From a virus: a DNA stretch of 53,410 nucleotides. This document shows positions 1 to 53,410 of the stretch, in pieces. A program made the translations under genes and the position numbers. Every line of letters starts with the position of its first letter. Within the stretch, counting starts at the first letter, position 1. The notes under the pieces are model-generated. The model saw nothing but the letters and a program-made list of their open reading frames with translations, was not told the origin of the DNA and did not search any database. The stretch spans positions 1-53,410 of the IMG/VR virus record IMGVR_UViG_3300033182_000800. One strand, given 5' to 3'.

Positions 1-430
1 TACTGCCATCTGAGGTGGCAGCTAGAGCATTTCTACTCTCAGTCAAATCACCGAAATCAGTGGCATTGCCAGGTGTTGCTATGGTAATGTAGTCTAGAGT
101 GTTTACATAGGCACCATCATGACCACCCCCGAAGACACCTCTACTGCCGTCTGAGGTGGCAGCTGGAGCATGTCTACTCTCAGTCAAATCACCGAAATCA
201 GTGGCATTGCCAGGTGTTGCTATGGTAATGTAGTCTAGAGTGTTTACATTAGCAGCACCATCATAACCACCCCCGAAGACACCTCTACTGCCATCTGAGG
301 TGGCAGCTAGATGACTTCTACCCTCAGTCAAATCACCGAAATCAGTGGCATTGCCAGGTGTTGCTATGGTAATGTAGTCTAGAGTGTTTACTTGGGCAGG
401 AGCTTCACCACCCCCGAAGACACCTCTATC
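1..430 (-). repeat. tandem 141-144 bp coding repeat
   Basis: The segment starting tactgccatctgagg recurs at 1, 142 and 286, giving periods of 141 and 144 bp, both multiples of three. Long stretches are identical between copies and the differences cluster in short windows (around GAPAQ, YDGAA, HDGAY in the protein). The array continues beyond the left edge. It is entirely coding and in frame, which distinguishes it from a CRISPR or origin repeat. Confidence 0.9.
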
Positions 431-919
431 TCCGAATAAAAAGTTACTACTACTTGTAGTCAAACTTTCTAATGGGACATCATAAGTATATCCCTCAAAA
501 TATGCAGTGAAGTAAAATGTCTGATCGTTCAGATTCCTCAACTCTAATTCAATCGTAGTGTGTGTAGCATTTGCAGTTCTTGTAGAAAACATTTGGAGTT
601 CTTCTGAATCTAAATTATACAAATGTTCCACTTCTACTGAATCGTTCAATATCTCATATGTTGCTGCTTCATAATTACTTTCACTCACTACAGGTAAGGT
701 TTGTGTCCCTGATCTGTCCAGATTACCTATAAATGATGCTTTGATGTATGCTCCAGTATTTCCCGTGAATACCAATGATGCAACATACTTGTCATCTTTT
801 GGCAGACCACCACTCAACTTAGAGTCATCAATCTTCAGGAATTTTTGCCCTTTTGTTGCATCAGTACCTATAAGATTGATAGTCTGTGCCAGTGATGTAT
901 TTGACGAAAAAATAGACAT
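1..919 (-). CDS. Kelch-like repeat tail fibre protein (partial, runs off the left edge)
   Basis: An open frame runs from ATG at 919 to the window edge without a stop, so at least 306 residues are present and the C-terminus is missing. The first ~165 residues are a non-repeated N-terminal domain beginning MSIFSSNTSLAQTINLIG. Then come about three near-identical 47-48 residue units with the pattern RGVFGGG, NTLDYITIATPGN, ATDFGDLTESR, AATSDGS. Glycine-rich units of this kind resemble Kelch/beta-propeller repeats seen in marine phage tail fibres, so a receptor-binding role is inferred. AAAGG lies 6 nt before the ATG. The gene follows two other fibre genes on the same strand. The exact family is unconfirmed because the protein is incomplete. 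Confidence 0.8.
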   Translation of the reverse strand, partial: MSIFSSNTSLAQTINLIGTDATKGQKFLKIDDSKLSGGLPKDDKYVASLVFTGNTGAYIKASFIGNLDRSGTQTLPVVSESNYEAATYEILNDSVEVEHLYNLDSEELQMFSTRTANATHTTIELELRNLNDQTFYFTAYFEGYTYDVPLESLTTSSSNFLFGDRGVFGGGEAPAQVNTLDYITIATPGNATDFGDLTEGRSHLAATSDGSRGVFGGGYDGAANVNTLDYITIATPGNATDFGDLTESRHAPAATSDGSRGVFGGGHDGAYVNTLDYITIATPGNATDFGDLTESRNALAATSDGS

Positions 920-927
920 TCAAACCT

Positions 928-1377
928 TTATGTTGTGTAAGAAGAATAAACATTTGTTAATGCAGTATCACCATAAACTTTGATGAATATTTTCCAAACT
1001 GCATTAGTCTTAGCATTACCACTGTCTGTATTTTTGAATGCAACAGGAATTTCAAATGCAGTGGAGTTGATATTCGCAGGTGTACCAACAGTTACTTGTA
1101 CTGCACCTGAACCTAAAGTATCATTACCTAGTCTTTCTGCAGAACCTGTATCGGTCAAAGTGACCGTTGTTGATGAACCAACATATAAAGCATCTGTGGT
1201 AATTGAAAATGTATTGATAGCATTACTATCATTGCCAGTAATAGTCAATCTAGAAGAATATGATCCTGCAAGAGTCGTATTTGCCTCAACTTGTACATAC
1301 ACAGTATTAGTTACTCCATCACCTAAAGAGGTGATAGTACCTGCCACTAGTCGTTCAATCGTATTGGCTGCACCACC
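928..1377 (-). repeat. duplicated fibre C-terminal module, copy 1 (copy 2 at 1542-1991)
   Basis: About 450 bp is shared with 1542-1991. Identity is highest in a central stretch (about 1057-1140 versus 1669-1752) that is nearly base-for-base identical and lower at both ends. Both copies are in frame and end their genes with SSYTT. The pattern suggests a recent duplication or gene conversion between adjacent fibre genes. Confidence 0.85.
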
Positions 1378-1530
1378 TGTAGTGACCAAATTCACATCTT
1401 CCCAAAACAAAGAAGTTGAGTTTGCGTACAACTTATTAGTCAGTGAAACTGGAGCACTAGTATGATTTGTCAAAGTAACATAATTATCACTATCATTCTG
1501 GGATATAGTAGTGGATTTTAGTGTTGCCAT
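928..1530 (-). CDS. short tail-fibre-like protein sharing its C-terminal module with its neighbour
   Basis: A 200-residue protein rich in Thr, Ser, Asn and Val, typical of beta-structured phage fibres. Residues ~52-200 are a close copy of the last ~149 residues of the adjacent 561-aa fibre protein, sharing blocks such as GAVQVTVGTPANINSTAFEI and SSYTT at the end. Residues 1-50 are unrelated to that protein. AAGG precedes the ATG by about 9 nt. It sits between two other fibre genes on the same strand with gaps of 8-11 nt, so it is probably cotranscribed and structural. It may be a duplicated tip domain or an accessory subunit. No catalytic motif is visible. Confidence 0.75.
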   Translation of the reverse strand: MATLKSTTISQNDSDNYVTLTNHTSAPVSLTNKLYANSTSLFWEDVNLVTTGGAANTIERLVAGTITSLGDGVTNTVYVQVEANTTLAGSYSSRLTITGNDSNAINTFSITTDALYVGSSTTVTLTDTGSAERLGNDTLGSGAVQVTVGTPANINSTAFEIPVAFKNTDSGNAKTNAVWKIFIKVYGDTALTNVYSSYTT

Positions 1531-1541
1531 TCAAACAATCC

Positions 1542-3227
1542 TTATGTCGTATAAGAAGAATAAATGTTAGCCAATGCAGTATCACCATAGACCTTGGTTA
1601 CTATTTTCCAAGGTACATTAGTCTTAGCATTACCACTATCGGTGTTCTTGAACGATACTGGAATTTCAAATGCAGTGGAGTTGATATTCGCAGGTGTACC
1701 AACAGTTACTTGTACTGCACCTGAACCTAAAGTATCATTACCTAGTCTTTCTGCCGAACCAATATCTGTCAAATTTACAGTTGTTGATGAACCATTATAC
1801 ATTACCATTGTATCTACTACAAATGTATTTGCTACATTACTGTCACTTCCAGAAATAGTCATTCTATTTCCATAAGTACCTGTAAGAGTCGTATTTGCTT
1901 CAACTTGTACATACACAGTATTAGTTACTCCATCACCTAAAGAAGAAATAGTACCTTCTACTCTAACCTCTATTGTATTTGCAGCACCACCAGAACCAGA
2001 ACCAACCCCGACCCAACTTGTACCATTATAGACTTCCATCAAAACATCATCTGAATTGAAACGAACTTGTCCTTGACTTGCAGAGCCAGGTCTAGCACCA
2101 GTATCTCCAACTGGTATGAGTAATGCACCAGTATTACTTGAACCGATATGACCAGCTGCATTGATATCACCACTCACATCTACTCTGAAGACTGTTGATG
2201 ATGAATTAGCAAATTGAATTACAGGAGTTGTGGCAGTGGTAGAATCATTTCGGACATAGAGAGAAGTGCCTGTTGCATTCCCATCACTCACTAGAGAAAC
2301 AAGATTTCCTGAATGAGTTCCTGTTGATGCAACTGTAATTGCTTCACCTGTAGTCAGTCCATCCATTGAGATGTTGATACCTTTACCTGATGTAGCAGAA
2401 TCGGCAGTGATATCTAAAACTGTACCAGTAAGGACTCCTTCTCCCTCAAGCTCAAGGATTGTCCCAGATGTTGCTGCAGAAGCAATTTTTGCAGTATTGG
2501 TTGTTGTTTGTTCTGCATCAATTTCAAGAGTATATCCACCAGCAACAGAATTACTGTCTATAAAAATACCTCTACCGTTTGCAGAGATGACTTCTAGACC
2601 TGTTGTACCCTCACCACCAGCATTCTGTTGATTGATCTTGACGAGAGACCTTGTAGACCCATCATTCAGGTCTTGATTGACATGAATACCAGTACCTGTA
2701 GTCTGTGATGCAAGATTGACATACAAAGCATCTGTTGCAACCTGACTACTTTCAATTTCTAATGACCTATTACTTGCATCATTACCTGTAATCTTCAGAC
2801 CAGGCTTGTTTGAATCTGATTTCTGTACGATGTCTACTGCACCGACATAAACATTTGCCCAGAGAAGAGCCGTAGTTCCGAGGTCATGGGTTACATTTGC
2901 ATTTGGAATGATGTCAGAACTGACATATGCAGCAAGATTGATTGTGTCCGTGGTCTCGTTACCCAGAGTAAGAGTTCCATCAGCAGAGATGTTACCGTTT
3001 GCATGAATGTTTCCATGAACATTCAAATTATTACCAATAGTCATACTCTTTGCAACTCCGATACCTCCAGTAGTGATAATTGATCCTGTGGTGTTACTTG
3101 TAGAGTCTGTAGAGTTAGAGAGTTTTATGAAGTTTGAAGAACCATCTGTCTGTGTCATGACCAGAAGTTCATTAGTCTTCACTCTCCATTGGTCAAAGGT
3201 TTCTGATAATGCTACGTTGGCAGACAT
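1542..3227 (-). CDS. tail fibre protein
   Basis: A 561-residue protein. The N-terminus (MSANVALSETFDQWRVKTNE) is the signature start of many tail-fibre or baseplate-appendage proteins of marine T4-like phages. Residues ~45-130 contain hydrophobic-Gly-Asn periodicity (IGNNLNVHGNIHANGNISAD) like a triple beta-helix shaft. The middle part is a Thr/Ser-rich repeating region, and GSASQGQVRFN near residue 380 resembles fibre domains seen before tip modules. The last 149 residues are duplicated in the neighbouring 200-aa gene. AAAAAGGAGTTG precedes the ATG. A role in host recognition is inferred from architecture and position after the DUF4815-type gene. Confidence 0.85.
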   Translation of the reverse strand: MSANVALSETFDQWRVKTNELLVMTQTDGSSNFIKLSNSTDSTSNTTGSIITTGGIGVAKSMTIGNNLNVHGNIHANGNISADGTLTLGNETTDTINLAAYVSSDIIPNANVTHDLGTTALLWANVYVGAVDIVQKSDSNKPGLKITGNDASNRSLEIESSQVATDALYVNLASQTTGTGIHVNQDLNDGSTRSLVKINQQNAGGEGTTGLEVISANGRGIFIDSNSVAGGYTLEIDAEQTTTNTAKIASAATSGTILELEGEGVLTGTVLDITADSATSGKGINISMDGLTTGEAITVASTGTHSGNLVSLVSDGNATGTSLYVRNDSTTATTPVIQFANSSSTVFRVDVSGDINAAGHIGSSNTGALLIPVGDTGARPGSASQGQVRFNSDDVLMEVYNGTSWVGVGSGSGGAANTIEVRVEGTISSLGDGVTNTVYVQVEANTTLTGTYGNRMTISGSDSNVANTFVVDTMVMYNGSSTTVNLTDIGSAERLGNDTLGSGAVQVTVGTPANINSTAFEIPVSFKNTDSGNAKTNVPWKIVTKVYGDTALANIYSSYTT

Positions 3228-3230
3228 CTT

Positions 3231-3467
3231 TTACAACTCCTTTTTGTTTAATAATTCTCTGAGGAGAGACTTGATTTCAAGCATTTCCTCTCTTACAGTA
3301 TTTAGTTCATCTACTTTAGATTTTATCATCTGCCATTCTTTCGCTTGTTCATCTATAAATTTTTTTCTTTGCCGATGATTTTCAAGAGCCACTCTGTCAG
3401 TATTTAGAAGAGCTTTTGAATGTATGTCTCTAACGTATGATTGATTTTCTGTTTGAACTGTTTCCAT
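3231..3467 (-). CDS. small coiled-coil protein between fibre and DUF4815-type genes
   Basis: A 78-residue, highly charged protein with heptad spacing from residue ~30 to the end (KKFIDEQAKEWQMIKSKVDEL, EEMLEIKSLLRELL), predicting one long helix or coiled coil. Its ATG overlaps the stop of the upstream 2266-aa gene (TAATG), and its stop lies 3 nt before the fibre gene, so the three are coupled. The position suggests a fibre trimerisation, attachment or assembly factor, but I recognise no family. No signal peptide or metal motif is visible. Confidence 0.75.
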   Translation of the reverse strand: METVQTENQSYVRDIHSKALLNTDRVALENHRQRKKFIDEQAKEWQMIKSKVDELNTVREEMLEIKSLLRELLNKKEL

Positions 3468-6400
3468 TATTCATCCAGTGCAATAGCCCTCATGTCTCTG
3501 ACTTTCGGGATTACTGTTGCATTATTTGAGGTTAGTGCTATCTTAATTGCAAATGTTTTAAACTTCTCGTATGTTACATTTGAAGAAGTGTATGTAATTG
3601 CATCATTTGCAGATTTGAAAACTAATTCTTTTGTATCACCTTCTGTCAAAGAGAACACCGAACTTGGTGTCTCTTGTGACATTAAGACATAATTTTTTTT
3701 ATCAAAATCCTCTGGATCTTCATCTGACTTGACTTTGAAATAAACATGGATGCCAGAACCAAGTGGTTTATACGCATTGATTATAACTTTCAAATCTGAT
3801 GCATCAAAACCATCCTCAAGTGTGACTCTTCTTGAGATATATTTTGTGTTAATGTTTCCACCAGATGATGCAGTCTCACCGACTATGTTTGCAACTGCAG
3901 GAGTGCCACTTGTACCAGAAAAAGGTGAGGAAATTGTGACAGTTGGTGTGGTTAAGTATCCAGAACCTGCAAGAACAGGGACTACATTTGAAACAGAACC
4001 GACTGCTGTACTGACGATAGCAAATGTATTTGAATGTGTCACTGAAGAGCCTGTAAGAGCTCTTGCAGAATCATTATTTGCAGAATCAGCTTGAATGAAC
4101 GTACCATTTGCAAATACACCGAATGAATTAGCTGTAGTCTTTATCGTGATTGATGATACGTTCTTGGTTGGATCATCGTCAATAAATGTTTGACTCTTGA
4201 CGATACCTATTGCGGCATTAACAAGTGCATCATTATTTGCGGCTGCAGTTTGAGTTGCACCAGATCCAAGATTATCTCCAGCAGGATTTACTGTTACAGT
4301 TCTTATACCCTCACCCACTACAAACTGTGCAGGTGCGGTAGAATTTGCAGTATAATCACTATTTGCAGATGCAAGACAGTCTGTATTTGCAGTGGATATA
4401 TTCAGGACAACCTCAACATGCACATTAGCTGTTGCAGTGTTTGAACCTGTGTCTGGAGCAGACAATGTCGCAGTAAATGCATTTGGAGCAGTATTCACAT
4501 ATCCTGTGCCTCTTGTTGTTACAACTATGTCATTTGCAGAAATTATCGCATTGTCAATGTCGTTTTCAATCGTAATTACACTCATTCTGTCAAGATCAAT
4601 AACAGGAGATACATGCGAGTTTGAAGTACTCATCGTACAGTTGATTGAAAACATTCCATTTGTCTTCATTGTCATCTGTCTTGTGGCATCCAAAGTAATA
4701 TTTTGATCTGGACTAAATCCTACATAACCGACTAATGAGTTTGCAGTAGTAGCAGAATCGTATGTGAAGTCAGCAGTCGTATTACTAAATTGAATGGTAG
4801 ATGTAGTGGTCTTAAATGTCTGATACTGTACGTTTGCAGTGTTACCAGATGCCCCATTTGCATGAGAATCAAATCTAGCAAAGTTATTAGCACCACCAGT
4901 ACCAGTGAATTCACATCTGTTCATTCGCATCATCAAGAACTCTTCACCAATTTGTTCCCAAGTTCCTGCATTCTGAGGTCTATAGAAAGAACCAACAAAA
5001 GGTTGTTTTGAAATCTTTCTTGTTGTACCTCTTGCATTTAATCCGTACTTTGCAGTATGTAAAGTATATTCTGTACTATTAGACAGAATTGTGATTGCAT
5101 ACTCATCGGGAGTCAAATAAACTGGTGACTCAAAAGTGAATGTGGTTGAAGTAGTTGTGTTACTTGTGAATGCGTTCGCAGTAGTAGATGCTTGAACCTT
5201 ATCTGGATTCAATGTAACTTCTGAAAATGGTAACACTAAAGAACTACTTGGAAACCCATTTACCATTGGTCTGATTTGAATTGTCACGGGCAAGTTTACA
5301 TCTTTTCCACTAAAGAATAATGTGACATCTCGTAAGAAAAGACCCATTGGAAAATTGCTTGGATCAACAAAGAAAGACTGTGCCATTGGGTTGATCCAAC
5401 TTGATTCAGATGTTTGTCTTGTAGTTGTGTCTGTAACTACACCTTCATCAGCAATAGACTCTCTTCTAATAATTGGTTCTCTTGTGGAAACAATTAGTTT
5501 TTCTCTATTTTGTAGGAGTCCTTTTGCTTTGAACAATGTCTCTGCAACAGTAGTCGTTGAAGACAGTTCATTGTTTGCATGATCTGTAATTCTAACGATT
5601 CTATCACCACTCCTGAATGTCCCTGCAGGAATATCAATATCACCAGCGATCTCACCTTGATCATTAGTTTGCATTTGTGAGATACCAGAAGATAATATAC
5701 CTCTTGAGTTTGCAGTGATTGTACTGATGGTGCCATTTGCTCCACTAGTCAATCCTGTGACTACGTTAGCAGCTGCAAATCCAATTGCTGAATTTGTCAC
5801 TCTATTGTTTTGCGATGTGACAGGAGATGCTAGTGTTGCAGAAGAATTACCTGTTATATCTGTGATGAAGATTGTTGCAACATTACTTACAGTATTTGAT
5901 GCAATTCTTACTATACCTTGATTGTTTGCAGAGTCTTTGATGATTTCACCATCTTGGAAAGCACCATTTGCACTTCCAAGTACGAGTTTCTTTGCAGGTT
6001 CTGTGTTTGCACTCATATCTGTAGAACTGATGAACACATACACATTAGTTAAGGGTTTTAAACCTTTTGCAGCAAAAGATATTCTTTGTGAACGTACAAA
6101 TGGTACGATACTCATATCAAGCACACGATTCCCTACAGTCTTAACGATTGTCTCTACTGGATTTTCGTTCTTGATACCAAACTTTGTCTTATTCTGCTCA
6201 AGTAAATTTGTACTTCTTGTTTTAACACCGACACCTGAAGAATTAGAAACTGCTGTATTTGGTTCTGGATTTATTTGTCTTCCTGTCCAGTTGACAGACC
6301 AATCATCCCACTGTGCACCAAATCCAAGTCGGCTGTCATTAGGACTCAATACATAGTTGTCATGATGCCCTTCAACATTAGTAGTCACTTCTGGTCTTGT

Positions 6401-9400
6401 TGTGTCATCAAACCAAGTATCAGAAGGTGGGTCTACCTTGAGACTACCTATGAAGTTTACAATGTTGAATGGATTGATAGCAGTTGTATTACTTGTCAGA
6501 GGTTGTTCAATGAATGTCGTATTTGAAAACGGCAATGTAATCAAATCACCTGTCTTTACAGCATTATTACTTCCAGATTCATTAAATGAAAATCTGAAAT
6601 TATCATAGTAGAAAGAAGGTCTAAGTTGCTTCTCTGAAAAATGTACTGATGAATTATAATCATCACTTGTGACATCACCGATTGAGTGACCAGCAAATGG
6701 ATCTACAAGGATACCATTTTTAAATCTTGTGCCGGTTGTATTGAAAAGTGAGTCTCTGGCCGCATCACCAGTAATATCTCTTGCCTCTGTTTCTTTCTCA
6801 AGAATGCTAAGGGAAGTAAAATATTCAAGTCTTTCAATTCTTTTCTCAAGTTTACCAATATCTCTCATTGTGAATCGTTTGTTGTCAATGTAACGAGTCT
6901 CAATGTCAGTAAGTGCAAAAGTATATGCTGGAATCTTGAGTGTATAAAGAGTCATTGAGTCTTCATCATCTGGTGGAGCCACTGGATTCTTTTGTGACTT
7001 ACCTTTAATGACTTCAAACTGTCTGTCTCTTGAAAGCACTAATTTGTCAATTCTTGGTAAATAATATTCGTAACCAAGAGTAGTAGTTGTGTCTGAATCT
7101 GGATTGAGTGTAGTAGTTTCAAGAATTGCATCGGTTTCATCTGCAAAAGTATATGTTCTTGATGCAGTATTATCTGGTACAATAGGTCTGAAATCCAAAA
7201 CGTCTGAAAGTCTAAACTGGTCACCTCTTGATGGACTTGTAAATGTAGGAATATTTACATAAGAAAATGTATTTTGTCCGCCATTGAAAGTACCAGTTGT
7301 TGGATATGAATTTGCAGAGAAAAAACCACCAGTTGATGGATGTGTAAATCTATCATATACAATTACGATCTGACCAGTTGGAGCTGCTTTTCCAGGCTTT
7401 AAAATTATTGCAGAGTGTCCGTAAATGTTATCTGTCTGGCCTGTATCCAAAGTGTAAGAATCAACAATATTATTGGCAGAAGCCTGCATCATAGTATTTG
7501 AAACGGCTCTATTCAAATCACCAGAGTCAACAACTTTTACTATATTAAAAACATCAGAAACAGGTAATTCAATTCTATCTCCAACTGTTCTGGATGGATT
7601 AGTAACTAAAAATTGTCCATTTGCAATATGTTGTGTCAATGTTCCAGTTGTAGTGTAATTGTTTGTATATTTTGCAGCAACTAAAGATTTAGATTTTGCA
7701 TTTCCAGCAATCCCTGTTCTTTTTGCTGAGTATGTAACGTGTAGAGAAACTGCAGATCCAGTATTACAATCAATTTCTGCAGAAGTTCCTGTTCCAGAAA
7801 TTGTAATTTTCCTATCAACTCCGTCTGAACCATCAAAACTTGGATATTGTCCTGCAGATAATGTTACACCAGTATTACTTTCCCCTACAGAATCAGCAGT
7901 AGTGGTTGTAACGATAAATGCTTCTGCTGCCTGTGTTGCAGACAAAACACCATCAGAAAAATCAAAAGTATCTGTACCAGAGAGTGTTATCGTTACCTTC
8001 CCATCTGAAGCAGTAGTAACAATATTACCACCTGTTGAATTTGCAGCAACATCTTTGAAAAAATAACTTACATTCTCTACCTTTTTTAGAGGTGAATCTG
8101 GTAATGGAAAAACTAAACTATTAAATTGTGTTTCTTTTATGATGGTATTTGCAGTTGGAACATTGTTGAATCTTGAAAGTTCATCGGTATCTGCTTTACC
8201 ATGAAGCACAGTATTGTTTGCTGCAGAAATAGATTGTATGTCTTTGACGAGAAAACTTATATCATAAGTTGAACAGATACCACTTTCTGCTCCACCTGTT
8301 GAATTTGCGACAAGATGTGTTCTCTCTGATAAATCTGTTTGAAAATGAACGAATGCTCCAGTTGTATTTCCAGTATATCCAGTTACAACTCTTGTGTCAG
8401 TTACATTTGAGACACCATTGGCAGATCCCTGTTCCTCTAAAATTAAAATACCATTATTACCACCATGCGTTTGATTATCTTCTAATTGGATTGTGTCAAG
8501 GTTTTCACCAATGACTTTATTCAATACTGGTGTGGTAATCTTAATTGTAGCACCATTATATGCATCATCAATTTTTGCAAGAGTGTGGAAAAGTGCATTT
8601 GCCGAACCACCCATTGATGTGCTTCTACCTACCTGAACAGTAGTCAAAGATGAATTTGAATCTGCAACTGTACCTGTTTTATTGTTACTCGTTCTTATAT
8701 CGTACAGATAAAGTACATAATCAGAATGAAAATGAGAAGTATTTGATGCATTTCCAGAAGCTGCATAGTAATCAATATCTCTTACACGAGCAGTTCCTAT
8801 CTTTGTCTGTGAAAGGAATGTCTTAAATTCCGTATCGTAAGTATTTGCAGCTGCAGTTCCAGATGTGTTCTGTGATGCAGCATTTACTGAATGTAAATCT
8901 ATGATCGTGTGTTTGGCAATATCAAAATATCCATTTGCATTTTTGATGAATAGTTTATTACCAATTGCGGTACTTGTTCCGTATCCACTTACACTTGCAG
9001 TGTCTCTACCCTTATCTACTGTGACGAATTTTGTAGTAAGACTCTCATATTCATAACCTTTGACATATGCCTTGCCTGGGTCAAGTCCTGCAGAAAATTT
9101 ACTCTCAAATTGAATGACTTGATTTGCAGTATTTGCATCAAATCCACTTGCTACCGAAGTAAGAGTTACGGATGTGGCATTTGTGATCGTGTCTATCGTT
9201 GCAGTTGGTGTGGTATTACCAGACAAGAAGATAACATCACCTTGCGAAAAGTCTGATTCAAAGTCTGTTCCGATACCTGCAACTACTGATGTAGAAGCTG
9301 CATTGATGGTTCTACCTGTGATACCTTGATGAGTTGCAAGTTGTAAATTAAAAGGCGTGACTGTGTAATCACCTGACTCATCAAATGTTCTTCTTGCAAG

Positions 9401-10267
9401 TGTCTTCTCTAATTCACTATAAACTGGATACTTTGTCTCTTCTTGTTTGACACCATTTAAAATTTTCAGTAATTGAAAGAAGTTCTCATCAGCAGTATTC
9501 TCTACTGGATCTGTTGCAGTAAATGTCTTTGCACTAAGATTCAGTGCAATCTTATATCTGTTTGCACCTTGAGCAGCATAGTTGTATGCCCCCTGTGCTG
9601 GATCAAGAAGGCTTGTATCCGTATCAGATGTAATTATACTCTCTGTAACTTGTAAACCTACTCTGTAAGATGGAGTGTCAGAATATTTTTCTAGGATAAG
9701 TGTTTCTGCATCTTTGAATACAAAATATCCACCGACATAGAAAACACCAGTATTAATACTTACTACTGAACCATTTGCAACAGCACCAGAAATACCAGAA
9801 GCACCAGTTGTACTGACAGTATTTGCTTGAACTGTTGTACCTTCTACAGTAATAGTTTCACCATCATCAAATTCATTGTTATTTAAATACTGAAACATCA
9901 ATGTTGGTTGATCACTTGTAGTTGATGCAGCAGTTGCAACCACCTTTGCTCTTGCATTTGATGTAGCACCTGTGACTACACCATTTGAAAAACTATTGAT
10001 TGTAAGGTCTGCACCTGAGAATTGAGTTTCTAATTTAAGAGACTTTACTTTGTTGTCGTAATTTAATTCACAACCGAGAACAATACTTCCTTCATCAAAA
10101 GTATGTCTGCCGTGTCTCTCAATCTGTTTTTGGAGTATTGTCTGCAGTTGAGTTACTTCACGGGCCTGAACAGCATATCCAGGCCGAAACAATACTCTAT
10201 AAAAACTTTTGTCCTCATCGTAATCGTCATAATATGGATTAACATTGAAATCCGTAGTAAGTGCCAT
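3467..10267 (-). CDS. giant DUF4815-type baseplate/tail-fibre protein
   Basis: A 2266-residue protein. Its first ~65 residues (NPYYDDYDEDKSFYRVLFRPGYAVQAREVTQLQTILQKQIERHG) are the hallmark start of DUF4815 proteins found in marine T4-like phages beside gp8. Residues ~1050-1150 contain a charged helical segment (ETRYIDNKRFTMRDIGKLEKRIERLEYFTSLSILEKE). The rest is Thr/Asn/Ser-rich beta sequence with Ig-like or beta-sandwich character. The T4 equivalent is not certain; position after gp8 suggests it replaces the gp9-gp10-type connector and fibre parts. It is one uninterrupted frame of 6.8 kb, starting 15 nt after gp8. Virion structural role is confident, precise location is inference. Confidence 0.9.
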   Translation of the reverse strand: MALTTDFNVNPYYDDYDEDKSFYRVLFRPGYAVQAREVTQLQTILQKQIERHGRHTFDEGSIVLGCELNYDNKVKSLKLETQFSGADLTINSFSNGVVTGATSNARAKVVATAASTTSDQPTLMFQYLNNNEFDDGETITVEGTTVQANTVSTTGASGISGAVANGSVVSINTGVFYVGGYFVFKDAETLILEKYSDTPSYRVGLQVTESIITSDTDTSLLDPAQGAYNYAAQGANRYKIALNLSAKTFTATDPVENTADENFFQLLKILNGVKQEETKYPVYSELEKTLARRTFDESGDYTVTPFNLQLATHQGITGRTINAASTSVVAGIGTDFESDFSQGDVIFLSGNTTPTATIDTITNATSVTLTSVASGFDANTANQVIQFESKFSAGLDPGKAYVKGYEYESLTTKFVTVDKGRDTASVSGYGTSTAIGNKLFIKNANGYFDIAKHTIIDLHSVNAASQNTSGTAAANTYDTEFKTFLSQTKIGTARVRDIDYYAASGNASNTSHFHSDYVLYLYDIRTSNNKTGTVADSNSSLTTVQVGRSTSMGGSANALFHTLAKIDDAYNGATIKITTPVLNKVIGENLDTIQLEDNQTHGGNNGILILEEQGSANGVSNVTDTRVVTGYTGNTTGAFVHFQTDLSERTHLVANSTGGAESGICSTYDISFLVKDIQSISAANNTVLHGKADTDELSRFNNVPTANTIIKETQFNSLVFPLPDSPLKKVENVSYFFKDVAANSTGGNIVTTASDGKVTITLSGTDTFDFSDGVLSATQAAEAFIVTTTTADSVGESNTGVTLSAGQYPSFDGSDGVDRKITISGTGTSAEIDCNTGSAVSLHVTYSAKRTGIAGNAKSKSLVAAKYTNNYTTTGTLTQHIANGQFLVTNPSRTVGDRIELPVSDVFNIVKVVDSGDLNRAVSNTMMQASANNIVDSYTLDTGQTDNIYGHSAIILKPGKAAPTGQIVIVYDRFTHPSTGGFFSANSYPTTGTFNGGQNTFSYVNIPTFTSPSRGDQFRLSDVLDFRPIVPDNTASRTYTFADETDAILETTTLNPDSDTTTTLGYEYYLPRIDKLVLSRDRQFEVIKGKSQKNPVAPPDDEDSMTLYTLKIPAYTFALTDIETRYIDNKRFTMRDIGKLEKRIERLEYFTSLSILEKETEARDITGDAARDSLFNTTGTRFKNGILVDPFAGHSIGDVTSDDYNSSVHFSEKQLRPSFYYDNFRFSFNESGSNNAVKTGDLITLPFSNTTFIEQPLTSNTTAINPFNIVNFIGSLKVDPPSDTWFDDTTRPEVTTNVEGHHDNYVLSPNDSRLGFGAQWDDWSVNWTGRQINPEPNTAVSNSSGVGVKTRSTNLLEQNKTKFGIKNENPVETIVKTVGNRVLDMSIVPFVRSQRISFAAKGLKPLTNVYVFISSTDMSANTEPAKKLVLGSANGAFQDGEIIKDSANNQGIVRIASNTVSNVATIFITDITGNSSATLASPVTSQNNRVTNSAIGFAAANVVTGLTSGANGTISTITANSRGILSSGISQMQTNDQGEIAGDIDIPAGTFRSGDRIVRITDHANNELSSTTTVAETLFKAKGLLQNREKLIVSTREPIIRRESIADEGVVTDTTTRQTSESSWINPMAQSFFVDPSNFPMGLFLRDVTLFFSGKDVNLPVTIQIRPMVNGFPSSSLVLPFSEVTLNPDKVQASTTANAFTSNTTTSTTFTFESPVYLTPDEYAITILSNSTEYTLHTAKYGLNARGTTRKISKQPFVGSFYRPQNAGTWEQIGEEFLMMRMNRCEFTGTGGANNFARFDSHANGASGNTANVQYQTFKTTTSTIQFSNTTADFTYDSATTANSLVGYVGFSPDQNITLDATRQMTMKTNGMFSINCTMSTSNSHVSPVIDLDRMSVITIENDIDNAIISANDIVVTTRGTGYVNTAPNAFTATLSAPDTGSNTATANVHVEVVLNISTANTDCLASANSDYTANSTAPAQFVVGEGIRTVTVNPAGDNLGSGATQTAAANNDALVNAAIGIVKSQTFIDDDPTKNVSSITIKTTANSFGVFANGTFIQADSANNDSARALTGSSVTHSNTFAIVSTAVGSVSNVVPVLAGSGYLTTPTVTISSPFSGTSGTPAVANIVGETASSGGNINTKYISRRVTLEDGFDASDLKVIINAYKPLGSGIHVYFKVKSDEDPEDFDKKNYVLMSQETPSSVFSLTEGDTKELVFKSANDAITYTSSNVTYEKFKTFAIKIALTSNNATVIPKVRDMRAIALDE

Positions 10268-10282
10268 TGATATGTCCTAAAA

Positions 10283-12004
10283 TTAGAATTCAATAATAAG
10301 CTTTACATCCTCAATCTGATCTGAGGCTCTTGTTACTGGTGAACGATTCTCAACATAGATAATGTCACCAGAGAACCTTTGTAGATCACCACCTGTCACA
10401 GAACCATTTCCATTAGCTGTTGCAGATGCGCCTGAACCTCCAGCTCCAGTTGTATTTGCAGCAATAACTTCGCTGTTTGTAAAGTATCCATAGATACCAT
10501 TGTATCCAGCAGTGGTTGAATTTCCTGCAGGAATAATGTCTGTCAAACGTAATGTGTTATTACCTGTGAAGTCAACAACTCTACCTGTTGCACCAGAAGT
10601 TGCACCTGTGACTAATTCATCAGCAGCAAAAGTTGTTCCGTTCCAAGATGTAAGAACGATAGTTGTTGCTTGATCTACTACAGATGCAGATGCAAAACTT
10701 CCATTTGCAAGTTTAGGTTGTGCAAGAAGTCCCACTTTTCTAAAATCGTTATTTGTAGTGAAGTTGTTTGATTCAGAATACTCAAGACGAGCATTTGTCA
10801 TCACATATACACCACCTAACTCTTTGACTGCATCAGAACCATGTCCACCTGCAGGTCCGATTACTGGTATGAGTGTTGCAGCAGTTGGGTTGTAACTGTT
10901 TGCCTGAGATCCATTTGAGATAACAGTTATTGTTGCATTTGAGTAGTTGTTACCACCCGCAACAATTGTCACTGCATTAATCGCACCAGTTGAATTGACT
11001 GTTGCTCTGGCATTTGCACCTTGTCCGTCACCAGAGATTACAATTTTTGGTCCAATGGCATATGAATCACCATCACTTGGTGCTGTTGCAACAGCAGAAA
11101 ATGTGACTACCTTTGTTGTTGCATTATAGTCTGTAATAGTTCCACCCATTCCCGATGCATCACCACTTGTAAAATAAATATCTGAATTCACGATACAATC
11201 ATCTACACTTAGAGCATTAAGTCCGAGACCAGCACCAGAAATTGTTGCCGAAGTTGTACTTGGTGAACCAGAGAGTGTTCCAGTTTCACCAAGATACTGA
11301 AGACCTCTGTTTGTCATGTGGACTACTTCAATTGCACCGTTTCCAGATGCAGCTGCTGTAACCTCAACATCATACTGTTTCTGGCCAGGTGAATTGTCAA
11401 AAGTATTTGCAAGATAACCATTTGCTCTTCTGACAGTATCAACAGGAATATAATTAGGTGTGACGAACTTGAGAGCATCTGCAGCAGAGATTTGATACAT
11501 GAACTTCCACTTGTATCCATCTGCAGTTGAAATGATACTTGTTCCAGTTCCAGTTGGTTTTACAGTTGATGTAGTTCCAACTGTTCCCGCAGATGTGGTA
11601 TCATTATTTGCCAAACACTTATATACATTGTAGTCATCAGTCATTACATAGAAATCTTGACTGAAAAGTGTTGCTGCATTGTGAGTGTATGCAAAATAAC
11701 TGGTATTATTAGTCCAATTCTTTCTTGGAATTGCATGTGACACATCAGAAGAAGTGATCTTCTTTGCAGCAATCATGTCTCGCCAGTTTTCGTAATGAGT
11801 ATTTGCTACCGCATCTGTAGGAGTTGGTGGAGTTTGATCATCCGTCCATGAAGTAACTTTTCCAATGAAAAGATACATATTTGTATTGAGGAGCCCACTA
11901 GAGTCTGTAACTGAAGTTCCAGAAGTAAAGGACACCTCATCAAACGCCTCCACAAATTGTTTTGCGTTATGAATTCTAAATTTATTAGTGACTAAAGCAG
12001 GCAT
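10283..12004 (-). CDS. 8: baseplate wedge protein gp8
   Basis: A 573-residue homologue of T4 gp8, a dimeric wedge component joining gp6 and gp7 to the baseplate periphery. The N-terminal third follows the T4 plan: ALVTNKFRIHNAKQF, then FIGKVTSW, then a DVSHAIPRKNW block matching T4 DAVIPRRDW, then YNVYKCL and DGYKWKFMYQI matching T4 VYRCL and DGYVWEYLFEI. It is longer than T4 gp8 (334 aa) because of a Thr/Gly/Asn-rich C-terminal extension of ~250 residues. CGGAGGATTACTCA precedes the ATG. It lies directly after the gp7-like gene, as in T4 (6-7-8). Confidence 0.9.
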   Translation of the reverse strand: MPALVTNKFRIHNAKQFVEAFDEVSFTSGTSVTDSSGLLNTNMYLFIGKVTSWTDDQTPPTPTDAVANTHYENWRDMIAAKKITSSDVSHAIPRKNWTNNTSYFAYTHNAATLFSQDFYVMTDDYNVYKCLANNDTTSAGTVGTTSTVKPTGTGTSIISTADGYKWKFMYQISAADALKFVTPNYIPVDTVRRANGYLANTFDNSPGQKQYDVEVTAAASGNGAIEVVHMTNRGLQYLGETGTLSGSPSTTSATISGAGLGLNALSVDDCIVNSDIYFTSGDASGMGGTITDYNATTKVVTFSAVATAPSDGDSYAIGPKIVISGDGQGANARATVNSTGAINAVTIVAGGNNYSNATITVISNGSQANSYNPTAATLIPVIGPAGGHGSDAVKELGGVYVMTNARLEYSESNNFTTNNDFRKVGLLAQPKLANGSFASASVVDQATTIVLTSWNGTTFAADELVTGATSGATGRVVDFTGNNTLRLTDIIPAGNSTTAGYNGIYGYFTNSEVIAANTTGAGGSGASATANGNGSVTGGDLQRFSGDIIYVENRSPVTRASDQIEDVKLIIEF

Positions 12005-12050
12005 TGAGTAATCCTCCGAGAATTTTTAGTTATAGTTCTTTTATATTTAG

Positions 12051-15000
12051 TCAAGAAGGAACTAGTTCTAAATGATTCACTCTAATCGGCGCATCGGTGA
12101 AATCATAATATATTTCTTGACTTGTCTTTAAAAATGTATTGTTTGCAATATACTCAATTCTGAATTTTTGCTCTTCAAAATTAAGTAACTTATAGTCTAT
12201 AGTACCTTCTAATAAGATGGACTCATTTTCTTCAAGTGTGATGTATTCTGTTTCTGAACCCTCTTGTAATATTGCATTTGGATCTTGAGTACCAACCTCT
12301 CCATCCTCCATGAGAATGCCTTCACCAGTTTCATAAACAATATTATCGCCATGAATTTCTGATAATTCTTCTATTGTTGGACTTGTGCCAGTTGAGGTTT
12401 TTATACCATCATATTGAAACTGATACTCTCTTCCAGCATTATTTGTGTCAGTTGTACCAATCTCCGTCTTCATAGTTCTTGAAGCATCATTGATTGAACT
12501 TTTTTGATCATGTCTACCATATTCCAGCACATAAGTCTGTGCAGAAGTGTTTCCTAAATCTCTAATCATCTTATCTGCAAAGAATTCATCAACAAGATAA
12601 TCAGCACTACTACCTGTTTGTTCTTCAAGTAGAATTGCACCAACATCCACATTATATCTGTGATTGTCAACTTTTTCTGTTACAGTGACAGTATCACCAT
12701 CTGATAATACGAATCTTGCAAATTCATGACTACCATGTGGGAAATCAAAACCAACGATTTCAACCTCTGAAGTTATTGCTTCTGCTCTTCCAACCTCTCC
12801 TACAAAATTGTCACCACTTTCTGCAATTAAATTGACAGTTGGATCTTCTGAAATTAAATTATCAGATTGATTTACTGATAATCTATTGTCATTCAAGATC
12901 GTGACTTTACCTTCAGAAAAACTACTTGCAAAAGAATTCTCTGATAAGAAAAATACATCACCACCGCCGTCATTTTCATGCACAAGTCTATCACCATTTG
13001 CAGTCAACAAAATATCTCCGATACCAGTTGGAGTGTGTGACTCAAGAGTAATACTATCAGCAGTATTATCACCCTCAAGTGCAATATCTGCAGTAAAATC
13101 ACCTATAATTAAATCATAAGTCAGGTGTTCGTTACCTCTTTCACCTTCTGTTGCAAGATTATCAGCAGTATGTTCAAGAATAAAATTGTCTCCGTTTTCT
13201 GCAACAAATGGGTCTTGACCAACATTATTAAAATCTTCCATCAAAATTCTATCATCTGTTTCTACTGCAATACCTTCCCCTTCAATAATAAGGTCTAATG
13301 GGTCATTATTTAATAACCTTCTATTTGCAGACCTTACAGAAACTTCCAATTCAAGATTACCTGGGCCAGTTGTATCTTCAAGTTGTAATGGTAAATATAC
13401 TCTATCATCATCAGACTCCGAAAGAATTAAATCACCATCAGTTGTGCCTTCTTCTAATGTTATGTAACTTGTTGTAAAATCAGAAGACTGAGATGCTAAT
13501 CCGATAGAATCATCACCCTCTTTTATGAATCTATGACCAAATACTTCATCCACTAAAATATCATTATCATCTTCAAGCACTATTGGTGCATTAAAATCAT
13601 TATCAAAGTCTGTTCCTGTACCATTAACTACTGCTTGTCTGACATATTGTTCAAGTATAAGGTTTGAACCTCTTGATGTATCTGCAGATTCTTGAGTTAC
13701 AAATTTTTGGTTACTTAAATATGATTGTTCTAAAAGATATGGTCTTCCATCCTCTGTGGCTAACTCAAATAGTTCACCAGTTGATTCAGTTCTGTACTTA
13801 TTACCATCTTCTGTCAAAAGTTCAAATAATTCAGCACCAGTTGAATTTACAACTCCTGTTCCTTGGACTGTGAAACTTACTGCTCTATTTGTTCCGTATG
13901 CCAAATCAGTATATACTGGTGTGATTGCAGAAGCTTTAGAAAATGTTTCAATCGGATTATCATAGATAAATCTATCACCATTCTCTGCCATAAGAGTTTG
14001 ATCATCTTGTCCATCACGATTATGAATGATAATTGGTTGATTTTCAGCAGGAACTTCATCAAATAGTTGTGGGATAATTTCAACTTGTGTACTTCTTATG
14101 ACCTCATCCTGCATGGAATCTTCCATTGCAAGATAGATTGGGAACATACCCTCTGTTCTTTCAAGGAGTAAATAACTATCATCCTCCAATTTGAGTTGAG
14201 TACCATATCCCATATCCATAATTGCAAGACCAGTTTCTTCTTCTGGAAATTGAATCTTTGGAATGGAAAACCCTTGCGTTAATTCTCTATCAATTACTTT
14301 GACATTTGTATCTGCATCAATAAATTCTACAGTTTCAAGTGTCATTAATAAAGCATCTGGGCTGTTATCAATACCCATCATTCTATCATCATTTTCAAAT
14401 AAAATGTATTCGTATTCTGTACCCTCTTGCTCTATCAGATAATCATTACCATCTTCTTCAAGTCTGATATTGAATACATCATAATCATCTTCACTGACTA
14501 TTTGTGTAGATTCTTCGGCAGGTTCAAACAACAGATAATTTCTTGAACCATCTGTTCCTGTTTCAAGTTCAAGGTTTGACTCATCCTCTTGAATGATTGA
14601 ATCAAAAAATTCTTCTGTCTGTAATTTTGAATGTCCATCATCTAAAAGTAGACTACCACTTGTTGCAGTTTCATAAGCAATAGTGTCTCCAGCAGATTCT
14701 ACAGCAACACCTGCATTTGCATGTTCAAGAACTAAATCAAACTCTTGGCCTGGAAAGTTTACTCTACCATCTAAAACATCTGGTGTACGAACTGGTTTAT
14801 GAACTGAGGCCTGCATTGCAATCTGAACATTTGACGAAACTGTGTTCTGAGTTGCAATGGTAATCTCATGTACTCTATCGTATGGGACATTTGATGTATT
14901 GGAAACAAGTTGGGTATTTGCTACTGCATAGTTATTGTTTCCAGACCCAGTGCTGTACATTTTGGTTTCGGCATTAAGATACATCACAATCTCACCAAAC

Positions 15001-18000
15001 AGTGCAAGACCTGCTGGGTGGACAAGATTCAAGATTTTATCTCTATATGTTTTTGTGTCTATGTCTGTTTTGATTACATAAGAGAAATCTTGATAGTAGT
15101 AATTGTCCTGCATTCTTCCTTGTCCAGAAAGAAGACCTTGAGGACCACCAAAGAATCCATCATACTCTGCAAGAGCACCAAGAGTTGCAGTTAGAGTTGC
15201 ATCTCCACCACCTACACCTGATGCATCAAGAGTTGGAGCAGATGTGTAGTTTGCACCAAAATTATAGATTGAAACTGATTGTATGGCACCAATTGCAATA
15301 GATGAAATACTAATTGTTGCATTATTACCAGCAATACCTGTGTTTGCAAATATAGAATTACTTGTAGCCACATTTGCAGAAACAATTCTTCTAGTCCTGA
15401 GATTGGACTCACTCGTATCTGTGGGTGTGGAAGGAAATGTGACTGTAAATACAGATGAGTTTGTAACTGCAGCAATTGTGTGATTATTATTGTATACAGT
15501 TGCATCTGTACCAGAACTAGAACCTGTTACAACGATTCTCTGCCCTGCAGTAAATCCGTGATCTACTTGAGTAAAGGTAGCAGTGGCACCAGAAGTTGAA
15601 ACATTGGCCGTTCCAAAGTCACCTATACCTACTGGATTTTCATCTGCATTGTTGGTATATGCAGTAAGTGTGTCACCTGAAGAAAAGTTATTACTGGTTG
15701 TCATCTGTACTCTGAGCACAGTATTTCCAGTTGACACCAAAGATGTATTTGAAGTTATAGGACCAAGGACAAGACCAGTTGCAGTATTTCCTTGATTTTT
15801 GACAATGGTATTACCACTAAACTGATTTGCAATTGCTGATGCAAGAGTTACAAAAACAGAATTTGCTCCCACTTTGTCTGGAGCATTTTGTAAAGATTCT
15901 ATCTTTGTATTTGCAACAGATACAACTGGAATTTGTGTATATCCTTGTCCCGAAGATAGAACTTGTATTGAACGAATTGCTCCAACTTCAACCTCTGTTA
16001 ATGTACCTGCCAGTGCACCGTGATATGTGTTTGAGGTGACAACTGCAGGTGTATTTGCAAAAACTACATTTGCACCAGTATCCGATAAAACTGCATTATG
16101 TCCATTTGCAGATGCGGGTGATCCAGTACCATCTCTTTGTGTATCATAGACAAAAACAGTTTCAGTATTTTCAAAGTTTCTTAAAGTTTTTGTTCCTGTC
16201 ACTGAATCAATTACAATTGAACCTAATGCATAAATTATTGTATTTGGTGTAGTCGTGGTATCTACTGAAACTACTGTTCCAAATTTTGCAGTATTGGCAT
16301 TGTAATTAGTGTCATTGGCAATTGATTCAATGTCAAATCTTCTAACTCCACCACCTGTTTCAGTAGTAAGTGTGTCTCCATTTTCTGCCAATAACTGACT
16401 GATACTTAATTCAAATAGTAAATCACCTTTCTTTGGTGCAGTTCCTGTGACTCCTGCAGAAAACGTAGTAGTTGAATTTGAGAATAGATGTGTGTTTGCA
16501 TTTGCAGAATCAAGTGGTACTGTAAATCCAGATGAGCTTAATAAATCATCTCTGTGTGGATTGATAGGTAAAGAATCATTGAAAACATTTGCCGTTGGAA
16601 TGATGGTCTGTACACGAGCAGCTCCACCACTACCACCAGTACCCTCATTAATGAATGTAACTGAATCACCGACAGAGAATCCATCGCCTGGATCTATAAT
16701 GTCAAATGAACTAATTGTAGCATCAGATACAGAAGCAACTTTAATACCACCTTCTCTTCCACCACCACCTGTGACTGTGATCTCGTCACCTACTGTATAG
16801 TTTGAACCACCAGAATCAATTGATACAGAAGCAATTACACCTGTCAATGGTGCAGTTGCATAATTACCATCATCGTCTGCAGTTGTGGTTGTAATTCTAT
16901 CGTTTGTTAGAAAAGAAGTAAACCCTGAATCTGTGTTTGCGTTGTATGCAGCATTGTTTGCATCTATATTTGAAAGATACAATTCAGAAATTGTTGTAGA
17001 ACCAACTTGATATGTCTCCGATCTTTCCACAAGAGCAGAAACATTTGAAACGGAACCTCTGATAGTTCTACCTTCAAATGATGCAAAATTGTTTGCCTGA
17101 TCTCTATCAATTTTGAGTGTCTTGTTGAGAGTCCATCTACCATCAGACAATCTCATTATATCTGTGCTTGGATAGTAGAAGGTTACATCTTCTTTACCAT
17201 AAAGGATTCTAAAAATATATTGGAAAGATGCCTCATTACCCTTTGCTCTGTAGAAGTCTTTGATATTTTTGAGTACCTGTGCCTTGTCGGCCAACATACC
17301 TTTTGAAAGACCTTGTAGAAATTCTTTACGAAAGAGTTCTATAAAACCTGCAGGAGCCTTGTCTACATCTTGAAATGCTTTTACGTTTCTGGAAGCATTG
17401 AGTGGTTGTCTTGTGTATGCGGTAACATTTGCAGAAACTCTTGAGGTCTGTCCAACGATCCTCTCACCAATCTGAAAGTTGCCATTACTTGTTTCTTCAA
17501 CGTATGCTTGAGTTGTTGAATATTTACCTCTGACTACACCAGTTGCTCCTGAATTGGCGCCCTTGATTGTTTCACCACTTAAAAATTGATCACCCTGTCT
17601 GTTAGGATTTTCAAGGTCAATATATTCTGAATTTGTATTCGCAGAATCTGTATTACCATTCTCAAGAGAGATAAACGGAGTTGTATTTGCAATAGATAGA
17701 CTACCACCCATACCAGAATGATTATTACAATAATAGTATAGAGTGTTCCCTGCTAAATCTGGTGTGATGTAGATTGATGTTTGTGCACCGGCCTCGCCAG
17801 GAGTACCAAATGCAATCATATTAACACCATTAGAATACTGTTCACCGCCTGGAGTGTGTCTTCCATTAGGAGTCAGCGATATACGGAGTGGATGATTTAA
17901 ATTTGTTGCATCACTCTGGTCAAATATGTAAGTTGTACCAGTATTTACGGAAAGAGTAGGAGATGTTTTACTATCAACGTAATATTTGTTTGCATTATTA

Positions 18001-18227
18001 CTATATGCATTGTCACCCGTCGCAACTGTAACTGTAAAAGTTACATTGGCAGATTCTTGGATGGGTTTATCTTCATTCAGATCAAGGTCGTTAAAAGTAA
18101 TCAGATTGAGTTCTAAAAACTCATAATACTTCTCAACAAACTTTGCAAACTTTGGATGTTTGGTCTGTATGAATTGTGGTAATTGCTGTTCAATATGAGT
18201 AAAAACAGCCCCGCCGTCTGATCTCAT
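12051..18227 (-). CDS. 7: gp7-like giant baseplate wedge protein with cupredoxin-like insert
   Basis: A 2058-residue protein between gp6 and gp8, the place of T4 gp7 (1032 aa). The N-terminus (FTHIEQQLPQFIQTKHPKFAKFVEKYYEFLE) is a helical docking segment common in marine T4-like phages. Residues ~60-180 form a cupredoxin-like domain (separate entry). Residues ~275-365 hold a second helical segment (FIELFRKEFLQGLSKGMLADKAQVLKNIKDFYRAKGNEASF) that reads like the conserved wedge core. The middle is Thr/Asn/Gly-rich beta sequence. Residues ~1180-2000 are an acidic array of short units of the LLLEDG / ILEDDN type. The ATG overlaps the gp6 stop. Assignment to gp7 rests mainly on gene order. Confidence 0.85.
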   Translation of the reverse strand: MRSDGGAVFTHIEQQLPQFIQTKHPKFAKFVEKYYEFLELNLITFNDLDLNEDKPIQESANVTFTVTVATGDNAYSNNANKYYVDSKTSPTLSVNTGTTYIFDQSDATNLNHPLRISLTPNGRHTPGGEQYSNGVNMIAFGTPGEAGAQTSIYITPDLAGNTLYYYCNNHSGMGGSLSIANTTPFISLENGNTDSANTNSEYIDLENPNRQGDQFLSGETIKGANSGATGVVRGKYSTTQAYVEETSNGNFQIGERIVGQTSRVSANVTAYTRQPLNASRNVKAFQDVDKAPAGFIELFRKEFLQGLSKGMLADKAQVLKNIKDFYRAKGNEASFQYIFRILYGKEDVTFYYPSTDIMRLSDGRWTLNKTLKIDRDQANNFASFEGRTIRGSVSNVSALVERSETYQVGSTTISELYLSNIDANNAAYNANTDSGFTSFLTNDRITTTTADDDGNYATAPLTGVIASVSIDSGGSNYTVGDEITVTGGGGREGGIKVASVSDATISSFDIIDPGDGFSVGDSVTFINEGTGGSGGAARVQTIIPTANVFNDSLPINPHRDDLLSSSGFTVPLDSANANTHLFSNSTTTFSAGVTGTAPKKGDLLFELSISQLLAENGDTLTTETGGGVRRFDIESIANDTNYNANTAKFGTVVSVDTTTTPNTIIYALGSIVIDSVTGTKTLRNFENTETVFVYDTQRDGTGSPASANGHNAVLSDTGANVVFANTPAVVTSNTYHGALAGTLTEVEVGAIRSIQVLSSGQGYTQIPVVSVANTKIESLQNAPDKVGANSVFVTLASAIANQFSGNTIVKNQGNTATGLVLGPITSNTSLVSTGNTVLRVQMTTSNNFSSGDTLTAYTNNADENPVGIGDFGTANVSTSGATATFTQVDHGFTAGQRIVVTGSSSGTDATVYNNNHTIAAVTNSSVFTVTFPSTPTDTSESNLRTRRIVSANVATSNSIFANTGIAGNNATISISSIAIGAIQSVSIYNFGANYTSAPTLDASGVGGGDATLTATLGALAEYDGFFGGPQGLLSGQGRMQDNYYYQDFSYVIKTDIDTKTYRDKILNLVHPAGLALFGEIVMYLNAETKMYSTGSGNNNYAVANTQLVSNTSNVPYDRVHEITIATQNTVSSNVQIAMQASVHKPVRTPDVLDGRVNFPGQEFDLVLEHANAGVAVESAGDTIAYETATSGSLLLDDGHSKLQTEEFFDSIIQEDESNLELETGTDGSRNYLLFEPAEESTQIVSEDDYDVFNIRLEEDGNDYLIEQEGTEYEYILFENDDRMMGIDNSPDALLMTLETVEFIDADTNVKVIDRELTQGFSIPKIQFPEEETGLAIMDMGYGTQLKLEDDSYLLLERTEGMFPIYLAMEDSMQDEVIRSTQVEIIPQLFDEVPAENQPIIIHNRDGQDDQTLMAENGDRFIYDNPIETFSKASAITPVYTDLAYGTNRAVSFTVQGTGVVNSTGAELFELLTEDGNKYRTESTGELFELATEDGRPYLLEQSYLSNQKFVTQESADTSRGSNLILEQYVRQAVVNGTGTDFDNDFNAPIVLEDDNDILVDEVFGHRFIKEGDDSIGLASQSSDFTTSYITLEEGTTDGDLILSESDDDRVYLPLQLEDTTGPGNLELEVSVRSANRRLLNNDPLDLIIEGEGIAVETDDRILMEDFNNVGQDPFVAENGDNFILEHTADNLATEGERGNEHLTYDLIIGDFTADIALEGDNTADSITLESHTPTGIGDILLTANGDRLVHENDGGGDVFFLSENSFASSFSEGKVTILNDNRLSVNQSDNLISEDPTVNLIAESGDNFVGEVGRAEAITSEVEIVGFDFPHGSHEFARFVLSDGDTVTVTEKVDNHRYNVDVGAILLEEQTGSSADYLVDEFFADKMIRDLGNTSAQTYVLEYGRHDQKSSINDASRTMKTEIGTTDTNNAGREYQFQYDGIKTSTGTSPTIEELSEIHGDNIVYETGEGILMEDGEVGTQDPNAILQEGSETEYITLEENESILLEGTIDYKLLNFEEQKFRIEYIANNTFLKTSQEIYYDFTDAPIRVNHLELVPS
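17688..18050 (-). other. cupredoxin-like domain inside the gp7-like protein
   Basis: Residues ~60-180 start with a beta-strand (VTFTVTVATG), include YYVDSKTSPTLSVNTGTTYIFDQS, then H112 in LNHPLRIS, and end with YYYCNNHSGMGG carrying C167, H170 and M173. A His upstream and Cys-x2-His-x2-Met at the end is the ligand layout of copper-binding cupredoxins, with spacing closer to the CuA/nitrosocyanin style than to plastocyanin (C-x2-H-x4-M). Similar YYYCxNHSGM domains occur in other marine phage structural proteins. Copper binding is inferred; the fold could also be a purely structural module. Confidence 0.6.
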
Positions 18228-20104
18228 TAGTAACTACTGCTAGAAGTGGAAGTTGTTGCTGTAGTTGTGACCGAAGTGGTCGTTGCATCTACTGCAGTAT
18301 TTTGTCCAGTGCCTCCTGTGTCAATCATTGAAACAGTAATATCATTATTAGAAATAAGAAGGATTTGTTCTCTTAGAGGCCTTATGTCATTTGAAGACAA
18401 TGCAACTGTAACCTCTACATTTGATGTTCCATCTGCAATGGCAGTTGGTTTAAAAGTTGTCAATGCAACATTACCTGAAGCATAAGTGACAGAACCAACA
18501 TTATTTGCAACTATGATTCTATCTGCACCAGAAGTTCTGTAAACTTGTAGAACACCATTTGAATCTTGTAATGCACAACCTGTTCTCAAAATGCCATTAT
18601 CATCTTCATGTGTGAATTGTGTACTTGATAACTGTGCAACACCATTAACCACTGGAATTTGGTTTGAAAATTTTAAAGTGTAAGAACTTGATACATTTAA
18701 AGTTGGCGTAAAAGTTCGTTTTAACTGCACAGTTGTCAAACTACTTTCAATTGAACTCTCTGTTTCGTCAATCTTTTTTATCATGGGAGAGTATCTAAAC
18801 TGATTTGAAAATAAGCCCAATTCAGTCTGTCCATACTGATAGATTGTATTTGTTATATTTGATTGAATCGTGGCAGCAGTTAAATCAGTTTCAACTGAAT
18901 TATATTTGATCGTAGTATTGACTTTGATGTAAAGATAGTCTGGGTCTGTAATTTCTGGTGTGACAGAGACTATATTTCTATTTTTCAATACTGTGTTTTT
19001 GATAAAAGTTTTTGTTGCATCAGATAAAGTCAATCCACCTGCTGGTTTTACGGCAAGATAGACTTTACCATAAACTGGTGGGTCATTATCCTCACCTCCC
19101 CATGCGATGACCGACTCCGCAGCAGTATAATCTCTTTGTAGAATACGAATATAGTCATTCAATGTGACTGCTCTGTTTTGTGCCTGAAAACTTCTTGGTG
19201 CATTAAATTTAATTTTCTGCACAGTATCTCTAACCGAACCACCTGAAGCAGACGATAAAGTAGAAACCACTACGTTTGCATATCCACCGACAGTTCCGAC
19301 TGGTGCAAAAGTAGATGCACCATTTGGTTGATCAGCATCTGCAATGAGTGATTGTAGAATGACTATGTTGCCAGTTACTGGTTTTCTTCCTATAATGTCA
19401 TCACCAAATAAGACTTGATACTTGCCATCTTCTGCTTCTTCCAAGAAATAAACATTTGAAGTTGAATTAACTGTGGTAGTATCATTCGCAACAGAATAAA
19501 CAAAGGTATTACTGTCTGATGCTGAGGTCTGTATTTTTACAACCAGAGTGCTTGTATCTGTATTTGCATTTGGTAAGATGAATTTTTGATCTGGATCATT
19601 AGTATTTGCAGTATAACGATGTGTTAATGGTAGACCCTGTGACAACTCAACATTCGCTGAGGTGTATATTCCGTTTGCATTTACGTTGATTGTGGTAGAT
19701 GTTGTGGTTGCAAAAACATAAGCAACACCATTGACTGTGGATGCAAATTGAGTATCTTTTGCAATCACTATTGTAGAAGGTGTGTCAGTTGGATAGATTG
19801 TCAGATCAACATATGCTTTGGCACCCCTGACAGATTGTGGTGTGTATCCAAGATGTTTGGCTCTTGATACAACTGAATTTCTAATTGATGCTGTATCAAG
19901 AAACATCTCATTGACAATCATATTCAGATAGAATGCATTATAATGAGTATTGTACGAGAGTAAGTCAAGGAGTACAGACATTGCAGAACCATCAAAATTA
20001 TAATCAGCAAATTCATTCTGATCGCTGAGAAAATTCTTCAGGTTGGATTTAATTGTATCAAAATCTAATTCCGAAACTCTCAATTTTGATGAAACATCTG
20101 CCAT
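18227..20104 (-). CDS. 6: baseplate wedge protein gp6 (baseplate J-like)
   Basis: A 625-residue homologue of T4 gp6 (660 aa), which forms the inner ring and arms of the wedge. Conserved features are the start (LRVSELDFDTIKSNLKNFL), the block SVLLDLLSYNTHYNAFYLNMIVNEMFLDTAS, then RAKHLGYTPQSVRGAKA, and the baseplate J-type core around ARVTLNDYI-like FQAQNRAVTLNDYIRILQRDY. YGQTELG and FRYSPMIKKIDETESSI lie in the C-terminal part. It ends by overlapping the next gene and starts 3 nt after gp25, giving the T4 order 25-6-7-8. The final ~25 residues are a Thr/Ser-only tail. Confidence 0.95.
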   Translation of the reverse strand: MADVSSKLRVSELDFDTIKSNLKNFLSDQNEFADYNFDGSAMSVLLDLLSYNTHYNAFYLNMIVNEMFLDTASIRNSVVSRAKHLGYTPQSVRGAKAYVDLTIYPTDTPSTIVIAKDTQFASTVNGVAYVFATTTSTTINVNANGIYTSANVELSQGLPLTHRYTANTNDPDQKFILPNANTDTSTLVVKIQTSASDSNTFVYSVANDTTTVNSTSNVYFLEEAEDGKYQVLFGDDIIGRKPVTGNIVILQSLIADADQPNGASTFAPVGTVGGYANVVVSTLSSASGGSVRDTVQKIKFNAPRSFQAQNRAVTLNDYIRILQRDYTAAESVIAWGGEDNDPPVYGKVYLAVKPAGGLTLSDATKTFIKNTVLKNRNIVSVTPEITDPDYLYIKVNTTIKYNSVETDLTAATIQSNITNTIYQYGQTELGLFSNQFRYSPMIKKIDETESSIESSLTTVQLKRTFTPTLNVSSSYTLKFSNQIPVVNGVAQLSSTQFTHEDDNGILRTGCALQDSNGVLQVYRTSGADRIIVANNVGSVTYASGNVALTTFKPTAIADGTSNVEVTVALSSNDIRPLREQILLISNNDITVSMIDTGGTGQNTAVDATTTSVTTTATTSTSSSSY

Positions 20105-20107
20105 CCT

Positions 20108-20500
20108 TTACCTCTCTCTTTGTAAGAAAACTTCAAGAGTTTGTTCTTCTATTTGATTGATAATTCTAAAAGTTACTGCCACTCTGTATCTGTTATTCTC
20201 TTCTTCTGGTGTGACAACAATTTCAAGAACTTCTGCTCTACCCTCCCATGCCTCAATTGCAGACCTGACCTCATCCTCTAATATAGATGCAGTCAAATCT
20301 GACATCTGTTCAAATAATAAATTTTTAATCCCAGAACCAACTTCTGGTTGAAAGAGTCTTTCTGTATTTTCTGTCAAGAGAATATTCTTAATGCCACGTT
20401 TTACAGAAACAGCATCTGCCACTGTCACTAAATCACCAGTAATTGGATTTGCAGTGAAGTCTAAATCTAAATCTTTATATGTTTTTGTATAGGTTGGCAT
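20108..20500 (-). CDS. 25: baseplate wedge protein gp25
   Basis: A 130-residue protein of the T4 gp25 / phage P2 gpW family (T4 gp25 is 132 aa), which sits at the inner baseplate and initiates sheath assembly. Motifs: DLDLDFTANPITGDL, the SVKRGIKNILLTENTERLFQPEVGSGIKNLLFE core, and EDEVRSAIEAWEGRAEVLEI followed by the terminal beta-strands. TAAGGAGAG lies 5-6 nt before the ATG. A possible late promoter (AATAAATA, minus strand) lies at 20515-20522. Neighbours gp6 and gp7-like confirm the wedge operon. Confidence 0.95.
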   Translation of the reverse strand: MPTYTKTYKDLDLDFTANPITGDLVTVADAVSVKRGIKNILLTENTERLFQPEVGSGIKNLLFEQMSDLTASILEDEVRSAIEAWEGRAEVLEIVVTPEEENNRYRVAVTFRIINQIEEQTLEVFLQRER

Positions 20501-20525
20501 ACATCTCTCCTTACTATTTATTTAG

Positions 20526-22451
20526 TTAAACAGATTGAAACTCTACTCCGAGTGGTTCAAAGAGAACCTTCAACGGATCAGCCCCAGAGAGTTGTTTTAT
20601 AACAGGATCACCAACGAGTAAGAAACCTGCAGAAAATACATACGATGAATCGGGCGCATTTCCAGCACTAGTTAATCCAGATTTGAATCCATCATTACCA
20701 GTTGAAGTTTCCATACCAAGATACCATATTCCGGCATTGGGTAATCCAGTTGTCAAGACAGTTATTAATTCTGTGAGTGCATTTACCAACTTTGTAAACT
20801 TTGTCAACAAATCATCAATAGTGTCAATAAGTGTCTGTATGAATTCTGATGTACCTTCTGCAAAACCCTTGATACCATTTGCAAGTTCAATCAATCCATC
20901 AAAGAAATCTGCCCAGCCTGGGATAAAGTCTGCAGCTTTCACTGAAACAAAGTCTGGTGGTGTGGAGTTTGGTGCAATTGGATTAATTCCCTTAACATAA
21001 CCATACTTTGGAAGACGGACACCAGCAGGATTGTCAATCTCACTATTTTTTATTTCTTCTCCTACAGCTTTATAGGTGATATATTCTGTTCCATCACTAA
21101 AAGTTTTAGTTATTGGTTGTGCTTCAAAAACTGGTTCATCTGGTATAAATCTATTGGTTGGATCTGCTAAAGGAGTAAACTCAATTTGATATTCTTTATA
21201 TCTTCCATCTGCATTCGTGTTTGTGGTTACCTTTGACATACCTCCAATAGAATTAAGTGCTCCAATTTTGTAAGTGTATTCTGTCTTGTTTATAACAGGA
21301 GTATCAATCAATACTGGACTCTCTGCTATTTTACCTACTGCACCAGATGCTTCTCCTTGTATCAAATCATCTTTTCTAAACTCACCATAGCGCGTATCCA
21401 CTCTCACTGTAATTTTTCTGTTATCTGGTGTAAGTAATTTTTCAAATGCTTTCTTTAGATTATTAAGAGTATTTGTAGGATCAAGGTCTGGAAATAATTT
21501 CAATACGTTTGTCAGAGAATCAATAAATTGAGTTGGGTTTTGTGCAGCAATAATGAATGCAAGACCTGTTATTGTTTGTCCTGTGAGAGAAGTATCACCA
21601 AGATAGTTTGGTCTACCAGATTTAATTTGTCTAGTGATAAGTTTTCTGTCTGATACTGCAAGAGAAGTATTACCACTTGCATACAATGGAACCCTAAAAG
21701 TTGCATGTGCATCATATTCTGTAATTGGACTTCCTAATTTAGTAAATGGCACTGCAGATTCACCTTTATCACCAAATGTTTTTAAATCTGTTTCTATTAC
21801 TTCAAATTTTGGTATGTCACCCTCATCATCAAATGCTTCTGCCATTAATCTTATAGTCTTGTCTGCCGGCATTTGAGGTAAAAATGAAAAAGAATCTTGT
21901 GTACCTGTCCATGTTGCTGGATCATAACCACCTAAAACCATTCTATCAATAGTTCTGGGTGTAGGTGGAATAAAACCTTCATCATCCTTCATTCTACCTA
22001 ATCTATCTCTATAAGTGTTATCTAAATCTGCTAACTTTAAACTTCTACGATAACTATCATTTACTGTAAAAACTTGACCAAGAAACTCTGAATCGGGAGA
22101 GGCTACTTTACTTCTGTAAAAAATTGGATCTCCATTTTCATCTCTTCTCATTTCCAAACCAAAAGGTGAATTTAACTTTTGCCCATAGTTGTCATTAGTT
22201 GGATCTATAATTAAGAGAAAATATCCACTCTCCTTATAGTTGTTAAGAGAGGCAGTAAGGGCATCAGCCAGAGCTGCAGCTGCAACTGCTGCAGGATTCG
22301 CAATACCTGTCAGAAAAAGTTTTGCAACTTCAGCACCACCCTGAACTATCTGTAATACACTTTGGACTGTGGTGATAGCTGCCTCACCTTGTTCAGCAAG
22401 TTGTTTAAATGCTCCAGTATCAGCTAGACTGTTTCTCTGCCATTCTGCCAT
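20526..22451 (-). CDS. unassigned virion structural protein upstream of gp25
   Basis: A 641-residue protein. Residues ~1-70 are amphipathic and hydrophobic (AKLFLTGIANPAAVAAAALADAL). Residues ~75-330 read as mixed alpha/beta sequence (YFLLIIDPTNDNYGQKLNSPFG). A helical hydrophobic stretch lies around residues 510-570 (FFDGLIELANGIKGFAEG, LIDTIDDLLTKFTKLVNALTELITVLT). It lies between the PAAR tip and gp25 genes and overlaps a small coiled-coil ORF, so it is almost certainly a baseplate-associated protein. I do not recognise a T4 homologue. It has the length and position of structural proteins reported in marine T4-like phages. Confidence 0.85.
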   Translation of the reverse strand: MAEWQRNSLADTGAFKQLAEQGEAAITTVQSVLQIVQGGAEVAKLFLTGIANPAAVAAAALADALTASLNNYKESGYFLLIIDPTNDNYGQKLNSPFGLEMRRDENGDPIFYRSKVASPDSEFLGQVFTVNDSYRRSLKLADLDNTYRDRLGRMKDDEGFIPPTPRTIDRMVLGGYDPATWTGTQDSFSFLPQMPADKTIRLMAEAFDDEGDIPKFEVIETDLKTFGDKGESAVPFTKLGSPITEYDAHATFRVPLYASGNTSLAVSDRKLITRQIKSGRPNYLGDTSLTGQTITGLAFIIAAQNPTQFIDSLTNVLKLFPDLDPTNTLNNLKKAFEKLLTPDNRKITVRVDTRYGEFRKDDLIQGEASGAVGKIAESPVLIDTPVINKTEYTYKIGALNSIGGMSKVTTNTNADGRYKEYQIEFTPLADPTNRFIPDEPVFEAQPITKTFSDGTEYITYKAVGEEIKNSEIDNPAGVRLPKYGYVKGINPIAPNSTPPDFVSVKAADFIPGWADFFDGLIELANGIKGFAEGTSEFIQTLIDTIDDLLTKFTKLVNALTELITVLTTGLPNAGIWYLGMETSTGNDGFKSGLTSAGNAPDSSYVFSAGFLLVGDPVIKQLSGADPLKVLFEPLGVEFQSV

Positions 22452-22581
22452 TTTTTAGTTCTCTTTGTAATTCTTCTTTTTCTTTTTGCAGATTAGAAAT
22501 TATTTTCTCTGCTTCTTCTCTCATTCCTTTAAGTCTATCAACGAACTCATCTTTTATGAGATTGTCTTTCCACTCTGGCAT
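22420..22581 (-). CDS. 53-aa coiled-coil protein
   Basis: ATG at 22581 overlaps the PAAR gene stop (TAATG) and the frame ends with TGA inside the next gene, giving a 32-nt overlap. The product starts MPEWKDNLIKDEFVDRLKG and continues as an uninterrupted charged helix (REEAEKIISNLQKEKEELQREL) with heptad pattern. GGTGG lies a few nt upstream. Tight coupling on both sides and coding-like composition support it as a gene. Function is unknown; it may help assemble or dock the spike. Confidence 0.65.
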   Translation of the reverse strand: MPEWKDNLIKDEFVDRLKGMREEAEKIISNLQKEKEELQRELKNGRMAEKQSS

Positions 22582-22868
22582 TATCCACCCACCAATACAT
22601 TACCGACTGTTCCAAGAATCATTGCACCACAATCACCTTTATCCATCAGTCTTGCAACTCCTTTACCACCAGCCAAAACAGTTGTTGAACCAAACCCTAT
22701 TGTTCCTGCATGAGCAGAATTACCAAGGACATGGACGGCTATTGGATCACCCACAACATGCACTGGTTTACCAGATGCCAGAACATTAGTGGTGGTTGGT
22801 GTAATTGGACTTGGCGTAAATGCATGACCTAGTGATTGATCACCTGCAGCTGAAACTGGCATTCCCAT
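22581..22868 (-). CDS. 5.4: PAAR-repeat spike tip protein (gp5.4-like)
   Basis: A 95-residue protein with PAAR features: MGMPVSAAGDQSLGHAF, then a GKPVHVVGDPIAVH segment, then HAGTIGFGSTTVLAGGKGVARLMDKGDCG, ending GTVGNVLVGG. PAAR proteins form a metal-stabilised cone that caps the membrane-piercing spike; T4 gp5.4 (97 aa) does this on gp5. Conserved His residues (H14, H37, H45, H53) and C78 are candidate metal ligands. The gene lies downstream of the gp5 spike gene with one protein between, and its stop overlaps the next start. Confidence 0.9.
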   Translation of the reverse strand: MGMPVSAAGDQSLGHAFTPSPITPTTTNVLASGKPVHVVGDPIAVHVLGNSAHAGTIGFGSTTVLAGGKGVARLMDKGDCGAMILGTVGNVLVGG

Positions 22869-22876
22869 ATTATCTC

Positions 22877-25198
22877 CTATTGATTCGTAAAATTACCATT
22901 TGCATAACCAGTATTAAGATGTTGTTCATTCGTAACTGGTTCTCCGTCTATTACGAATGCAGTATCTGTATTTGCAACTTCCGTCTTGTTTGTTTGATCA
23001 ATATAATCTAATATGATTTCGTTTCTATCACTTGAAGGATTTGTATAAACATTGATACCAAATTGTCTATCAATCCAATCTTCATTTTCAACGAAAGTGT
23101 TAGTCCTTCTATGATCTCTTCTCTTTAAGGCTCTTATATTAAACCAACAAGTCTCATGAAATCTCTCTCTTGGTGTGAGGAAAGTTGTTATATTGCTATT
23201 CTCATCTACCATCGGTGATGCAAGAAGTTGATCTATATCATGTTGTCCAGAAGTATTTGCCTTTAAGAGTTCTTGTGTGTCATTTCTTTCAAGGGCCTTT
23301 GCTTTGGCATGCATATATCTTGGACACCAACTATCAATCTCTTTAACACCGCCATCTGGATTATTGTTTGGGTCAAAACCTCCAGGCATTCCGTCTGTGC
23401 CAGATGGTTGACTTGATGGTGCACCTTCTGTAAAAACACGCCCCGTAGTAGTATTTAACTTAAAACCTGCCTTACCAAACATAGAAGTTAAACTTGTTTT
23501 ACCAGTGAAGGTAATAACACTAACTTGACTTGAGGTTGTATTACCATGAAAACTATAAGATTTACTTGGATCTACTGTAGTCATACCTTTTAAAATAACT
23601 TGATTATTTCCGGCCATACCTCCAGCAACAACTTCAATATCATTACCTGCATTGAATGTGCTGGCAGTAAATCCACTCGCAAGAGTAGAAACCTGACCAG
23701 AATAAGTTCCAGAGCTTCCTGCAAGTCCTGTAGCAACACTTCTTGTGAATTGTGTGCCACTGTTTATAGTCACTGAACCAGTGAAATCACCAGCAGGTAT
23801 TGGATTAGAACCATGAGTACCACTTGCAAGTCCTGAACCAGAAACAGATGCAGTAATAGTTCCAGAAGAACCTAATCCATGTGGACCTGTGTATCTATAA
23901 TCAATATTATGAGAATCAGGCAATGGATTACCATTACCATCGGTTCCACCAGATATAAGATACACAACCTTTTGTATTGTATTAACTGTTCCTGTTTGAC
24001 TTCTTAATACACCTCCCTTTTTGTCAATACCATCATAAGTAACCACATTAACAGAAGAAGTGATAGCAGATGGACCACATTGTGCTGCAAATAGTTTTAC
24101 AGTAAATTGTGTGTCACTTGTAACTGTTGCAACATTCCATAATCCATTCATTGCATTATTACTTGAACCAGAAATATACACTCTATTATATTGATCTGTC
24201 AATCCATGTGCAGAACTCGTAGTAACTGTCATGGTTCTGTCTTGACCTGCTGCCCAACTTGCAGTGCCAGTATCAGTTTTTGAAATATTACCATCTTTAA
24301 TAATTGCTTCTGTATCTGGCACTATTTCAAATTCTATTGCTCCTGTGTGAACAGTATATACAGCTGCTGGAGAAGAGGCACTTGTAAAAGATAAAGTTCC
24401 ACCGACTGTGTAAAGTTCAGATATTCTTGTTTCTGGGCCATGATTCGTTACACCACCACCTACACTGGTGACTGATGTATCAACTGAAAATCTTGGAACT
24501 GCAGGACCATGTGTATCTCCAAAATATGCAGTCCAAGGATTTTCTGTTATTGAAGCAGGAGTTGTTGCTGGATCACCATTTGCATTAGTGGTGGTTCCTA
24601 CACCAACTGCTGCAGTTCCGAAGAGTCCATCAGAACTGGGTGCAACAACCATCGGACCCAACTCATAAGAATGTTCTACTTCCACATTTGCAACTGCACC
24701 ACAAAGTTGAACTCCACCATTATCATTACTTGCAGGAGTAGTATAGCTTGAAGGGTAAGGTGACCTTCCAGTTCCTGCAAAATCTGTGAATGTTACAGTT
24801 GTTGCAGGAGATACACCAGATGAAAAAGGTAACAATTCAAAAACACCTCCCTCTAAACTTATGTGTCCTCTATCAACAAATGTATATGATGTATATCCAG
24901 GCGTAGTAGTAGTGCCAGGCCCAGAAGGATTTGGAGAAGTTGTTTCTGGAACAATTGTTCTATCTACATCATTAAACCTTGCAAAATATGTCCCACCAAT
25001 ATCTCTTCCATTTGCATCTATTAGACCAGTAGGTGCCTTTCTTGATATAGTTACTAAATCATTTCGCAGTATGTGTGGATCTGAAATACTAACGTAGTTA
25101 TTTGTTACAACATCTGGATCGCCTGGTGATTCTCCAGGGCTAGTTGTTGTACTTCCTACTTCTAATGGTAAAGTCCATCTGATAATTGGATTTGCCAT
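22877..25198 (-). CDS. unassigned baseplate-associated structural protein
   Basis: A 773-residue protein placed between gp5 and the PAAR tip. The N-terminus (MANPIIRWTLPLEVG) is followed by ~600 residues of Gly/Thr/Ser-rich beta sequence with several Cys-free Ig-like stretches. The C-terminal ~130 residues change character: SWCPRYMHAKAKALERNDTQELLKANTSGQHDIDQLL, then FLTPRERFHETCWFNIRALKRRDHRRTNTFVENEDWIDRQFG. This C-terminal block looks like a compact alpha/beta docking domain. Context implies a tail or hub structural role. I recognise no T4 counterpart. Confidence 0.85.
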   Translation of the reverse strand: MANPIIRWTLPLEVGSTTTSPGESPGDPDVVTNNYVSISDPHILRNDLVTISRKAPTGLIDANGRDIGGTYFARFNDVDRTIVPETTSPNPSGPGTTTTPGYTSYTFVDRGHISLEGGVFELLPFSSGVSPATTVTFTDFAGTGRSPYPSSYTTPASNDNGGVQLCGAVANVEVEHSYELGPMVVAPSSDGLFGTAAVGVGTTTNANGDPATTPASITENPWTAYFGDTHGPAVPRFSVDTSVTSVGGGVTNHGPETRISELYTVGGTLSFTSASSPAAVYTVHTGAIEFEIVPDTEAIIKDGNISKTDTGTASWAAGQDRTMTVTTSSAHGLTDQYNRVYISGSSNNAMNGLWNVATVTSDTQFTVKLFAAQCGPSAITSSVNVVTYDGIDKKGGVLRSQTGTVNTIQKVVYLISGGTDGNGNPLPDSHNIDYRYTGPHGLGSSGTITASVSGSGLASGTHGSNPIPAGDFTGSVTINSGTQFTRSVATGLAGSSGTYSGQVSTLASGFTASTFNAGNDIEVVAGGMAGNNQVILKGMTTVDPSKSYSFHGNTTSSQVSVITFTGKTSLTSMFGKAGFKLNTTTGRVFTEGAPSSQPSGTDGMPGGFDPNNNPDGGVKEIDSWCPRYMHAKAKALERNDTQELLKANTSGQHDIDQLLASPMVDENSNITTFLTPRERFHETCWFNIRALKRRDHRRTNTFVENEDWIDRQFGINVYTNPSSDRNEIILDYIDQTNKTEVANTDTAFVIDGEPVTNEQHLNTGYANGNFTNQ

Positions 25199-25205
25199 TT
25201 CACTC

Positions 25206-26987
25206 CTAATTAATCATTACAAGAGAACCTTTGACAGTATTGATACCTGATGCTTCTACATTCGTCAATGCACCTGTCACTTTTGCTTGAATAGATCCAT
25301 TTACTGTGGTTGTCAATCCATCTAACGTGCAACCTGCTGGACCCAAACTTAATTTACTCAAACCAGATAGATATGAGAGTTCAATACCTGTTGCACCAAG
25401 TGTTAGTTTTGCAATAGATCCGCCAGGACCAACATTCAAAGATATATTACCAATAGAATCCATAGATATTGAACCAAGTAAACCACTCAATCCGCCGTTG
25501 AACGTGAAACACCCACCAGGGCCCGGAAGAGCAGTTTCAAATAAAACTTCTCCGATTGCAGATTTGAATGACCTTGCAGGTGCACCAAAGATTCCGGCCA
25601 AATTCATAGATGATTCTTGAATATTGTCTGTGGCAATAAGACTGATTCCACCACCCGCAGAAATTCCTGCAGATCCTCTTGCCCCCACGTTAAATGAACC
25701 AGCTCTCATAGCCATTTTTCCACCCACACTAATCGTAGAATTACCATCTACAGTATCAGTATTTTCTGCAGTTTTGAATTCTTTGATAAATGAACCACCC
25801 TTCAAACGTATCGGCCCAGAACCTGCATTCAAAGTGATACTTTTTGCATTTACTGCAAATTCTGATGTGTCAAAAGATGCAGATGATGCTGCTTCCATTT
25901 TAAAAACACCAGACTTGTGAAAATATCCACCAGTAGAGATTACATCAAGTTTTCCCTGAATACTTTGATATTTGTTACCGACCACTCTTTCATAGTCATT
26001 CTTTAATCTGAATGTATAATCTTCATTGACTACCTTTGTAATTCTTTGTCCAAGAGATCCTATCTCTTCAAAAGTACCTGAACGATGATAGCGATGTAGT
26101 CTCTCAAATCCTGGCGTATCATCAACCTCAATCAAGTGTCCACTTTCAGATTGGTACACATGATTGTATGGATACCTTGCTTTGTAAATCTGATCTGGTT
26201 TCGGTTCTATCCAAGTGTCATCAGGATTTTCTGCAACACTAAATCCTGCACCAAGTTCTGATCGCCATGCCATTTTCTGTGCAACGATACCATATTGTGA
26301 AAGAGGACCAGTTGTTGGAAAGTTACCATAGATGCCTCTGGCAGCTCTTGGAGTTGTTGGTTCATTTTCATAAAGTGGATCTGGATACCTACTATAAATT
26401 TGTTGTTCTTCTATGACCACTTTGTATTTTGTAGATTGGTCATCATTTAAAACACCAGAACCAGTTGGTAAAAGTTCAGTGCCAGTAAGATTAGATGCAG
26501 TATTTACTGAACTACCTTGTGCATAGTGACTGACTTTGACAGGTGCACGTGGTACTCTTATCCTGTCTGGATTGTCTATACGATTTAAATCTCTGTATCG
26601 TTTGTCAATAAATGGATGGTCTGGTGCAGAGGTTGCTACTCTTGGGTCTGCAAAACCTTTGTTCGCAAGTGGTGGTGGATCTGGGATACCTCCTAATGTG
26701 CCAAAGAAAACTGGTTCTTGTGCATCTTCTCCATCTCTGAAAAATCCAACAACAAATGTACCCTCCACTGGTCCAGTAGGACTTAAACCTACACCTGTTT
26801 GAGCTGCAGAAGTAATGGGTTGAATTGGATATGCCCAAGGAAGAGATTCGGTAGGCATATCTTCTTTGTCATCTGTATGCCATCCGATTATTCTAACTCT
26901 ACATCTACCAAGATACAATGGATCATGTCTATCTTCAACTACACCTTGCCACCAGATAAACCCATCCTTACCCATATAATTAACCAT
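25206..26987 (-). CDS. 5: central spike protein gp5 lacking the lysozyme domain
   Basis: A 593-residue homologue of the T4 baseplate spike. Residues ~8-105 are the gp5 OB-fold: GFIWWQGVVEDRHDPLYLGRCRVRIIGWH, then LPWAYPIQPITSAAQTGVG and GPVEGTFVVGFF, almost colinear with T4. T4 gp5 then has a lysozyme domain; here the region (residues ~105-390) has no lysozyme motif. A region like FEEIGSLGQRITKVVNEDYT leads into a C-terminal repeat-rich beta-helix (ITLNAGSGPIRLKGGSF, ISVGGKMAMRAGS). CAGGAG precedes the ATG, which overlaps the upstream hub gene end. It forms the membrane-puncturing needle under the PAAR tip. Confidence 0.95.
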   Translation of the reverse strand: MVNYMGKDGFIWWQGVVEDRHDPLYLGRCRVRIIGWHTDDKEDMPTESLPWAYPIQPITSAAQTGVGLSPTGPVEGTFVVGFFRDGEDAQEPVFFGTLGGIPDPPPLANKGFADPRVATSAPDHPFIDKRYRDLNRIDNPDRIRVPRAPVKVSHYAQGSSVNTASNLTGTELLPTGSGVLNDDQSTKYKVVIEEQQIYSRYPDPLYENEPTTPRAARGIYGNFPTTGPLSQYGIVAQKMAWRSELGAGFSVAENPDDTWIEPKPDQIYKARYPYNHVYQSESGHLIEVDDTPGFERLHRYHRSGTFEEIGSLGQRITKVVNEDYTFRLKNDYERVVGNKYQSIQGKLDVISTGGYFHKSGVFKMEAASSASFDTSEFAVNAKSITLNAGSGPIRLKGGSFIKEFKTAENTDTVDGNSTISVGGKMAMRAGSFNVGARGSAGISAGGGISLIATDNIQESSMNLAGIFGAPARSFKSAIGEVLFETALPGPGGCFTFNGGLSGLLGSISMDSIGNISLNVGPGGSIAKLTLGATGIELSYLSGLSKLSLGPAGCTLDGLTTTVNGSIQAKVTGALTNVEASGINTVKGSLVMIN

Positions 26988-28878
26988 TCACTACTCCTGT
27001 TCCATCTGGGGTTTGTACTCTTGGATTGACTAAACCAAAACCAGGCGAGATTTGTGATCTATATCCATCTTTGACTGCTTCAATTCTCATTGTATATTCA
27101 TCCTTGGTAAACTTATGTCTCAATGCAGTAATCAAATATTTTCCACTATAATACTTATGAGGTTCAACTGTACCAGTATCACCAGCATCTGGATTTTCTG
27201 ATGGATAATTAAACCATATCAAATCACCAACCTCTCTTGCAGAGTCACCAGGCACAGAGAAATGAATTTTGAGTGTTTCATTCTGTAATGCTTGAGATGT
27301 TCTTTGTGCCAACCATTGTTCAACCTTCTTATCATATTCTTCTGATGTTCTTTCACTTTCTTGGCCTGTGACATCTTTTGCAGGTATATCCACACCAAAT
27401 TTTTGTTCTCCATCTTTATCAATATATGTTGATGCACGAATACCAGTTGCAAATTTTAACATAACATCTTTATTGGTTGGGTATAAACTGATATATGATT
27501 CTGGATTACCTATCATGTCTGCATTATTTGAACAAAGTTTGCCAGGATCTGAATGAAAAAAATCATCCACCTTGGTTTCAATTTCAGCAGATTCTTGTTT
27601 ATCTACTTCAGGATTTTGTGTAGTAGTTCTTATCGGACTCAAGTTTCTATAATCAAATGCTTCAACTTCTTCTTGTGCTTTGATATAATTGAAGTCATAC
27701 TTTTCCACTTTCATGCGTATCAAATCATGTGTAATGACTCTATTTGCATACATACCCATACCAAGATTTCTCATAGTATCAAATGATGAAATTAAATCAA
27801 ACTCTGTGACTGCAAATTTCTTCCTATATGCACTTATTCCATCTACATTACCAGGCTGGTAATTATAAACTGCCTTATATACTTGTTGTCCTAATCCTTC
27901 AAACACACTATTGTATGTTTCATTAAAGTCAGGAATGTATGCTATCTTTGCTCTTTTTGCATCTGCTTGATTGGGATTATCTTTGTAATGTTTAAATTTT
28001 GAATCATCTGGCTCTCTTTTTGTATATCCTTGGAACCCACCTTGATAAAGAGTTTCTATTGACACAAATCTAAATCCTTTGAGAGTTTGATAGAATACAA
28101 AATTTGCACCCTTTGAGTTTTGATTTGCAGAGATTGCTCTTTTTGCAAGAAAATTTAAAGCCTTGAAAGGATTCCAGTTTGGAATACATGCAGAATAAAC
28201 ACCGCTGGTTGGTTCAACAAGAAAATCAATATTTGTTTTGAGTTGAGTTTTTGGTCTTTTTTTATTACCAATAAAACAATCCACATATATTTCACGTGCC
28301 ATATCTGCAACTGTATATGGCTTGTAGTCTGGTGAACTATCTGGATTTGAAGTATCTTTATTAACATTTTTCTTTAAAGGATACGTTTTTTGTACCTTGA
28401 TTTGCATATTCGTAAACATAATGTCTGAAACGAAATGAAACTTCAGTTGTCTAAAATTGTCATTTATTTTTTGTGGCGGATCAATCTTGTAGATTCTAAA
28501 ATAATGAATGATTGTATTTTCTTCTTCTTGTGGAGTTGGTGGTATATTACTGTCACTTGTGCCAATTGGTGCAGGGGTTACACCTGCAGTAGATGCTTTG
28601 ACTTCCAAGACCTCTTCGCCTAAAAGTGGTACTCTTTCAACAAGACCTATACCTTCTTGTATTGTTAAATCACCATGTACTACTGTTGCAGTAATATCTT
28701 CATAGAAGTTTAGTTCTGTCCATGATGCACCTTCTCCTTCACCAAGTTCAATGTACGAACCTCGCTCTCTTTGAGGCGTAAAAATCCTAAGTCTATCAAT
28801 CTTAAAATCTCCAATAAACGTAGTACCTCTAGTTGAACTATGAGCAGATTTTGTTTGTGCCTCAGATAGATTAGCCAT
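26980..28878 (-). CDS. baseplate hub protein (gp27-like candidate)
   Basis: A 632-residue protein between gp53 and gp5. It starts MANLSEAQTKSAHSSTRGTTFIGDFKIDRLRIFTPQ, and a segment HYFRIYKIDPPQKINDNFRQLKFHFVSD fits the barrel-type hub fold shared by gp27 and gpD-like proteins. Further blocks are FYQTLKGFRFVSIETLYQGG and LKIHFSVPGDSAREVGDLIWFNYPS, the latter typical of the second hub barrel. In T4 gp27 (391 aa) trimerises under gp5, and here this gene precedes and overlaps gp5. The identification is by position and motif feel. It is longer than T4 gp27. Confidence 0.8.
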   Translation of the reverse strand: MANLSEAQTKSAHSSTRGTTFIGDFKIDRLRIFTPQRERGSYIELGEGEGASWTELNFYEDITATVVHGDLTIQEGIGLVERVPLLGEEVLEVKASTAGVTPAPIGTSDSNIPPTPQEEENTIIHYFRIYKIDPPQKINDNFRQLKFHFVSDIMFTNMQIKVQKTYPLKKNVNKDTSNPDSSPDYKPYTVADMAREIYVDCFIGNKKRPKTQLKTNIDFLVEPTSGVYSACIPNWNPFKALNFLAKRAISANQNSKGANFVFYQTLKGFRFVSIETLYQGGFQGYTKREPDDSKFKHYKDNPNQADAKRAKIAYIPDFNETYNSVFEGLGQQVYKAVYNYQPGNVDGISAYRKKFAVTEFDLISSFDTMRNLGMGMYANRVITHDLIRMKVEKYDFNYIKAQEEVEAFDYRNLSPIRTTTQNPEVDKQESAEIETKVDDFFHSDPGKLCSNNADMIGNPESYISLYPTNKDVMLKFATGIRASTYIDKDGEQKFGVDIPAKDVTGQESERTSEEYDKKVEQWLAQRTSQALQNETLKIHFSVPGDSAREVGDLIWFNYPSENPDAGDTGTVEPHKYYSGKYLITALRHKFTKDEYTMRIEAVKDGYRSQISPGFGLVNPRVQTPDGTGVVNG

Positions 28879-29462
28879 TATCTAAATAATCCTCTTGCTT
28901 CATCAAGAACACCAGAAATATATGCAGGTTGAACTAAATTTATGGACCGATACCCTTCATTACGATCTTGTTCATATTCAAACATATATTTGATTCTTCT
29001 ATTATCTTCACCGACTGAAAGATAAGTATCATAATCCACTTCAACAGTTCTCTCTACTACTGGATCAGAAGTGCCTGTTACCTCAACTCTATGTTGCCAG
29101 ATATATTCATAATGATGAACAGTTCTTTTTGCAGCTCCTATTGAACCATATTTTTCTATTATATACTTCTCAAAAGTTTTCGTATCAAGTGGCCACTCCC
29201 AATATGGATCAAAAATTTGATTGACTAAAAATATTGACCATGTAAATTTTACATCTCCATACACCTCATAAGACAAAATATCTGGTCTTGTGATAAAATC
29301 TGGTATCACATAAGGATAGTAAATTGATATGTCATCAACAACGGCATCTCTTATCTTCTGCCTAATTAAAAGATTTACTGCAGTAGAAAATTCAGGATTA
29401 GTAGAATTTGTACCATTAATATCATATTGTATTCTTGGAAAATTTGAAAAATATTCTGACAT
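28878..29462 (-). CDS. 53: baseplate wedge protein gp53
   Basis: A 194-residue protein matching T4 gp53 in length (196 aa) and plan: MSEYFSNFPRIQYDINGTN, then VVDDISIYYPYVIPDFITRPDILSYEVYGDVKFTWSIFLVNQIFDPYWEWPLDTKTFEKYI. It joins gp6, gp7 and gp25 in the wedge. Its stop shares bases with the next ATG and its own ATG overlaps the gp48 stop, so gp48-gp53-hub-gp5 form one coupled string. Confidence 0.95.
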   Translation of the reverse strand: MSEYFSNFPRIQYDINGTNSTNPEFSTAVNLLIRQKIRDAVVDDISIYYPYVIPDFITRPDILSYEVYGDVKFTWSIFLVNQIFDPYWEWPLDTKTFEKYIIEKYGSIGAAKRTVHHYEYIWQHRVEVTGTSDPVVERTVEVDYDTYLSVGEDNRRIKYMFEYEQDRNEGYRSINLVQPAYISGVLDEARGLFR

Positions 29463-30439
29463 TAATACCCCTCTCTGATTTTCTCTTTAGTCATCAAGAC
29501 TGTCTCTTTGAATTGTAGTGTGAGGGTTGTAGTCGCTGGTGCAGTAATACCATCAACAATGAAAACAGGACCACCACTCGTTGAATAGTCTACAGAAAGA
29601 GATTCAAGGAAACAATGATCTATCTTAAACAAGGGTTTAACTCTGGCAGTCATTGGTTTACCAGTTGTGCCAGGATCATCTACATTCTTAACTCTTGCAG
29701 TAATTTTAAATTCCTCTGGATATGATAGTGTAATTGATGAATTAATATTTGCCGTTGATGGATCAGTAGAAAGAATGCCTGGATGCATGTAATACTTAAA
29801 ATAATGAACTATTTTTGCAATTGTCTCTGCCTCAGTCTGACTTTCAGGAGACATGACAAAAGAATAGTTGAAGACTCTAAACCCACCAGGCCCCTGATAA
29901 ATGACTGCTTTATGTGGGTTGATAATTCTACCTGCCTTTTTAAGGATAGCATCTCTTGCAGCTCCTGCAGGTCCAGACATACTTCTAATACCCTCATTGA
30001 CTGCACCCTGAGCAAGTGCACCAGATATGTCTATACCTCCAAAAACACCTTTTGCAGCATCAAATGCACTACCTAATGCTGCCGTTGCGGCATCAACTGC
30101 TCCACCCGTTGCACTTGTTATTGATCTACTGACACTATCAACTGCTGCACGTGCACTTTCTGGTGAAGTTCCCGCCAAACCTACCCCGACAGCTCCTAAA
30201 TCTGTGTCTCCGAAGGTTTGACTGTAACTTGTTTTTAAAGCATCAGGTGGTAAATATAAAATAACCGAACCAAGTGATGATGATGCCCTTTGATTTGCAC
30301 TTGATAAATTTCTTTTTCTTGCAGAAAATTCTATACTATGTGGATACTCATTACTGCCTACACCTATAGGATAACTTAAAATTCCACCTCTTGAATAAGA
30401 ACCTCTACTGCCTGGATGTGGTACACTTCCATAAGCCAT
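29462..30439 (-). CDS. 48: baseplate tail-tube cap gp48
   Basis: A 325-residue homologue of T4 gp48 (364 aa), which with gp54 caps the hub and starts tube polymerisation. The N-terminal third (SIEFSARKRNLSSANQ, SVILYLPPDALKTSYSQTFGDTDLGA) and the C-terminal half (HKAVIYQGPGGFRVFNYSFVMSPESQTEAETIAKIVHYFKYYMHPG) match the family. An Ala/Gly-rich linker (residues ~95-165) separates them. CTAGGAGAAAAA precedes the ATG. It is the first gene of the long minus-strand structural block; the promoter is at 30469-30476. Confidence 0.92.
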   Translation of the reverse strand: MAYGSVPHPGSRGSYSRGGILSYPIGVGSNEYPHSIEFSARKRNLSSANQRASSSLGSVILYLPPDALKTSYSQTFGDTDLGAVGVGLAGTSPESARAAVDSVSRSITSATGGAVDAATAALGSAFDAAKGVFGGIDISGALAQGAVNEGIRSMSGPAGAARDAILKKAGRIINPHKAVIYQGPGGFRVFNYSFVMSPESQTEAETIAKIVHYFKYYMHPGILSTDPSTANINSSITLSYPEEFKITARVKNVDDPGTTGKPMTARVKPLFKIDHCFLESLSVDYSTSGGPVFIVDGITAPATTTLTLQFKETVLMTKEKIREGY

Positions 30440-30468
30440 TTTTTCTCCTAGTTATAATGGTACATAGA

Positions 30469-30476
30469 TATTTATA
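30469..30476 (-). promoter_or_regulatory. T4 late-type promoter for the gp48 block
   Basis: The minus strand reads TATAAATA here, the exact T4 late -10 element recognised by gp55 with coactivator gp33. It lies 30 nt before the gp48 ATG and in the divergent gap between gp48 and gp4. A gp33 homologue is encoded in this window. Confidence 0.75.
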
Positions 30477-30925
30477 TGGCATACAAAGGTAAGTTCAGAC
30501 CAAAGAACATAAGCAAGTATAAAGGTGATCCATCTGATATAATATACCGCTCCTCATGGGAATTGAGGTTCATGAAATATCTTGATACCACTCCATCCAT
30601 ACTGAAATGGTCTAGTGAAGAGATTATCATACCATATCTATCACCAATAGATGGCAAAAGACATAGATACTTTCCAGATTTCTGGGTGAGAGTAAAAACA
30701 TCTGGTGGTGAAATCAAAGAAAGTCTCATAGAAGTTAAACCCAAAGCACAAACTCAACCCCCAAAAGGTGGTCCTCCCAAAGATGCCAGGAAAAGAAGAA
30801 GATACATTTCTGAAGTAAAAACATGGGGAGTCAATGAAGCCAAATGGAAAGCTGCCACTGCATACTGTGGTAGAAGAAACTGGACTTTTAAAATCCTAAC
30901 CGAGAAGGATCTGACTAAATATTAA
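30476..30925 (+). CDS. 4: head completion nuclease gp4
   Basis: A 149-residue homologue of T4 gp4 (gp50/65, 150 aa), needed to finish packaged heads before tail joining. It shows the PD-(D/E)XK-like nuclease layout: YRSSWELRFMKYLDTTP, then HRYFPDFWVRV (P-D) and SLIEVKPKAQ (E-x-K), then KWKAATAYCGRRNWTFKILTE. The start codon overlaps the divergent late promoter. It opens the plus-strand tail-assembly cluster. No good Shine-Dalgarno is visible. Confidence 0.93.
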   Translation: MAYKGKFRPKNISKYKGDPSDIIYRSSWELRFMKYLDTTPSILKWSSEEIIIPYLSPIDGKRHRYFPDFWVRVKTSGGEIKESLIEVKPKAQTQPPKGGPPKDARKRRRYISEVKTWGVNEAKWKAATAYCGRRNWTFKILTEKDLTKY

Positions 30926-30926
30926 T

Positions 30927-31523
30927 ATGGCAGAACTACAAGAAGGGTTTCTTGACAAACTCAAGACAGCAATAAAAACCAGTACCGCCGGTGCCAAGGC
31001 CCGAGCTGCAGGTGATTGGTTCAGAGAGAAGGCACGACAGGCAGGTGCCAGTGCTAGAATGAGAGCAGTCACACCGAATCAACTATTAAGGAGACAACCC
31101 GAAGACAGGATCATGCTTGGTAAGATGTTCTTCTATGAGTATGACCCAAAGTTTGCCAAGAAATTACCATACTATGATAGGTATCCACTTGTGTTTCCGT
31201 TTGAACGAGCAGAGGGTGGTTTCTATGGGATAAATCTACATTACTTGCCACCAAGAGAACGTGCAGTATTGATGGATCAGTTAAATAGATATGCAAACAA
31301 TGAAAAATACGATAAGACAACAAGTTTACAGCTGTCATATAACATTCTAAAAAGATTTGGTAGAGCTGTTCCTTGTGTCAAAAGATACCTTGGAGATCGT
31401 GTCACTTCTGAAACAGTCAGAATTGATGCAGATGAATGGGAGATAGCAATATTTTTACCAGTTGAAAGATTTCAGAAGGCATCAAAAGCAACAGTTTGGA
31501 GAGATAGTAGGAGATTCTTCTAA
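30927..31523 (+). CDS. conserved T4-like protein, possible DNA end protector (gp2-like)
   Basis: A 198-residue protein with a basic N-terminus (residues 1-60, many K/R/A) and a conserved core: MLGKMFFYEYDPKFAKKLPYYDRYPLVFPFERAEGGFYGINLHYLPPRERAVLMDQL, then YNILKRFGRAVPCVKRYL and DEWEIAIFLPVERFQK. This family sits next to gp4 in marine T4-like phages; in T4 the neighbour of gene 4 is gene 2, whose product protects packaged DNA ends. The link to gp2 is by synteny and memory of annotations and not by a motif I can verify. Its stop overlaps the next ATG (TAATG). Confidence 0.85.
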   Translation: MAELQEGFLDKLKTAIKTSTAGAKARAAGDWFREKARQAGASARMRAVTPNQLLRRQPEDRIMLGKMFFYEYDPKFAKKLPYYDRYPLVFPFERAEGGFYGINLHYLPPRERAVLMDQLNRYANNEKYDKTTSLQLSYNILKRFGRAVPCVKRYLGDRVTSETVRIDADEWEIAIFLPVERFQKASKATVWRDSRRFF

Positions 31524-32077
31524 TGCCAACAAGTAAATTTAGTCCAGATAAATTAAGAGCAGAAGTTAATCCAGAAGGTGGATTTGCTACTAATGAAAGA
31601 TACCAAATCATATTTAAGAACATCCCTGCTGGTATAGATCCAGATTCTAAAACAAATCGTAGGTTACAACTTTTATGTGACAATGTTGCAATACCAACCA
31701 AGAGTATTGCTGCATCAGATAAGTTCATATATGGCACGTCATATCAAATGCCATACAGGCAAACTTTTGCTGAACTCAGCATGAGTTTTTTAGTAACAGA
31801 CTCAATGAAAGAGAAAACCTTTTTTGACAACTGGCAAAAACAAATTGTTGATGAGGACTCTGGGGATTTAAAATTTTATAACAGATACACTTGTGACATC
31901 ACGATAAGTAAATTTTCAAAGACACAAAGCGATTTTATAAATCCGACTTATGAAATTGAGATTGAACGTGCTTGGCCAAGTATAGTTGCAGAAATACAGT
32001 TGAACCATAGTGGTGGAAATGAAGTTATAAAACTTCCAGTAACTTTCCAATACAAAAAATGGAGGCAGACTGTCTAA
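31523..32077 (+). CDS. tail-tube-fold protein (gp54 / gp19-like)
   Basis: A 184-residue protein with the sequence feel of the T4 gp19 tube fold: SKFSPDKLRAEVNPEGGFATNERYQIIFKNIP at the start, LLCDNVAIPTKSIAASDKFIYG, MPYRQTFAELSMSFLVTDSMKEKTFFDNWQKQI, and a terminal beta-strand ending VTFQYKKWRQTV. The gp19-related proteins in T4 are the tube (gp19), gp54 (tube initiator) and gp48. Since gp48 is identified elsewhere here, this is best read as gp54-like or an additional tube/baseplate adaptor. It lies immediately upstream of the chaperone-like gp26 and tape-measure genes. Confidence 0.85.
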   Translation: MPTSKFSPDKLRAEVNPEGGFATNERYQIIFKNIPAGIDPDSKTNRRLQLLCDNVAIPTKSIAASDKFIYGTSYQMPYRQTFAELSMSFLVTDSMKEKTFFDNWQKQIVDEDSGDLKFYNRYTCDITISKFSKTQSDFINPTYEIEIERAWPSIVAEIQLNHSGGNEVIKLPVTFQYKKWRQTV

Positions 32078-32095
32078 CATGATTAGGAGATTATA

Positions 32096-32827
32096 ATGTC
32101 TTTACCAAAACTTGCAGTGACAAAACATAAATTGAAACTTCCTTCTACTGGTGAGGAAATTTTATACCGCCCTTTTCTGGTAAAAGAAGAAAAGATTTTG
32201 ATGATGGCACTTCAAGGTCAAGATACAGTTGATGTTGTTCAAGCCTTGAGAGATGTTATTGAGAGTTGTGTGGAATCAAACATTGACATTAAAAAATTAA
32301 CTATGTTTGATATTGAGTATGTTTTCCTACAACTCAGAGCAAGGTCTGTAGGTGACACCATACAGTTGACATATTCGTCGCCAGAAGATTTATGTAAAGA
32401 TAATAAAACACAATGTTCTTTTGCTATTGAAGTAAACATTGATGAAATAAAAATTGATAAACAGAAAGACCATAAAGATTTGATTGACCTAACTGAGAGT
32501 ATTAAGGTCAAGTTGAAGTATCCTGAGATTGAGATGGCAAATTCACTTACTGGAAAATCTCAATCCGAACTTGTTGATGCTACTTTTCAGATGATAAGAC
32601 AATCTATTGAGTATATCATGGATGGAGTAGAAATGCATAATCCAGCAGATTATACTGAAAAAGAATTAGATGATTTTTTGAATTCGCTATCTACAGAACA
32701 ATTTCAAAAAATACAGAAATTCTTTGATACCATGCCAAGGCTTAGACACGAAGTTACTGGAAAATGTAGTATCTGTGAAAAAGAGAACAAGAGAGTTCTG
32801 GAAGGTCTTGGAGATTTTTTCGCATAG
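32096..32827 (+). CDS. 26: hub assembly protein gp26 (tail-chaperone-like)
   Basis: A 243-residue protein of the T4 gp26 baseplate family. It starts MSLPKLAVTKHKLKLPSTGEEILYRPFLVKEEKILMMALQ, includes IKKLTMFDIEYVFLQLRARSVGD, and ends with CSIC (C224, C227) near the terminus, typical of this family. AGGAGATTATA precedes the ATG. Position directly upstream of a short gp51-like frame and the tape measure mirrors the G/GT chaperone arrangement of other tailed phages. The last codons TTT TTC lie in a run that allows -1 slippage into the gp51-like frame. Confidence 0.92.
   Translation: MSLPKLAVTKHKLKLPSTGEEILYRPFLVKEEKILMMALQGQDTVDVVQALRDVIESCVESNIDIKKLTMFDIEYVFLQLRARSVGDTIQLTYSSPEDLCKDNKTQCSFAIEVNIDEIKIDKQKDHKDLIDLTESIKVKLKYPEIEMANSLTGKSQSELVDATFQMIRQSIEYIMDGVEMHNPADYTEKELDDFLNSLSTEQFQKIQKFFDTMPRLRHEVTGKCSICEKENKRVLEGLGDFFA
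32815..32821 (+). other. -1 ribosomal frameshift slippery site
   Basis: The heptamer T TTT TTC lies in the gp26 frame (codons GAT TTT TTC GCA TAG). Slipping back one base avoids the TAG at 32825-32827 and opens a 65-codon frame to 33015. A small stem GAGT-CACG-ACTC starts at 32832, about 10 nt downstream, and may stimulate slippage. The alternative, independent initiation at ATG 32875, lacks a Shine-Dalgarno. Confidence 0.75.
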
Positions 32828-33018
32828 CGCTGAGTCACGACTCCTTGGCAAATCATTACACTACTAATTTTGCCATGATTCAGCATCATAAATGGAGTTT
32901 AACAGAATTAGAAAACATGATACCATTTGAACGTGCAATTTATGTTGAGATGCTTTCTAATTGGATCAAAGAAGAGAATGAGAGAATTGAAGAACAAAAT
33001 AGACAAAGAGGTTACTAA
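32821..33018 (+). CDS. 51: gp51-like extension of gp26 made by frameshifting
   Basis: In the -1 frame from 32821 the sequence reads RIALSHDSLANHYTTNF, then MIQHHKWSLTELENMIPFER, then a charged helical end, stopping at TAA 33016-33018. There is no stop between the slippery site and that TAA. The part after Met resembles the short gp51 hub-assembly-catalyst proteins of marine T4-like phages, and the part before it is also protein-like, which implies translation as a fusion of ~307 residues. The stop overlaps the tape-measure start (TAATG). The first in-frame ATG (32875) has no purine-rich site upstream. Confidence 0.8.
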   Translation, partial: RIALSHDSLANHYTTNFAMIQHHKWSLTELENMIPFERAIYVEMLSNWIKEENERIEEQNRQRGY

Positions 33019-34763
33019 TGGCAGCAACATTAGATGATGTAGTTAAGGCAATACGAGAAGGAAACGAAGGAACAGCAACTCAACAAGCCAAAGCTGCAGA
33101 ACAAGCAAATGAACAAAAAGTCTACGACAATCAAGTTCTAGCTACTCTCTCTTCCATATCTGATGCAATCAAGGGAATAACTCCATTTAAAATTCAAGAG
33201 ACTGATAGTAAAGGATTCCTTGGCAAAATTCTCACTTCATTTGGACTTATTGGTGCAGGAGCTGCTGGTCTTGCGGTAGGATTGGTTGGTGGATGGACTG
33301 TATTTGTTGCAGATTTAGTTAGGGATCTTGGTAAATTACTTATGAAATTTATTAATGCAATCCCTAGACCTCAATTTGTTGATGATATAATTGCAGCATT
33401 TAAAGCAGATGGAAAGGTAGGACAGTTTTTCACAAAAATCAAAAACTTTTTTGTAGGAGAAACAGGATTTATAAAAAGAATTAGCACGGTTGTAGATACT
33501 GTAGTAGATTCAGTCAAAGGTTTCACTGGTGGTATATTCACAAAAATATCTAATTTTTTTGTAGGTGAAACTAGTGTATTCAAACGAATCGGAACAATTG
33601 TAGACACTACAGTAGATGCAGTCAAAGGATTTACTGGTGGTATATTCACAAAAATTGGAAACTTTTTTAGTAAGTCTAGTGTATTATCAAAAATAGGGAC
33701 CACTGTAGATGGAGTGATGGATACTTTAAAAGCATTTGGTGGTGGAGTATTTGATGGTATAAAGAATGTATTTACAAAATTAAAATCTATAGGTTCTACT
33801 TTAATGTCACCATTTGAAGCTATAAGTGGTGTATTTGGAAATGTAACTGATAAAGGTGGTGGGATACTGGATACTATCATGAAGTTTATCAATCCATTCA
33901 AAGGTGTATTTCAAACTTTTGCAAGGATAGGATCTAAACTTGCAGCACCACTCTCTATCATCATGGGTCTATTTGATGCAGGATTTGAAACAAAAGATGC
34001 AGTAGAAAAGAGTGAGGGAGTATTTGCAACCCTCCTTAATGGACTTATCGGAGCAATGGGTGGATTTATAGATGGAGCTGTAATTCAGGTGGCAGATTTT
34101 CTAAAGGATGGAATTGCAACAGTATTGGGATTTTTTGGATTTGAAGAGACTGAAAAGGCAATGAAAGATATTTCTTTTTCCAAGAGTTTTAATGAGATGC
34201 TAGATAAAGTCTATGCATTTGTAAATGATTTGTTTGACATAGATTTTGATGCTTTGGCAAAGTCTATAATGCCAGAAAGTATCTATAACTTCTTATTTGG
34301 AGATAAGGCAGAACAAATTGCTGATTTAGAAGCCAAGATTAAAGAAGCTAGAGAAAGTGGGCCAGAAGAAAATCTCTTTAGTGCAGATGAAACTCAGGAA
34401 GAATTTAATAAGAGAATTGCAGGTTTAACTGCAGAGTTGGAAAAATTAAAAGGAGTAAAAGGATTCAAAACTGGTGGTCTTGTGACAGGAAGTGGACTTG
34501 CAATGTTACATGGATCACAAAGTGCACCAGAATTAGTATTAGATAATCAAGCTACTGAAGTCTTTCTCAAAGCAGCAAACTTACTTACGAATTCACAAGC
34601 ATTGGAAAGAATGAGAGGTGGTTCACCAGTTGTAATCAATAATGTAAACAATAGCCAAAATAACCCAGTAATATCAAATCAAGCTACAACTATGAAAGTA
34701 CCTGATGCAGTACGTTCTGGTGAACCATCATTTGGAATGGCTGCTAGAGCCATGATGAATTAA
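33018..34763 (+). CDS. 29: tail tape measure protein (gp29-like)
   Basis: A 581-residue protein, close to T4 gp29 (590 aa) in length, which fits a T4-length tail. It has an N-terminal helix, a hydrophobic segment at residues ~70-105 (GLIGAGAAGLAVGLVGGWTVFVADLV), three 36-residue tandem repeats (residues ~138-250) and a second hydrophobic region (~300-380). A helical C-terminal part with coiled-coil (IADLEAKIKEARESG, ELEKLKG) follows. The motif FKTGGLVTGSGLAMLHGSQSAPELVLDNQATE near the end is a frequent tape-measure C-terminal signature. The stop overlaps tail to tail with the gp32 stop. Confidence 0.88.
   Translation: MAATLDDVVKAIREGNEGTATQQAKAAEQANEQKVYDNQVLATLSSISDAIKGITPFKIQETDSKGFLGKILTSFGLIGAGAAGLAVGLVGGWTVFVADLVRDLGKLLMKFINAIPRPQFVDDIIAAFKADGKVGQFFTKIKNFFVGETGFIKRISTVVDTVVDSVKGFTGGIFTKISNFFVGETSVFKRIGTIVDTTVDAVKGFTGGIFTKIGNFFSKSSVLSKIGTTVDGVMDTLKAFGGGVFDGIKNVFTKLKSIGSTLMSPFEAISGVFGNVTDKGGGILDTIMKFINPFKGVFQTFARIGSKLAAPLSIIMGLFDAGFETKDAVEKSEGVFATLLNGLIGAMGGFIDGAVIQVADFLKDGIATVLGFFGFEETEKAMKDISFSKSFNEMLDKVYAFVNDLFDIDFDALAKSIMPESIYNFLFGDKAEQIADLEAKIKEARESGPEENLFSADETQEEFNKRIAGLTAELEKLKGVKGFKTGGLVTGSGLAMLHGSQSAPELVLDNQATEVFLKAANLLTNSQALERMRGGSPVVINNVNNSQNNPVISNQATTMKVPDAVRSGEPSFGMAARAMMN
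33429..33752 (+). repeat. 108-bp tandem repeats inside the tape measure gene
   Basis: The segment beginning ttcacaaaaat recurs at 33429, 33537 and 33645, exactly 108 bp (36 codons) apart. The encoded unit is FTKI-NFF-VGET-FKRI-T-VDT-VD-VKGFTGGI; the third copy is diverged in its second half. Because tape-measure length sets tail length, copy number here could tune tail length. Confidence 0.9.
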
Positions 34764-35351
34764 GCAGTCTCTGCCAACTTTTGGAAATAGTCTAAAGACT
34801 CATCATCTTCATCCTGTTCCGCTGGTTTTGTTGGTGGTGTATATGCCTCACCCCCATCAAATGGAACCTCTTGTTGTTTAGGTTTTGACATCTCACCCAA
34901 ACCAAGTACACGATCCAACTTCTCTTTCAGTTCGTCATAAGACTTGAACTTGTCGGCACTCACCAACTCTTTTAGAGAAAACTGACTGTTCCAGATTTCT
35001 TCCATCCGTTCATCATCCTCAAGAAGAGCAGATGGTGTATCAAACTCTGACTTATCATAGTTTGAATATCCTTCAACTTTACGAATCTTCATCTTGAAGT
35101 TCGCACCTTCCCAGAGATCAAATGGATTTACTGGTGATTCATCCTCAAACTCAGGATTCATGAGGTCATTAATCTTATCAAAGATTTTCTTACCATAACG
35201 GAAGAGTTTTACCTGTCCCTCATTTTGAGGATTGGCAGGATCTTTGACCACATATACATTTGAGATATAGGTCAGACGCCGTTTCTGTTTTCGTGCAATC
35301 TCTTTGTTGGCCTCAATACCTGAATTCCAAAGGACCGAGTTGTGTTCAGAT
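34760..35351 (-). CDS. 32: gp32 single-stranded DNA-binding protein, exon 2
   Basis: This exon encodes the C-terminal 197 codons of gp32 after intron removal. It begins with the last base of a split Val codon and reads SEHNSVLWNSG, then KEIARKQKRRLTYISNVYVVKDPANPQNEGQVKLFRYGKKIFDKI, aligning with T4 gp32 (LVVKDPAAPENEGKVF...YRFGKKIWDKI). PWEGANF corresponds to FDLWEGANF here. It ends with an acidic tail (EQDEDDESLDYF), the region that contacts replication partners in T4. The Cys ligands of T4 gp32 zinc are absent, as in marine relatives. The stop shares TTAA with the convergent tape-measure stop. Confidence 0.95.
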
Positions 35352-35439
35352 CGTTTATGTTCAAATAGAGTCGTTAATTCTATTCCGTTCTCTTATGAAC
35401 TGCTTCTACTTTCATAGAAGACCAGACTATATCTTTTTC

Positions 35440-36408
35440 TCAAAGAGAAAGATTGCATTTCGGATCACTTGATCCTACTCCATTTAGGATAGTCGTTGAA
35501 CCTTCACCATACCATATTGGGTTAGGTGCTTGGCTGCTGATTGCCCAATCTAATAATTTTTTAGAACTGTCAAGTTTGCGATTTCTCGCTTCGTGTTTTG
35601 ATATTACCAATAAGCATATAGAATAACCCGAATCAATTGATGCTTGACACTTTTTCATAACAACATCATAATGTTGTTTAAGTGTATATTCAGATTTGAC
35701 CTCAATCAATAAATTTTGGTTGTGTAAGTAAAAATCAGGAAAATATATTCTTTTTTTATTATTATGAAAATATCCTACTGTAGGCACTTCACTTTTACCA
35801 ATTTTTATATCATTTTTACCTAAATGATAATCATTGATTAACGATTCTAATGCAATAGGTTCGTATCCTTGCAAAGTAACAATTGTATCAAAAAATGGAT
35901 ATGGTTTATAACCAGAACGTCCACCATAGTTACCTAATCTATTTTTTGTTTCCATCATTTTCATAAGAGCATTTTTTTTAGTCTCTTCTGATCTTGACAG
36001 ATAAGCAGTTTTAGAATGGTTGGAATAATATTCTGTTTCGGTTATTCCCATATTGACACATTTTTGTTGAATAGTTTTTTTTCGCTTTTCAACATTATTA
36101 CTCCATTTTTTTGTATTACGATAATGTTTGAACGAATCAAGTGCTTCTGGATTATTAATAAATCTATTTTTTACTGATAATCTATGGGCATCTGATTTGC
36201 AAGCACACACATCACTACAATAATCCCGATACGAAAAAGATTTATACGTAGTTTCTTTACCACAATAACAAATACCTTCATTCGGAGATTTATAAAATTT
36301 ATCATAATATTCCTTAGAAGTCATTTTTAATGTTCTTAAATGATTTAAGAAACCTCTCATAGTATTAAATCTTTTGTTTGTTACTTTACATTGTTTCCAT
36401 ATTTCCAT
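35440..36408 (-). CDS. intron-encoded homing endonuclease (PD-(D/E)XK type)
   Basis: A 322-residue protein encoded wholly in the gp32 intron. Residues 1-70 form an N-terminal DNA-binding-like region (VTNKRFNTMRGFLNHLRTLKMTSKEYYDKFY, then C47/C49 and C64/C68/C70, a possible zinc site) often fused to phage homing nucleases. Residues 222-240 (YFPDFYLHNQNLLIEVKSE) give the catalytic P224-D225 ... E236-x-K238 of the Vsr/EDxHD-like PD-(D/E)XK group. AAAGG lies 7 nt before ATG 36408. Its last ~20 codons are intron core sequence. It presumably cleaves intron-less gene 32 to spread the intron. Confidence 0.9.
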   Translation of the reverse strand: MEIWKQCKVTNKRFNTMRGFLNHLRTLKMTSKEYYDKFYKSPNEGICYCGKETTYKSFSYRDYCSDVCACKSDAHRLSVKNRFINNPEALDSFKHYRNTKKWSNNVEKRKKTIQQKCVNMGITETEYYSNHSKTAYLSRSEETKKNALMKMMETKNRLGNYGGRSGYKPYPFFDTIVTLQGYEPIALESLINDYHLGKNDIKIGKSEVPTVGYFHNNKKRIYFPDFYLHNQNLLIEVKSEYTLKQHYDVVMKKCQASIDSGYSICLLVISKHEARNRKLDSSKKLLDWAISSQAPNPIWYGEGSTTILNGVGSSDPKCNLSL

Positions 36409-36424
36409 AAATACCTTTCAATAG

Positions 36425-36432
36425 TATTTATA
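36425..36432 (-). promoter_or_regulatory. late-type promoter inside the intron
   Basis: The minus strand reads TATAAATA, the T4 late -10 element, 16 nt before the endonuclease ATG and with the AAAGG site between them. Late expression of an intron-encoded nuclease matches the arrangement known for I-TevI in the T4 td intron. Confidence 0.65.
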
Positions 36433-36539
36433 AAATATCAGAATTTAACACTCTACTTTGTAGTATTATTAGCTTAAGGGGTTTCCAGCAATTAACAATC
36501 AGTTTCAGTGAATAATCGCTTATTCAAGCCGCTAAATCA

Positions 36540-36817
36540 ACGGGATCTTTTTGTCCAAGAGTGGTCAGAGAGTTCTCAATGTACCAGCCACCTGGCCCCT
36601 GAAACCCATGATTCCAGATACGTGCCCATGGCAGATCTTCTCCATTCGGAGCCGGAAGAAAACGAATGATGGCATAACCATTACCTGACTTGTCCAACTC
36701 TGGACGCCAGTAACGATCATCTGTATCACCGAAGTTTGAATTTGAGATTTTTTCAGTCTCTTTGATAAGAGTTGAAAGGTTGGTCTTACTACGTTTTTTC
36801 ATTTCTGCAAACGACAT
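36540..36817 (-). CDS. 32: gp32 single-stranded DNA-binding protein, exon 1
   Basis: This exon encodes the first 92 codons plus two bases of the Val codon. It starts MSFAEMKKRSKTNL and contains the conserved LDKSGNGYAIIRFLPAPN (T4: LDNAGNGQAVIRFLPSKN) and WNHGFQGPGGWYIENS (T4: NHGFKKNGKWYIETCS). The start at 36817 is chosen because AAGGAG lies 6 nt upstream; an upstream TTG adds seven implausible residues. Without splicing the frame would stop after DLAA. gp32 coats ssDNA and coordinates replication and recombination. Confidence 0.95.
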
Positions 36818-36860
36818 ATAACTCCTTTTTATGTGCAATGTATTAACAACGTATAAAAGT

Positions 36861-36888
36861 ATTATAACATATATTCAAGAGCTGTCAA
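36861..36888 (-). promoter_or_regulatory. sigma70-type promoter of gene 32
   Basis: Minus strand TTGACA (36888-36883), 16-nt spacer, TATAAT (36866-36861): two consensus hexamers about 45 nt upstream of the gp32 start codon, in the 76-nt gap after gp33. Confidence 0.85.
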
Positions 36889-36893
36889 GTATC

Positions 36894-37118
36894 TCAAATA
36901 GGTAACTTGGCAGTCTTAGGAAGGTAGTTGAGTTTCTCAGCTTCCTCCCTTATCTGGGCCTTCAGTTTCGTATTAATCAACTGAGCCACAGTCTCTGGTT
37001 CCATGTTGTTGAGGTCACAATAGTGCATGACCGCATCCATGTAACTTAATTTCGTTTCTTCTACAAGTTTGACTATCTTTGTATAGAATTCTGCTGATGT
37101 TTGAATTTGTAAAGCCAT
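36894..37118 (-). CDS. 33: late transcription coactivator gp33
   Basis: A 74-residue protein (ATG 37118, preceded by GGA at 7 nt; a GTG one codon upstream is possible). It reads ALQIQTSAEFYTKIVKLVEETKLSYMDAVMHYCDLNNMEPETVAQLINTKLKAQIREEAEKLNYL, the compact helical form of gp33 found in marine T4-like phages. gp33 bridges RNA polymerase and the gp45 clamp at late promoters. Synteny supports it: T4 also places 33 close to 32 and rnh. It starts within 3 nt of the end of iscU, so both are cotranscribed. Confidence 0.85.
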   Translation of the reverse strand: MALQIQTSAEFYTKIVKLVEETKLSYMDAVMHYCDLNNMEPETVAQLINTKLKAQIREEAEKLNYLPKTAKLPI

Positions 37119-37121
37119 CAC

Positions 37122-37511
37122 TTATTCCATATTATTTTTAGATTTATAATCACTAATTGCTGCCTTGATTGCATCTTCTGCCAATACGGAACAATGAATC
37201 TTGACAGGTGGTAAAGAAAGTTCTTCCACAATATCTACATTGCTGAGTTCTTCTGCTTCATTTATAGACTTACCTCTAACCCAATCAGTAGCAAGAGAAC
37301 TGGCAGCAATTGCACTACCACATCCAAATGTCTTGAATTTGGCATCTGCAATGACACCAGTTTCATCGTCAACCTTTATTTGTAGTTTCATTACATCTCC
37401 ACACGCAGGAGCGCCGACAAGCCCTGTCCCTACATCTGAAGAATCTTTATCTAATGTCCCAACATTCCTTGGGTTATTAAAGTGGTCCACCACCTTTTCG
37501 CTATATGCCAT
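37122..37511 (-). CDS. iscU: IscU-type iron-sulfur cluster scaffold protein
   Basis: A 129-residue full-length IscU. All functional residues are present: C37 and D39 in GAPACGDVMKLQ, C64 in FKTFGCGSAIA, C107 in KIHCSVLAEDA, and the chaperone-binding LPPVK motif (100-104). The length and spacing match E. coli IscU (128 aa) almost exactly, so it should be active as a scaffold that receives sulfur from IscS and hands clusters on through HscA. ATG 37511 is preferred because GAGGTGAG lies upstream; a GTG two codons earlier is less likely. It sits in a replication/transcription operon just before gp33 and is probably an acquired host gene. Confidence 0.95.
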   Translation of the reverse strand: MAYSEKVVDHFNNPRNVGTLDKDSSDVGTGLVGAPACGDVMKLQIKVDDETGVIADAKFKTFGCGSAIAASSLATDWVRGKSINEAEELSNVDIVEELSLPPVKIHCSVLAEDAIKAAISDYKSKNNME

Positions 37512-37522
37512 ACGCACTCACC

Positions 37523-37906
37523 TCAAAAGTCACCTCTCGTAACAGCAGTTATTTTGTCAATGTGTTTGTTTAGTATGTCAGTTCTATTTGGCCACTTAAT
37601 CCATTCTCTCTTATCTCCATCTTTTGCCAAATTTTTGAGAAGTGGTAAAATTAATTCTTCTACCTCATTCATTCTCTGGCCCCACTTATCTTTTAGTTCT
37701 TCTTTACGAACTTCAAGGTCATCTTGCATGACTCGCATACTATCTGTAAGACTTGAGATTTTAGATTCAATTTTCTCTAACTCAGGCTGTAAACTGGCAG
37801 TGGCCGTACTTACGACTTCTTTTGCAGTATCAACCTGTGTGGTTTGTTGGGCTCGGTATTCGTCTTCACTGACTGTACTAAACCCAAAGTCGTTAAAATC
37901 AGACAT
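37523..37906 (-). CDS. coiled-coil phage protein of unknown function
   Basis: A 127-residue acidic protein. The N-terminus (MSDFNDFGFSTVSEDEYRAQ) is followed by a long heptad region (residues ~35-80, ELEKIESKISSLTDSMRVMQDDLEVRKEELKDKW). A conserved-looking tail follows: DKREWIKWPNRTDILNKHIDKITAVTRGDF. The WIKWPNR-type tail occurs in small proteins of other marine T4-like phages, which I remember only as hypothetical. The start overlaps the end of the membrane-protein gene upstream. No enzymatic motif is visible. Confidence 0.85.
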   Translation of the reverse strand: MSDFNDFGFSTVSEDEYRAQQTTQVDTAKEVVSTATASLQPELEKIESKISSLTDSMRVMQDDLEVRKEELKDKWGQRMNEVEELILPLLKNLAKDGDKREWIKWPNRTDILNKHIDKITAVTRGDF

Positions 37907-38330
37907 CTACTTTTTCCTTATCGTTACCATTTTCATGTAACAGTTGAGATTCTTTATCCTCAGAATCTTCTTTATCTTTGAACCAATAATCAGTAGACTT
38001 AGCTAGAACTGCAACGTATGCACCAACAAGGATGTTGACCAAATCTCTATGTCCATCTTTTAAGTCACCAAGAAAAAGAAGATAGATGAGTATTAAGAAT
38101 GTAAATGCAACTATGAGGGAAAGAATAAATCTTGCCCACCAGTTGAGTTTTTTCCTATGTTCTATCCTCTCATATTTTAGAGCACCAACTGGATCTTTTT
38201 CCCAGAGGGTTTCTTCTGCATGGTCAATTAACTCAACAGGAGTATTGACCTTATCATCTGCAGCTCGTTCTTCTTTTATTTCACTTTCTTTCTTTTCTGT
38301 TTTGAGTCTTTTTGGGATACGAATAGCCAT
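37899..38330 (-). CDS. two-span membrane protein, holin-like candidate
   Basis: A 143-residue protein with a charged N-terminus (~75 residues), a strong membrane span at ~76-99 (FILSLIVAFTFLILIYLLFLG), a second weaker one at ~108-128 (LVNILVGAYVAVLAKSTDYWF) and a very charged C-terminus (KDKEDSEDKESQ). This shape fits small phage holins and other inner-membrane proteins. It overlaps the start region of the coiled-coil gene and the end of the secreted nuclease gene. A lysis role is only inferred from topology; the endolysin gene lies 4 kb away. Confidence 0.8.
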   Translation of the reverse strand: MAIRIPKRLKTEKKESEIKEERAADDKVNTPVELIDHAEETLWEKDPVGALKYERIEHRKKLNWWARFILSLIVAFTFLILIYLLFLGDLKDGHRDLVNILVGAYVAVLAKSTDYWFKDKEDSEDKESQLLHENGNDKEKVDV

Positions 38331-39169
38331 CAGTCAGACTCCACGGCCTTCAGTAGGGCTGATGCAACACCGACTTTACTTTGGTCTTTCTCTGTATCAA
38401 CAAATTTCTTGAGAAGTCCCTTTAACGTAATAGTGTCATCAACTGTCCAACCCTCTGCTTTGCCTACTACGGTGCCCCATAATCCAAGAACTTCATCACA
38501 ATCTCTTTTGTAAGTATATGGGTCTTTACCTTTTTTACTATCGTATTCGTCTGTATTCCAAACGAAAAAACATTCTCTGTAATTCTTAGCAGTGAACACC
38601 TTTCCAAATGCTGAAGGAACTTGTAATCCACTCTTTCCTATAATCTTTGGTCTATCGTTGAAGTAAACCAAAGTCAACATTTCTAAAACACCATGTTCTA
38701 CTGCCTTCTCACGTTCTAATTTTTCAAGTGAAACAAACTTGTATCTGTTTGCACGTTTTGTTTGAGGAACGATGTTGGCCATACTATATGTAGCCTTCAA
38801 AGTTTTCTTGGACCAATCATGAGATGCATCTGATGCACCTAAATGTCCTCTATCATAACCAGTATTGTCGTAATCATCATTTGTTGTTGCCACACTTTTG
38901 TCAAGTCTTTTGTCTGTGAAAAAGGGTGGTCTTGGATCTATATTCAGAAGATCAACTGTCTCTTTTGTGACTTCTGTATAGACTGCAATCGGAGACTTTC
39001 TTTCAAAGTCATAACAAATTGTAAAGGTATCAGTAAGTATCTGATCACAAGCCTTTTTAGTGAAATGTTTCTTAATATCTGCTGTTTTTGATAAACTCAC
39101 ATCACCATGAGTCTGTCCATAAGCAATAGTTCCAACCAATAAAAATAAAGTGATAATAATTTTTCTCAT
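38330..39169 (-). CDS. secreted DNA/RNA non-specific endonuclease (NUC1 family)
   Basis: A 279-residue protein with a signal peptide (MRKIIITLFLLVGTIAYGQ, cleavage likely after residue ~18). The catalytic motif is DRGHLGASDAS (H109 as general base), followed by MANIVPQTKRANRYKF in which N141 is the expected Mg ligand; both are diagnostic of the beta-beta-alpha-metal nucleases (Serratia nuclease/NucA/EndoG). The export signal places it in the periplasm or outside the cell. Possible roles are degrading DNA of competing phages or host DNA at lysis for nucleotide reuse. It is in the same operon as a membrane protein and IscU. Confidence 0.93.
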   Translation of the reverse strand: MRKIIITLFLLVGTIAYGQTHGDVSLSKTADIKKHFTKKACDQILTDTFTICYDFERKSPIAVYTEVTKETVDLLNIDPRPPFFTDKRLDKSVATTNDDYDNTGYDRGHLGASDASHDWSKKTLKATYSMANIVPQTKRANRYKFVSLEKLEREKAVEHGVLEMLTLVYFNDRPKIIGKSGLQVPSAFGKVFTAKNYRECFFVWNTDEYDSKKGKDPYTYKRDCDEVLGLWGTVVGKAEGWTVDDTITLKGLLKKFVDTEKDQSKVGVASALLKAVESD

Positions 39170-39180
39170 ATCACCAGCTC

Positions 39181-39411
39181 CTATGTTATATAATTAAACC
39201 TCCACTCATCGTCTTGCCATGAAACTCTACATAAACCTGCACTGTAAGGTAGTCTGAAATCTTTATACTTTACTCCATTCTCCTTTTCATGCAATTCTCT
39301 GATAAGATAATAAGGAGGCATATTTTCGCGGACTACATCTCTCTCAAATCTTTTTCTAATCTCATTCATTTGAGATGATCCTGTTGGATCATTTTGTAAA
39401 CCACCTGACAT
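39181..39411 (-). CDS. small conserved-looking protein downstream of tmRNA
   Basis: A 76-residue protein beginning MSGGLQNDPTGSSQMNEIRKRFERDVV and ending DDEWRFNYIT. Start 39411 is chosen because GAAAGGATAT precedes it; the frame stays open upstream but that part overlaps the tmRNA 3' hairpin. It is hydrophilic, with no membrane segment and no recognised domain. Its start lies ~15 nt after the tmRNA coding piece, so it is probably expressed from the same primary transcript. Confidence 0.75.
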   Translation of the reverse strand: MSGGLQNDPTGSSQMNEIRKRFERDVVRENMPPYYLIRELHEKENGVKYKDFRLPYSAGLCRVSWQDDEWRFNYIT

Positions 39412-39469
39412 ATATCCTTTCTTTGTGGGAGTCTTCTGTTCCCAAGCGACTCCCAAACTCGGCTATCAG

Positions 39470-39523
39470 TTACGCAGCGAGTGCATAATATTCTGATGCA
39501 GAAATATAATCGTTATTATTTGC
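39470..39523 (-). other. tmRNA proteolysis-tag reading frame
   Basis: Resume codon GCA (39523-39521) opens a 17-codon frame ending in TAA (39472-39470), encoding ANNNDYISASEYYALAA. The terminal ALAA is the universal recognition signal for ClpXP and related proteases. The -ATAATC- before GCA matches the -ATAGTC- that positions the frame in E. coli tmRNA. Confidence 0.93.
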
Positions 39524-39605
39524 GATTATGTTTAGTTGATGTTGGTCATCACCCTATTTGTTCTCACTACTACTCTCACTACCAATCGAATCCATAACGC
39601 CCCCA

Positions 39606-39692
39606 TCATAATAACACTGCTTCCATAACCCAGATAAATCCTGCAGTTCCTATCAATATAACAACTGTAAAAAATATTAGGTCACCATCCAT
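39606..39692 (-). CDS. 28-aa membrane peptide encoded in the tmRNA intervening segment
   Basis: ATG 39692 is preceded by GGAG with 7 nt spacing and opens a 28-codon frame ending in TGA (39608-39606). It starts MDGDLIFFTVVILIGTAG and is hydrophobic from residue 5 to the end, a single predicted membrane span. It fills most of the 108-nt segment that is cut out during maturation of the permuted tmRNA. Both the Shine-Dalgarno and the composition argue against chance. Function is unknown; small holin-like, antiholin-like or toxin-like peptides have this form. Confidence 0.55.
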   Translation of the reverse strand: MDGDLIFFTVVILIGTAGFIWVMEAVLL

Positions 39693-39777
39693 AAAATGCT
39701 CCAATGCTGTTATGGTGGAGGCGGCCGGAGTTGAACCGGCGTCTTGCTAGTTACCCTTATAGGTCAACGAACAAATA

Positions 39778-40428
39778 CTAGGAATATTTAGTAATCACTT
39801 GTTTCAAAGGTTCTATCCATCTGTCCTTTGTTTCTTTGAACAACAAAGGTTTATCATTTTCAACTGCCATGATAATTACAATATCGTTTATAGAGATTCC
39901 AGTAAGTTCTTCATAAGCATGTGCATAGAAAGCACCTTGCATGAAATACCCATGGCACATCTCCCATGTCTTTTTCTTTCTGGAAGTCTTGTAGTCTATG
40001 ACCGATAGTTTCTCATCAAACTCACCTATCAAGTCTGTTCTTCCAGCAACACCCAAGTCATCAGAATACAATGCACCCTCAACCACATGAATGTTATCTA
40101 TCCTATCCAAAAGTGGCACAATAGAATTAAACATATCTATTGCATCTGGTAAAACACCTTCTAATATTCTCTCTTGGTTCTGGATATACGACTCACAGAT
40201 ATTATGTAAGCGGGTTCCTCTACTGCTCGCCTGTCTACTAATCTTGTTGGCCTCTGCCTCGCCAACCCTTCTTCGCCATTCAATAATTGATTGTTTTGAA
40301 AGGTTACCGAGTAACGAGGTAATACTAACGTACTTATTGCCTTCAGGAGTTGCATAATATCTCTTTCCGTTGATGTTTTCAGTTTTTAAATCTTTAAGGT
40401 CATTACCCACATGATTAAAAGTTTTCAT
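39778..40428 (-). CDS. RecB/MGME1-like PD-(D/E)XK exonuclease
   Basis: A 216-residue protein with the RecB-family nuclease layout: H75 in SRGTRLHNICESYI, E118, D132 in GVAGRTDLIGEF, D145-x-K147 in LSVIDYKTSRKKK, and Q164 in YFMQGAFYAHAYEEL. This set (H-D-DxK-Q) is the catalytic core shared by RecB, Cas4 and the mitochondrial MGME1 exonuclease, and T4-like marine phages often carry such proteins. It likely processes DNA ends during replication, recombination or host DNA degradation. It ends just where the tmRNA precursor begins and follows the zinc-ribbon gene by 2 nt. Confidence 0.9.
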   Translation of the reverse strand: MKTFNHVGNDLKDLKTENINGKRYYATPEGNKYVSITSLLGNLSKQSIIEWRRRVGEAEANKISRQASSRGTRLHNICESYIQNQERILEGVLPDAIDMFNSIVPLLDRIDNIHVVEGALYSDDLGVAGRTDLIGEFDEKLSVIDYKTSRKKKTWEMCHGYFMQGAFYAHAYEELTGISINDIVIIMAVENDKPLLFKETKDRWIEPLKQVITKYS

Positions 40429-40430
40429 AA

Positions 40431-40691
40431 TCAGTCTGGTATATTCATTGTCGCCAGAGGTTGACTCTTTTTGACATCTTTCAATTTATCTTTCATCCAA
40501 CTAGGAGTCTTCTTTAGGTGACCTGGCGATGAGATATTATCATAGGCAAAATATGGAACTCCTATAACTTGCCTTACATCGCCATCATTACACTCCATAC
40601 ACCTACCCTCTGGAACTTTTCTCTGCGATATGAGTAGGGTTTCTTCAAAAGTGTGCCCACAATTATCACACCTATAATCATAGGTTGGCAT
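40431..40691 (-). CDS. FmdB-type zinc ribbon protein
   Basis: An 86-residue protein starting MPTYDYRCDNCGHTFE with C8-x2-C11 and C31-x2-C34, the exact start and spacing of the FmdB family of small zinc ribbons. The C-terminal half (YDNISSPGHLKKTPSWMKDKLKD) is basic. Such proteins are common in marine phages and are suspected regulators, without proven function. The ATG lies inside the end of the upstream gene (14-nt overlap). Confidence 0.9.
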   Translation of the reverse strand: MPTYDYRCDNCGHTFEETLLISQRKVPEGRCMECNDGDVRQVIGVPYFAYDNISSPGHLKKTPSWMKDKLKDVKKSQPLATMNIPD

Positions 40692-41184
40692 TTTTTACTC
40701 CTTCATGAAACCAATCGGGTTGACTGGCATGTTTCCATACAGCAAATCTACTCTTCTCATTTATGTAGTAGTTTCTGTAAGCCTTAATCACATCTTTTTC
40801 AGTTTTACAATAATCTGGCATACATTGTGGTTGTGGTGTTCGTACACCATCTGGAATATTTTTGGGAGTGAAATTGAGATACTTATTCAACTTTGTCCAA
40901 GACAAATGCACTCTATCGTATCTCTCAGTATATTCCATAGAAAGATTTTTCCATAGACGAAATAGCCACAAGTAGTTACTCCTATTTGTACGAGTCCATA
41001 TCGTACAAGGATGATTCTTGTGAGCCACTTTATACAGAGATTCAGATATTACCTTATCACCATCAAGAACACGATGGGCTGTAGATAACATCTGAGCATA
41101 TTCTATCATCATTTTACACACATGCTTATCGCAGTGTGCTACTGCAGATTCTCTGGGAGAATCATCCAATACGAATATATTCAC
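40678..41184 (-). CDS. conserved phage protein, MNIFVLDxSP family
   Basis: A 168-residue protein with a conserved start MNIFVLDDSPRESAVAHCDKHVCKMMIEYAQMLSTAHRVLDG, then HKNHPCTIWTRTNRSNYLWLF, CMPDYCKTEKDVIKAYRNYY and a WKHASQPDWF end. I know this pattern from many phages and some bacteria as an uncharacterised family; the conserved D, C, H and K residues near the N-terminus look like an active or metal site. It overlaps both neighbours by a few bases, so it is translationally coupled. No function is assigned. Confidence 0.85.
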   Translation of the reverse strand: MNIFVLDDSPRESAVAHCDKHVCKMMIEYAQMLSTAHRVLDGDKVISESLYKVAHKNHPCTIWTRTNRSNYLWLFRLWKNLSMEYTERYDRVHLSWTKLNKYLNFTPKNIPDGVRTPQPQCMPDYCKTEKDVIKAYRNYYINEKSRFAVWKHASQPDWFHEGVKNANL

Positions 41185-41462
41185 TTTGATCCTACATTCT
41201 TTAATACTTTCACACGATTAAGATAAGTTTCAGGTTCATCTTTATATACACGATGATCTGCAACAGTTGCCTTTACCAAGATACAATCCTTTTCGTTAAA
41301 GGACACATCACCACTATACCGATAGAACATGGCTTTCAAACCATCTCTGTTCACAAGTTTATGCACTGAATATGGTGCACCGTCATGTCCTATTTTGTCA
41401 AATCTCTGATCAAGGCGTAAAAAGAATTCTTTACGAACTCCGACATCATCAAGGTAACTCAT
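41181..41462 (-). CDS. small protein with possible OB-like C-terminal part
   Basis: A 93-residue protein. The second half (DVSFNEKDCILVKATVADHRVYKDEPETYLNRVKVLKNVG) resembles a short beta-barrel segment that recurs in phage proteins, where it reads like VTGTVKKHDEYKGVKQTVLTRVKV. This similarity is from memory and weak. The gene overlaps both neighbours by 4 nt (ATGA type). No catalytic residues are evident. Confidence 0.8.
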   Translation of the reverse strand: MSYLDDVGVRKEFFLRLDQRFDKIGHDGAPYSVHKLVNRDGLKAMFYRYSGDVSFNEKDCILVKATVADHRVYKDEPETYLNRVKVLKNVGSK

Positions 41463-41749
41463 TTAGACCTCTTCATCATTAATTCAAATTTTATGGCAGC
41501 TATCTTAGTTGCCCTACACTCCATGAGGATTGTTTCACACATCATGACTTCACCATGAAAGGCTATACACTCTGATCTCTCATCAAGACATGATTTGGGA
41601 GCAGAAATGTCCTCTGGTTTGATACAATCAATACATTCACCAGAGGTAATATCTATACGACAACCATCTGGACGAACACATATATCACCTGCACCGAAAA
41701 GACTCGTTGCAACCAGACCTGAAACCATTAGTGAAAGAAGGAATCTCAT
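41459..41749 (-). CDS. small secreted cysteine-rich protein
   Basis: A 96-residue protein with a signal peptide (MRFLLSLMVSGLVATSLFGAG). The mature part carries eight Cys (ICV, GCR, ECID, DCIK, SCL, ECI, MCE, ECR), an even number consistent with four disulfides in the periplasm. A DICVRPDGCRID motif starts the mature chain. No family is recognised. Its stop and start overlap the neighbours by 4 nt. An exported disulfide-rich protein in an infected cell could act on the envelope, inhibit an enzyme or block superinfection; none of these is shown. Confidence 0.8.
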   Translation of the reverse strand: MRFLLSLMVSGLVATSLFGAGDICVRPDGCRIDITSGECIDCIKPEDISAPKSCLDERSECIAFHGEVMMCETILMECRATKIAAIKFELMMKRSK

Positions 41750-41925
41750 ATCATTGCCTCTACTGCTTCTTCAACGAGTCTTGACTCTTCCTTTCCGAAT
41801 CGGTATCCGTCTTCGTATTCTCTTCGCAGACTTTCTCGCAGTCTTGCAATTTCTTCTCGCAGTTCTGCATTTTCAACCCTCAGCTCTGCACACTCTTTGA
41901 CCAACTCTTCTCTTGTCGTACTCAT
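41746..41925 (-). CDS. 59-aa coiled-coil protein
   Basis: Start 41925 is chosen because GAGAATTGTT precedes it, the same pattern (GGAGATTGTT-ATG) as other genes in the right part of the window; an ATG four codons upstream is weaker. The product (MSTTREELVKECAELRVENAELREEIARLRESLRREY) is a clear coiled-coil with Leu/Ala heptads followed by a short acidic helix. It is the first gene after the promoter at 41968-41996. Function is unknown. Confidence 0.75.
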   Translation of the reverse strand: MSTTREELVKECAELRVENAELREEIARLRESLRREYEDGYRFGKEESRLVEEAVEAMI

Positions 41926-41967
41926 AACAATTCTCATTAGAGGTTACTCAATCATCATTACAAGAAT

Positions 41968-41996
41968 ATAATAACACTCCACTGTCACATTGTCAA
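41968..41996 (-). promoter_or_regulatory. sigma70-type promoter, cassette family
   Basis: Minus strand TTGACA (41996-41991), 17-nt spacer, TATTAT (41973-41968), followed by a leader with GATTGAGTAACC, similar to the leaders of the repeated early promoters further right. Confidence 0.75.
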
Positions 41997-41997
41997 G

Positions 41998-42567
41998 TTA
42001 AAATGTGTAGATTTTGTAAAAAATATGAGTATCAATGGCAACTGTCCTCTTTTTCGGATCTGCCCATCTTGGGTCAGGAATGTAGTTTGCATGATAATGA
42101 GTTGCCCCATCTGTTACATCTATCAGACTTGGTGTTTTCATAACATACTTTGCAAGATTTACAGACTCCTGCCATATCTTTCCTTGCAAGGGTGTATCAT
42201 GTTTTCCATCACAATACCAACTAAACTGGCATCTATCTCTCATTGGAAACCCATTTGTATGATGTTTCCCTTGTTTGACAACTTTACAGATTGTATCTGG
42301 ATAATTTGGCGATCTCACTCTATTCATTGTTACTTGTGCCACAGCCAGTTTACCTGCAGTGGACTCAATTGCAGCTTCAAAATAAATGTTTTTTGCCATA
42401 CAATCAAGTTCATTAGGATCTAACAACATTTTAACTGGCTTGGGTTCAACCTCAACAATGGCTGGTTTATATATGGTTGGCACCCATTTATGATCTATGC
42501 CTCCTGTGTTTGCTGATGTCACAAATAACATAACAAAGAGGCCAAGAAAACTTATAATTCTCTTCAT
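41998..42567 (-). CDS. secreted SleB-like cell wall hydrolase (endolysin)
   Basis: A 189-residue protein with a signal peptide or signal-arrest segment (MKRIISFLGLFVMLFVTSANTGG). The catalytic domain begins near residue 52: DPNELDCMAKNIYFEAAIESTAGKLAVAQVTMNRVRSPNYPDTICKVV, with the Glu of NIYFEA as the expected catalytic residue, then RCQFSWYCDG and DVTDGATHYHANYIPDPRWAD. This is the SleB/CwlJ hydrolase family, used as endolysin in many marine phages. The spike protein gp5 here lacks lysozyme, so this is the only clear peptidoglycan hydrolase in the window. Confidence 0.92.
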   Translation of the reverse strand: MKRIISFLGLFVMLFVTSANTGGIDHKWVPTIYKPAIVEVEPKPVKMLLDPNELDCMAKNIYFEAAIESTAGKLAVAQVTMNRVRSPNYPDTICKVVKQGKHHTNGFPMRDRCQFSWYCDGKHDTPLQGKIWQESVNLAKYVMKTPSLIDVTDGATHYHANYIPDPRWADPKKRTVAIDTHIFYKIYTF

Positions 42568-42600
42568 ATTCCTCTTGCGATTAAGTTGATATTATGGAAG

Positions 42601-42903
42601 CTATTTTCGGCGGGAACTTCTGGCTTGTTTATTTTCTAAAGGATCTTGAAGAAAATCCTTATAGTTGAAATCGGAGTTGAATGTCACGCCTCCCAATGTG
42701 GTGGAAAAGCGCTGATTGGTAGATGACCAATCCATAGTTAAGGAAACTCCAAACTCACGTGCAAGGACAACACTAATTTGTTTCGGCTCCATGCCAGTCA
42801 TATCTATTTGCCGTAATTCTGCTTCCTCCTTGGAAGATACACCTTCTGCGGTTATCTTCTCAAGACTTACGATTCTATCCTCTATGGTTCTAATTGATCT
42901 CAC
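42601..42903 (-). CDS. 100-aa protein of unknown function
   Basis: The frame opens with GTG at 42903, which overlaps the TGA of the upstream DUF6433 gene, so translational coupling decides the start; no Shine-Dalgarno is seen. The product starts with a helical stretch (RTIEDRIVSLEKI, SSKEEAELRQIDMTG) and continues with FGVSLTMDWSSTNQRF and a basic end (KQARSSRRK). I do not recognise it. It lies between DUF6433 and the endolysin. Confidence 0.75.
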   Translation of the reverse strand: MRSIRTIEDRIVSLEKITAEGVSSKEEAELRQIDMTGMEPKQISVVLAREFGVSLTMDWSSTNQRFSTTLGGVTFNSDFNYKDFLQDPLENKQARSSRRK

Positions 42904-43319
42904 GTTATTAAATTTGGAAATGTTTCTTTTACAAGGTTATACGTTAATCCTCTGCATTTGATCTTCTTATCTTTGACTTGAAGAAGAAGATCAGCTTCAG
43001 AGGGGTGAAGACTCTCTAATAATTCAATGAAAAGGTATTCTCTCCTAGCAGATTTCAAGTTAGGATTACCACCTTCAACAAAAAGATAAAGTTTCCTTAT
43101 CAGCCCATACAAGTAGGTTGGATTATCTGATTCGTCTACTACTGAATTGTATGGTGGATTTCCCGGCGGTAAAAGAAACTTTATATTTGGATCAAAGGCA
43201 TATTTGAGAATTTCCCTAAAAGCTCCATTGTTTGCATATTTGAGAAGAACTTCCTTCTTCTCATCTTTTTTACTCTTTGAGGCTATCTCTTTAAAAATAG
43301 TTGGTAATGGTACTGCCAT
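42900..43319 (-). CDS. DUF6433-type conserved T4-like protein
   Basis: A 139-residue protein (ATG 43319) matching a family that accompanies rnh in marine T4-like phages. Conserved blocks are GAFREILKYAFDPNIKFLLPPGNPPYN, then LYGLIRKLYLFVEGGNPNLKSARREYLFIELLESLHPSEADLLLQVKDKKI and YNLVKETFPNLI. Its function is unknown; constant linkage to RNase H suggests a replication role. The ATG lies just after the rnh stop with no Shine-Dalgarno, again pointing to coupling. Confidence 0.88.
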   Translation of the reverse strand: MAVPLPTIFKEIASKSKKDEKKEVLLKYANNGAFREILKYAFDPNIKFLLPPGNPPYNSVVDESDNPTYLYGLIRKLYLFVEGGNPNLKSARREYLFIELLESLHPSEADLLLQVKDKKIKCRGLTYNLVKETFPNLIT

Positions 43320-43321
43320 AA

Positions 43322-44155
43322 TCAAAACTCGTCAAGATGTTCCATAAGATTCTTCAATCTCTTTTCAGTGAAGTATTCCAATAATCTACCATGTGGCGGA
43401 ACCTGTTCTCTGAACTGATTGATAATATTTATACGAATTGATTCTGGGGTTTTTTCCAAATCCACCATCATTTCATTGCGATTGAAGTTCCTTTTCATAT
43501 CCTCATTCCAATCACTGCGATCAGTCTTCCACAATTCCATCTTCTTTTTTGACACAGGCCTCTGTCGCTTACCTTCTGTGACAAGTGTATCATCAGATGA
43601 GAGTATGTTTGGCACACCATCACCAACATCACCCTTGATCAGTTTTTCCCAAAGTGATTCTTCTGGATTACCTTTCACGAAACTCTTTGTCAAAGGTGAC
43701 CACTGCTGAACCCCTTCATATTTTTGTAATTGAATAAAGTCTTTGTCACTTGATATAATCGTAGTAGGATTCTTCATTTCTTCCTGTATCAAAACAGCAA
43801 TAATATCATCTGCCTCTGCACCCTCCACTCTCATTACTTTGTATGGGAAGTATTCTTGCAAGTCTGCAATCATTTGATGTAGAAACTCAAAAAGAGAAGT
43901 CCAATCTGTTGAATCGGTTTCTCTTCTCTTCTTTCTGTTTGCCTTGTATTCTGGAAAAGACTCTTTCCGCCAGTTCTTTGGCGAGTCACAACAAATAACA
44001 AACCCGCCATGATCAACATGCCTGAATTGATGTTTGTATTGTCTAATTGAATTTAATACTGTATGTCGTAAAAGGTCTTCTTCTACAACAATACTACCCC
44101 TTCCAAGTGACATAAAGGTGCCGATCATTGTTTGACTGAAATCTAGGAGTATCAT
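43322..44155 (-). CDS. rnh: RNase H / 5'-3' exonuclease (FEN-like, T4 Rnh)
   Basis: A 277-residue homologue of T4 RNase H, which removes RNA primers and flaps of Okazaki fragments. Metal-binding acidic residues appear in ILLDFSQTMIGT, HGGFVICCDSPKNWRKESFPEYKANRKKRRE, VEGAEADDIIAVLI and TIISSDKDFIQLQ, with the H3TH-like GDVGDGVPNILS. Length is close to T4 Rnh (305 aa). Its position upstream of gp33 and gp32 on the same strand resembles the T4 rnh-33-59-32 block. Confidence 0.95.
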   Translation of the reverse strand: MILLDFSQTMIGTFMSLGRGSIVVEEDLLRHTVLNSIRQYKHQFRHVDHGGFVICCDSPKNWRKESFPEYKANRKKRRETDSTDWTSLFEFLHQMIADLQEYFPYKVMRVEGAEADDIIAVLIQEEMKNPTTIISSDKDFIQLQKYEGVQQWSPLTKSFVKGNPEESLWEKLIKGDVGDGVPNILSSDDTLVTEGKRQRPVSKKKMELWKTDRSDWNEDMKRNFNRNEMMVDLEKTPESIRINIINQFREQVPPHGRLLEYFTEKRLKNLMEHLDEF

Positions 44156-44170
44156 AATTATTTCTTTGTG

Positions 44171-45157
44171 TTAGTGTTTCTCTGCTTCTATATTCTCCTT
44201 CAAACTGGTCAAGAACGCAGACCATTGGTTTATACGTGCCTTCCAATCGTAAAAGAGATCAAAATAGTTTTTCTGCAGATCCAATAAGGATTGAGTACCA
44301 TCTTCCCAATATGAGTTGATGGCTTTTGCCAGAATATGTGCATGAACCTGCACATGTCTGTCAGGATTAGGTTCATAACCATACATAAATGCAAAGTTTG
44401 CACAAGTCTCTGGAAGTGCACCCAGATTTGGACACACAACCAGATTTTTTGCAGACATTGCCTCTATTGCACTAATACATGCAGTCTCCATATATGTGCT
44501 TGGATATGCAAGTATATGTGATGTTTGTAGCTCCTCCCTAATTGTTTCATTCGGTACTGAACCAGAGTAATGGACTTGATCCATTTCCTCTGCCTTTCTA
44601 TACACATGCCTGAACTGCTCATCCATGTGTGGTCTATCGTATATCTTAAAACTTGAGAATATCTTGAGTTCTGCTTTGTCAACTGCCTCACTCTTCATGT
44701 TCTCTTTCATCATCTTCCATGACTCAAGCAGAATTTCAAGTCCTCTATGTGGTGTAGAGATATAAGAACAAACTATCTTATCATCTGGTTTCTCATGTTT
44801 GGGAATTGGATCTATGGCATGTTGAATGACCACACCATGATCATAAGGCACTCCAAGATACACACCATACTGATATTGTTGCCAGTGAGAAACAAAAATA
44901 ATTTTCTCAAAGTCAAGCATGTTCTTGTGTTCTTTGAGGAATTCTACTTCAGGATCTTGAGCTAGATCATGGACCCAAAACAATCTTGGTTTATCTTCTA
45001 GTGTTCTTTTTCTGGAAGCAATAAATTGAAAGTAGTCTTTTAATTCTGGATCTAGTCTGTCAAATAACCACTTTTGGATTAACTCGGTGCCTCCCATTGC
45101 CTTGGGAGTATCTTCTGGGGCAAGATCGTTTTCTGAAAAGTCTATTTTTAAGTCCAT
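44171..45157 (-). CDS. GT4-type glycosyltransferase
   Basis: A 328-residue protein of the GT-B glycosyltransferase 1 group. It includes KAMGGTELIQKWLFDRL (Gly-rich N-terminal loop), FWVHDLAQDP, IFVSHWQQYQYG, and the donor-site region VHYSGSVPNETIREELQTSHILAYPSTYMETACISAIEAMSAKNLVVCPNLGALPE with the E-x7-E motif. Likely activity is sugar transfer to host surface glycans, virion protein or modified DNA bases; the acceptor cannot be read from sequence. GGAG lies 7 nt before the ATG. Expression is from the promoter at 45312-45339 through a structured leader. Confidence 0.9.
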   Translation of the reverse strand: MDLKIDFSENDLAPEDTPKAMGGTELIQKWLFDRLDPELKDYFQFIASRKRTLEDKPRLFWVHDLAQDPEVEFLKEHKNMLDFEKIIFVSHWQQYQYGVYLGVPYDHGVVIQHAIDPIPKHEKPDDKIVCSYISTPHRGLEILLESWKMMKENMKSEAVDKAELKIFSSFKIYDRPHMDEQFRHVYRKAEEMDQVHYSGSVPNETIREELQTSHILAYPSTYMETACISAIEAMSAKNLVVCPNLGALPETCANFAFMYGYEPNPDRHVQVHAHILAKAINSYWEDGTQSLLDLQKNYFDLFYDWKARINQWSAFLTSLKENIEAEKH

Positions 45158-45171
45158 TATATCTCCATGTT

Positions 45172-45303
45172 GAGGTATCGCCCAGACAACTTCGGCTGGG
45201 CCACATCATTTTTCGGGGTATGAGTATGAACAGGTTATGACTAGCTGAAGGACAGCATAGACGGAGAGGTTGTTCACCCCGATTACCCTGAGCGATACGA
45301 GAT
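45172..45303 (-). ncRNA. structured 5' leader RNA of the glycosyltransferase gene
   Basis: Between promoter and gene the RNA folds into nested, perfectly complementary helices. P1 is GTATCGC (45175-45181) with GCGATAC (45292-45298) and closes the whole element. A hairpin GCCCAG/CTGGGC lies at 45180-45201. A helix CGGGGT + GAACA (45214-45219, 45228-45232) pairs with TGTTC + ACCCCG (45271-45281) with an 8-nt bulge. A terminal hairpin CTAGCTG/CAGC-TAG lies at 45241-45260. P1 begins a few nt after the expected transcription start and ends just before the Shine-Dalgarno. Geometry is that of a riboswitch or other cis-regulatory RNA; the class is not assigned. Confidence 0.7.
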
Positions 45304-45311
45304 TTACTCTT

Positions 45312-45339
45312 ATTGTATCATGAAATATTTATTTGTCAA
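45312..45339 (-). promoter_or_regulatory. sigma70-type promoter for the structured leader and glycosyltransferase
   Basis: Minus strand TTGACA (45339-45334), 16-nt spacer, TACAAT (45317-45312). The -35 lies in the last codons of the upstream gene. Predicted start (~45305) is immediately before helix P1 of the leader RNA. Confidence 0.8.
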
Positions 45340-45929
45340 GTGGAGGCAGTGAACTGTTTGTCTGTCAGAGCAGCCAGTGGATTTGATTTGACTCCTTCTC
45401 TCATGTGAGCAAAATCTTCTTCATCCATGTCTCTTGACCAGACTGCCATAATGTCTTCATAGAAAACACCAACTGTTCTTTTGGGTGTGCCATCTGGATA
45501 ATATGCCATAGAGGTGCATTTTGGTATCACTCTATGTTCTTCATTTTTACCAGAATACATACCAATCCAATCACCACTCTTGAGATAATGTTCACAGATG
45601 CGAATGTATGCCTTTGTATTCTCGGCGCTGTTCAATGCAATCTGTCTATCACTTGGAGAATTCTTTGAAGACCTTGCAGACTTATTGTATGCAGAAACTT
45701 TTTCTCTTGATTCTTTAATCCATTCTTTAACATTCTTCATTGAGTATTCATCCTCTTCAGGCAGAGCCAGAACAGTCGGATGGATATTCTTATACTCAGC
45801 AGGTTTACGTTTGGCCCTCATCTCTGCCAGACGAGCACGTAACTTCTCTTTGTGTTCCTCTGAAAGTTTTCTTTTCTTCTTCAGGGGTTTCACTTTCTCA
45901 CGTTGTATTGTAATCTTTTTTCTTGCCAT
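45336..45929 (-). CDS. conserved-looking basic phage protein
   Basis: A 197-residue protein. Residues 1-45 are extremely basic (RKKITIQREKVKPLKKKRKLSEEHKEKLRARLAEMRAKRK), typical of nucleic-acid or ribosome contacts. The remainder is mixed (ALPEEDEYSMKNVKEWIKESREK, AYIRICEHYLKSGDWIGMYSGKNEEHRVIPKCTSMAYYPDGTPKRTVGVFY). The second block looks like a conserved domain seen in marine T4-like phages, but I cannot name it. Upstream is a structured non-coding stretch; the gene ends over the next promoter. Confidence 0.85.
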   Translation of the reverse strand: MARKKITIQREKVKPLKKKRKLSEEHKEKLRARLAEMRAKRKPAEYKNIHPTVLALPEEDEYSMKNVKEWIKESREKVSAYNKSARSSKNSPSDRQIALNSAENTKAYIRICEHYLKSGDWIGMYSGKNEEHRVIPKCTSMAYYPDGTPKRTVGVFYEDIMAVWSRDMDEEDFAHMREGVKSNPLAALTDKQFTAST

Positions 45930-45965
45930 TTGACTCTCTATCTATTAAGTGAAAAATAAGAACCA

Positions 45966-46006
45966 TGGCCCCTATTCCGTTACTGAACACTGCCGAATAG
46001 GGGCCA
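45966..46006 (-). terminator. 12-bp hairpin, probable terminator
   Basis: Perfect stem TGGCCCCTATTC / GAATAGGGGCCA (45966-45977, 45995-46006) with a 17-nt loop. On the minus strand it is followed by ATGGTTCTTATTTTTC, a T-rich but interrupted tract, consistent with termination after the SET gene. The large loop leaves room for another role. Confidence 0.5.
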
Positions 46007-46011
46007 CATAA

Positions 46012-46116
46012 CCAACTTACCTCCAAGGATCTTTCATCGGGAACTACCCACGCGTCAGGAGAGTGACTCCACTATAGCGTCTTGAAACCATTCTACCACC
46101 CACTTACCTCAGTTGG
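46012..46116 (-). other. structured non-coding segment after the SET gene
   Basis: CCAACT (46012-46017) pairs with AGTTGG (46111-46116), enclosing 93 nt that contain a GGAG/CTCC hairpin, a GGG/CCC hairpin and two copies of ACTTACCTC. No ORF fits. It starts right after the SET stop codon and precedes the 12-bp hairpin. It could be a small RNA, a 3'-UTR structure or an RNA processing site. Confidence 0.4.
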
Positions 46117-46117
46117 C

Positions 46118-46417
46118 TTAGGCTACTTTATACATTGTATAAGTCCAAGTTAATTCCTCACCCGCAACAACATCACGTTTCGTGCGAAGATACCAACCTG
46201 CACCATTCTCTAATGAATCCCAAAACTTTTCACAAGTAGGGTCATCAGAATGATTTCCAAAAGCACCCAAGGGAGTTCGCATCAATTCACCATTGAATTC
46301 AAAATGAATCATCCCCAAAGACATACCCTTTGGAATATCAGTTTTAGCAAACAAACCCAGACCATGAATGCCCGAGTCCTTTATTGTGACCACATCTGGT
46401 AAAGGTTTGTATGACAT
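46118..46417 (-). CDS. minimal SET-domain lysine methyltransferase
   Basis: A 99-residue protein consisting of little more than a SET domain. It has SGIHGLGLFAKTDIPKGMSLG (the GxG SAM-loop and first strands; G17, G19, G21), FGNHSDDP with N55-H56-S57 (the NH(S/C) pseudoknot motif) and AGEELTWTYTMY with E88 and Y93 (catalytic Tyr region). All core motifs are present, so it should bind SAM and methylate a protein lysine. It is even shorter than the viral vSET of chlorella virus (119 aa). Its start overlaps the glycosyltransferase end by 37 nt. The target is unknown. Confidence 0.87.
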   Translation of the reverse strand: MSYKPLPDVVTIKDSGIHGLGLFAKTDIPKGMSLGMIHFEFNGELMRTPLGAFGNHSDDPTCEKFWDSLENGAGWYLRTKRDVVAGEELTWTYTMYKVA

Positions 46418-47346
46418 TTTTTATCTATCCAATCTTGCCCTAACACAAGATTTAATTCTTCATATAATAAGGAACCAACTTTGATAGTCTGCCAAAAATC
46501 ATTAGTTAGTCTATCTGCATTCTTAAAAGCAGATTCAAAGAAATGTTGCACACAATATGACTCCTGCAAGATTTGGTCAATTGACGGCAACACATATCCA
46601 TATACATTAGTTATACCATCCAGTTTTGTTGGCGCATCTAAAGAATAACACTTTCCAGCAGATTTCCAAGCAGGGAAAGGTGTAGTGTCAATCGGTTTCA
46701 TCACATGCACATTATCATACCGATTGGCAATATCCTTCAGAGTCCACATTACATAATTCCAGCCTTTAGTACCCTTCGTTGGTGGTTTGGAAAGTGATGA
46801 CTCAATTTTACTGCACAGTTCTTCCACATCCTCTGTTATTGAGTTGTGTACTTTCATAGGAAAGACAGAAAGTGCTTTACCATCCCAAGAACCATCCTTG
46901 ATTCTGAAAGGTGGATGATTATCTTTGAACTGAATAGCCATGGCACCAGTAGTCTTGGCAGCCATAGTTGATGTAAAAGTATCTATCTCAGGAAACGGCC
47001 GAAGAATAATGTTGTCAATATCCATGACAACTGCTTCGTGTTCTACCGCTGACCTCAAACGTACCACATCTGATATATGAGCAATACTATGTCCTCTTTT
47101 GAGAGCAGAAAAGGCATCTTCTGCTGGAAAGTATTGATGCCCATCCTCAACAGATATTTCTGGTGGAATGGGCACAGACTCATCAAAATTTTGGTATGTG
47201 TAAAGACGTACAGTATTACCAGCCTTCACATGCGATAACAAAGTTGCCTCATGAAAAGTAGAGAGACTTATCCTTCTGTGTCGCCAGTGGTTGAAAGTCT
47301 CACTATCTTTCCTGAGATTTGAACTCCAAAACAAAGATATATTCAT
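46381..47346 (-). CDS. DXD-type glycosyltransferase (GT32-like)
   Basis: A 321-residue protein with the GT-A DXD-sugar layout: HISDVVRLRSAVEHEAVVMDIDNIILRPF, where D109-x-D111 is the metal/nucleotide-sugar motif, preceded by VRLYTYQNFDESVPIPP. This arrangement (SDxxRxxxL...DxD) fits the Gly_transf_sug group (OCH1, alpha-1,4-galactosyltransferase-like). Its ATG overlaps the upstream stop. With the other glycosyltransferase it suggests a phage glycan-modification function. Acceptor unknown. Confidence 0.85.
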   Translation of the reverse strand: MNISLFWSSNLRKDSETFNHWRHRRISLSTFHEATLLSHVKAGNTVRLYTYQNFDESVPIPPEISVEDGHQYFPAEDAFSALKRGHSIAHISDVVRLRSAVEHEAVVMDIDNIILRPFPEIDTFTSTMAAKTTGAMAIQFKDNHPPFRIKDGSWDGKALSVFPMKVHNSITEDVEELCSKIESSLSKPPTKGTKGWNYVMWTLKDIANRYDNVHVMKPIDTTPFPAWKSAGKCYSLDAPTKLDGITNVYGYVLPSIDQILQESYCVQHFFESAFKNADRLTNDFWQTIKVGSLLYEELNLVLGQDWIDKKCHTNLYQMWSQ

Positions 47347-47915
47347 TACGCAACCATAGCTTCGGTAGCAATCTCACCCATACCATACCGATGCCACTTA
47401 TCAACTACGGATTCAAGTTCATCCGCATAATTATTATATTCAGCGGTATCTCTATTGTCCTCAAGTGCTAGATTTCTGTATCGTTGTACTGTCTTTCGTC
47501 CTTCACGAACAAAAGAAGTGACCAACCAAGAAAACCCATTCCAAGTAGAATTATATTCAGCATACGGACCAGTTCCCTCAACAGTTGTAGTCCAAGAAGC
47601 AACCATCCACTTACCGCCAGTCCAAAGATAACCAAACTCAAGATGACTGTTTTCCATCAGATATTCTTCAAACTCTTCCATAGAGTCGAACATCTCAGGT
47701 TCTTCATTGTGAATCGAATTCTCCAATGATTCATTGAGGTTTTCACTCAAACTTGAATAATAACCCCCGACTGAAACCGCAAGGGCTCTTTCGTCTGAAT
47801 TGTAATGTTCCAGAAGAGTCATACCCACACCAGTTTCATATCCATCATAGTGGACATAGGAACTAACGATTGAACCATCACTTCTCAAATACGCAACTAC
47901 AGAATTTGTACTCAT
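47346..47915 (-). CDS. conserved phage protein (MSTNSVVAYLRSDGSI type)
   Basis: A 189-residue protein whose start (VVAYLRSDGSIVSSYVHYDGYETGVGMTLLEHYNSDERALAVSVGG) belongs to a widespread uncharacterised phage family reading xDGxVxSIYCHWDGYPxxxGxxLxxHY. The centre is acidic (NEEPEMFDSMEEFEEYLMENSH) and the end mixed. AAGGAGATAAT precedes the ATG. Function unknown; the family usually occurs among early accessory genes. It is the last long gene before the cluster of very small genes. Confidence 0.88.
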   Translation of the reverse strand: MSTNSVVAYLRSDGSIVSSYVHYDGYETGVGMTLLEHYNSDERALAVSVGGYYSSLSENLNESLENSIHNEEPEMFDSMEEFEEYLMENSHLEFGYLWTGGKWMVASWTTTVEGTGPYAEYNSTWNGFSWLVTSFVREGRKTVQRYRNLALEDNRDTAEYNNYADELESVVDKWHRYGMGEIATEAMVA

Positions 47916-47924
47916 ATTATCTCC

Positions 47925-48026
47925 TTAAAGGGAAAAAAACAAAACAAAATTGACATAAAGGACAGCCGCACTGACTACCCACCCGCTGAAACAAAGAACA
48001 CACTCACGAATCACTTCTCTTTCCAT
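47925..48026 (-). CDS. 33-aa membrane peptide
   Basis: ATG 48026 with GGAGATTGAT just upstream, directly behind the promoter cassette at 48065-48093; the frame ends with TAA 9 nt before the next start. It begins MEREVIRECVLCFSGWVV and is hydrophobic from residue ~9 to the end (ALYVNFVLFFSL type). The gene-like leader and single membrane span support it. Function unknown. Confidence 0.55.
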   Translation of the reverse strand: MEREVIRECVLCFSGWVVSAAVLYVNFVLFFSL

Positions 48027-48064
48027 ATCAATCTCCAAAAGGGTTTCTCAATCACTCAGGTAAT

Positions 48065-48093
48065 AGTATCTCATATTGACAGGTCAGTGTCAA
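48065..48093 (-). promoter_or_regulatory. repeated early promoter cassette
   Basis: Minus strand TTGACA (48093-48088), 17-nt spacer, GATACT (48070-48065), then the conserved leader GAGTGATTGAGAAACCC and GGAGATTG before the start codon. Same cassette as at 48592, 52169 and 53318. Confidence 0.8.
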
Positions 48094-48101
48094 GTCTTTT
48101 T

Positions 48102-48173
48102 TTACATTATTATCCATGCCCACCAAATAATAATGAAAGGTATGCATAATACTGGCAACTCTGTCCATTCCAT
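48102..48173 (-). CDS. 23-aa hydrophobic micro-ORF
   Basis: ATG 48173 follows the stop of the 42-aa gene by 5 nt with GGTGA as a possible ribosome site, and ends with TAA 48104-48102 just before the next promoter. It reads MEWTELPVLCIPFIII then WWAWIIM: a single membrane span with three adjacent-region Trp. It may be a real micro-protein or chance; the position filling an otherwise empty gap favours a gene. Confidence 0.4.
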   Translation of the reverse strand: MEWTELPVLCIPFIIIWWAWIIM

Positions 48174-48178
48174 TATCG

Positions 48179-48307
48179 TCACCCATCACGAGCTATGTCG
48201 GCAAGTTCAATACGAGCCTCTTCTTCGGCCTCAAGTTCATCAATGTAAGCGAAAACTTCCTCATCGCTCATGTCCTCACCAATCCAACCCATAAGTTCAA
48301 TTTCCAT
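48179..48307 (-). CDS. 42-aa acidic protein
   Basis: ATG 48307 is chosen because AGAGGATAT precedes it; upstream in-frame codons overlap the neighbouring gene. It starts MEIELMGWIGEDMSDEEVFAYIDELEAEEEARIELADIARDG, an acidic helical mini-protein. It follows the 77-aa gene by 7 nt. Acidic small phage proteins often bind host nucleic-acid enzymes, but nothing specific is seen here. Confidence 0.7.
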   Translation of the reverse strand: MEIELMGWIGEDMSDEEVFAYIDELEAEEEARIELADIARDG

Positions 48308-48314
48308 ATATCCT

Positions 48315-48548
48315 CTATTCAATATGTTCAACAATTTCCATGTCCCTATCTTCGGGCAGGTCAATCCATCTCCACTCTGTCCTGCGAGATTCTTCCAAGG
48401 GAATCACACAAACCTTTGTGGTAAGTAGTGATGAATCAGCACCATCAACATTGATGACTCGCCACATATCGCCATTCTCACGAATACGATTCTTACCATG
48501 TCTGGTCTTACCAGCAAGTCTCAAATGATTTCCAACAAAAACTTTCAT
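48315..48548 (-). CDS. 77-aa early protein
   Basis: ATG 48548 with GGAGATTGTT upstream (shared cassette leader). The product starts MKVFVGNHLRLAGKTRHGKNRIRENGDMWRVI, basic, and has a later acidic end (DLPEDRDMEIVEHIE). It could form a small beta-barrel (KVCVIPLEESRRTEWRWIDL). First gene of the transcription unit behind the promoter at 48592-48620. Function unknown. Confidence 0.8.
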   Translation of the reverse strand: MKVFVGNHLRLAGKTRHGKNRIRENGDMWRVINVDGADSSLLTTKVCVIPLEESRRTEWRWIDLPEDRDMEIVEHIE

Positions 48549-48591
48549 AACAATCTCCAAAAGAGGGTTACTGTCTCACTCACTTGGTTAT

Positions 48592-48620
48592 AGTATCTCA
48601 AATTTTAGAGTCATTGTCAA
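48592..48620 (-). promoter_or_regulatory. repeated early promoter cassette
   Basis: Minus strand TTGACA (48620-48615), 17-nt spacer, GATACT (48597-48592), then ATAACCAAGTGAGTGAGACAG and GGAGATTGTT before the next start. Nearly the same as the copy at 53318-53346, including the spacer end AATTTGA. Confidence 0.85.
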
Positions 48621-48658
48621 GTATTTTTTTTGATACTCTGTTTGTTCGTGTGTTGCTT

Positions 48659-48865
48659 TCATTCTGTCTCCAACTCTCTCCATTCAGTACGAGGATAAGG
48701 CGGTTCGTTGAGCCATTCCACGTGCCCACAGTTTTCACATTGATGCGGATATTTCCAAGGGAACTCCCGAGCGTCGGGATGACCCTTCTGCACCATCTTA
48801 CCTTCTCCACACTCGTCACAGACGTACTCAACGAGTACCATTTGTACTGGTCTTTTAACTTGCAT
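48659..48865 (-). CDS. 68-aa zinc ribbon protein
   Basis: ATG 48865 preceded by GGAGATTCAAG. Two knuckles, CDEC (residues 16-19) and CENC (residues 43-46), give a C4 zinc ribbon: VEYVCDECGEGKMVQKG and YPHQCENCGHVEWL. Such mini-ribbons are common in phage early regions and may bind nucleic acid or host polymerase. It overlaps the 32-aa gene upstream by 11 nt. An overlapping longer frame in the same place is a shadow. Confidence 0.8.
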   Translation of the reverse strand: MQVKRPVQMVLVEYVCDECGEGKMVQKGHPDAREFPWKYPHQCENCGHVEWLNEPPYPRTEWRELETE

Positions 48866-48953
48866 CTTGAATCTCCATTACGACCCTCATCCAGTTTTTA
48901 CATTCACCACAGTTGAAGTGGTAGAGCACTTCAACTGTGAATTCATGACTCAT
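48855..48953 (-). CDS. 32-aa zinc-knuckle micro-protein
   Basis: ATG 48953 overlaps the upstream stop as ATGA, and the frame ends inside the next gene start. It reads MSHEFTVEVLYHFNCGECKNW with one CGEC knuckle, resembling half of the zinc ribbon that follows. Tight coupling on both sides supports expression. Function unknown. Confidence 0.5.
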   Translation of the reverse strand: MSHEFTVEVLYHFNCGECKNWMRVVMEIQDAS

Positions 48954-49150
48954 ACCGAATTTGCCTCAAAGGCTCTTTCCTGGCTAATATTAGCAGGACT
49001 CTCTGTCGCATTGACATCCACACTAAAAGACTCCTTCACCTTGACTCCATGCGGTTGGAATCTAAAGTCAGGGCCGTCTGGTAACTTGGTTACCTTACCA
49101 CCATCGGCAAAGTATCTTGCCATGGCTTCGTTTATTTCACTTCTCGTCAT
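48950..49150 (-). CDS. 66-aa early protein
   Basis: ATG 49150 lies within the end of the previous gene. The product starts MTRSEINEAMARYFADGGKVTKLPDGPDFRFQPHGVKVKE; the GGKVTKLPDGP part is a pattern I have seen in small phage proteins but cannot name. GAGAG lies ~8 nt upstream. Function unknown. Confidence 0.75.
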   Translation of the reverse strand: MTRSEINEAMARYFADGGKVTKLPDGPDFRFQPHGVKVKESFSVDVNATESPANISQERAFEANSV

Positions 49151-49313
49151 TTTGATACTCTCTGACACGGGCTTCCGCCTCGGTTATTGATTTGAAGAAA
49201 CCGCCACCCATTTCTTCACCATCTTCGTACTCACGCACGAAGTACTCTCCTGCAGTGCGAGAACCAAATACTGTCTCACCCTCATGCAGAATCTCTATCG
49301 TCGCCGTTCTCAT
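49137..49313 (-). CDS. 58-aa early protein
   Basis: ATG 49313 is preceded by AGAAAGGAAAT and lies inside the end of the 56-aa gene. The product reads MRTATIEILHEGETVFGSRTAGEYFVREYEDGEEMGGGFFKSITEAEARVREYQNDEK, a compact beta-beta-beta-alpha type small domain. Function unknown; it overlaps both neighbours. Confidence 0.75.
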   Translation of the reverse strand: MRTATIEILHEGETVFGSRTAGEYFVREYEDGEEMGGGFFKSITEAEARVREYQNDEK

Positions 49314-49452
49314 ATTTCCTTTCTTTGGCTTCAAGTTTCTTTTCCAAATACCGCTCACGTTTGGCTTTAGTTCTACCTACATTATAAGTACCTTCATTGT
49401 AGGAATCCCAAAACAAAAATGCCTTACTTTCTACTTTCACTTTCTCATTCAT
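49282..49452 (-). CDS. 56-aa basic protein after the HNH gene
   Basis: ATG 49452 starts directly after the HNH endonuclease stop. The product is MNEKVKVESKAFLFWDSYNE, then a basic helix (GRTKAKRERYLEKKLEAKERKYENG). The end overlaps the next gene by 32 nt. No good Shine-Dalgarno of its own is seen, so its expression may have been re-coupled to the inserted HNH gene. Confidence 0.65.
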   Translation of the reverse strand: MNEKVKVESKAFLFWDSYNEGTYNVGRTKAKRERYLEKKLEAKERKYENGDDRDSA

Positions 49453-49454
49453 AA

Positions 49455-49994
49455 CTAGTCTTTATTGGAATGTTTACACTTATTTCCGTGCCATCTGGAA
49501 TACATTTGAGGACTGCACGATTTTCCACAAACTTCACATAAAACTTTTTTTCTGTTTTTGGCAGCCAGTGACAATTTGGCTCTGGTTTCTGCATTTGGAA
49601 TTAGTTTACCAACTTGTCTACCAGCTTCTCTACAAGATTCTCTACCTTCTTCAGAGAGTTTCCATCTACCACTAGCTACAGCTTCTTTCTGTTTTTTACT
49701 CCAATTATCTTTTGCCCATTGAGGCATTTTCTTTCCTAATCTTGGATGTTTATCACTCATATTTCTTCTCCTACATGCTTCCCTTGCAATTTCTCTGCGA
49801 ATTCTTTCGTGAGTCCAATCTCTGCAGAGAGATTTCCAAGCAATGTAATCCCATTTATTTTGATATTTTTCCCACAACAAACGATGAGCTTCTGCATGTT
49901 CTTCAATAGATAACTCAACAATATTATCTGGACTGTCCGTACCACCAGCATGTCTTGGTATGATGTGATGTTTGTGTGTTAGATATTTTTCCAT
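49455..49994 (-). CDS. free-standing HNH homing endonuclease
   Basis: A 179-residue protein. The HNH motif is at residues 7-40 (KHHIIPRHAGGTDSPDNIVELSIEEHAEAHRLLW: H9-H10, N24, H33). The middle (DKHPRLGKKMPQWAKDNWSKKQKEAVASGRWKLSEEGRESCREAGRQ) contains NUMOD3-like DNA-binding repeats, and the end has C-x2-C and CKH (possible zinc site). AAAGGAGG before the ATG is the strongest ribosome site in the window. Surrounding genes overlap each other, whereas this one has a 42-nt upstream gap, so it looks inserted. Confidence 0.92.
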   Translation of the reverse strand: MEKYLTHKHHIIPRHAGGTDSPDNIVELSIEEHAEAHRLLWEKYQNKWDYIAWKSLCRDWTHERIRREIAREACRRRNMSDKHPRLGKKMPQWAKDNWSKKQKEAVASGRWKLSEEGRESCREAGRQVGKLIPNAETRAKLSLAAKNRKKVLCEVCGKSCSPQMYSRWHGNKCKHSNKD

Positions 49995-50036
49995 TTTAAC
50001 CTCCTTTGTTATATTTATACAACAAGGGAAGTTAAG

Positions 50037-50327
50037 TCACAAATCTTCTTTTGGAATCAGCTGTAATCCGCTTTTATTATACGCAATGGAAACTGCAAAG
50101 CCGTCTGGTGTTTCTACTTTGCGCTCCTCTCTGCAATTCTCAACAGGCTTGAAATTCATCATTCTAGCCTCAAAATCGTCAGGAATATCTTCTATCGTTG
50201 ATTTCCTGCGGTAATAGGAGTCACCAAAGGCTATTGAACCCTTGTTGACTCCTTGAATTGGATTTACCACTTCATCCTCAGCTGGTTCAAAGAAACAGCC
50301 AGGAGCAATGAAATGTCTTTTACGCAT
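50037..50327 (-). CDS. 96-aa early protein
   Basis: ATG 50327 (MRKRHFIAPGCFFEPAEDEVVNP) lies inside the end of the upstream gene; an ATG six codons earlier is possible. The remainder (GSIAFGDSYYRRKSTIEDIPDDFEARMMNFKPVENCREERK) is mixed and shows no known motif. It is the gene just before the HNH insertion. Function unknown. Confidence 0.75.
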   Translation of the reverse strand: MRKRHFIAPGCFFEPAEDEVVNPIQGVNKGSIAFGDSYYRRKSTIEDIPDDFEARMMNFKPVENCREERKVETPDGFAVSIAYNKSGLQLIPKEDL

Positions 50328-50640
50328 AGGCAAGTTCCCTTTCAATTGCTTTCAATACACGTTTTGAGCCACCGCTCTTCTTCATCTCAAATCTACCAGA
50401 CTTGAGAGCACTTATGGCCCCAACTCCGCCACCATCAGTTCCCCAAACCGAACCCGGCTCGGTCATGGGAAGCAGGCTGAGTATTTCATAATACTCCATA
50501 TCACAATCTACAAAATCTTTCATACTACCAACAGCAAAATGTTTGGTAATACAGAGGACACCACCTCTGACATCAACTGACCAGTTCAACTTCTCAGCAG
50601 TTTCCAGAAGTTTTTTGGCTTTCTCACTAGCTTTACTCAT
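50320..50640 (-). CDS. conserved-looking 106-aa phage protein
   Basis: ATG 50640 preceded by GGAGATTGTT. The product has a helical start (ASEKAKKLLETAEKLNWSVDVRGGVLCITKHFAVGSMKDFVDCDMEYYEILSLLP), then a GSVWGTDGGGVGAISALKSGRFEMKKSGGSKRVLKAI block. The YYxIL and GTDGGGxG patterns recur in phage hypothetical proteins. Function unknown. Confidence 0.8.
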   Translation of the reverse strand: MSKASEKAKKLLETAEKLNWSVDVRGGVLCITKHFAVGSMKDFVDCDMEYYEILSLLPMTEPGSVWGTDGGGVGAISALKSGRFEMKKSGGSKRVLKAIERELAYA

Positions 50641-50649
50641 AACAATCTC

Positions 50650-50946
50650 CTATAGAGTGGTGTACATTCCAGTGTGGGATTCAAAGATACTAACGAGCAT
50701 GTCGCTGTAAACATTGTCGTATGTCTTTACTGACTTCATCTCGCCCATCTTGGTGAGCTTGGCGAAGGTGACATCGTAAAGGTCAAGCCCGTTCAGACTC
50801 ACTTCCATGAAGTTCGCATTGGTCTTGTTACGACCAATTCGCATACGGATACCATTTTCAGTTGAAACCATCATCTTGGCTCCAGTCATGACTCTGAACC
50901 TGTTTCCGCCGAGTTGTCTGTAAATTGTGTTGGCTACTTCACTCAT
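50650..50946 (-). CDS. conserved-looking 98-aa phage protein
   Basis: The product reads MSEVANTIYRQLGGNRFRVMTGAKMMVSTENGIRMRIGRNKTNANFMEVSLNGLDLYDVTFAKL and ends with SVKTYDNVYSDMLVSIFESHTGMYTTL. This pattern (IxxQLGGxxFxxMTGA, VSLNxxDLYDVxF, TGxYTxL) is a very common phage family without known function. It is first behind the promoter at 50987-51014, with GGAGATTTGAT before the ATG. Confidence 0.85.
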   Translation of the reverse strand: MSEVANTIYRQLGGNRFRVMTGAKMMVSTENGIRMRIGRNKTNANFMEVSLNGLDLYDVTFAKLTKMGEMKSVKTYDNVYSDMLVSIFESHTGMYTTL

Positions 50947-50986
50947 ATCAAATCTCCAAAAGGGTTTCTCTCAATCATCAGTTTCT

Positions 50987-51014
50987 ATTATATCAAATAG
51001 AGGTGAACTGTCAA
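50987..51014 (-). promoter_or_regulatory. early promoter cassette variant
   Basis: Minus strand TTGACA (51014-51009), 16-nt spacer, TATAAT (50992-50987), then a leader with GATTGAGAGAAACCC and GGAGATTTG. The -10 is consensus and differs from the GATACT of the other copies. Confidence 0.8.
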
Positions 51015-51022
51015 GTCTTTTT

Positions 51023-51373
51023 TCACGCAGACCAATGATTTTGATGAATTGAATCAATACCATCATAGTTTGAAATGTACCAACCATGTATATCTACCAC
51101 ATCATCAGGCACATCTACAATCCTGAGACTAGCATATTGACCAGACGCCTTGGCACTTCCAAGAGATTTGACAACATCAATCAGACGCTTATCCATACGA
51201 TAGGCATCCATGTTGTCATCCACAATGCCGAAAACATCGTTGTCAACATATCCATAGTCTGAATCAATATCCAGCCCATGTTTGTCAATCAACATACTGA
51301 CGGCATCTTTTGACAGTCCAAACCCGCCGTAACAGTCATTTAGTACCACTTGATAACCTTTTGATTTTTTCAT
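51023..51373 (-). CDS. conserved-looking 116-aa phage protein
   Basis: The product starts MKKSKGYQVVLNDCYGGFGLSKDAVSMLIDKHGLDIDSDY and ends DVVDIHGWYISNYDGIDSIHQNHWSA. The NxCYGGFxLS start and the WYIxxYDGIExI end are hallmarks of an abundant uncharacterised phage family. GAAAGGAACATT precedes the ATG. The 211-nt gap upstream (51374-51584) holds a C/G-rich stretch at 51480-51510 and no convincing ORF. Confidence 0.85.
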   Translation of the reverse strand: MKKSKGYQVVLNDCYGGFGLSKDAVSMLIDKHGLDIDSDYGYVDNDVFGIVDDNMDAYRMDKRLIDVVKSLGSAKASGQYASLRIVDVPDDVVDIHGWYISNYDGIDSIHQNHWSA

Positions 51374-51584
51374 AATGTTCCTTTCGTTAGGATTGGGAAA
51401 AGCAATTTATTAATTCGGAATACTTTCACTAAATGAAAGTTTTGTGTATTTCTTTCTTTCTCTCTGGGCGGTCGTACTGCTCCCCCACCCCCCACTGACG
51501 GAGGGGCTCCATTTCAATTACTCACTCAACAGTTATATAACAACAAAGTATAAAAGTAAAATAAGATGCACACTTATTATACCT

Positions 51585-51613
51585 TATAGTAACATAGTAT
51601 AATAAAGTGTCAA
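51585..51613 (-). promoter_or_regulatory. probable promoter before the 116-aa gene
   Basis: Minus strand TTGACA (51613-51608), 17-nt spacer, ACTATA (51590-51585); TATAAT-like sequence lies 10 nt further. The -35 and following AAAAGACTTGACA context match the other cassettes, but the downstream leader is different. Confidence 0.55.
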
Positions 51614-51777
51614 GTCTTTTTTAGCCAGTTTTTCTTGGCGTCCTCAGCGCATTTATCAGAACAGGCATAAACCATCTCTTCTCTACAGTTCCAGAAGTCT
51701 CCAATATCAATTTTACACTCATCGCTATTGAAGACTTTCTTACAACCATTACAGATTCTTTTGTCTGGCCAAGCCAT
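51610..51777 (-). CDS. 55-aa zinc-finger-like protein
   Basis: ATG 51777 overlaps the upstream stop (TAATG). The product reads MAWPDKRICNGCKKVFNSDECKIDIGDFWNCREEMVYACSDKCAED. Cys pairs C9-x2-C12 and C39-x3-C43, with C21 and C31 between, suggest one or two zinc knuckles. Function unknown. Confidence 0.75.
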   Translation of the reverse strand: MAWPDKRICNGCKKVFNSDECKIDIGDFWNCREEMVYACSDKCAEDAKKNWLKKT

Positions 51778-52130
51778 TACAGAGCTCCTGTCCAACGCAC
51801 TCGGTCAAAAGTCCTGTCCAGCACGTTTCCTCTTCGGAAGTTTCTGGCCGGGGCTCTCCAACCGGCAGGCTTCAGGATGTCACCAAATGCAAACTTCTTA
51901 TCATTCTCACAGGCGACAACAAAAGCACAAACTGATTCGTTTGTGACTACCTTGACATATTTCTTACCCATGTAGTAGGTAAGTGAAGCATGATACTCAT
52001 TACACATCCGCTTCTTGTTTGGGTCATCGGTTTTCATCCAACCACGATAGTCGGCATTCATGTGGTCTAACATAGCGTCAAGACCTTCTACTAACGCTTC
52101 AACTTTTTCACCATCTATACTTACGGCCAT
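51777..52130 (-). CDS. conserved-looking 117-aa phage protein
   Basis: The product starts MAVSIDGEKVEALVEGLDAMLDHMNADYRGWMKTDDPNKKRMCNEYHASLTYYMGKKYVKVVTNESVCAFVVACENDKKFAFGDILKPAGWRAPARNFRRGNVLD. The block KYxKVVxxxSVxxFVxxxDxKFKxGDILKPAxWxxPAxNxxRGNVxxG is an abundant phage family, usually among early genes, function unknown. GGAGATTGAA precedes the ATG; the promoter is at 52169-52197. Confidence 0.88.
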   Translation of the reverse strand: MAVSIDGEKVEALVEGLDAMLDHMNADYRGWMKTDDPNKKRMCNEYHASLTYYMGKKYVKVVTNESVCAFVVACENDKKFAFGDILKPAGWRAPARNFRRGNVLDRTFDRVRWTGAL

Positions 52131-52168
52131 TTCAATCTCCGTTAGGGTTTCTCAATCACTCAAGTATT

Positions 52169-52197
52169 AGTATCTCACGGCGAGATAACATTGTCAA
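52169..52197 (-). promoter_or_regulatory. repeated early promoter cassette
   Basis: Minus strand TTGACA (52197-52192), 17-nt spacer, GATACT (52174-52169), leader GAGTGATTGAGAAACCC and GGAGATTG. The AAAAAAGACTTGACA context before the -35 is shared with 48093 and 51014. Confidence 0.8.
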
Positions 52198-52204
52198 GTC
52201 TTTT

Positions 52205-52441
52205 TTAGCATATTCCATAGGCTCTGGCCAAAGTGCCATAATCCTTATATCCTAGTCTGGACCACTTGGCAAAACCTTCTCTACCCAACTCCCAGAACAC
52301 ACGCCTATTTACAGCCAGTTGGATTCTATTAGTCTCTGCGATGTGTTCTGCACTTGGTTGTAGTTTTGGTGTGACCTTGGCACCTTTGTTCTTCAAGACA
52401 TTCAGACGCCAAAAGAATTGTTTGTTGGACTTGAATTTCAT
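52205..52441 (-). CDS. 78-aa basic protein
   Basis: ATG 52441 overlaps the upstream TGA. The product starts MKFKSNKQFFWRLNVLKNKGAKVTPKLQPSAEHIAETNRIQLAVNRRVFWELGREGFAKWSRLGYKDYGTLARAYGIC. It is basic and mostly helical. No recognised motif. The gene ends immediately before a promoter cassette. Confidence 0.75.
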   Translation of the reverse strand: MKFKSNKQFFWRLNVLKNKGAKVTPKLQPSAEHIAETNRIQLAVNRRVFWELGREGFAKWSRLGYKDYGTLARAYGIC

Positions 52442-52614
52442 ATTTCTAATTCACCTCTGTCAATTGCTTCAATCGCACGGGCACGAAAACTGGCACGTTC
52501 TTCAATAGACATACCATGTTCACTAGCAATCTCGTCTACCCGAGCATCTAAACGGGCTCGTCTTTCAACAGCGATGTCTCTCGCGATACTCTCGGCAATC
52601 TCTAGTTCTCTCAT
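52438..52614 (-). CDS. 58-aa helical protein
   Basis: ATG 52614 overlaps the upstream stop and the frame ends at the next ATG. The product is MRELEIAESIARDIAVERRA, then RLDARVDEIASEHG and ERASFRARAIEAIDRGELEI, a highly charged helical hairpin type. Coupling at both ends supports it. Function unknown. Confidence 0.7.
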   Translation of the reverse strand: MRELEIAESIARDIAVERRARLDARVDEIASEHGMSIEERASFRARAIEAIDRGELEI

Positions 52615-52886
52615 AATGTAAACCCTTCCTTAATGATGTTAATCTTCTCATGGAGAGTCAAAGCCTCTCCCTTCTCTACACACTCAAAAGCAGCATTGTT
52701 CTCAAGTAACTTAATCTTGTTTACCAGCGCCCACTTGGTTTTTCGTGCACCATCTAGGTCACTTTCCATAACAGCAATTCTGGAACACACATCTATCAAA
52801 TCTTCTTTGGCCATCTCTAACATGATGTCACGTTTGCCACGATTATAGTCATTCATATCTTTCTCATTTGTGTATGGGTTACTCAT
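52611..52886 (-). CDS. 91-aa helical protein
   Basis: The product starts MSNPYTNEKDMNDYNRGKRDIMLEMAKEDLIDVCSRIAVMESDLDGARKTKWALVNKIKLLENN and is helical with heptad-like spacing. It overlaps both neighbours by 4 nt. No family recognised. Confidence 0.75.
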   Translation of the reverse strand: MSNPYTNEKDMNDYNRGKRDIMLEMAKEDLIDVCSRIAVMESDLDGARKTKWALVNKIKLLENNAAFECVEKGEALTLHEKINIIKEGFTL

Positions 52887-53062
52887 TTGACCTCACTATG
52901 TTCCATTACGATTTCTTCATCAGAGTACCTACCAGAAGCAACAATGCGACCAGCAAGTTCTCTCGCCCACCCAAGACCTTCTTCCAAAGTCTCAAAGTAT
53001 CTTCTGTGACTAAAACTGCCACGATATTTTTGAACTCTTGACCTGACTTCTGATATAAACAT
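52883..53062 (-). CDS. 59-aa early protein
   Basis: ATG 53062 overlaps the upstream stop (TAATG) and the stop overlaps the next ATG (ATGA). The product is MFISEVRSRVQKYRGSFSHR, then RYFETLEEGLGWARELAGRIV, a small alpha/beta type. Function unknown. Confidence 0.7.
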   Translation of the reverse strand: MFISEVRSRVQKYRGSFSHRRYFETLEEGLGWARELAGRIVASGRYSDEEIVMEHSEVK

Positions 53063-53274
53063 TATGCAATCTCCATTTCTCGTTTCATTTCCTCAAGTTC
53101 ATAAAAATTCACTCCCATTTCTTCAGCAAACTCCATTTCTCGCTTCACTTCCTCAAGTTCGGCCTTTGTCTTACTCAACTCTATCTCTAATCGAGTACAT
53201 TCCGATCTCAATTCTCTGACCTCGACCTTGTAATGGGCAAGTTCGTCAATCAATCTTTCTTTACTTACTGCCAT
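53062..53274 (-). CDS. 70-aa coiled-coil protein
   Basis: ATG 53274 with GGAGATTGAAA upstream (cassette leader). The product starts MAVSKERLIDELAHYKVEVRELRSECTRLEIELSKTKAELEEVKREMEF and is a near-perfect coiled-coil. Its 3' end carries a short direct repeat (LEEVKREMEFA / LEEMKREMEIA, about 60 bp apart). First gene behind the promoter at 53318-53346. Confidence 0.8.
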   Translation of the reverse strand: MAVSKERLIDELAHYKVEVRELRSECTRLEIELSKTKAELEEVKREMEFAEEMGVNFYELEEMKREMEIA

Positions 53275-53317
53275 TTTCAATCTCCAAAAAGGGTTATTGT
53301 CTCACTCACTTGACTAT

Positions 53318-53346
53318 AGTATCTCAAATTTTGGGGTCAATGTCAA
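53318..53346 (-). promoter_or_regulatory. repeated early promoter cassette
   Basis: Minus strand TTGACA (53346-53341), 17-nt spacer, GATACT (53323-53318), leader GAGTGAGACAATAACCC and GGAGATTG. Confidence 0.85.
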
Positions 53347-53352
53347 GAAAAT

Positions 53353-53371
53353 AATGAGAAACATTCTCATT
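53353..53371 (-). terminator. short hairpin between partial gene and promoter
   Basis: AATGAGAA and TTCTCATT pair across a 3-nt loop; on the minus strand ATTTTC follows. It would end the transcript of the partial gene at the right edge just before the next promoter. The AT-rich stem makes it a weak candidate. Confidence 0.4.
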
Positions 53372-53410
53372 CAGTCAATGACCAGTTATCAAGGTCATTG
53401 GCCTCACGCA
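53367..53410 (-). CDS. C-terminal end of a gene running in from the right edge
   Basis: One minus-strand frame from the edge reads REANDLDNWSLTE and stops at TGA 53369-53367, just before the hairpin and promoter. The other two frames also close within the edge, but this one places its stop at the expected spot. Only ~13 residues are visible, so no identity can be given. Confidence 0.4.
   Translation of the reverse strand, partial: REANDLDNWSLTE

Follow-up and report, generated by a model that had tools for sequence, protein, structure and literature searches.

A group I intron with a predicted PD-(D/E)XK-type homing endonuclease in gene 32 of a T4-like phage

Gene 32 of a T4-like myovirus lies on the minus strand of a single IMG/VR virus record (the window, by which we mean the whole stretch of 53,410 bases that was analysed) and is interrupted by 1188 nt. 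This raises the question of what has entered the gene for the single-stranded-DNA-binding protein gp32, and how an intact gp32 could still be made. Very probably gene 32 has been colonised by a mobile group I intron that encodes a homing endonuclease (HE), and this intron would excise from the RNA, express its endonuclease late and spread by homing.

Joining the two exons in silico yields an open gp32 of 289 residues that is collinear with the intronless gp32 of cyanophages; it aligns with those of Synechococcus phage S-T4, AG-345-E15 and others, in the first two without a gap at the junction. The DNA match to S-T4 covers 1805 nt of the query in 617 nt of the record, a difference of exactly 1188, and the S-T4 peptide around the equivalent position reads LTTLGQKDPV/SEYNS (here and below, the slash marks the splice position). 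The predicted ligated-exon junction of the window gene is GATCCCGT/ATCTGAA. A preliminary description of this DNA had set the boundaries at 36539 and 35352, and both are exact by these comparisons; its statement that removing 1188 nt restores the gp32 frame is borne out by the open joined exons and their alignment to intronless gp32. The U-G splice-site pair and terminal G that it described are likewise present, as exon CCGU faces a GCGG internal guide sequence and the intron ends in G. The segment of gene 32 from 36539 to 35352 is a group I intron, presumably spliced out in vivo. Coordinates of all elements are collected in Table 1.

Table 1. Elements of the interrupted gene 32, listed in the direction of transcription (window coordinates).
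Feature	Position	Strand	Basis and remarks
Shine-Dalgarno AAGGAG of gp32	36822-36827		upstream of exon 1
gp32 exon 1	36540-36817	-	codons 1-92 plus two bases of Val93; PF08804 8e-07, phrog_224 3e-38
5' splice site	36534-36543	-	CCGU (exon) / UGAUUU (intron); holds the P1 strand contributed by the exon
Group I intron, 1188 nt	35352-36539	-	Rfam match, frame restoration, helices, homologues
Internal guide sequence GCGG	36529-36532	-	P1 3' strand, U.G at splice site; GCGG conserved in 13 introns
In-frame TGA	36524-36526	-	4 codons into the intron; would stop ribosomes on unspliced exon 1
P2, GNRA loop (GCGA)	36510-36525	-	covariation, 71/72 cells
P3 5' strand GAUUGU	36495-36500	-	60/60 cells, 4 two-sided covarying pairs
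P4 5' strand and P5 5' strand (UUGCUGGAAACCCC)	36478-36491	-	core alignment
P5a 5' strand	36456-36464	-	30/30 cells
Candidate T4-type late promoter TATAAATA of the endonuclease ORF	36425-36432	-	sequence motif
Putative hairpin masking ribosome-binding site and start codon of the ORF	36404-36434	-	MFE -12.5, z -2.8
Homing endonuclease ORF, 322 aa	35440-36408	-	PF24308 2e-17; N-terminal Cys cluster, helical middle, predicted C-terminal PD-(D/E)XK nuclease
P5b hairpin, GAAA loop, within the ORF	35578-35589	-	44/44 cells; all four pairs covary two-sided
P5a 3' strand	35566-35574	-	covariation
P5 3' strand and P4 3' strand (GGGCAAUCAGCAGCC)	35532-35546	-	Rfam and core alignment
P6 with CCUAA...UAUGG	35505-35528	-	40/40 cells; GAAA-tetraloop-receptor likeness by eye
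P7 5' strand	35489-35496	-	Rfam match
P7.1 and P7.2 hairpins	35462-35488	-	20/20 and 50/50 cells
P3 3' strand GCAAUC	35451-35456	-	covariation; coordinates counted by hand
P8	35436-35450	-	50/50 cells
P7 3' strand (guanosine-binding helix)	35425-35432	-	Rfam match
P9, GAAA loop	35403-35420	-	69/70 cells
3' end UGAACAUAAACG	35352-35363	-	terminal G at 35352; ending common to several homologues
gp32 exon 2	34760-35351	-	starts at last base of Val93; PF08804 4e-26, phrog_224 1e-55

The covariance model search suggested in the preliminary description places RF00028 (Intron_gpI) on the minus strand at 35403-35635 with 54.8 bits (E 3e-11; Rfam cut-off 50), and the homologous intron L003 (L numbers are our labels for loci) reaches 59.4 bits with the group I model. 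Since the model is split by the ORF, the window score is barely over the cut-off: the match covers the 3' half only, and the 5' half precedes the 322-codon ORF in the P5 loop. The 5' core half as aligned by Rfam (in the 35580s) was rejected, since the 5' strands of P3 and P4 precede the ORF and P3 covaries there with its 3' strand.

For the core alignment, ten introns were used with the ORF taken out and helix strands assigned by hand. Across P2, P3, P5, P5a, P5b, P6, P7.1, P7.2, P8 and P9, 464 of 466 cells are paired. Each of these ten scored helices has pairs changed on both sides, and re-dealing partner strands between sequences leaves clearly fewer pairs; with hand-chosen strands and related sequences such shuffle counts favour the structure without being probabilities, while the covariation is direct evidence. 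Being nearly invariant, P1, P4 and P7 were left unscored, and they neither support nor oppose the fold. The helices listed in the preliminary description (P1, P2, P3, P7, P8, P9) can all be drawn, but that list omits P4, P5, P6, P7.1 and P7.2.

Among the aligned introns, L2 is a GNRA loop and L9 is GAAA or TAAA. P6 of several members contains CCUAA...UAUGG, an element resembling a GAAA-tetraloop receptor that faces the covarying GAAA hairpin P5b, and the two may form a tertiary contact. Over 150 nt, the intron 3' end shares approximately 72% identity with the T4-type nrdB intron, which, together with P7.1 and P7.2, suggests subgroup IA (possibly IA2-like). The ORF occupies P5, and roughly its final 50 codons double as catalytic core (P4-P8); the window ORF runs through P5b, P4, P6 and P7 as far as P8, and those of L005 and L171 extend into P9.

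Homologues were identified in IMG/VR by an endonuclease search and then by a DNA pattern for P1-P3, with copies removed. Thirteen distinct gp32 introns sit at one codon (the window, L001, L003, L004, L005, L010, L120, L131, L143, L145, L156, L158 and L171), and the insertion is recurrent in environmental phages, with twelve further alleles besides that of the window. Three of them are incomplete on their contigs (L004, L145 and L010, the contig of which turns into unrelated sequence downstream). All ten complete introns possess the CCGU/ 5' site, GCGG and a final G, and their removal restores the gp32 frame; for L005, the splice choices first tried gave out-of-frame or odd peptides and were replaced by the 3' site TGAACATAACG/TAGGA, which restores the frame. 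Lengths are 1186-1205 nt with a full HE (window, L001, L003, L005, L156, L158, L171), 507 and 694 nt with HE remnants and 409 nt without HE, the decayed versions comprising an internal deletion (L143), a C-terminal remnant (L120) and complete absence (L131). In every complete gp32 intron an in-frame stop lies 1-6 codons past the 5' splice site (the L003 value comes from an ambiguous frame), and this early stop would keep gp32-translating ribosomes out of the ribozyme core.

These alleles also bear on readings that dispense with an intron, namely that an endonuclease gene splits gene 32 into two proteins, that the insert is intein-like and in frame, or that the record is misassembled. Free-standing endonucleases can indeed split phage genes without an intron, as in Aeh1 nrdA (PMC2988022), and exon 2 holds an internal GTG ORF start. 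Such readings are nevertheless highly improbable given that the group I helices covary across 10 introns, that independent contigs carry the same insert in the same codon, several of them in 2-5 copies, and that the HE-free 409-nt inserts keep the core and restore the gp32 frame; an intein or in-frame insertion is excluded by the stop four codons into the intron. The Rfam match, the homologous introns and the ORF agree on a group I intron with a homing endonuclease ORF in gene 32, as had been proposed at the outset.

The same CCGU/...UAGCGG start was also observed in other phage genes, at L148, L169 and L178 (thymidylate synthase/ThyA-like exon), L121, L125, L166 and L180, with host genes judged by eye from the exon peptides. 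Most non-gp32 matches to the P1 pattern are chance-like and lie in unrelated proteins; only L121, L125, L148/L169/L178, L166, L180 and L140 look like introns.

Alignment to the PDB places the intron in the Val codon matching the zinc knuckle of T4 gp32, C87-P-V-C90 in T4 numbering. The gp32 proteins of L131 and L158 are zinc-type, with a spliced peptide ...CPV/C..., i.e. the intron splits CPV/C and is inserted in the codon between zinc-ligand cysteines. In intronless relatives the proline codon before the site is CCA or CCT in 69 of 82 and CCC in 9 of 82. CCCGT occurs in all five alleles with the complete stretch that were given or found through the HE (window, L001, L003, L004, L010), and the exon site of L005 is CCGT; alleles from the pattern search, which requires CCGTT and cannot serve for judging this bias, were set aside. 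P1 needs the C of CCC, so that either co-conversion brought the C or selection keeps it, and the excess in HE-found alleles is as P1 pairing or co-conversion would predict.

Intronless gene 32 alleles, which the preliminary description had recommended looking for, are present in relatives in the same gp32 frame. Continuous gp32 was found in 80 of the 80 IMG/VR genes nearest the window gp32. GenBank phages contributed 2415 records with gp32 in 2417 places, and in 2390 of these records a single place spans at least 80% of the query; no more than two GenBank records could carry a split so large that gp32 falls into two separate places, a bound that concerns wide splits, with smaller gaps possible outside the matches listed. 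A quick tree of exon-2 proteins (89 sequences), in which long branches leave some positions unsure, requires at least five changes of the intron label, two of them forced by well-supported branches. The window gp32 nests with the intronless L040-L042 (96% SH-aLRT), the nearest being 87% identical. The patchy intron, the empty alleles, a distribution off the gp32 tree and the series of HE decay fit a homing cycle in which the intron is gained, decays and is lost, as read from sequence comparison.

A regulatory role, in which splicing efficiency sets the amount of gp32 and links this ssDNA-binding protein to growth state, would draw on the same alleles. Truncation at the intron would make the gp32 level fully dependent on splicing, and introns lacking an HE have kept an intact core (L131, L120), but all 80 nearest genes do without the intron and homing alone accounts for both the patchy distribution and the HE linkage; we regard a regulatory role as very unlikely.

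The 322-residue protein matches PF24308 (DUF7487) with 64.3 bits (gathering cut-off 27), alongside a weak TnsA match in Pfam. E183, P224-D225 and E236-x-K238 are invariant in 11 sequences; the nuclease motif E-V-K or E-I-K, read by eye, is invariant, and the HD pair of EDxHD is absent. A fold search with the full-length HE returned no confident match, for which reason the nuclease domain was folded alone, giving a model at pLDDT 92. Its best PDB neighbour is 3r3p, the catalytic domain of I-Bth0305I (prob 0.95-0.96; E 0.02, a structural match not significant on its own), with Vsr and other PD-(D/E)XK nucleases ranking below, and a PDB sequence search with the HE profile gave no match. By model and motif the HE (DUF7487) appears to be of the PD-(D/E)XK/Vsr-fold type, not HNH or GIY-YIG, and would be expected to cleave DNA. 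No close relative was found in GenBank phages, the best being a Vibrio phage Va1 protein of ~32% identity. Derivation of the nuclease from the TnsA-like gene of the window (30476-30925) was rejected, a 23-residue motif match being insufficient.

Free-standing relatives of the HE lie at loci L011, L016 and L019. From these it seems that a roaming nuclease gene was taken up by the intron, which matches the idea of collaborative homing (PMC2988022). Two further free-standing genes (L019 3989-4936 and L156 12148-12906) combine an HE-like N-terminus with a TnsA-like nuclease similar to that encoded at 30476-30925 in the window, and the HE-like N-terminal module seems to have been shuffled between nucleases.

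The part of the ORF that overlaps the core is its best conserved part. This would be expected if the window phage had kept splicing and lost mobility, the HE being inactive or retained only since its 3' end is ribozyme core, and degenerate or HE-less versions at the same site (L143, L120, L131) show such loss to be common. In the ORF body outside the overlap, however, every pair shows the most change at the third codon position and the least at the second (0.45-0.53 vs 0.18-0.32), as under protein-level selection; the window ORF is intact over all its codons with every motif residue, and its promoter and ribosome-binding site (RBS) are present in the intron. Lost mobility in the window phage is accordingly unlikely, and we retain a mobile intron with a functional endonuclease as the preferred reading.

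TATAAA was found in 10 of the 12 introns with an ORF start, and the exact TATAAATA in 8 of 12. Most introns are predicted to form a hairpin over the RBS or the start codon, its sequence differing in each; the energies are individually modest, and the L158 hairpin is no better than shuffles. For I-TevI, a late promoter and an RBS hairpin delay translation until late transcripts appear, and this delay protects splicing, since the ORF runs into the core (PMC2988022). The TATAAATA promoter and hairpin appear to mirror this scheme, with late timing as the probable outcome.

From the exons, boundaries, helices, motifs and alleles, all established by sequence and comparison, we infer the following course of splicing, timing, cleavage and homing. 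Ribosomes on unspliced RNA would halt four codons into the intron. The RNA would fold (P1-P9, with the ORF in P5), excise itself and join the codon GU/A, giving normal gp32. Transcription from the late internal promoter would then produce a short transcript lacking the RBS-masking arm, and only from this would the endonuclease be translated. As the 3' end of the ORF is the core, such timing would keep the core of early mRNA free of ribosomes. In a co-infecting phage the enzyme would cut the gene-32 site that lacks the intron, and recombination would copy the intron in together with nearby exon sequence.

T4 gp32 binds and represses its own mRNA. The recombination step with which homing ends depends on gp32 (PMC2988022), and for these two reasons a coupling between intron and gp32 can be proposed, in which the amount of gp32 affects both folding and splicing of the intron RNA and splicing sets how much gp32 is available for homing, with PD-(D/E)XK/DUF7487 enzymes founding a recognised class of phage intron endonucleases. 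We consider this combined proposal a long shot; if true, the feedback loop would couple a selfish element to the repair protein that it uses.

The T4 nrdB, td and nrdD (sunY) introns, with I-TevIII, I-TevI and I-TevII, are of the same ribozyme class as the gp32 intron, which differs from them in its host gene, in having the ORF in the P5 loop and in an endonuclease that appears to be PD-(D/E)XK/Vsr-fold and not GIY-YIG or HNH. As with I-TevI (PMC2988022), the 3' end of the ORF overlaps the core and is combined with an internal late promoter and a predicted RBS-masking hairpin. An autoregulatory operator similar to the homing site, as in I-TevI, was looked for near the late promoter and not found: the best 20-nt match is 11, and 484 of 500 shuffles are as good. 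I-Bth0305I (EDxHD, Vsr-like fold; Bacillus) is a homing enzyme too and the best structural neighbour, but it has the HD of EDxHD where the gp32-intron enzyme has E...PD...EVK with Lys, and significant PDB sequence similarity is absent. I-Ssp6803I, also from a group I intron, shares the catalytic motif class and carrier type; it is bacterial (PMC3943268; PMC6083498), whereas our enzyme is carried by a phage and has a cluster of Cys residues at its N-terminus and a helical middle, and the PDB search with the HE profile gave no match to I-Ssp6803I. The layout of the HE recurs in free-standing DUF7487 (PF24308)/PHROG 15137 endonucleases (Vibrio phage Va1; L011, L016, L019), which sit between genes and not within an intron, and Pfam had assigned this family no function.

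The preliminary description regarded gene 32 as a fresh site. No published gp32 intron was found in the open-access literature searched, which agrees with that view as far as introns are concerned, but gene 32 is already the target of T4 SegG (PMC2988022 Table 1), a free-standing GIY-YIG homing endonuclease inserted beside gene 32 and outside any intron. Reviews assign HNH, GIY-YIG and EDxHD endonucleases to phages and PD-(D/E)XK to bacteria (PMC3943268; PMC6083498), and one Vsr-type group has been reported in Bastillevirinae introns (PMC11878797). The gp32 intron is of an ordinary kind, its place is new by the open literature that was searched, and its nuclease is unusual for phage introns. 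The gene of an ssDNA-binding protein, itself part of the homing machinery, joins those hit by mobile introns, and 13 alleles ranging from intact HE through decay to loss, amid empty alleles, open the homing cycle to comparison in uncultured phages. DUF7487 gains a likely function, with a nuclease type listed in reviews as bacterial rather than phage (PMC3943268).

Several other minus-strand genes of the window were noted. A NifU-like Fe-S scaffold gene lies two genes upstream of gene 32 (37122-37517; PF01592, 5.8e-54); others encode a DNA/RNA non-specific endonuclease with an apparent signal peptide (38330-39169; PF01223), a small SET-domain protein (46118-46417; PF00856) and a free-standing HNH-type protein, possibly a second homing endonuclease (49455-49994; PF01844, slightly below cut-off). 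A permuted (two-piece) tmRNA gene is found at 39379-39805 (RF04321, 96.5 bits; ARAGORN tag ANNNDYISASEYYALAA), and tmRNA also occurs in the intron-bearing relatives L001 and L003.

Follow-up and report, generated by a model that had tools for sequence, protein, structure and literature searches.

A structured leader RNA in front of a glycosyltransferase operon of uncultured marine T4-like viruses

Uncultured marine T4-like viruses of bacteria possess a putative mRNA leader, 124 nucleotides (nt) long in the genome studied here, that is a real folded RNA whose shape has been kept by many paired mutations. Covariation shows that it folds as an 11-bp helix (P1) opening into a three-way junction with a P2–P3–P4 arm and a hairpin, P5. 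In our view it represents a new, previously uncatalogued family of structured phage leader RNA and not a proven riboswitch.

The window, that is, the whole stretch of DNA that was analysed, is a 53,410-base virus record in which the leader RNA and the genes at its locus all lie on the minus strand, the RNA being read downwards from a 5′ end at about 45304. A preliminary description of this DNA had seen a promoter, an element of more than 120 nt and then the Shine-Dalgarno sequence (SD) of a glycosyltransferase (GT), and this succession holds, with TTGACA-16-TACAAT at 45339–45312, the 124-nt RNA, GGAG and an ATG at 45157. The features are given below, with percentages for the 58 distinct leaders introduced further on.

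45312–45339, minus strand: sigma-70-type promoter TTGACA-16-TACAAT, 11/12 matches, with a TG ahead of the −10 hexamer
45175–45298, minus strand: structured leader RNA, 124 nt from P1 to P1′; 107.5 bits with covariance model R1 (window in its training set); covariation
45288–45298, minus strand: P1 5′ strand, 11 nt, partner 45175–45185; 98.2% canonical, double-sided changes in 11/11 pairs
45175–45185, minus strand: P1 3′ strand, 11 nt; covariation, 58 leaders
45276–45282, minus strand: P2 5′ strand, partner 45213–45219; 91.7% canonical, double-sided changes in 7/7 pairs
45213–45219, minus strand: P2 3′ strand; covariation, 58 leaders
45271–45275, minus strand: P3 5′ strand, partner 45228–45232; 87.2% canonical, double-sided changes in 4/4 modelled pairs
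45228–45232, minus strand: P3 3′ strand; covariation, 58 leaders
45263–45268, minus strand: conserved CUCUCC loop, possible SD partner; UCUC kept at 97–100% per position, 58 leaders
45241–45260, minus strand: P4 hairpin, GUCCUUCAG loop at 45253–45245; 96.1% canonical
45220–45224, minus strand: conserved CUCAU between P3′ and P2′, seen in the alignments; CUCUCAC in subfamily B
45188–45210, minus strand: P5 hairpin, 3-bp stem of 45208–45210 with 45188–45190; 159/159 cells canonical where present
45163–45166, minus strand: SD GGAG, from the sequence
44171–45157, minus strand: GT, 328 aa, ATG at 45157, first gene after the leader here; PF00534, phrog_2170
43322–44155, minus strand: RNase H-type 5′–3′ exonuclease; PF02739, PF09293
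42900–43325, minus strand: DUF6433 protein; PF20025, phrog_461

Elsewhere on the minus strand of the window, 46118–46417 encodes a small SET-domain protein, adjoined at 46381–47346 by a 321-aa open reading frame (ORF) that looks by eye like a DXD sugar transferase and had no match in Pfam or PHROGs. A gp32-type single-strand DNA-binding gene (34760–36838, minus strand) seems to be interrupted by a group I intron (Rfam match at 35403–35635), which carries a DUF7487/TnsA-like endonuclease ORF (35440–36408); the second part of the gene (34760–35251) matches gp32, and the location of the ORF at 36524–36838 suggests that it is the first. A permuted two-piece tmRNA with the tag ANNNDYISASEYYALAA, as in Melnitz-like marine phages, lies at 39379–39805 on the minus strand.

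Folded as a single sequence, the minus strand exceeds chance by just a moderate margin (−41.3 kcal/mol, z −2.87, 2/200 shuffles as good), and the plus strand folds almost equally well (z −2.32); the proof of the structure is comparative. In A2, for which MAFFT aligned 14 leaders by sequence alone, without fitting to a model and with the long variants L007, L008 and L011 and near copies omitted, P1, P2 and P5 were 100%, 98.0% and 100% canonical, double-sided changes occurred in 21 of the 29 pairs and 0/500 shuffles equalled any measure; P3, being misaligned in A2, reached just 48.2%. A larger alignment, fitted to the covariance model, holds 58 distinct leaders (73 contigs minus 15 near copies, with the mismatched L074 and L086 and the weak L211 retained). 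Here 95.0% of paired cells were canonical against 65.9% after shuffling, and 28 of the 29 pairs showed double-sided changes (501 such cells versus 141 shuffled), so that the compensatory changes on which the preliminary description had staked its reading are present. None of 500 shuffles reached any covariation measure, and sliding the partners by 1–3 columns left 30–41% paired. Among 19 A3 sequences outside the training set, canonical cells numbered 180/187 in P1, 112/126 in P2, 60/70 in P3, 68/72 in P4 and 57/57 in P5.

The comparison also refines the helices. The perfect 7-bp closing helix that had been described, GUAUCGC/GCGAUAC, is present as the outer part of the 11-bp P1, and what had been taken for three internal helices is better put as consecutive P2 and P3 helices, a P4 and a short P5. 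The register of P3 shifts between members; P5 shows double-sided changes in two of its three pairs and is absent from 5/58 rows. Further helices were sought among the strongest covarying A3 column pairs, with L074 and L086 left out; these were mostly modelled pairs and added nothing convincing. Unpaired nucleotides conserved across the 58 leaders are GG and AA behind P1, UCUC, AG before P4′, CUC of CUCAU, an A ahead of P5 and the U that precedes P1′, and the loop nucleotides are kept while the helices change. When P3, whose alignment is loose, and the final pair of P2 are excluded, G-U cells outnumber A-C cells by 79 to 11, which argues for an RNA of the minus strand rather than for DNA or the opposite strand. 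In L074 (2866–2973) and L086 (894–1024) the P1 halves are unpaired and each half resembles a different relative; near relatives being present in the same data, these two may have arisen by recombination or as chimeras of assembly.

Searching with the GT brought up 24 viral loci. The RNA lies upstream of the GT in 20 of the 23 loci with at least 75% GT identity (L004, L012 and L022 stop short of the expected leader site), and L024, whose GT is 43% identical, gave no R1 match in its 26.5-kb record. R1, built from A2, produced 42 matches in 47 sources, one of them a cut-off fragment (L058). The search was widened by gene-blind pattern scans, which reach just forms near the known ones, and by a search with the upstream ORF, candidates being tested with R1. 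Matches were found in 36 of the 80 upstream-ORF loci tested, the best 80 of 137 relatives (L211 at just E 0.11), and in 7/40, 17/17 and 13/59 members of further candidate sets, the 13 all on known contigs. Merged by hand according to contig name, the matches amount to 73 contigs including the window, and all 73 carry the GT (54–100% identical) downstream of the RNA, on the same strand and within 2.6 kb.

These leaders form two subfamilies. Subfamily A is the window's kind; in subfamily B the GT is about 55% identical, CUCUCACUAC stands where A has CUCAUACC, and the SD is farther away, the interval from the end of P1 to the start codon, within which the SD lies, being 35–48 nt as against 17–27 nt in A. 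Five members of subfamily B (L198, L225, L236, L211 and L252) are without the P5 hairpin. L202 (stretch start behind 2845) has a short natural form that keeps P1–P3 and caps P3 directly, without P4 and the CUCUC loop. The genomes of six cultured phages (Melnitz-2, phiM12, Cr30, DLP_6, OC and HTVC027P) held no credible copy; the one match, in Melnitz (15 bits, E 0.76), runs antisense inside a coding gene. Searching a phage collection with two leaders by blastn returned nothing relevant, and the single match of one strict pattern in bacterial and archaeal genomes had no R1 match up to E 10.

A promoter with at least 10 of 12 matches precedes all 58 distinct leaders, both hexamers being perfect in 45. 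The first gene, among the 55 leaders with an assigned start, is the GT in 29 and an ORF of about 100 aa in 26, where the GT comes later; three samples of this ORF had no Pfam or PHROGs match. Between the small ORF and the GT, L061 has a second GT-like gene and L088 a 174-aa gene that looks oxygenase-like by eye. Among the best 80 of 137 relatives of the upstream ORF, R1 matched in 36 of 40 loci with the GT downstream and in 0/40 without, so that the presence of the RNA follows this arrangement of the operon; the latter 40 mostly have the order GT, ORF, DUF6433, and in the rest no GT turned up in the stretch covered. The four GT-downstream loci without an R1 match are L202, L201, L203 and L208. 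In the last three, an unrelated hairpin (AACATCA...TGATGTT plus seven T), terminator-like, replaces the leader between promoter and SD. That the leader precedes the same GT–RNase H gene block each time suggests control of those genes.

No family in Rfam 15 matched the leader, with hits considered up to E 10 at the window and E 5 in 10 other loci. The preliminary description had been reminded of manA and wcaG RNAs while fitting neither consensus, and the model searches agree: manA (RF01745) and wcaG (RF01761) gave no covariance-model match, with positive controls of 96.6 and 92.7 bits, respectively, in S-CREM1, for which the positions of both RNAs are given in PMC9964418. The glnA glutamine riboswitch (RF01739) was likewise rejected as a candidate, no covariance-model match being found in searches whose positive controls covered manA and wcaG. 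In the reverse direction, an unfiltered R1 search of the S-CREM1 stretch returned nothing better than 11.4 bits, its matches being weak or degenerate and lying outside manA and wcaG. Weinberg et al. 2010 introduce both RNAs as leaders of marine and cyanophage origin (PMC2864571). As described there, manA resembles our RNA in being a structured leader of T4-like marine phages placed before sugar and other genes; in the S-CREM1 alignment it differs in length, helices and conserved motifs, and it occurs in several gene contexts where ours has one. The same text presents wcaG as a phage or marine candidate leader often found before exopolysaccharide genes; its 98-nt model consists of separate hairpins, in contrast to the closed three-way junction here.

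Melnitz, a T4-like OM43 phage, has been reported with a glutamine riboswitch, which, unlike our leader, is linked to the tmRNA (accessible portion of PMC9004378). Melnitz shares the upstream ORF with the leader loci, but the locus there is GT-less and leaves no room for the leader RNA. For pelagimyophages, one tool reported no riboswitches, according to the available part of PMC7029224. Within the mostly open-access literature covered by our search, as far as the texts were accessible, we found no paper describing the leader. Covariation combined with the lack of a match to manA, wcaG or any Rfam family marks it as a new class of 5′-leader RNA, in line with the new cis-regulatory class that had been raised as a possibility at the outset.

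The compensatory changes and the constant placement in the 5′ untranslated region, on the coding strand and behind a predicted promoter, are the general marks expected of a cis-acting leader. We favour, with moderate confidence, a reading in which this new family exerts cis-acting, riboswitch-like control of the GT–RNase H–DUF6433 operon by binding. A host-type promoter would start transcription at or just before P1, so that the operon mRNA would begin with the leader RNA; a small molecule or protein would then bind the conserved junction and loop nucleotides, and binding would alter ribosome access to the start site in cis. Counting against such a binding switch are the loss of P5 in some members and of P4 with the CUCUC loop in L202. 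A narrower version, which we put forward tentatively, is a new riboswitch class in which a three-way-junction aptamer, lying at the mRNA 5′ end, responds to a metabolite that reflects the state of the host and thereby exposes or occludes the GT–RNase H start, through a UCUCC–SD pseudoknot in the GT-first lineages and in some other way in the remaining ones. For a riboswitch, the same aptamer would be looked for before several genes of a pathway; here it precedes the same operon in 73/73 contigs, and this single gene context provides no regulon that would hint at a ligand. Given one operon throughout and the ~100-aa ORF as first gene in 26 of 55 leaders, the position near a sugar gene lends a sugar ligand little support.

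The possible switch of the GT-first lineages, in which the UCUCC loop would form a pseudoknot with the SD GGAGA, may not extend to the whole family. Loop–SD pairing averaged −9.59 kcal/mol in the 29 GT-first leaders, with 1/2000 permutations as good (relatedness retained), and −4.03 kcal/mol in the 26 small-ORF-first leaders, with 1990/2000 as good. Over all 55 leaders, 161/2000 permutations were as good (relatedness retained), and in an earlier test of 32 leaders 54/301 were at least as good; both tests left out L074 and L086. Nested folding leaves the SD largely open, at a median unpaired probability of 0.55 in GT-first leaders and 0.80 otherwise. We thus rejected SD sequestration as the general mechanism, since pairing is strong just in the GT-first class and the loop does not fit the SD where the ~100-aa ORF comes first. 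Conservation of the UCUCC loop even where the SD does not fit points to some other role as well.

T4 gp32, gp43 and RegA bind leaders and repress translation. By analogy, our leader could be an autogenous operator to which a phage protein, perhaps a product of the operon itself, binds so as to repress translation. We regard this as unlikely on balance, while acknowledging that the RNA is tied to one operon in 73/73 contigs, whichever gene comes first, and that its distribution is phage-specific. The T4 operators are also leader structures of T4-like mRNAs able to block ribosomes; the fold here is larger and junction-based, and we found no record of RNA-leader binding by GT, RNase H or DUF6433 proteins.

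The start of P1 at or near the predicted transcription start, its rank as the strongest helix and the survival of short forms without P4 or P5 would also suit a ligand-free 5′-end stabiliser or ribosome standby site, in which P1 seals the mRNA against decay or aids loading. A plain stabiliser would have no need of conserved loops, however, and conservation here reaches 90–100% in UCUC, in the CUC of CUCAU and in A residues of the junction, which makes this explanation improbable. We give still less credence to a separate small RNA with its 3′ end made at P1′ and the GT message arising by readthrough or another start. Its own promoter is strong, the terminator-like hairpin takes the place of the leader in L201, L203 and L208, and a T run lies directly behind P1 in L091 and L098, where P1 could itself be a terminator. 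Against this, few members have a T run after P1, the minus strand has no terminator-like site here in the window, and the leader stands constantly close before the SD. A chance inverted repeat or DNA-level element with no functional RNA, to which the modest single-sequence z-scores, alike on both strands, might have pointed, is refuted by covariation far above both controls and by the G-U excess on the transcript strand, and we give it practically no weight.

Few phage leader RNAs combine strong covariation with no known ligand, and this one, from uncultured marine myophages, is at 124 nt a short target for ligand or protein screening. Its natural variants, with P5 lost, P4 lost or the leader swapped for a terminator-like hairpin, offer ready test cases. 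Should the leader be a true riboswitch, these phages would be adjusting their genes for sugar transfer and replication to the condition of the host.
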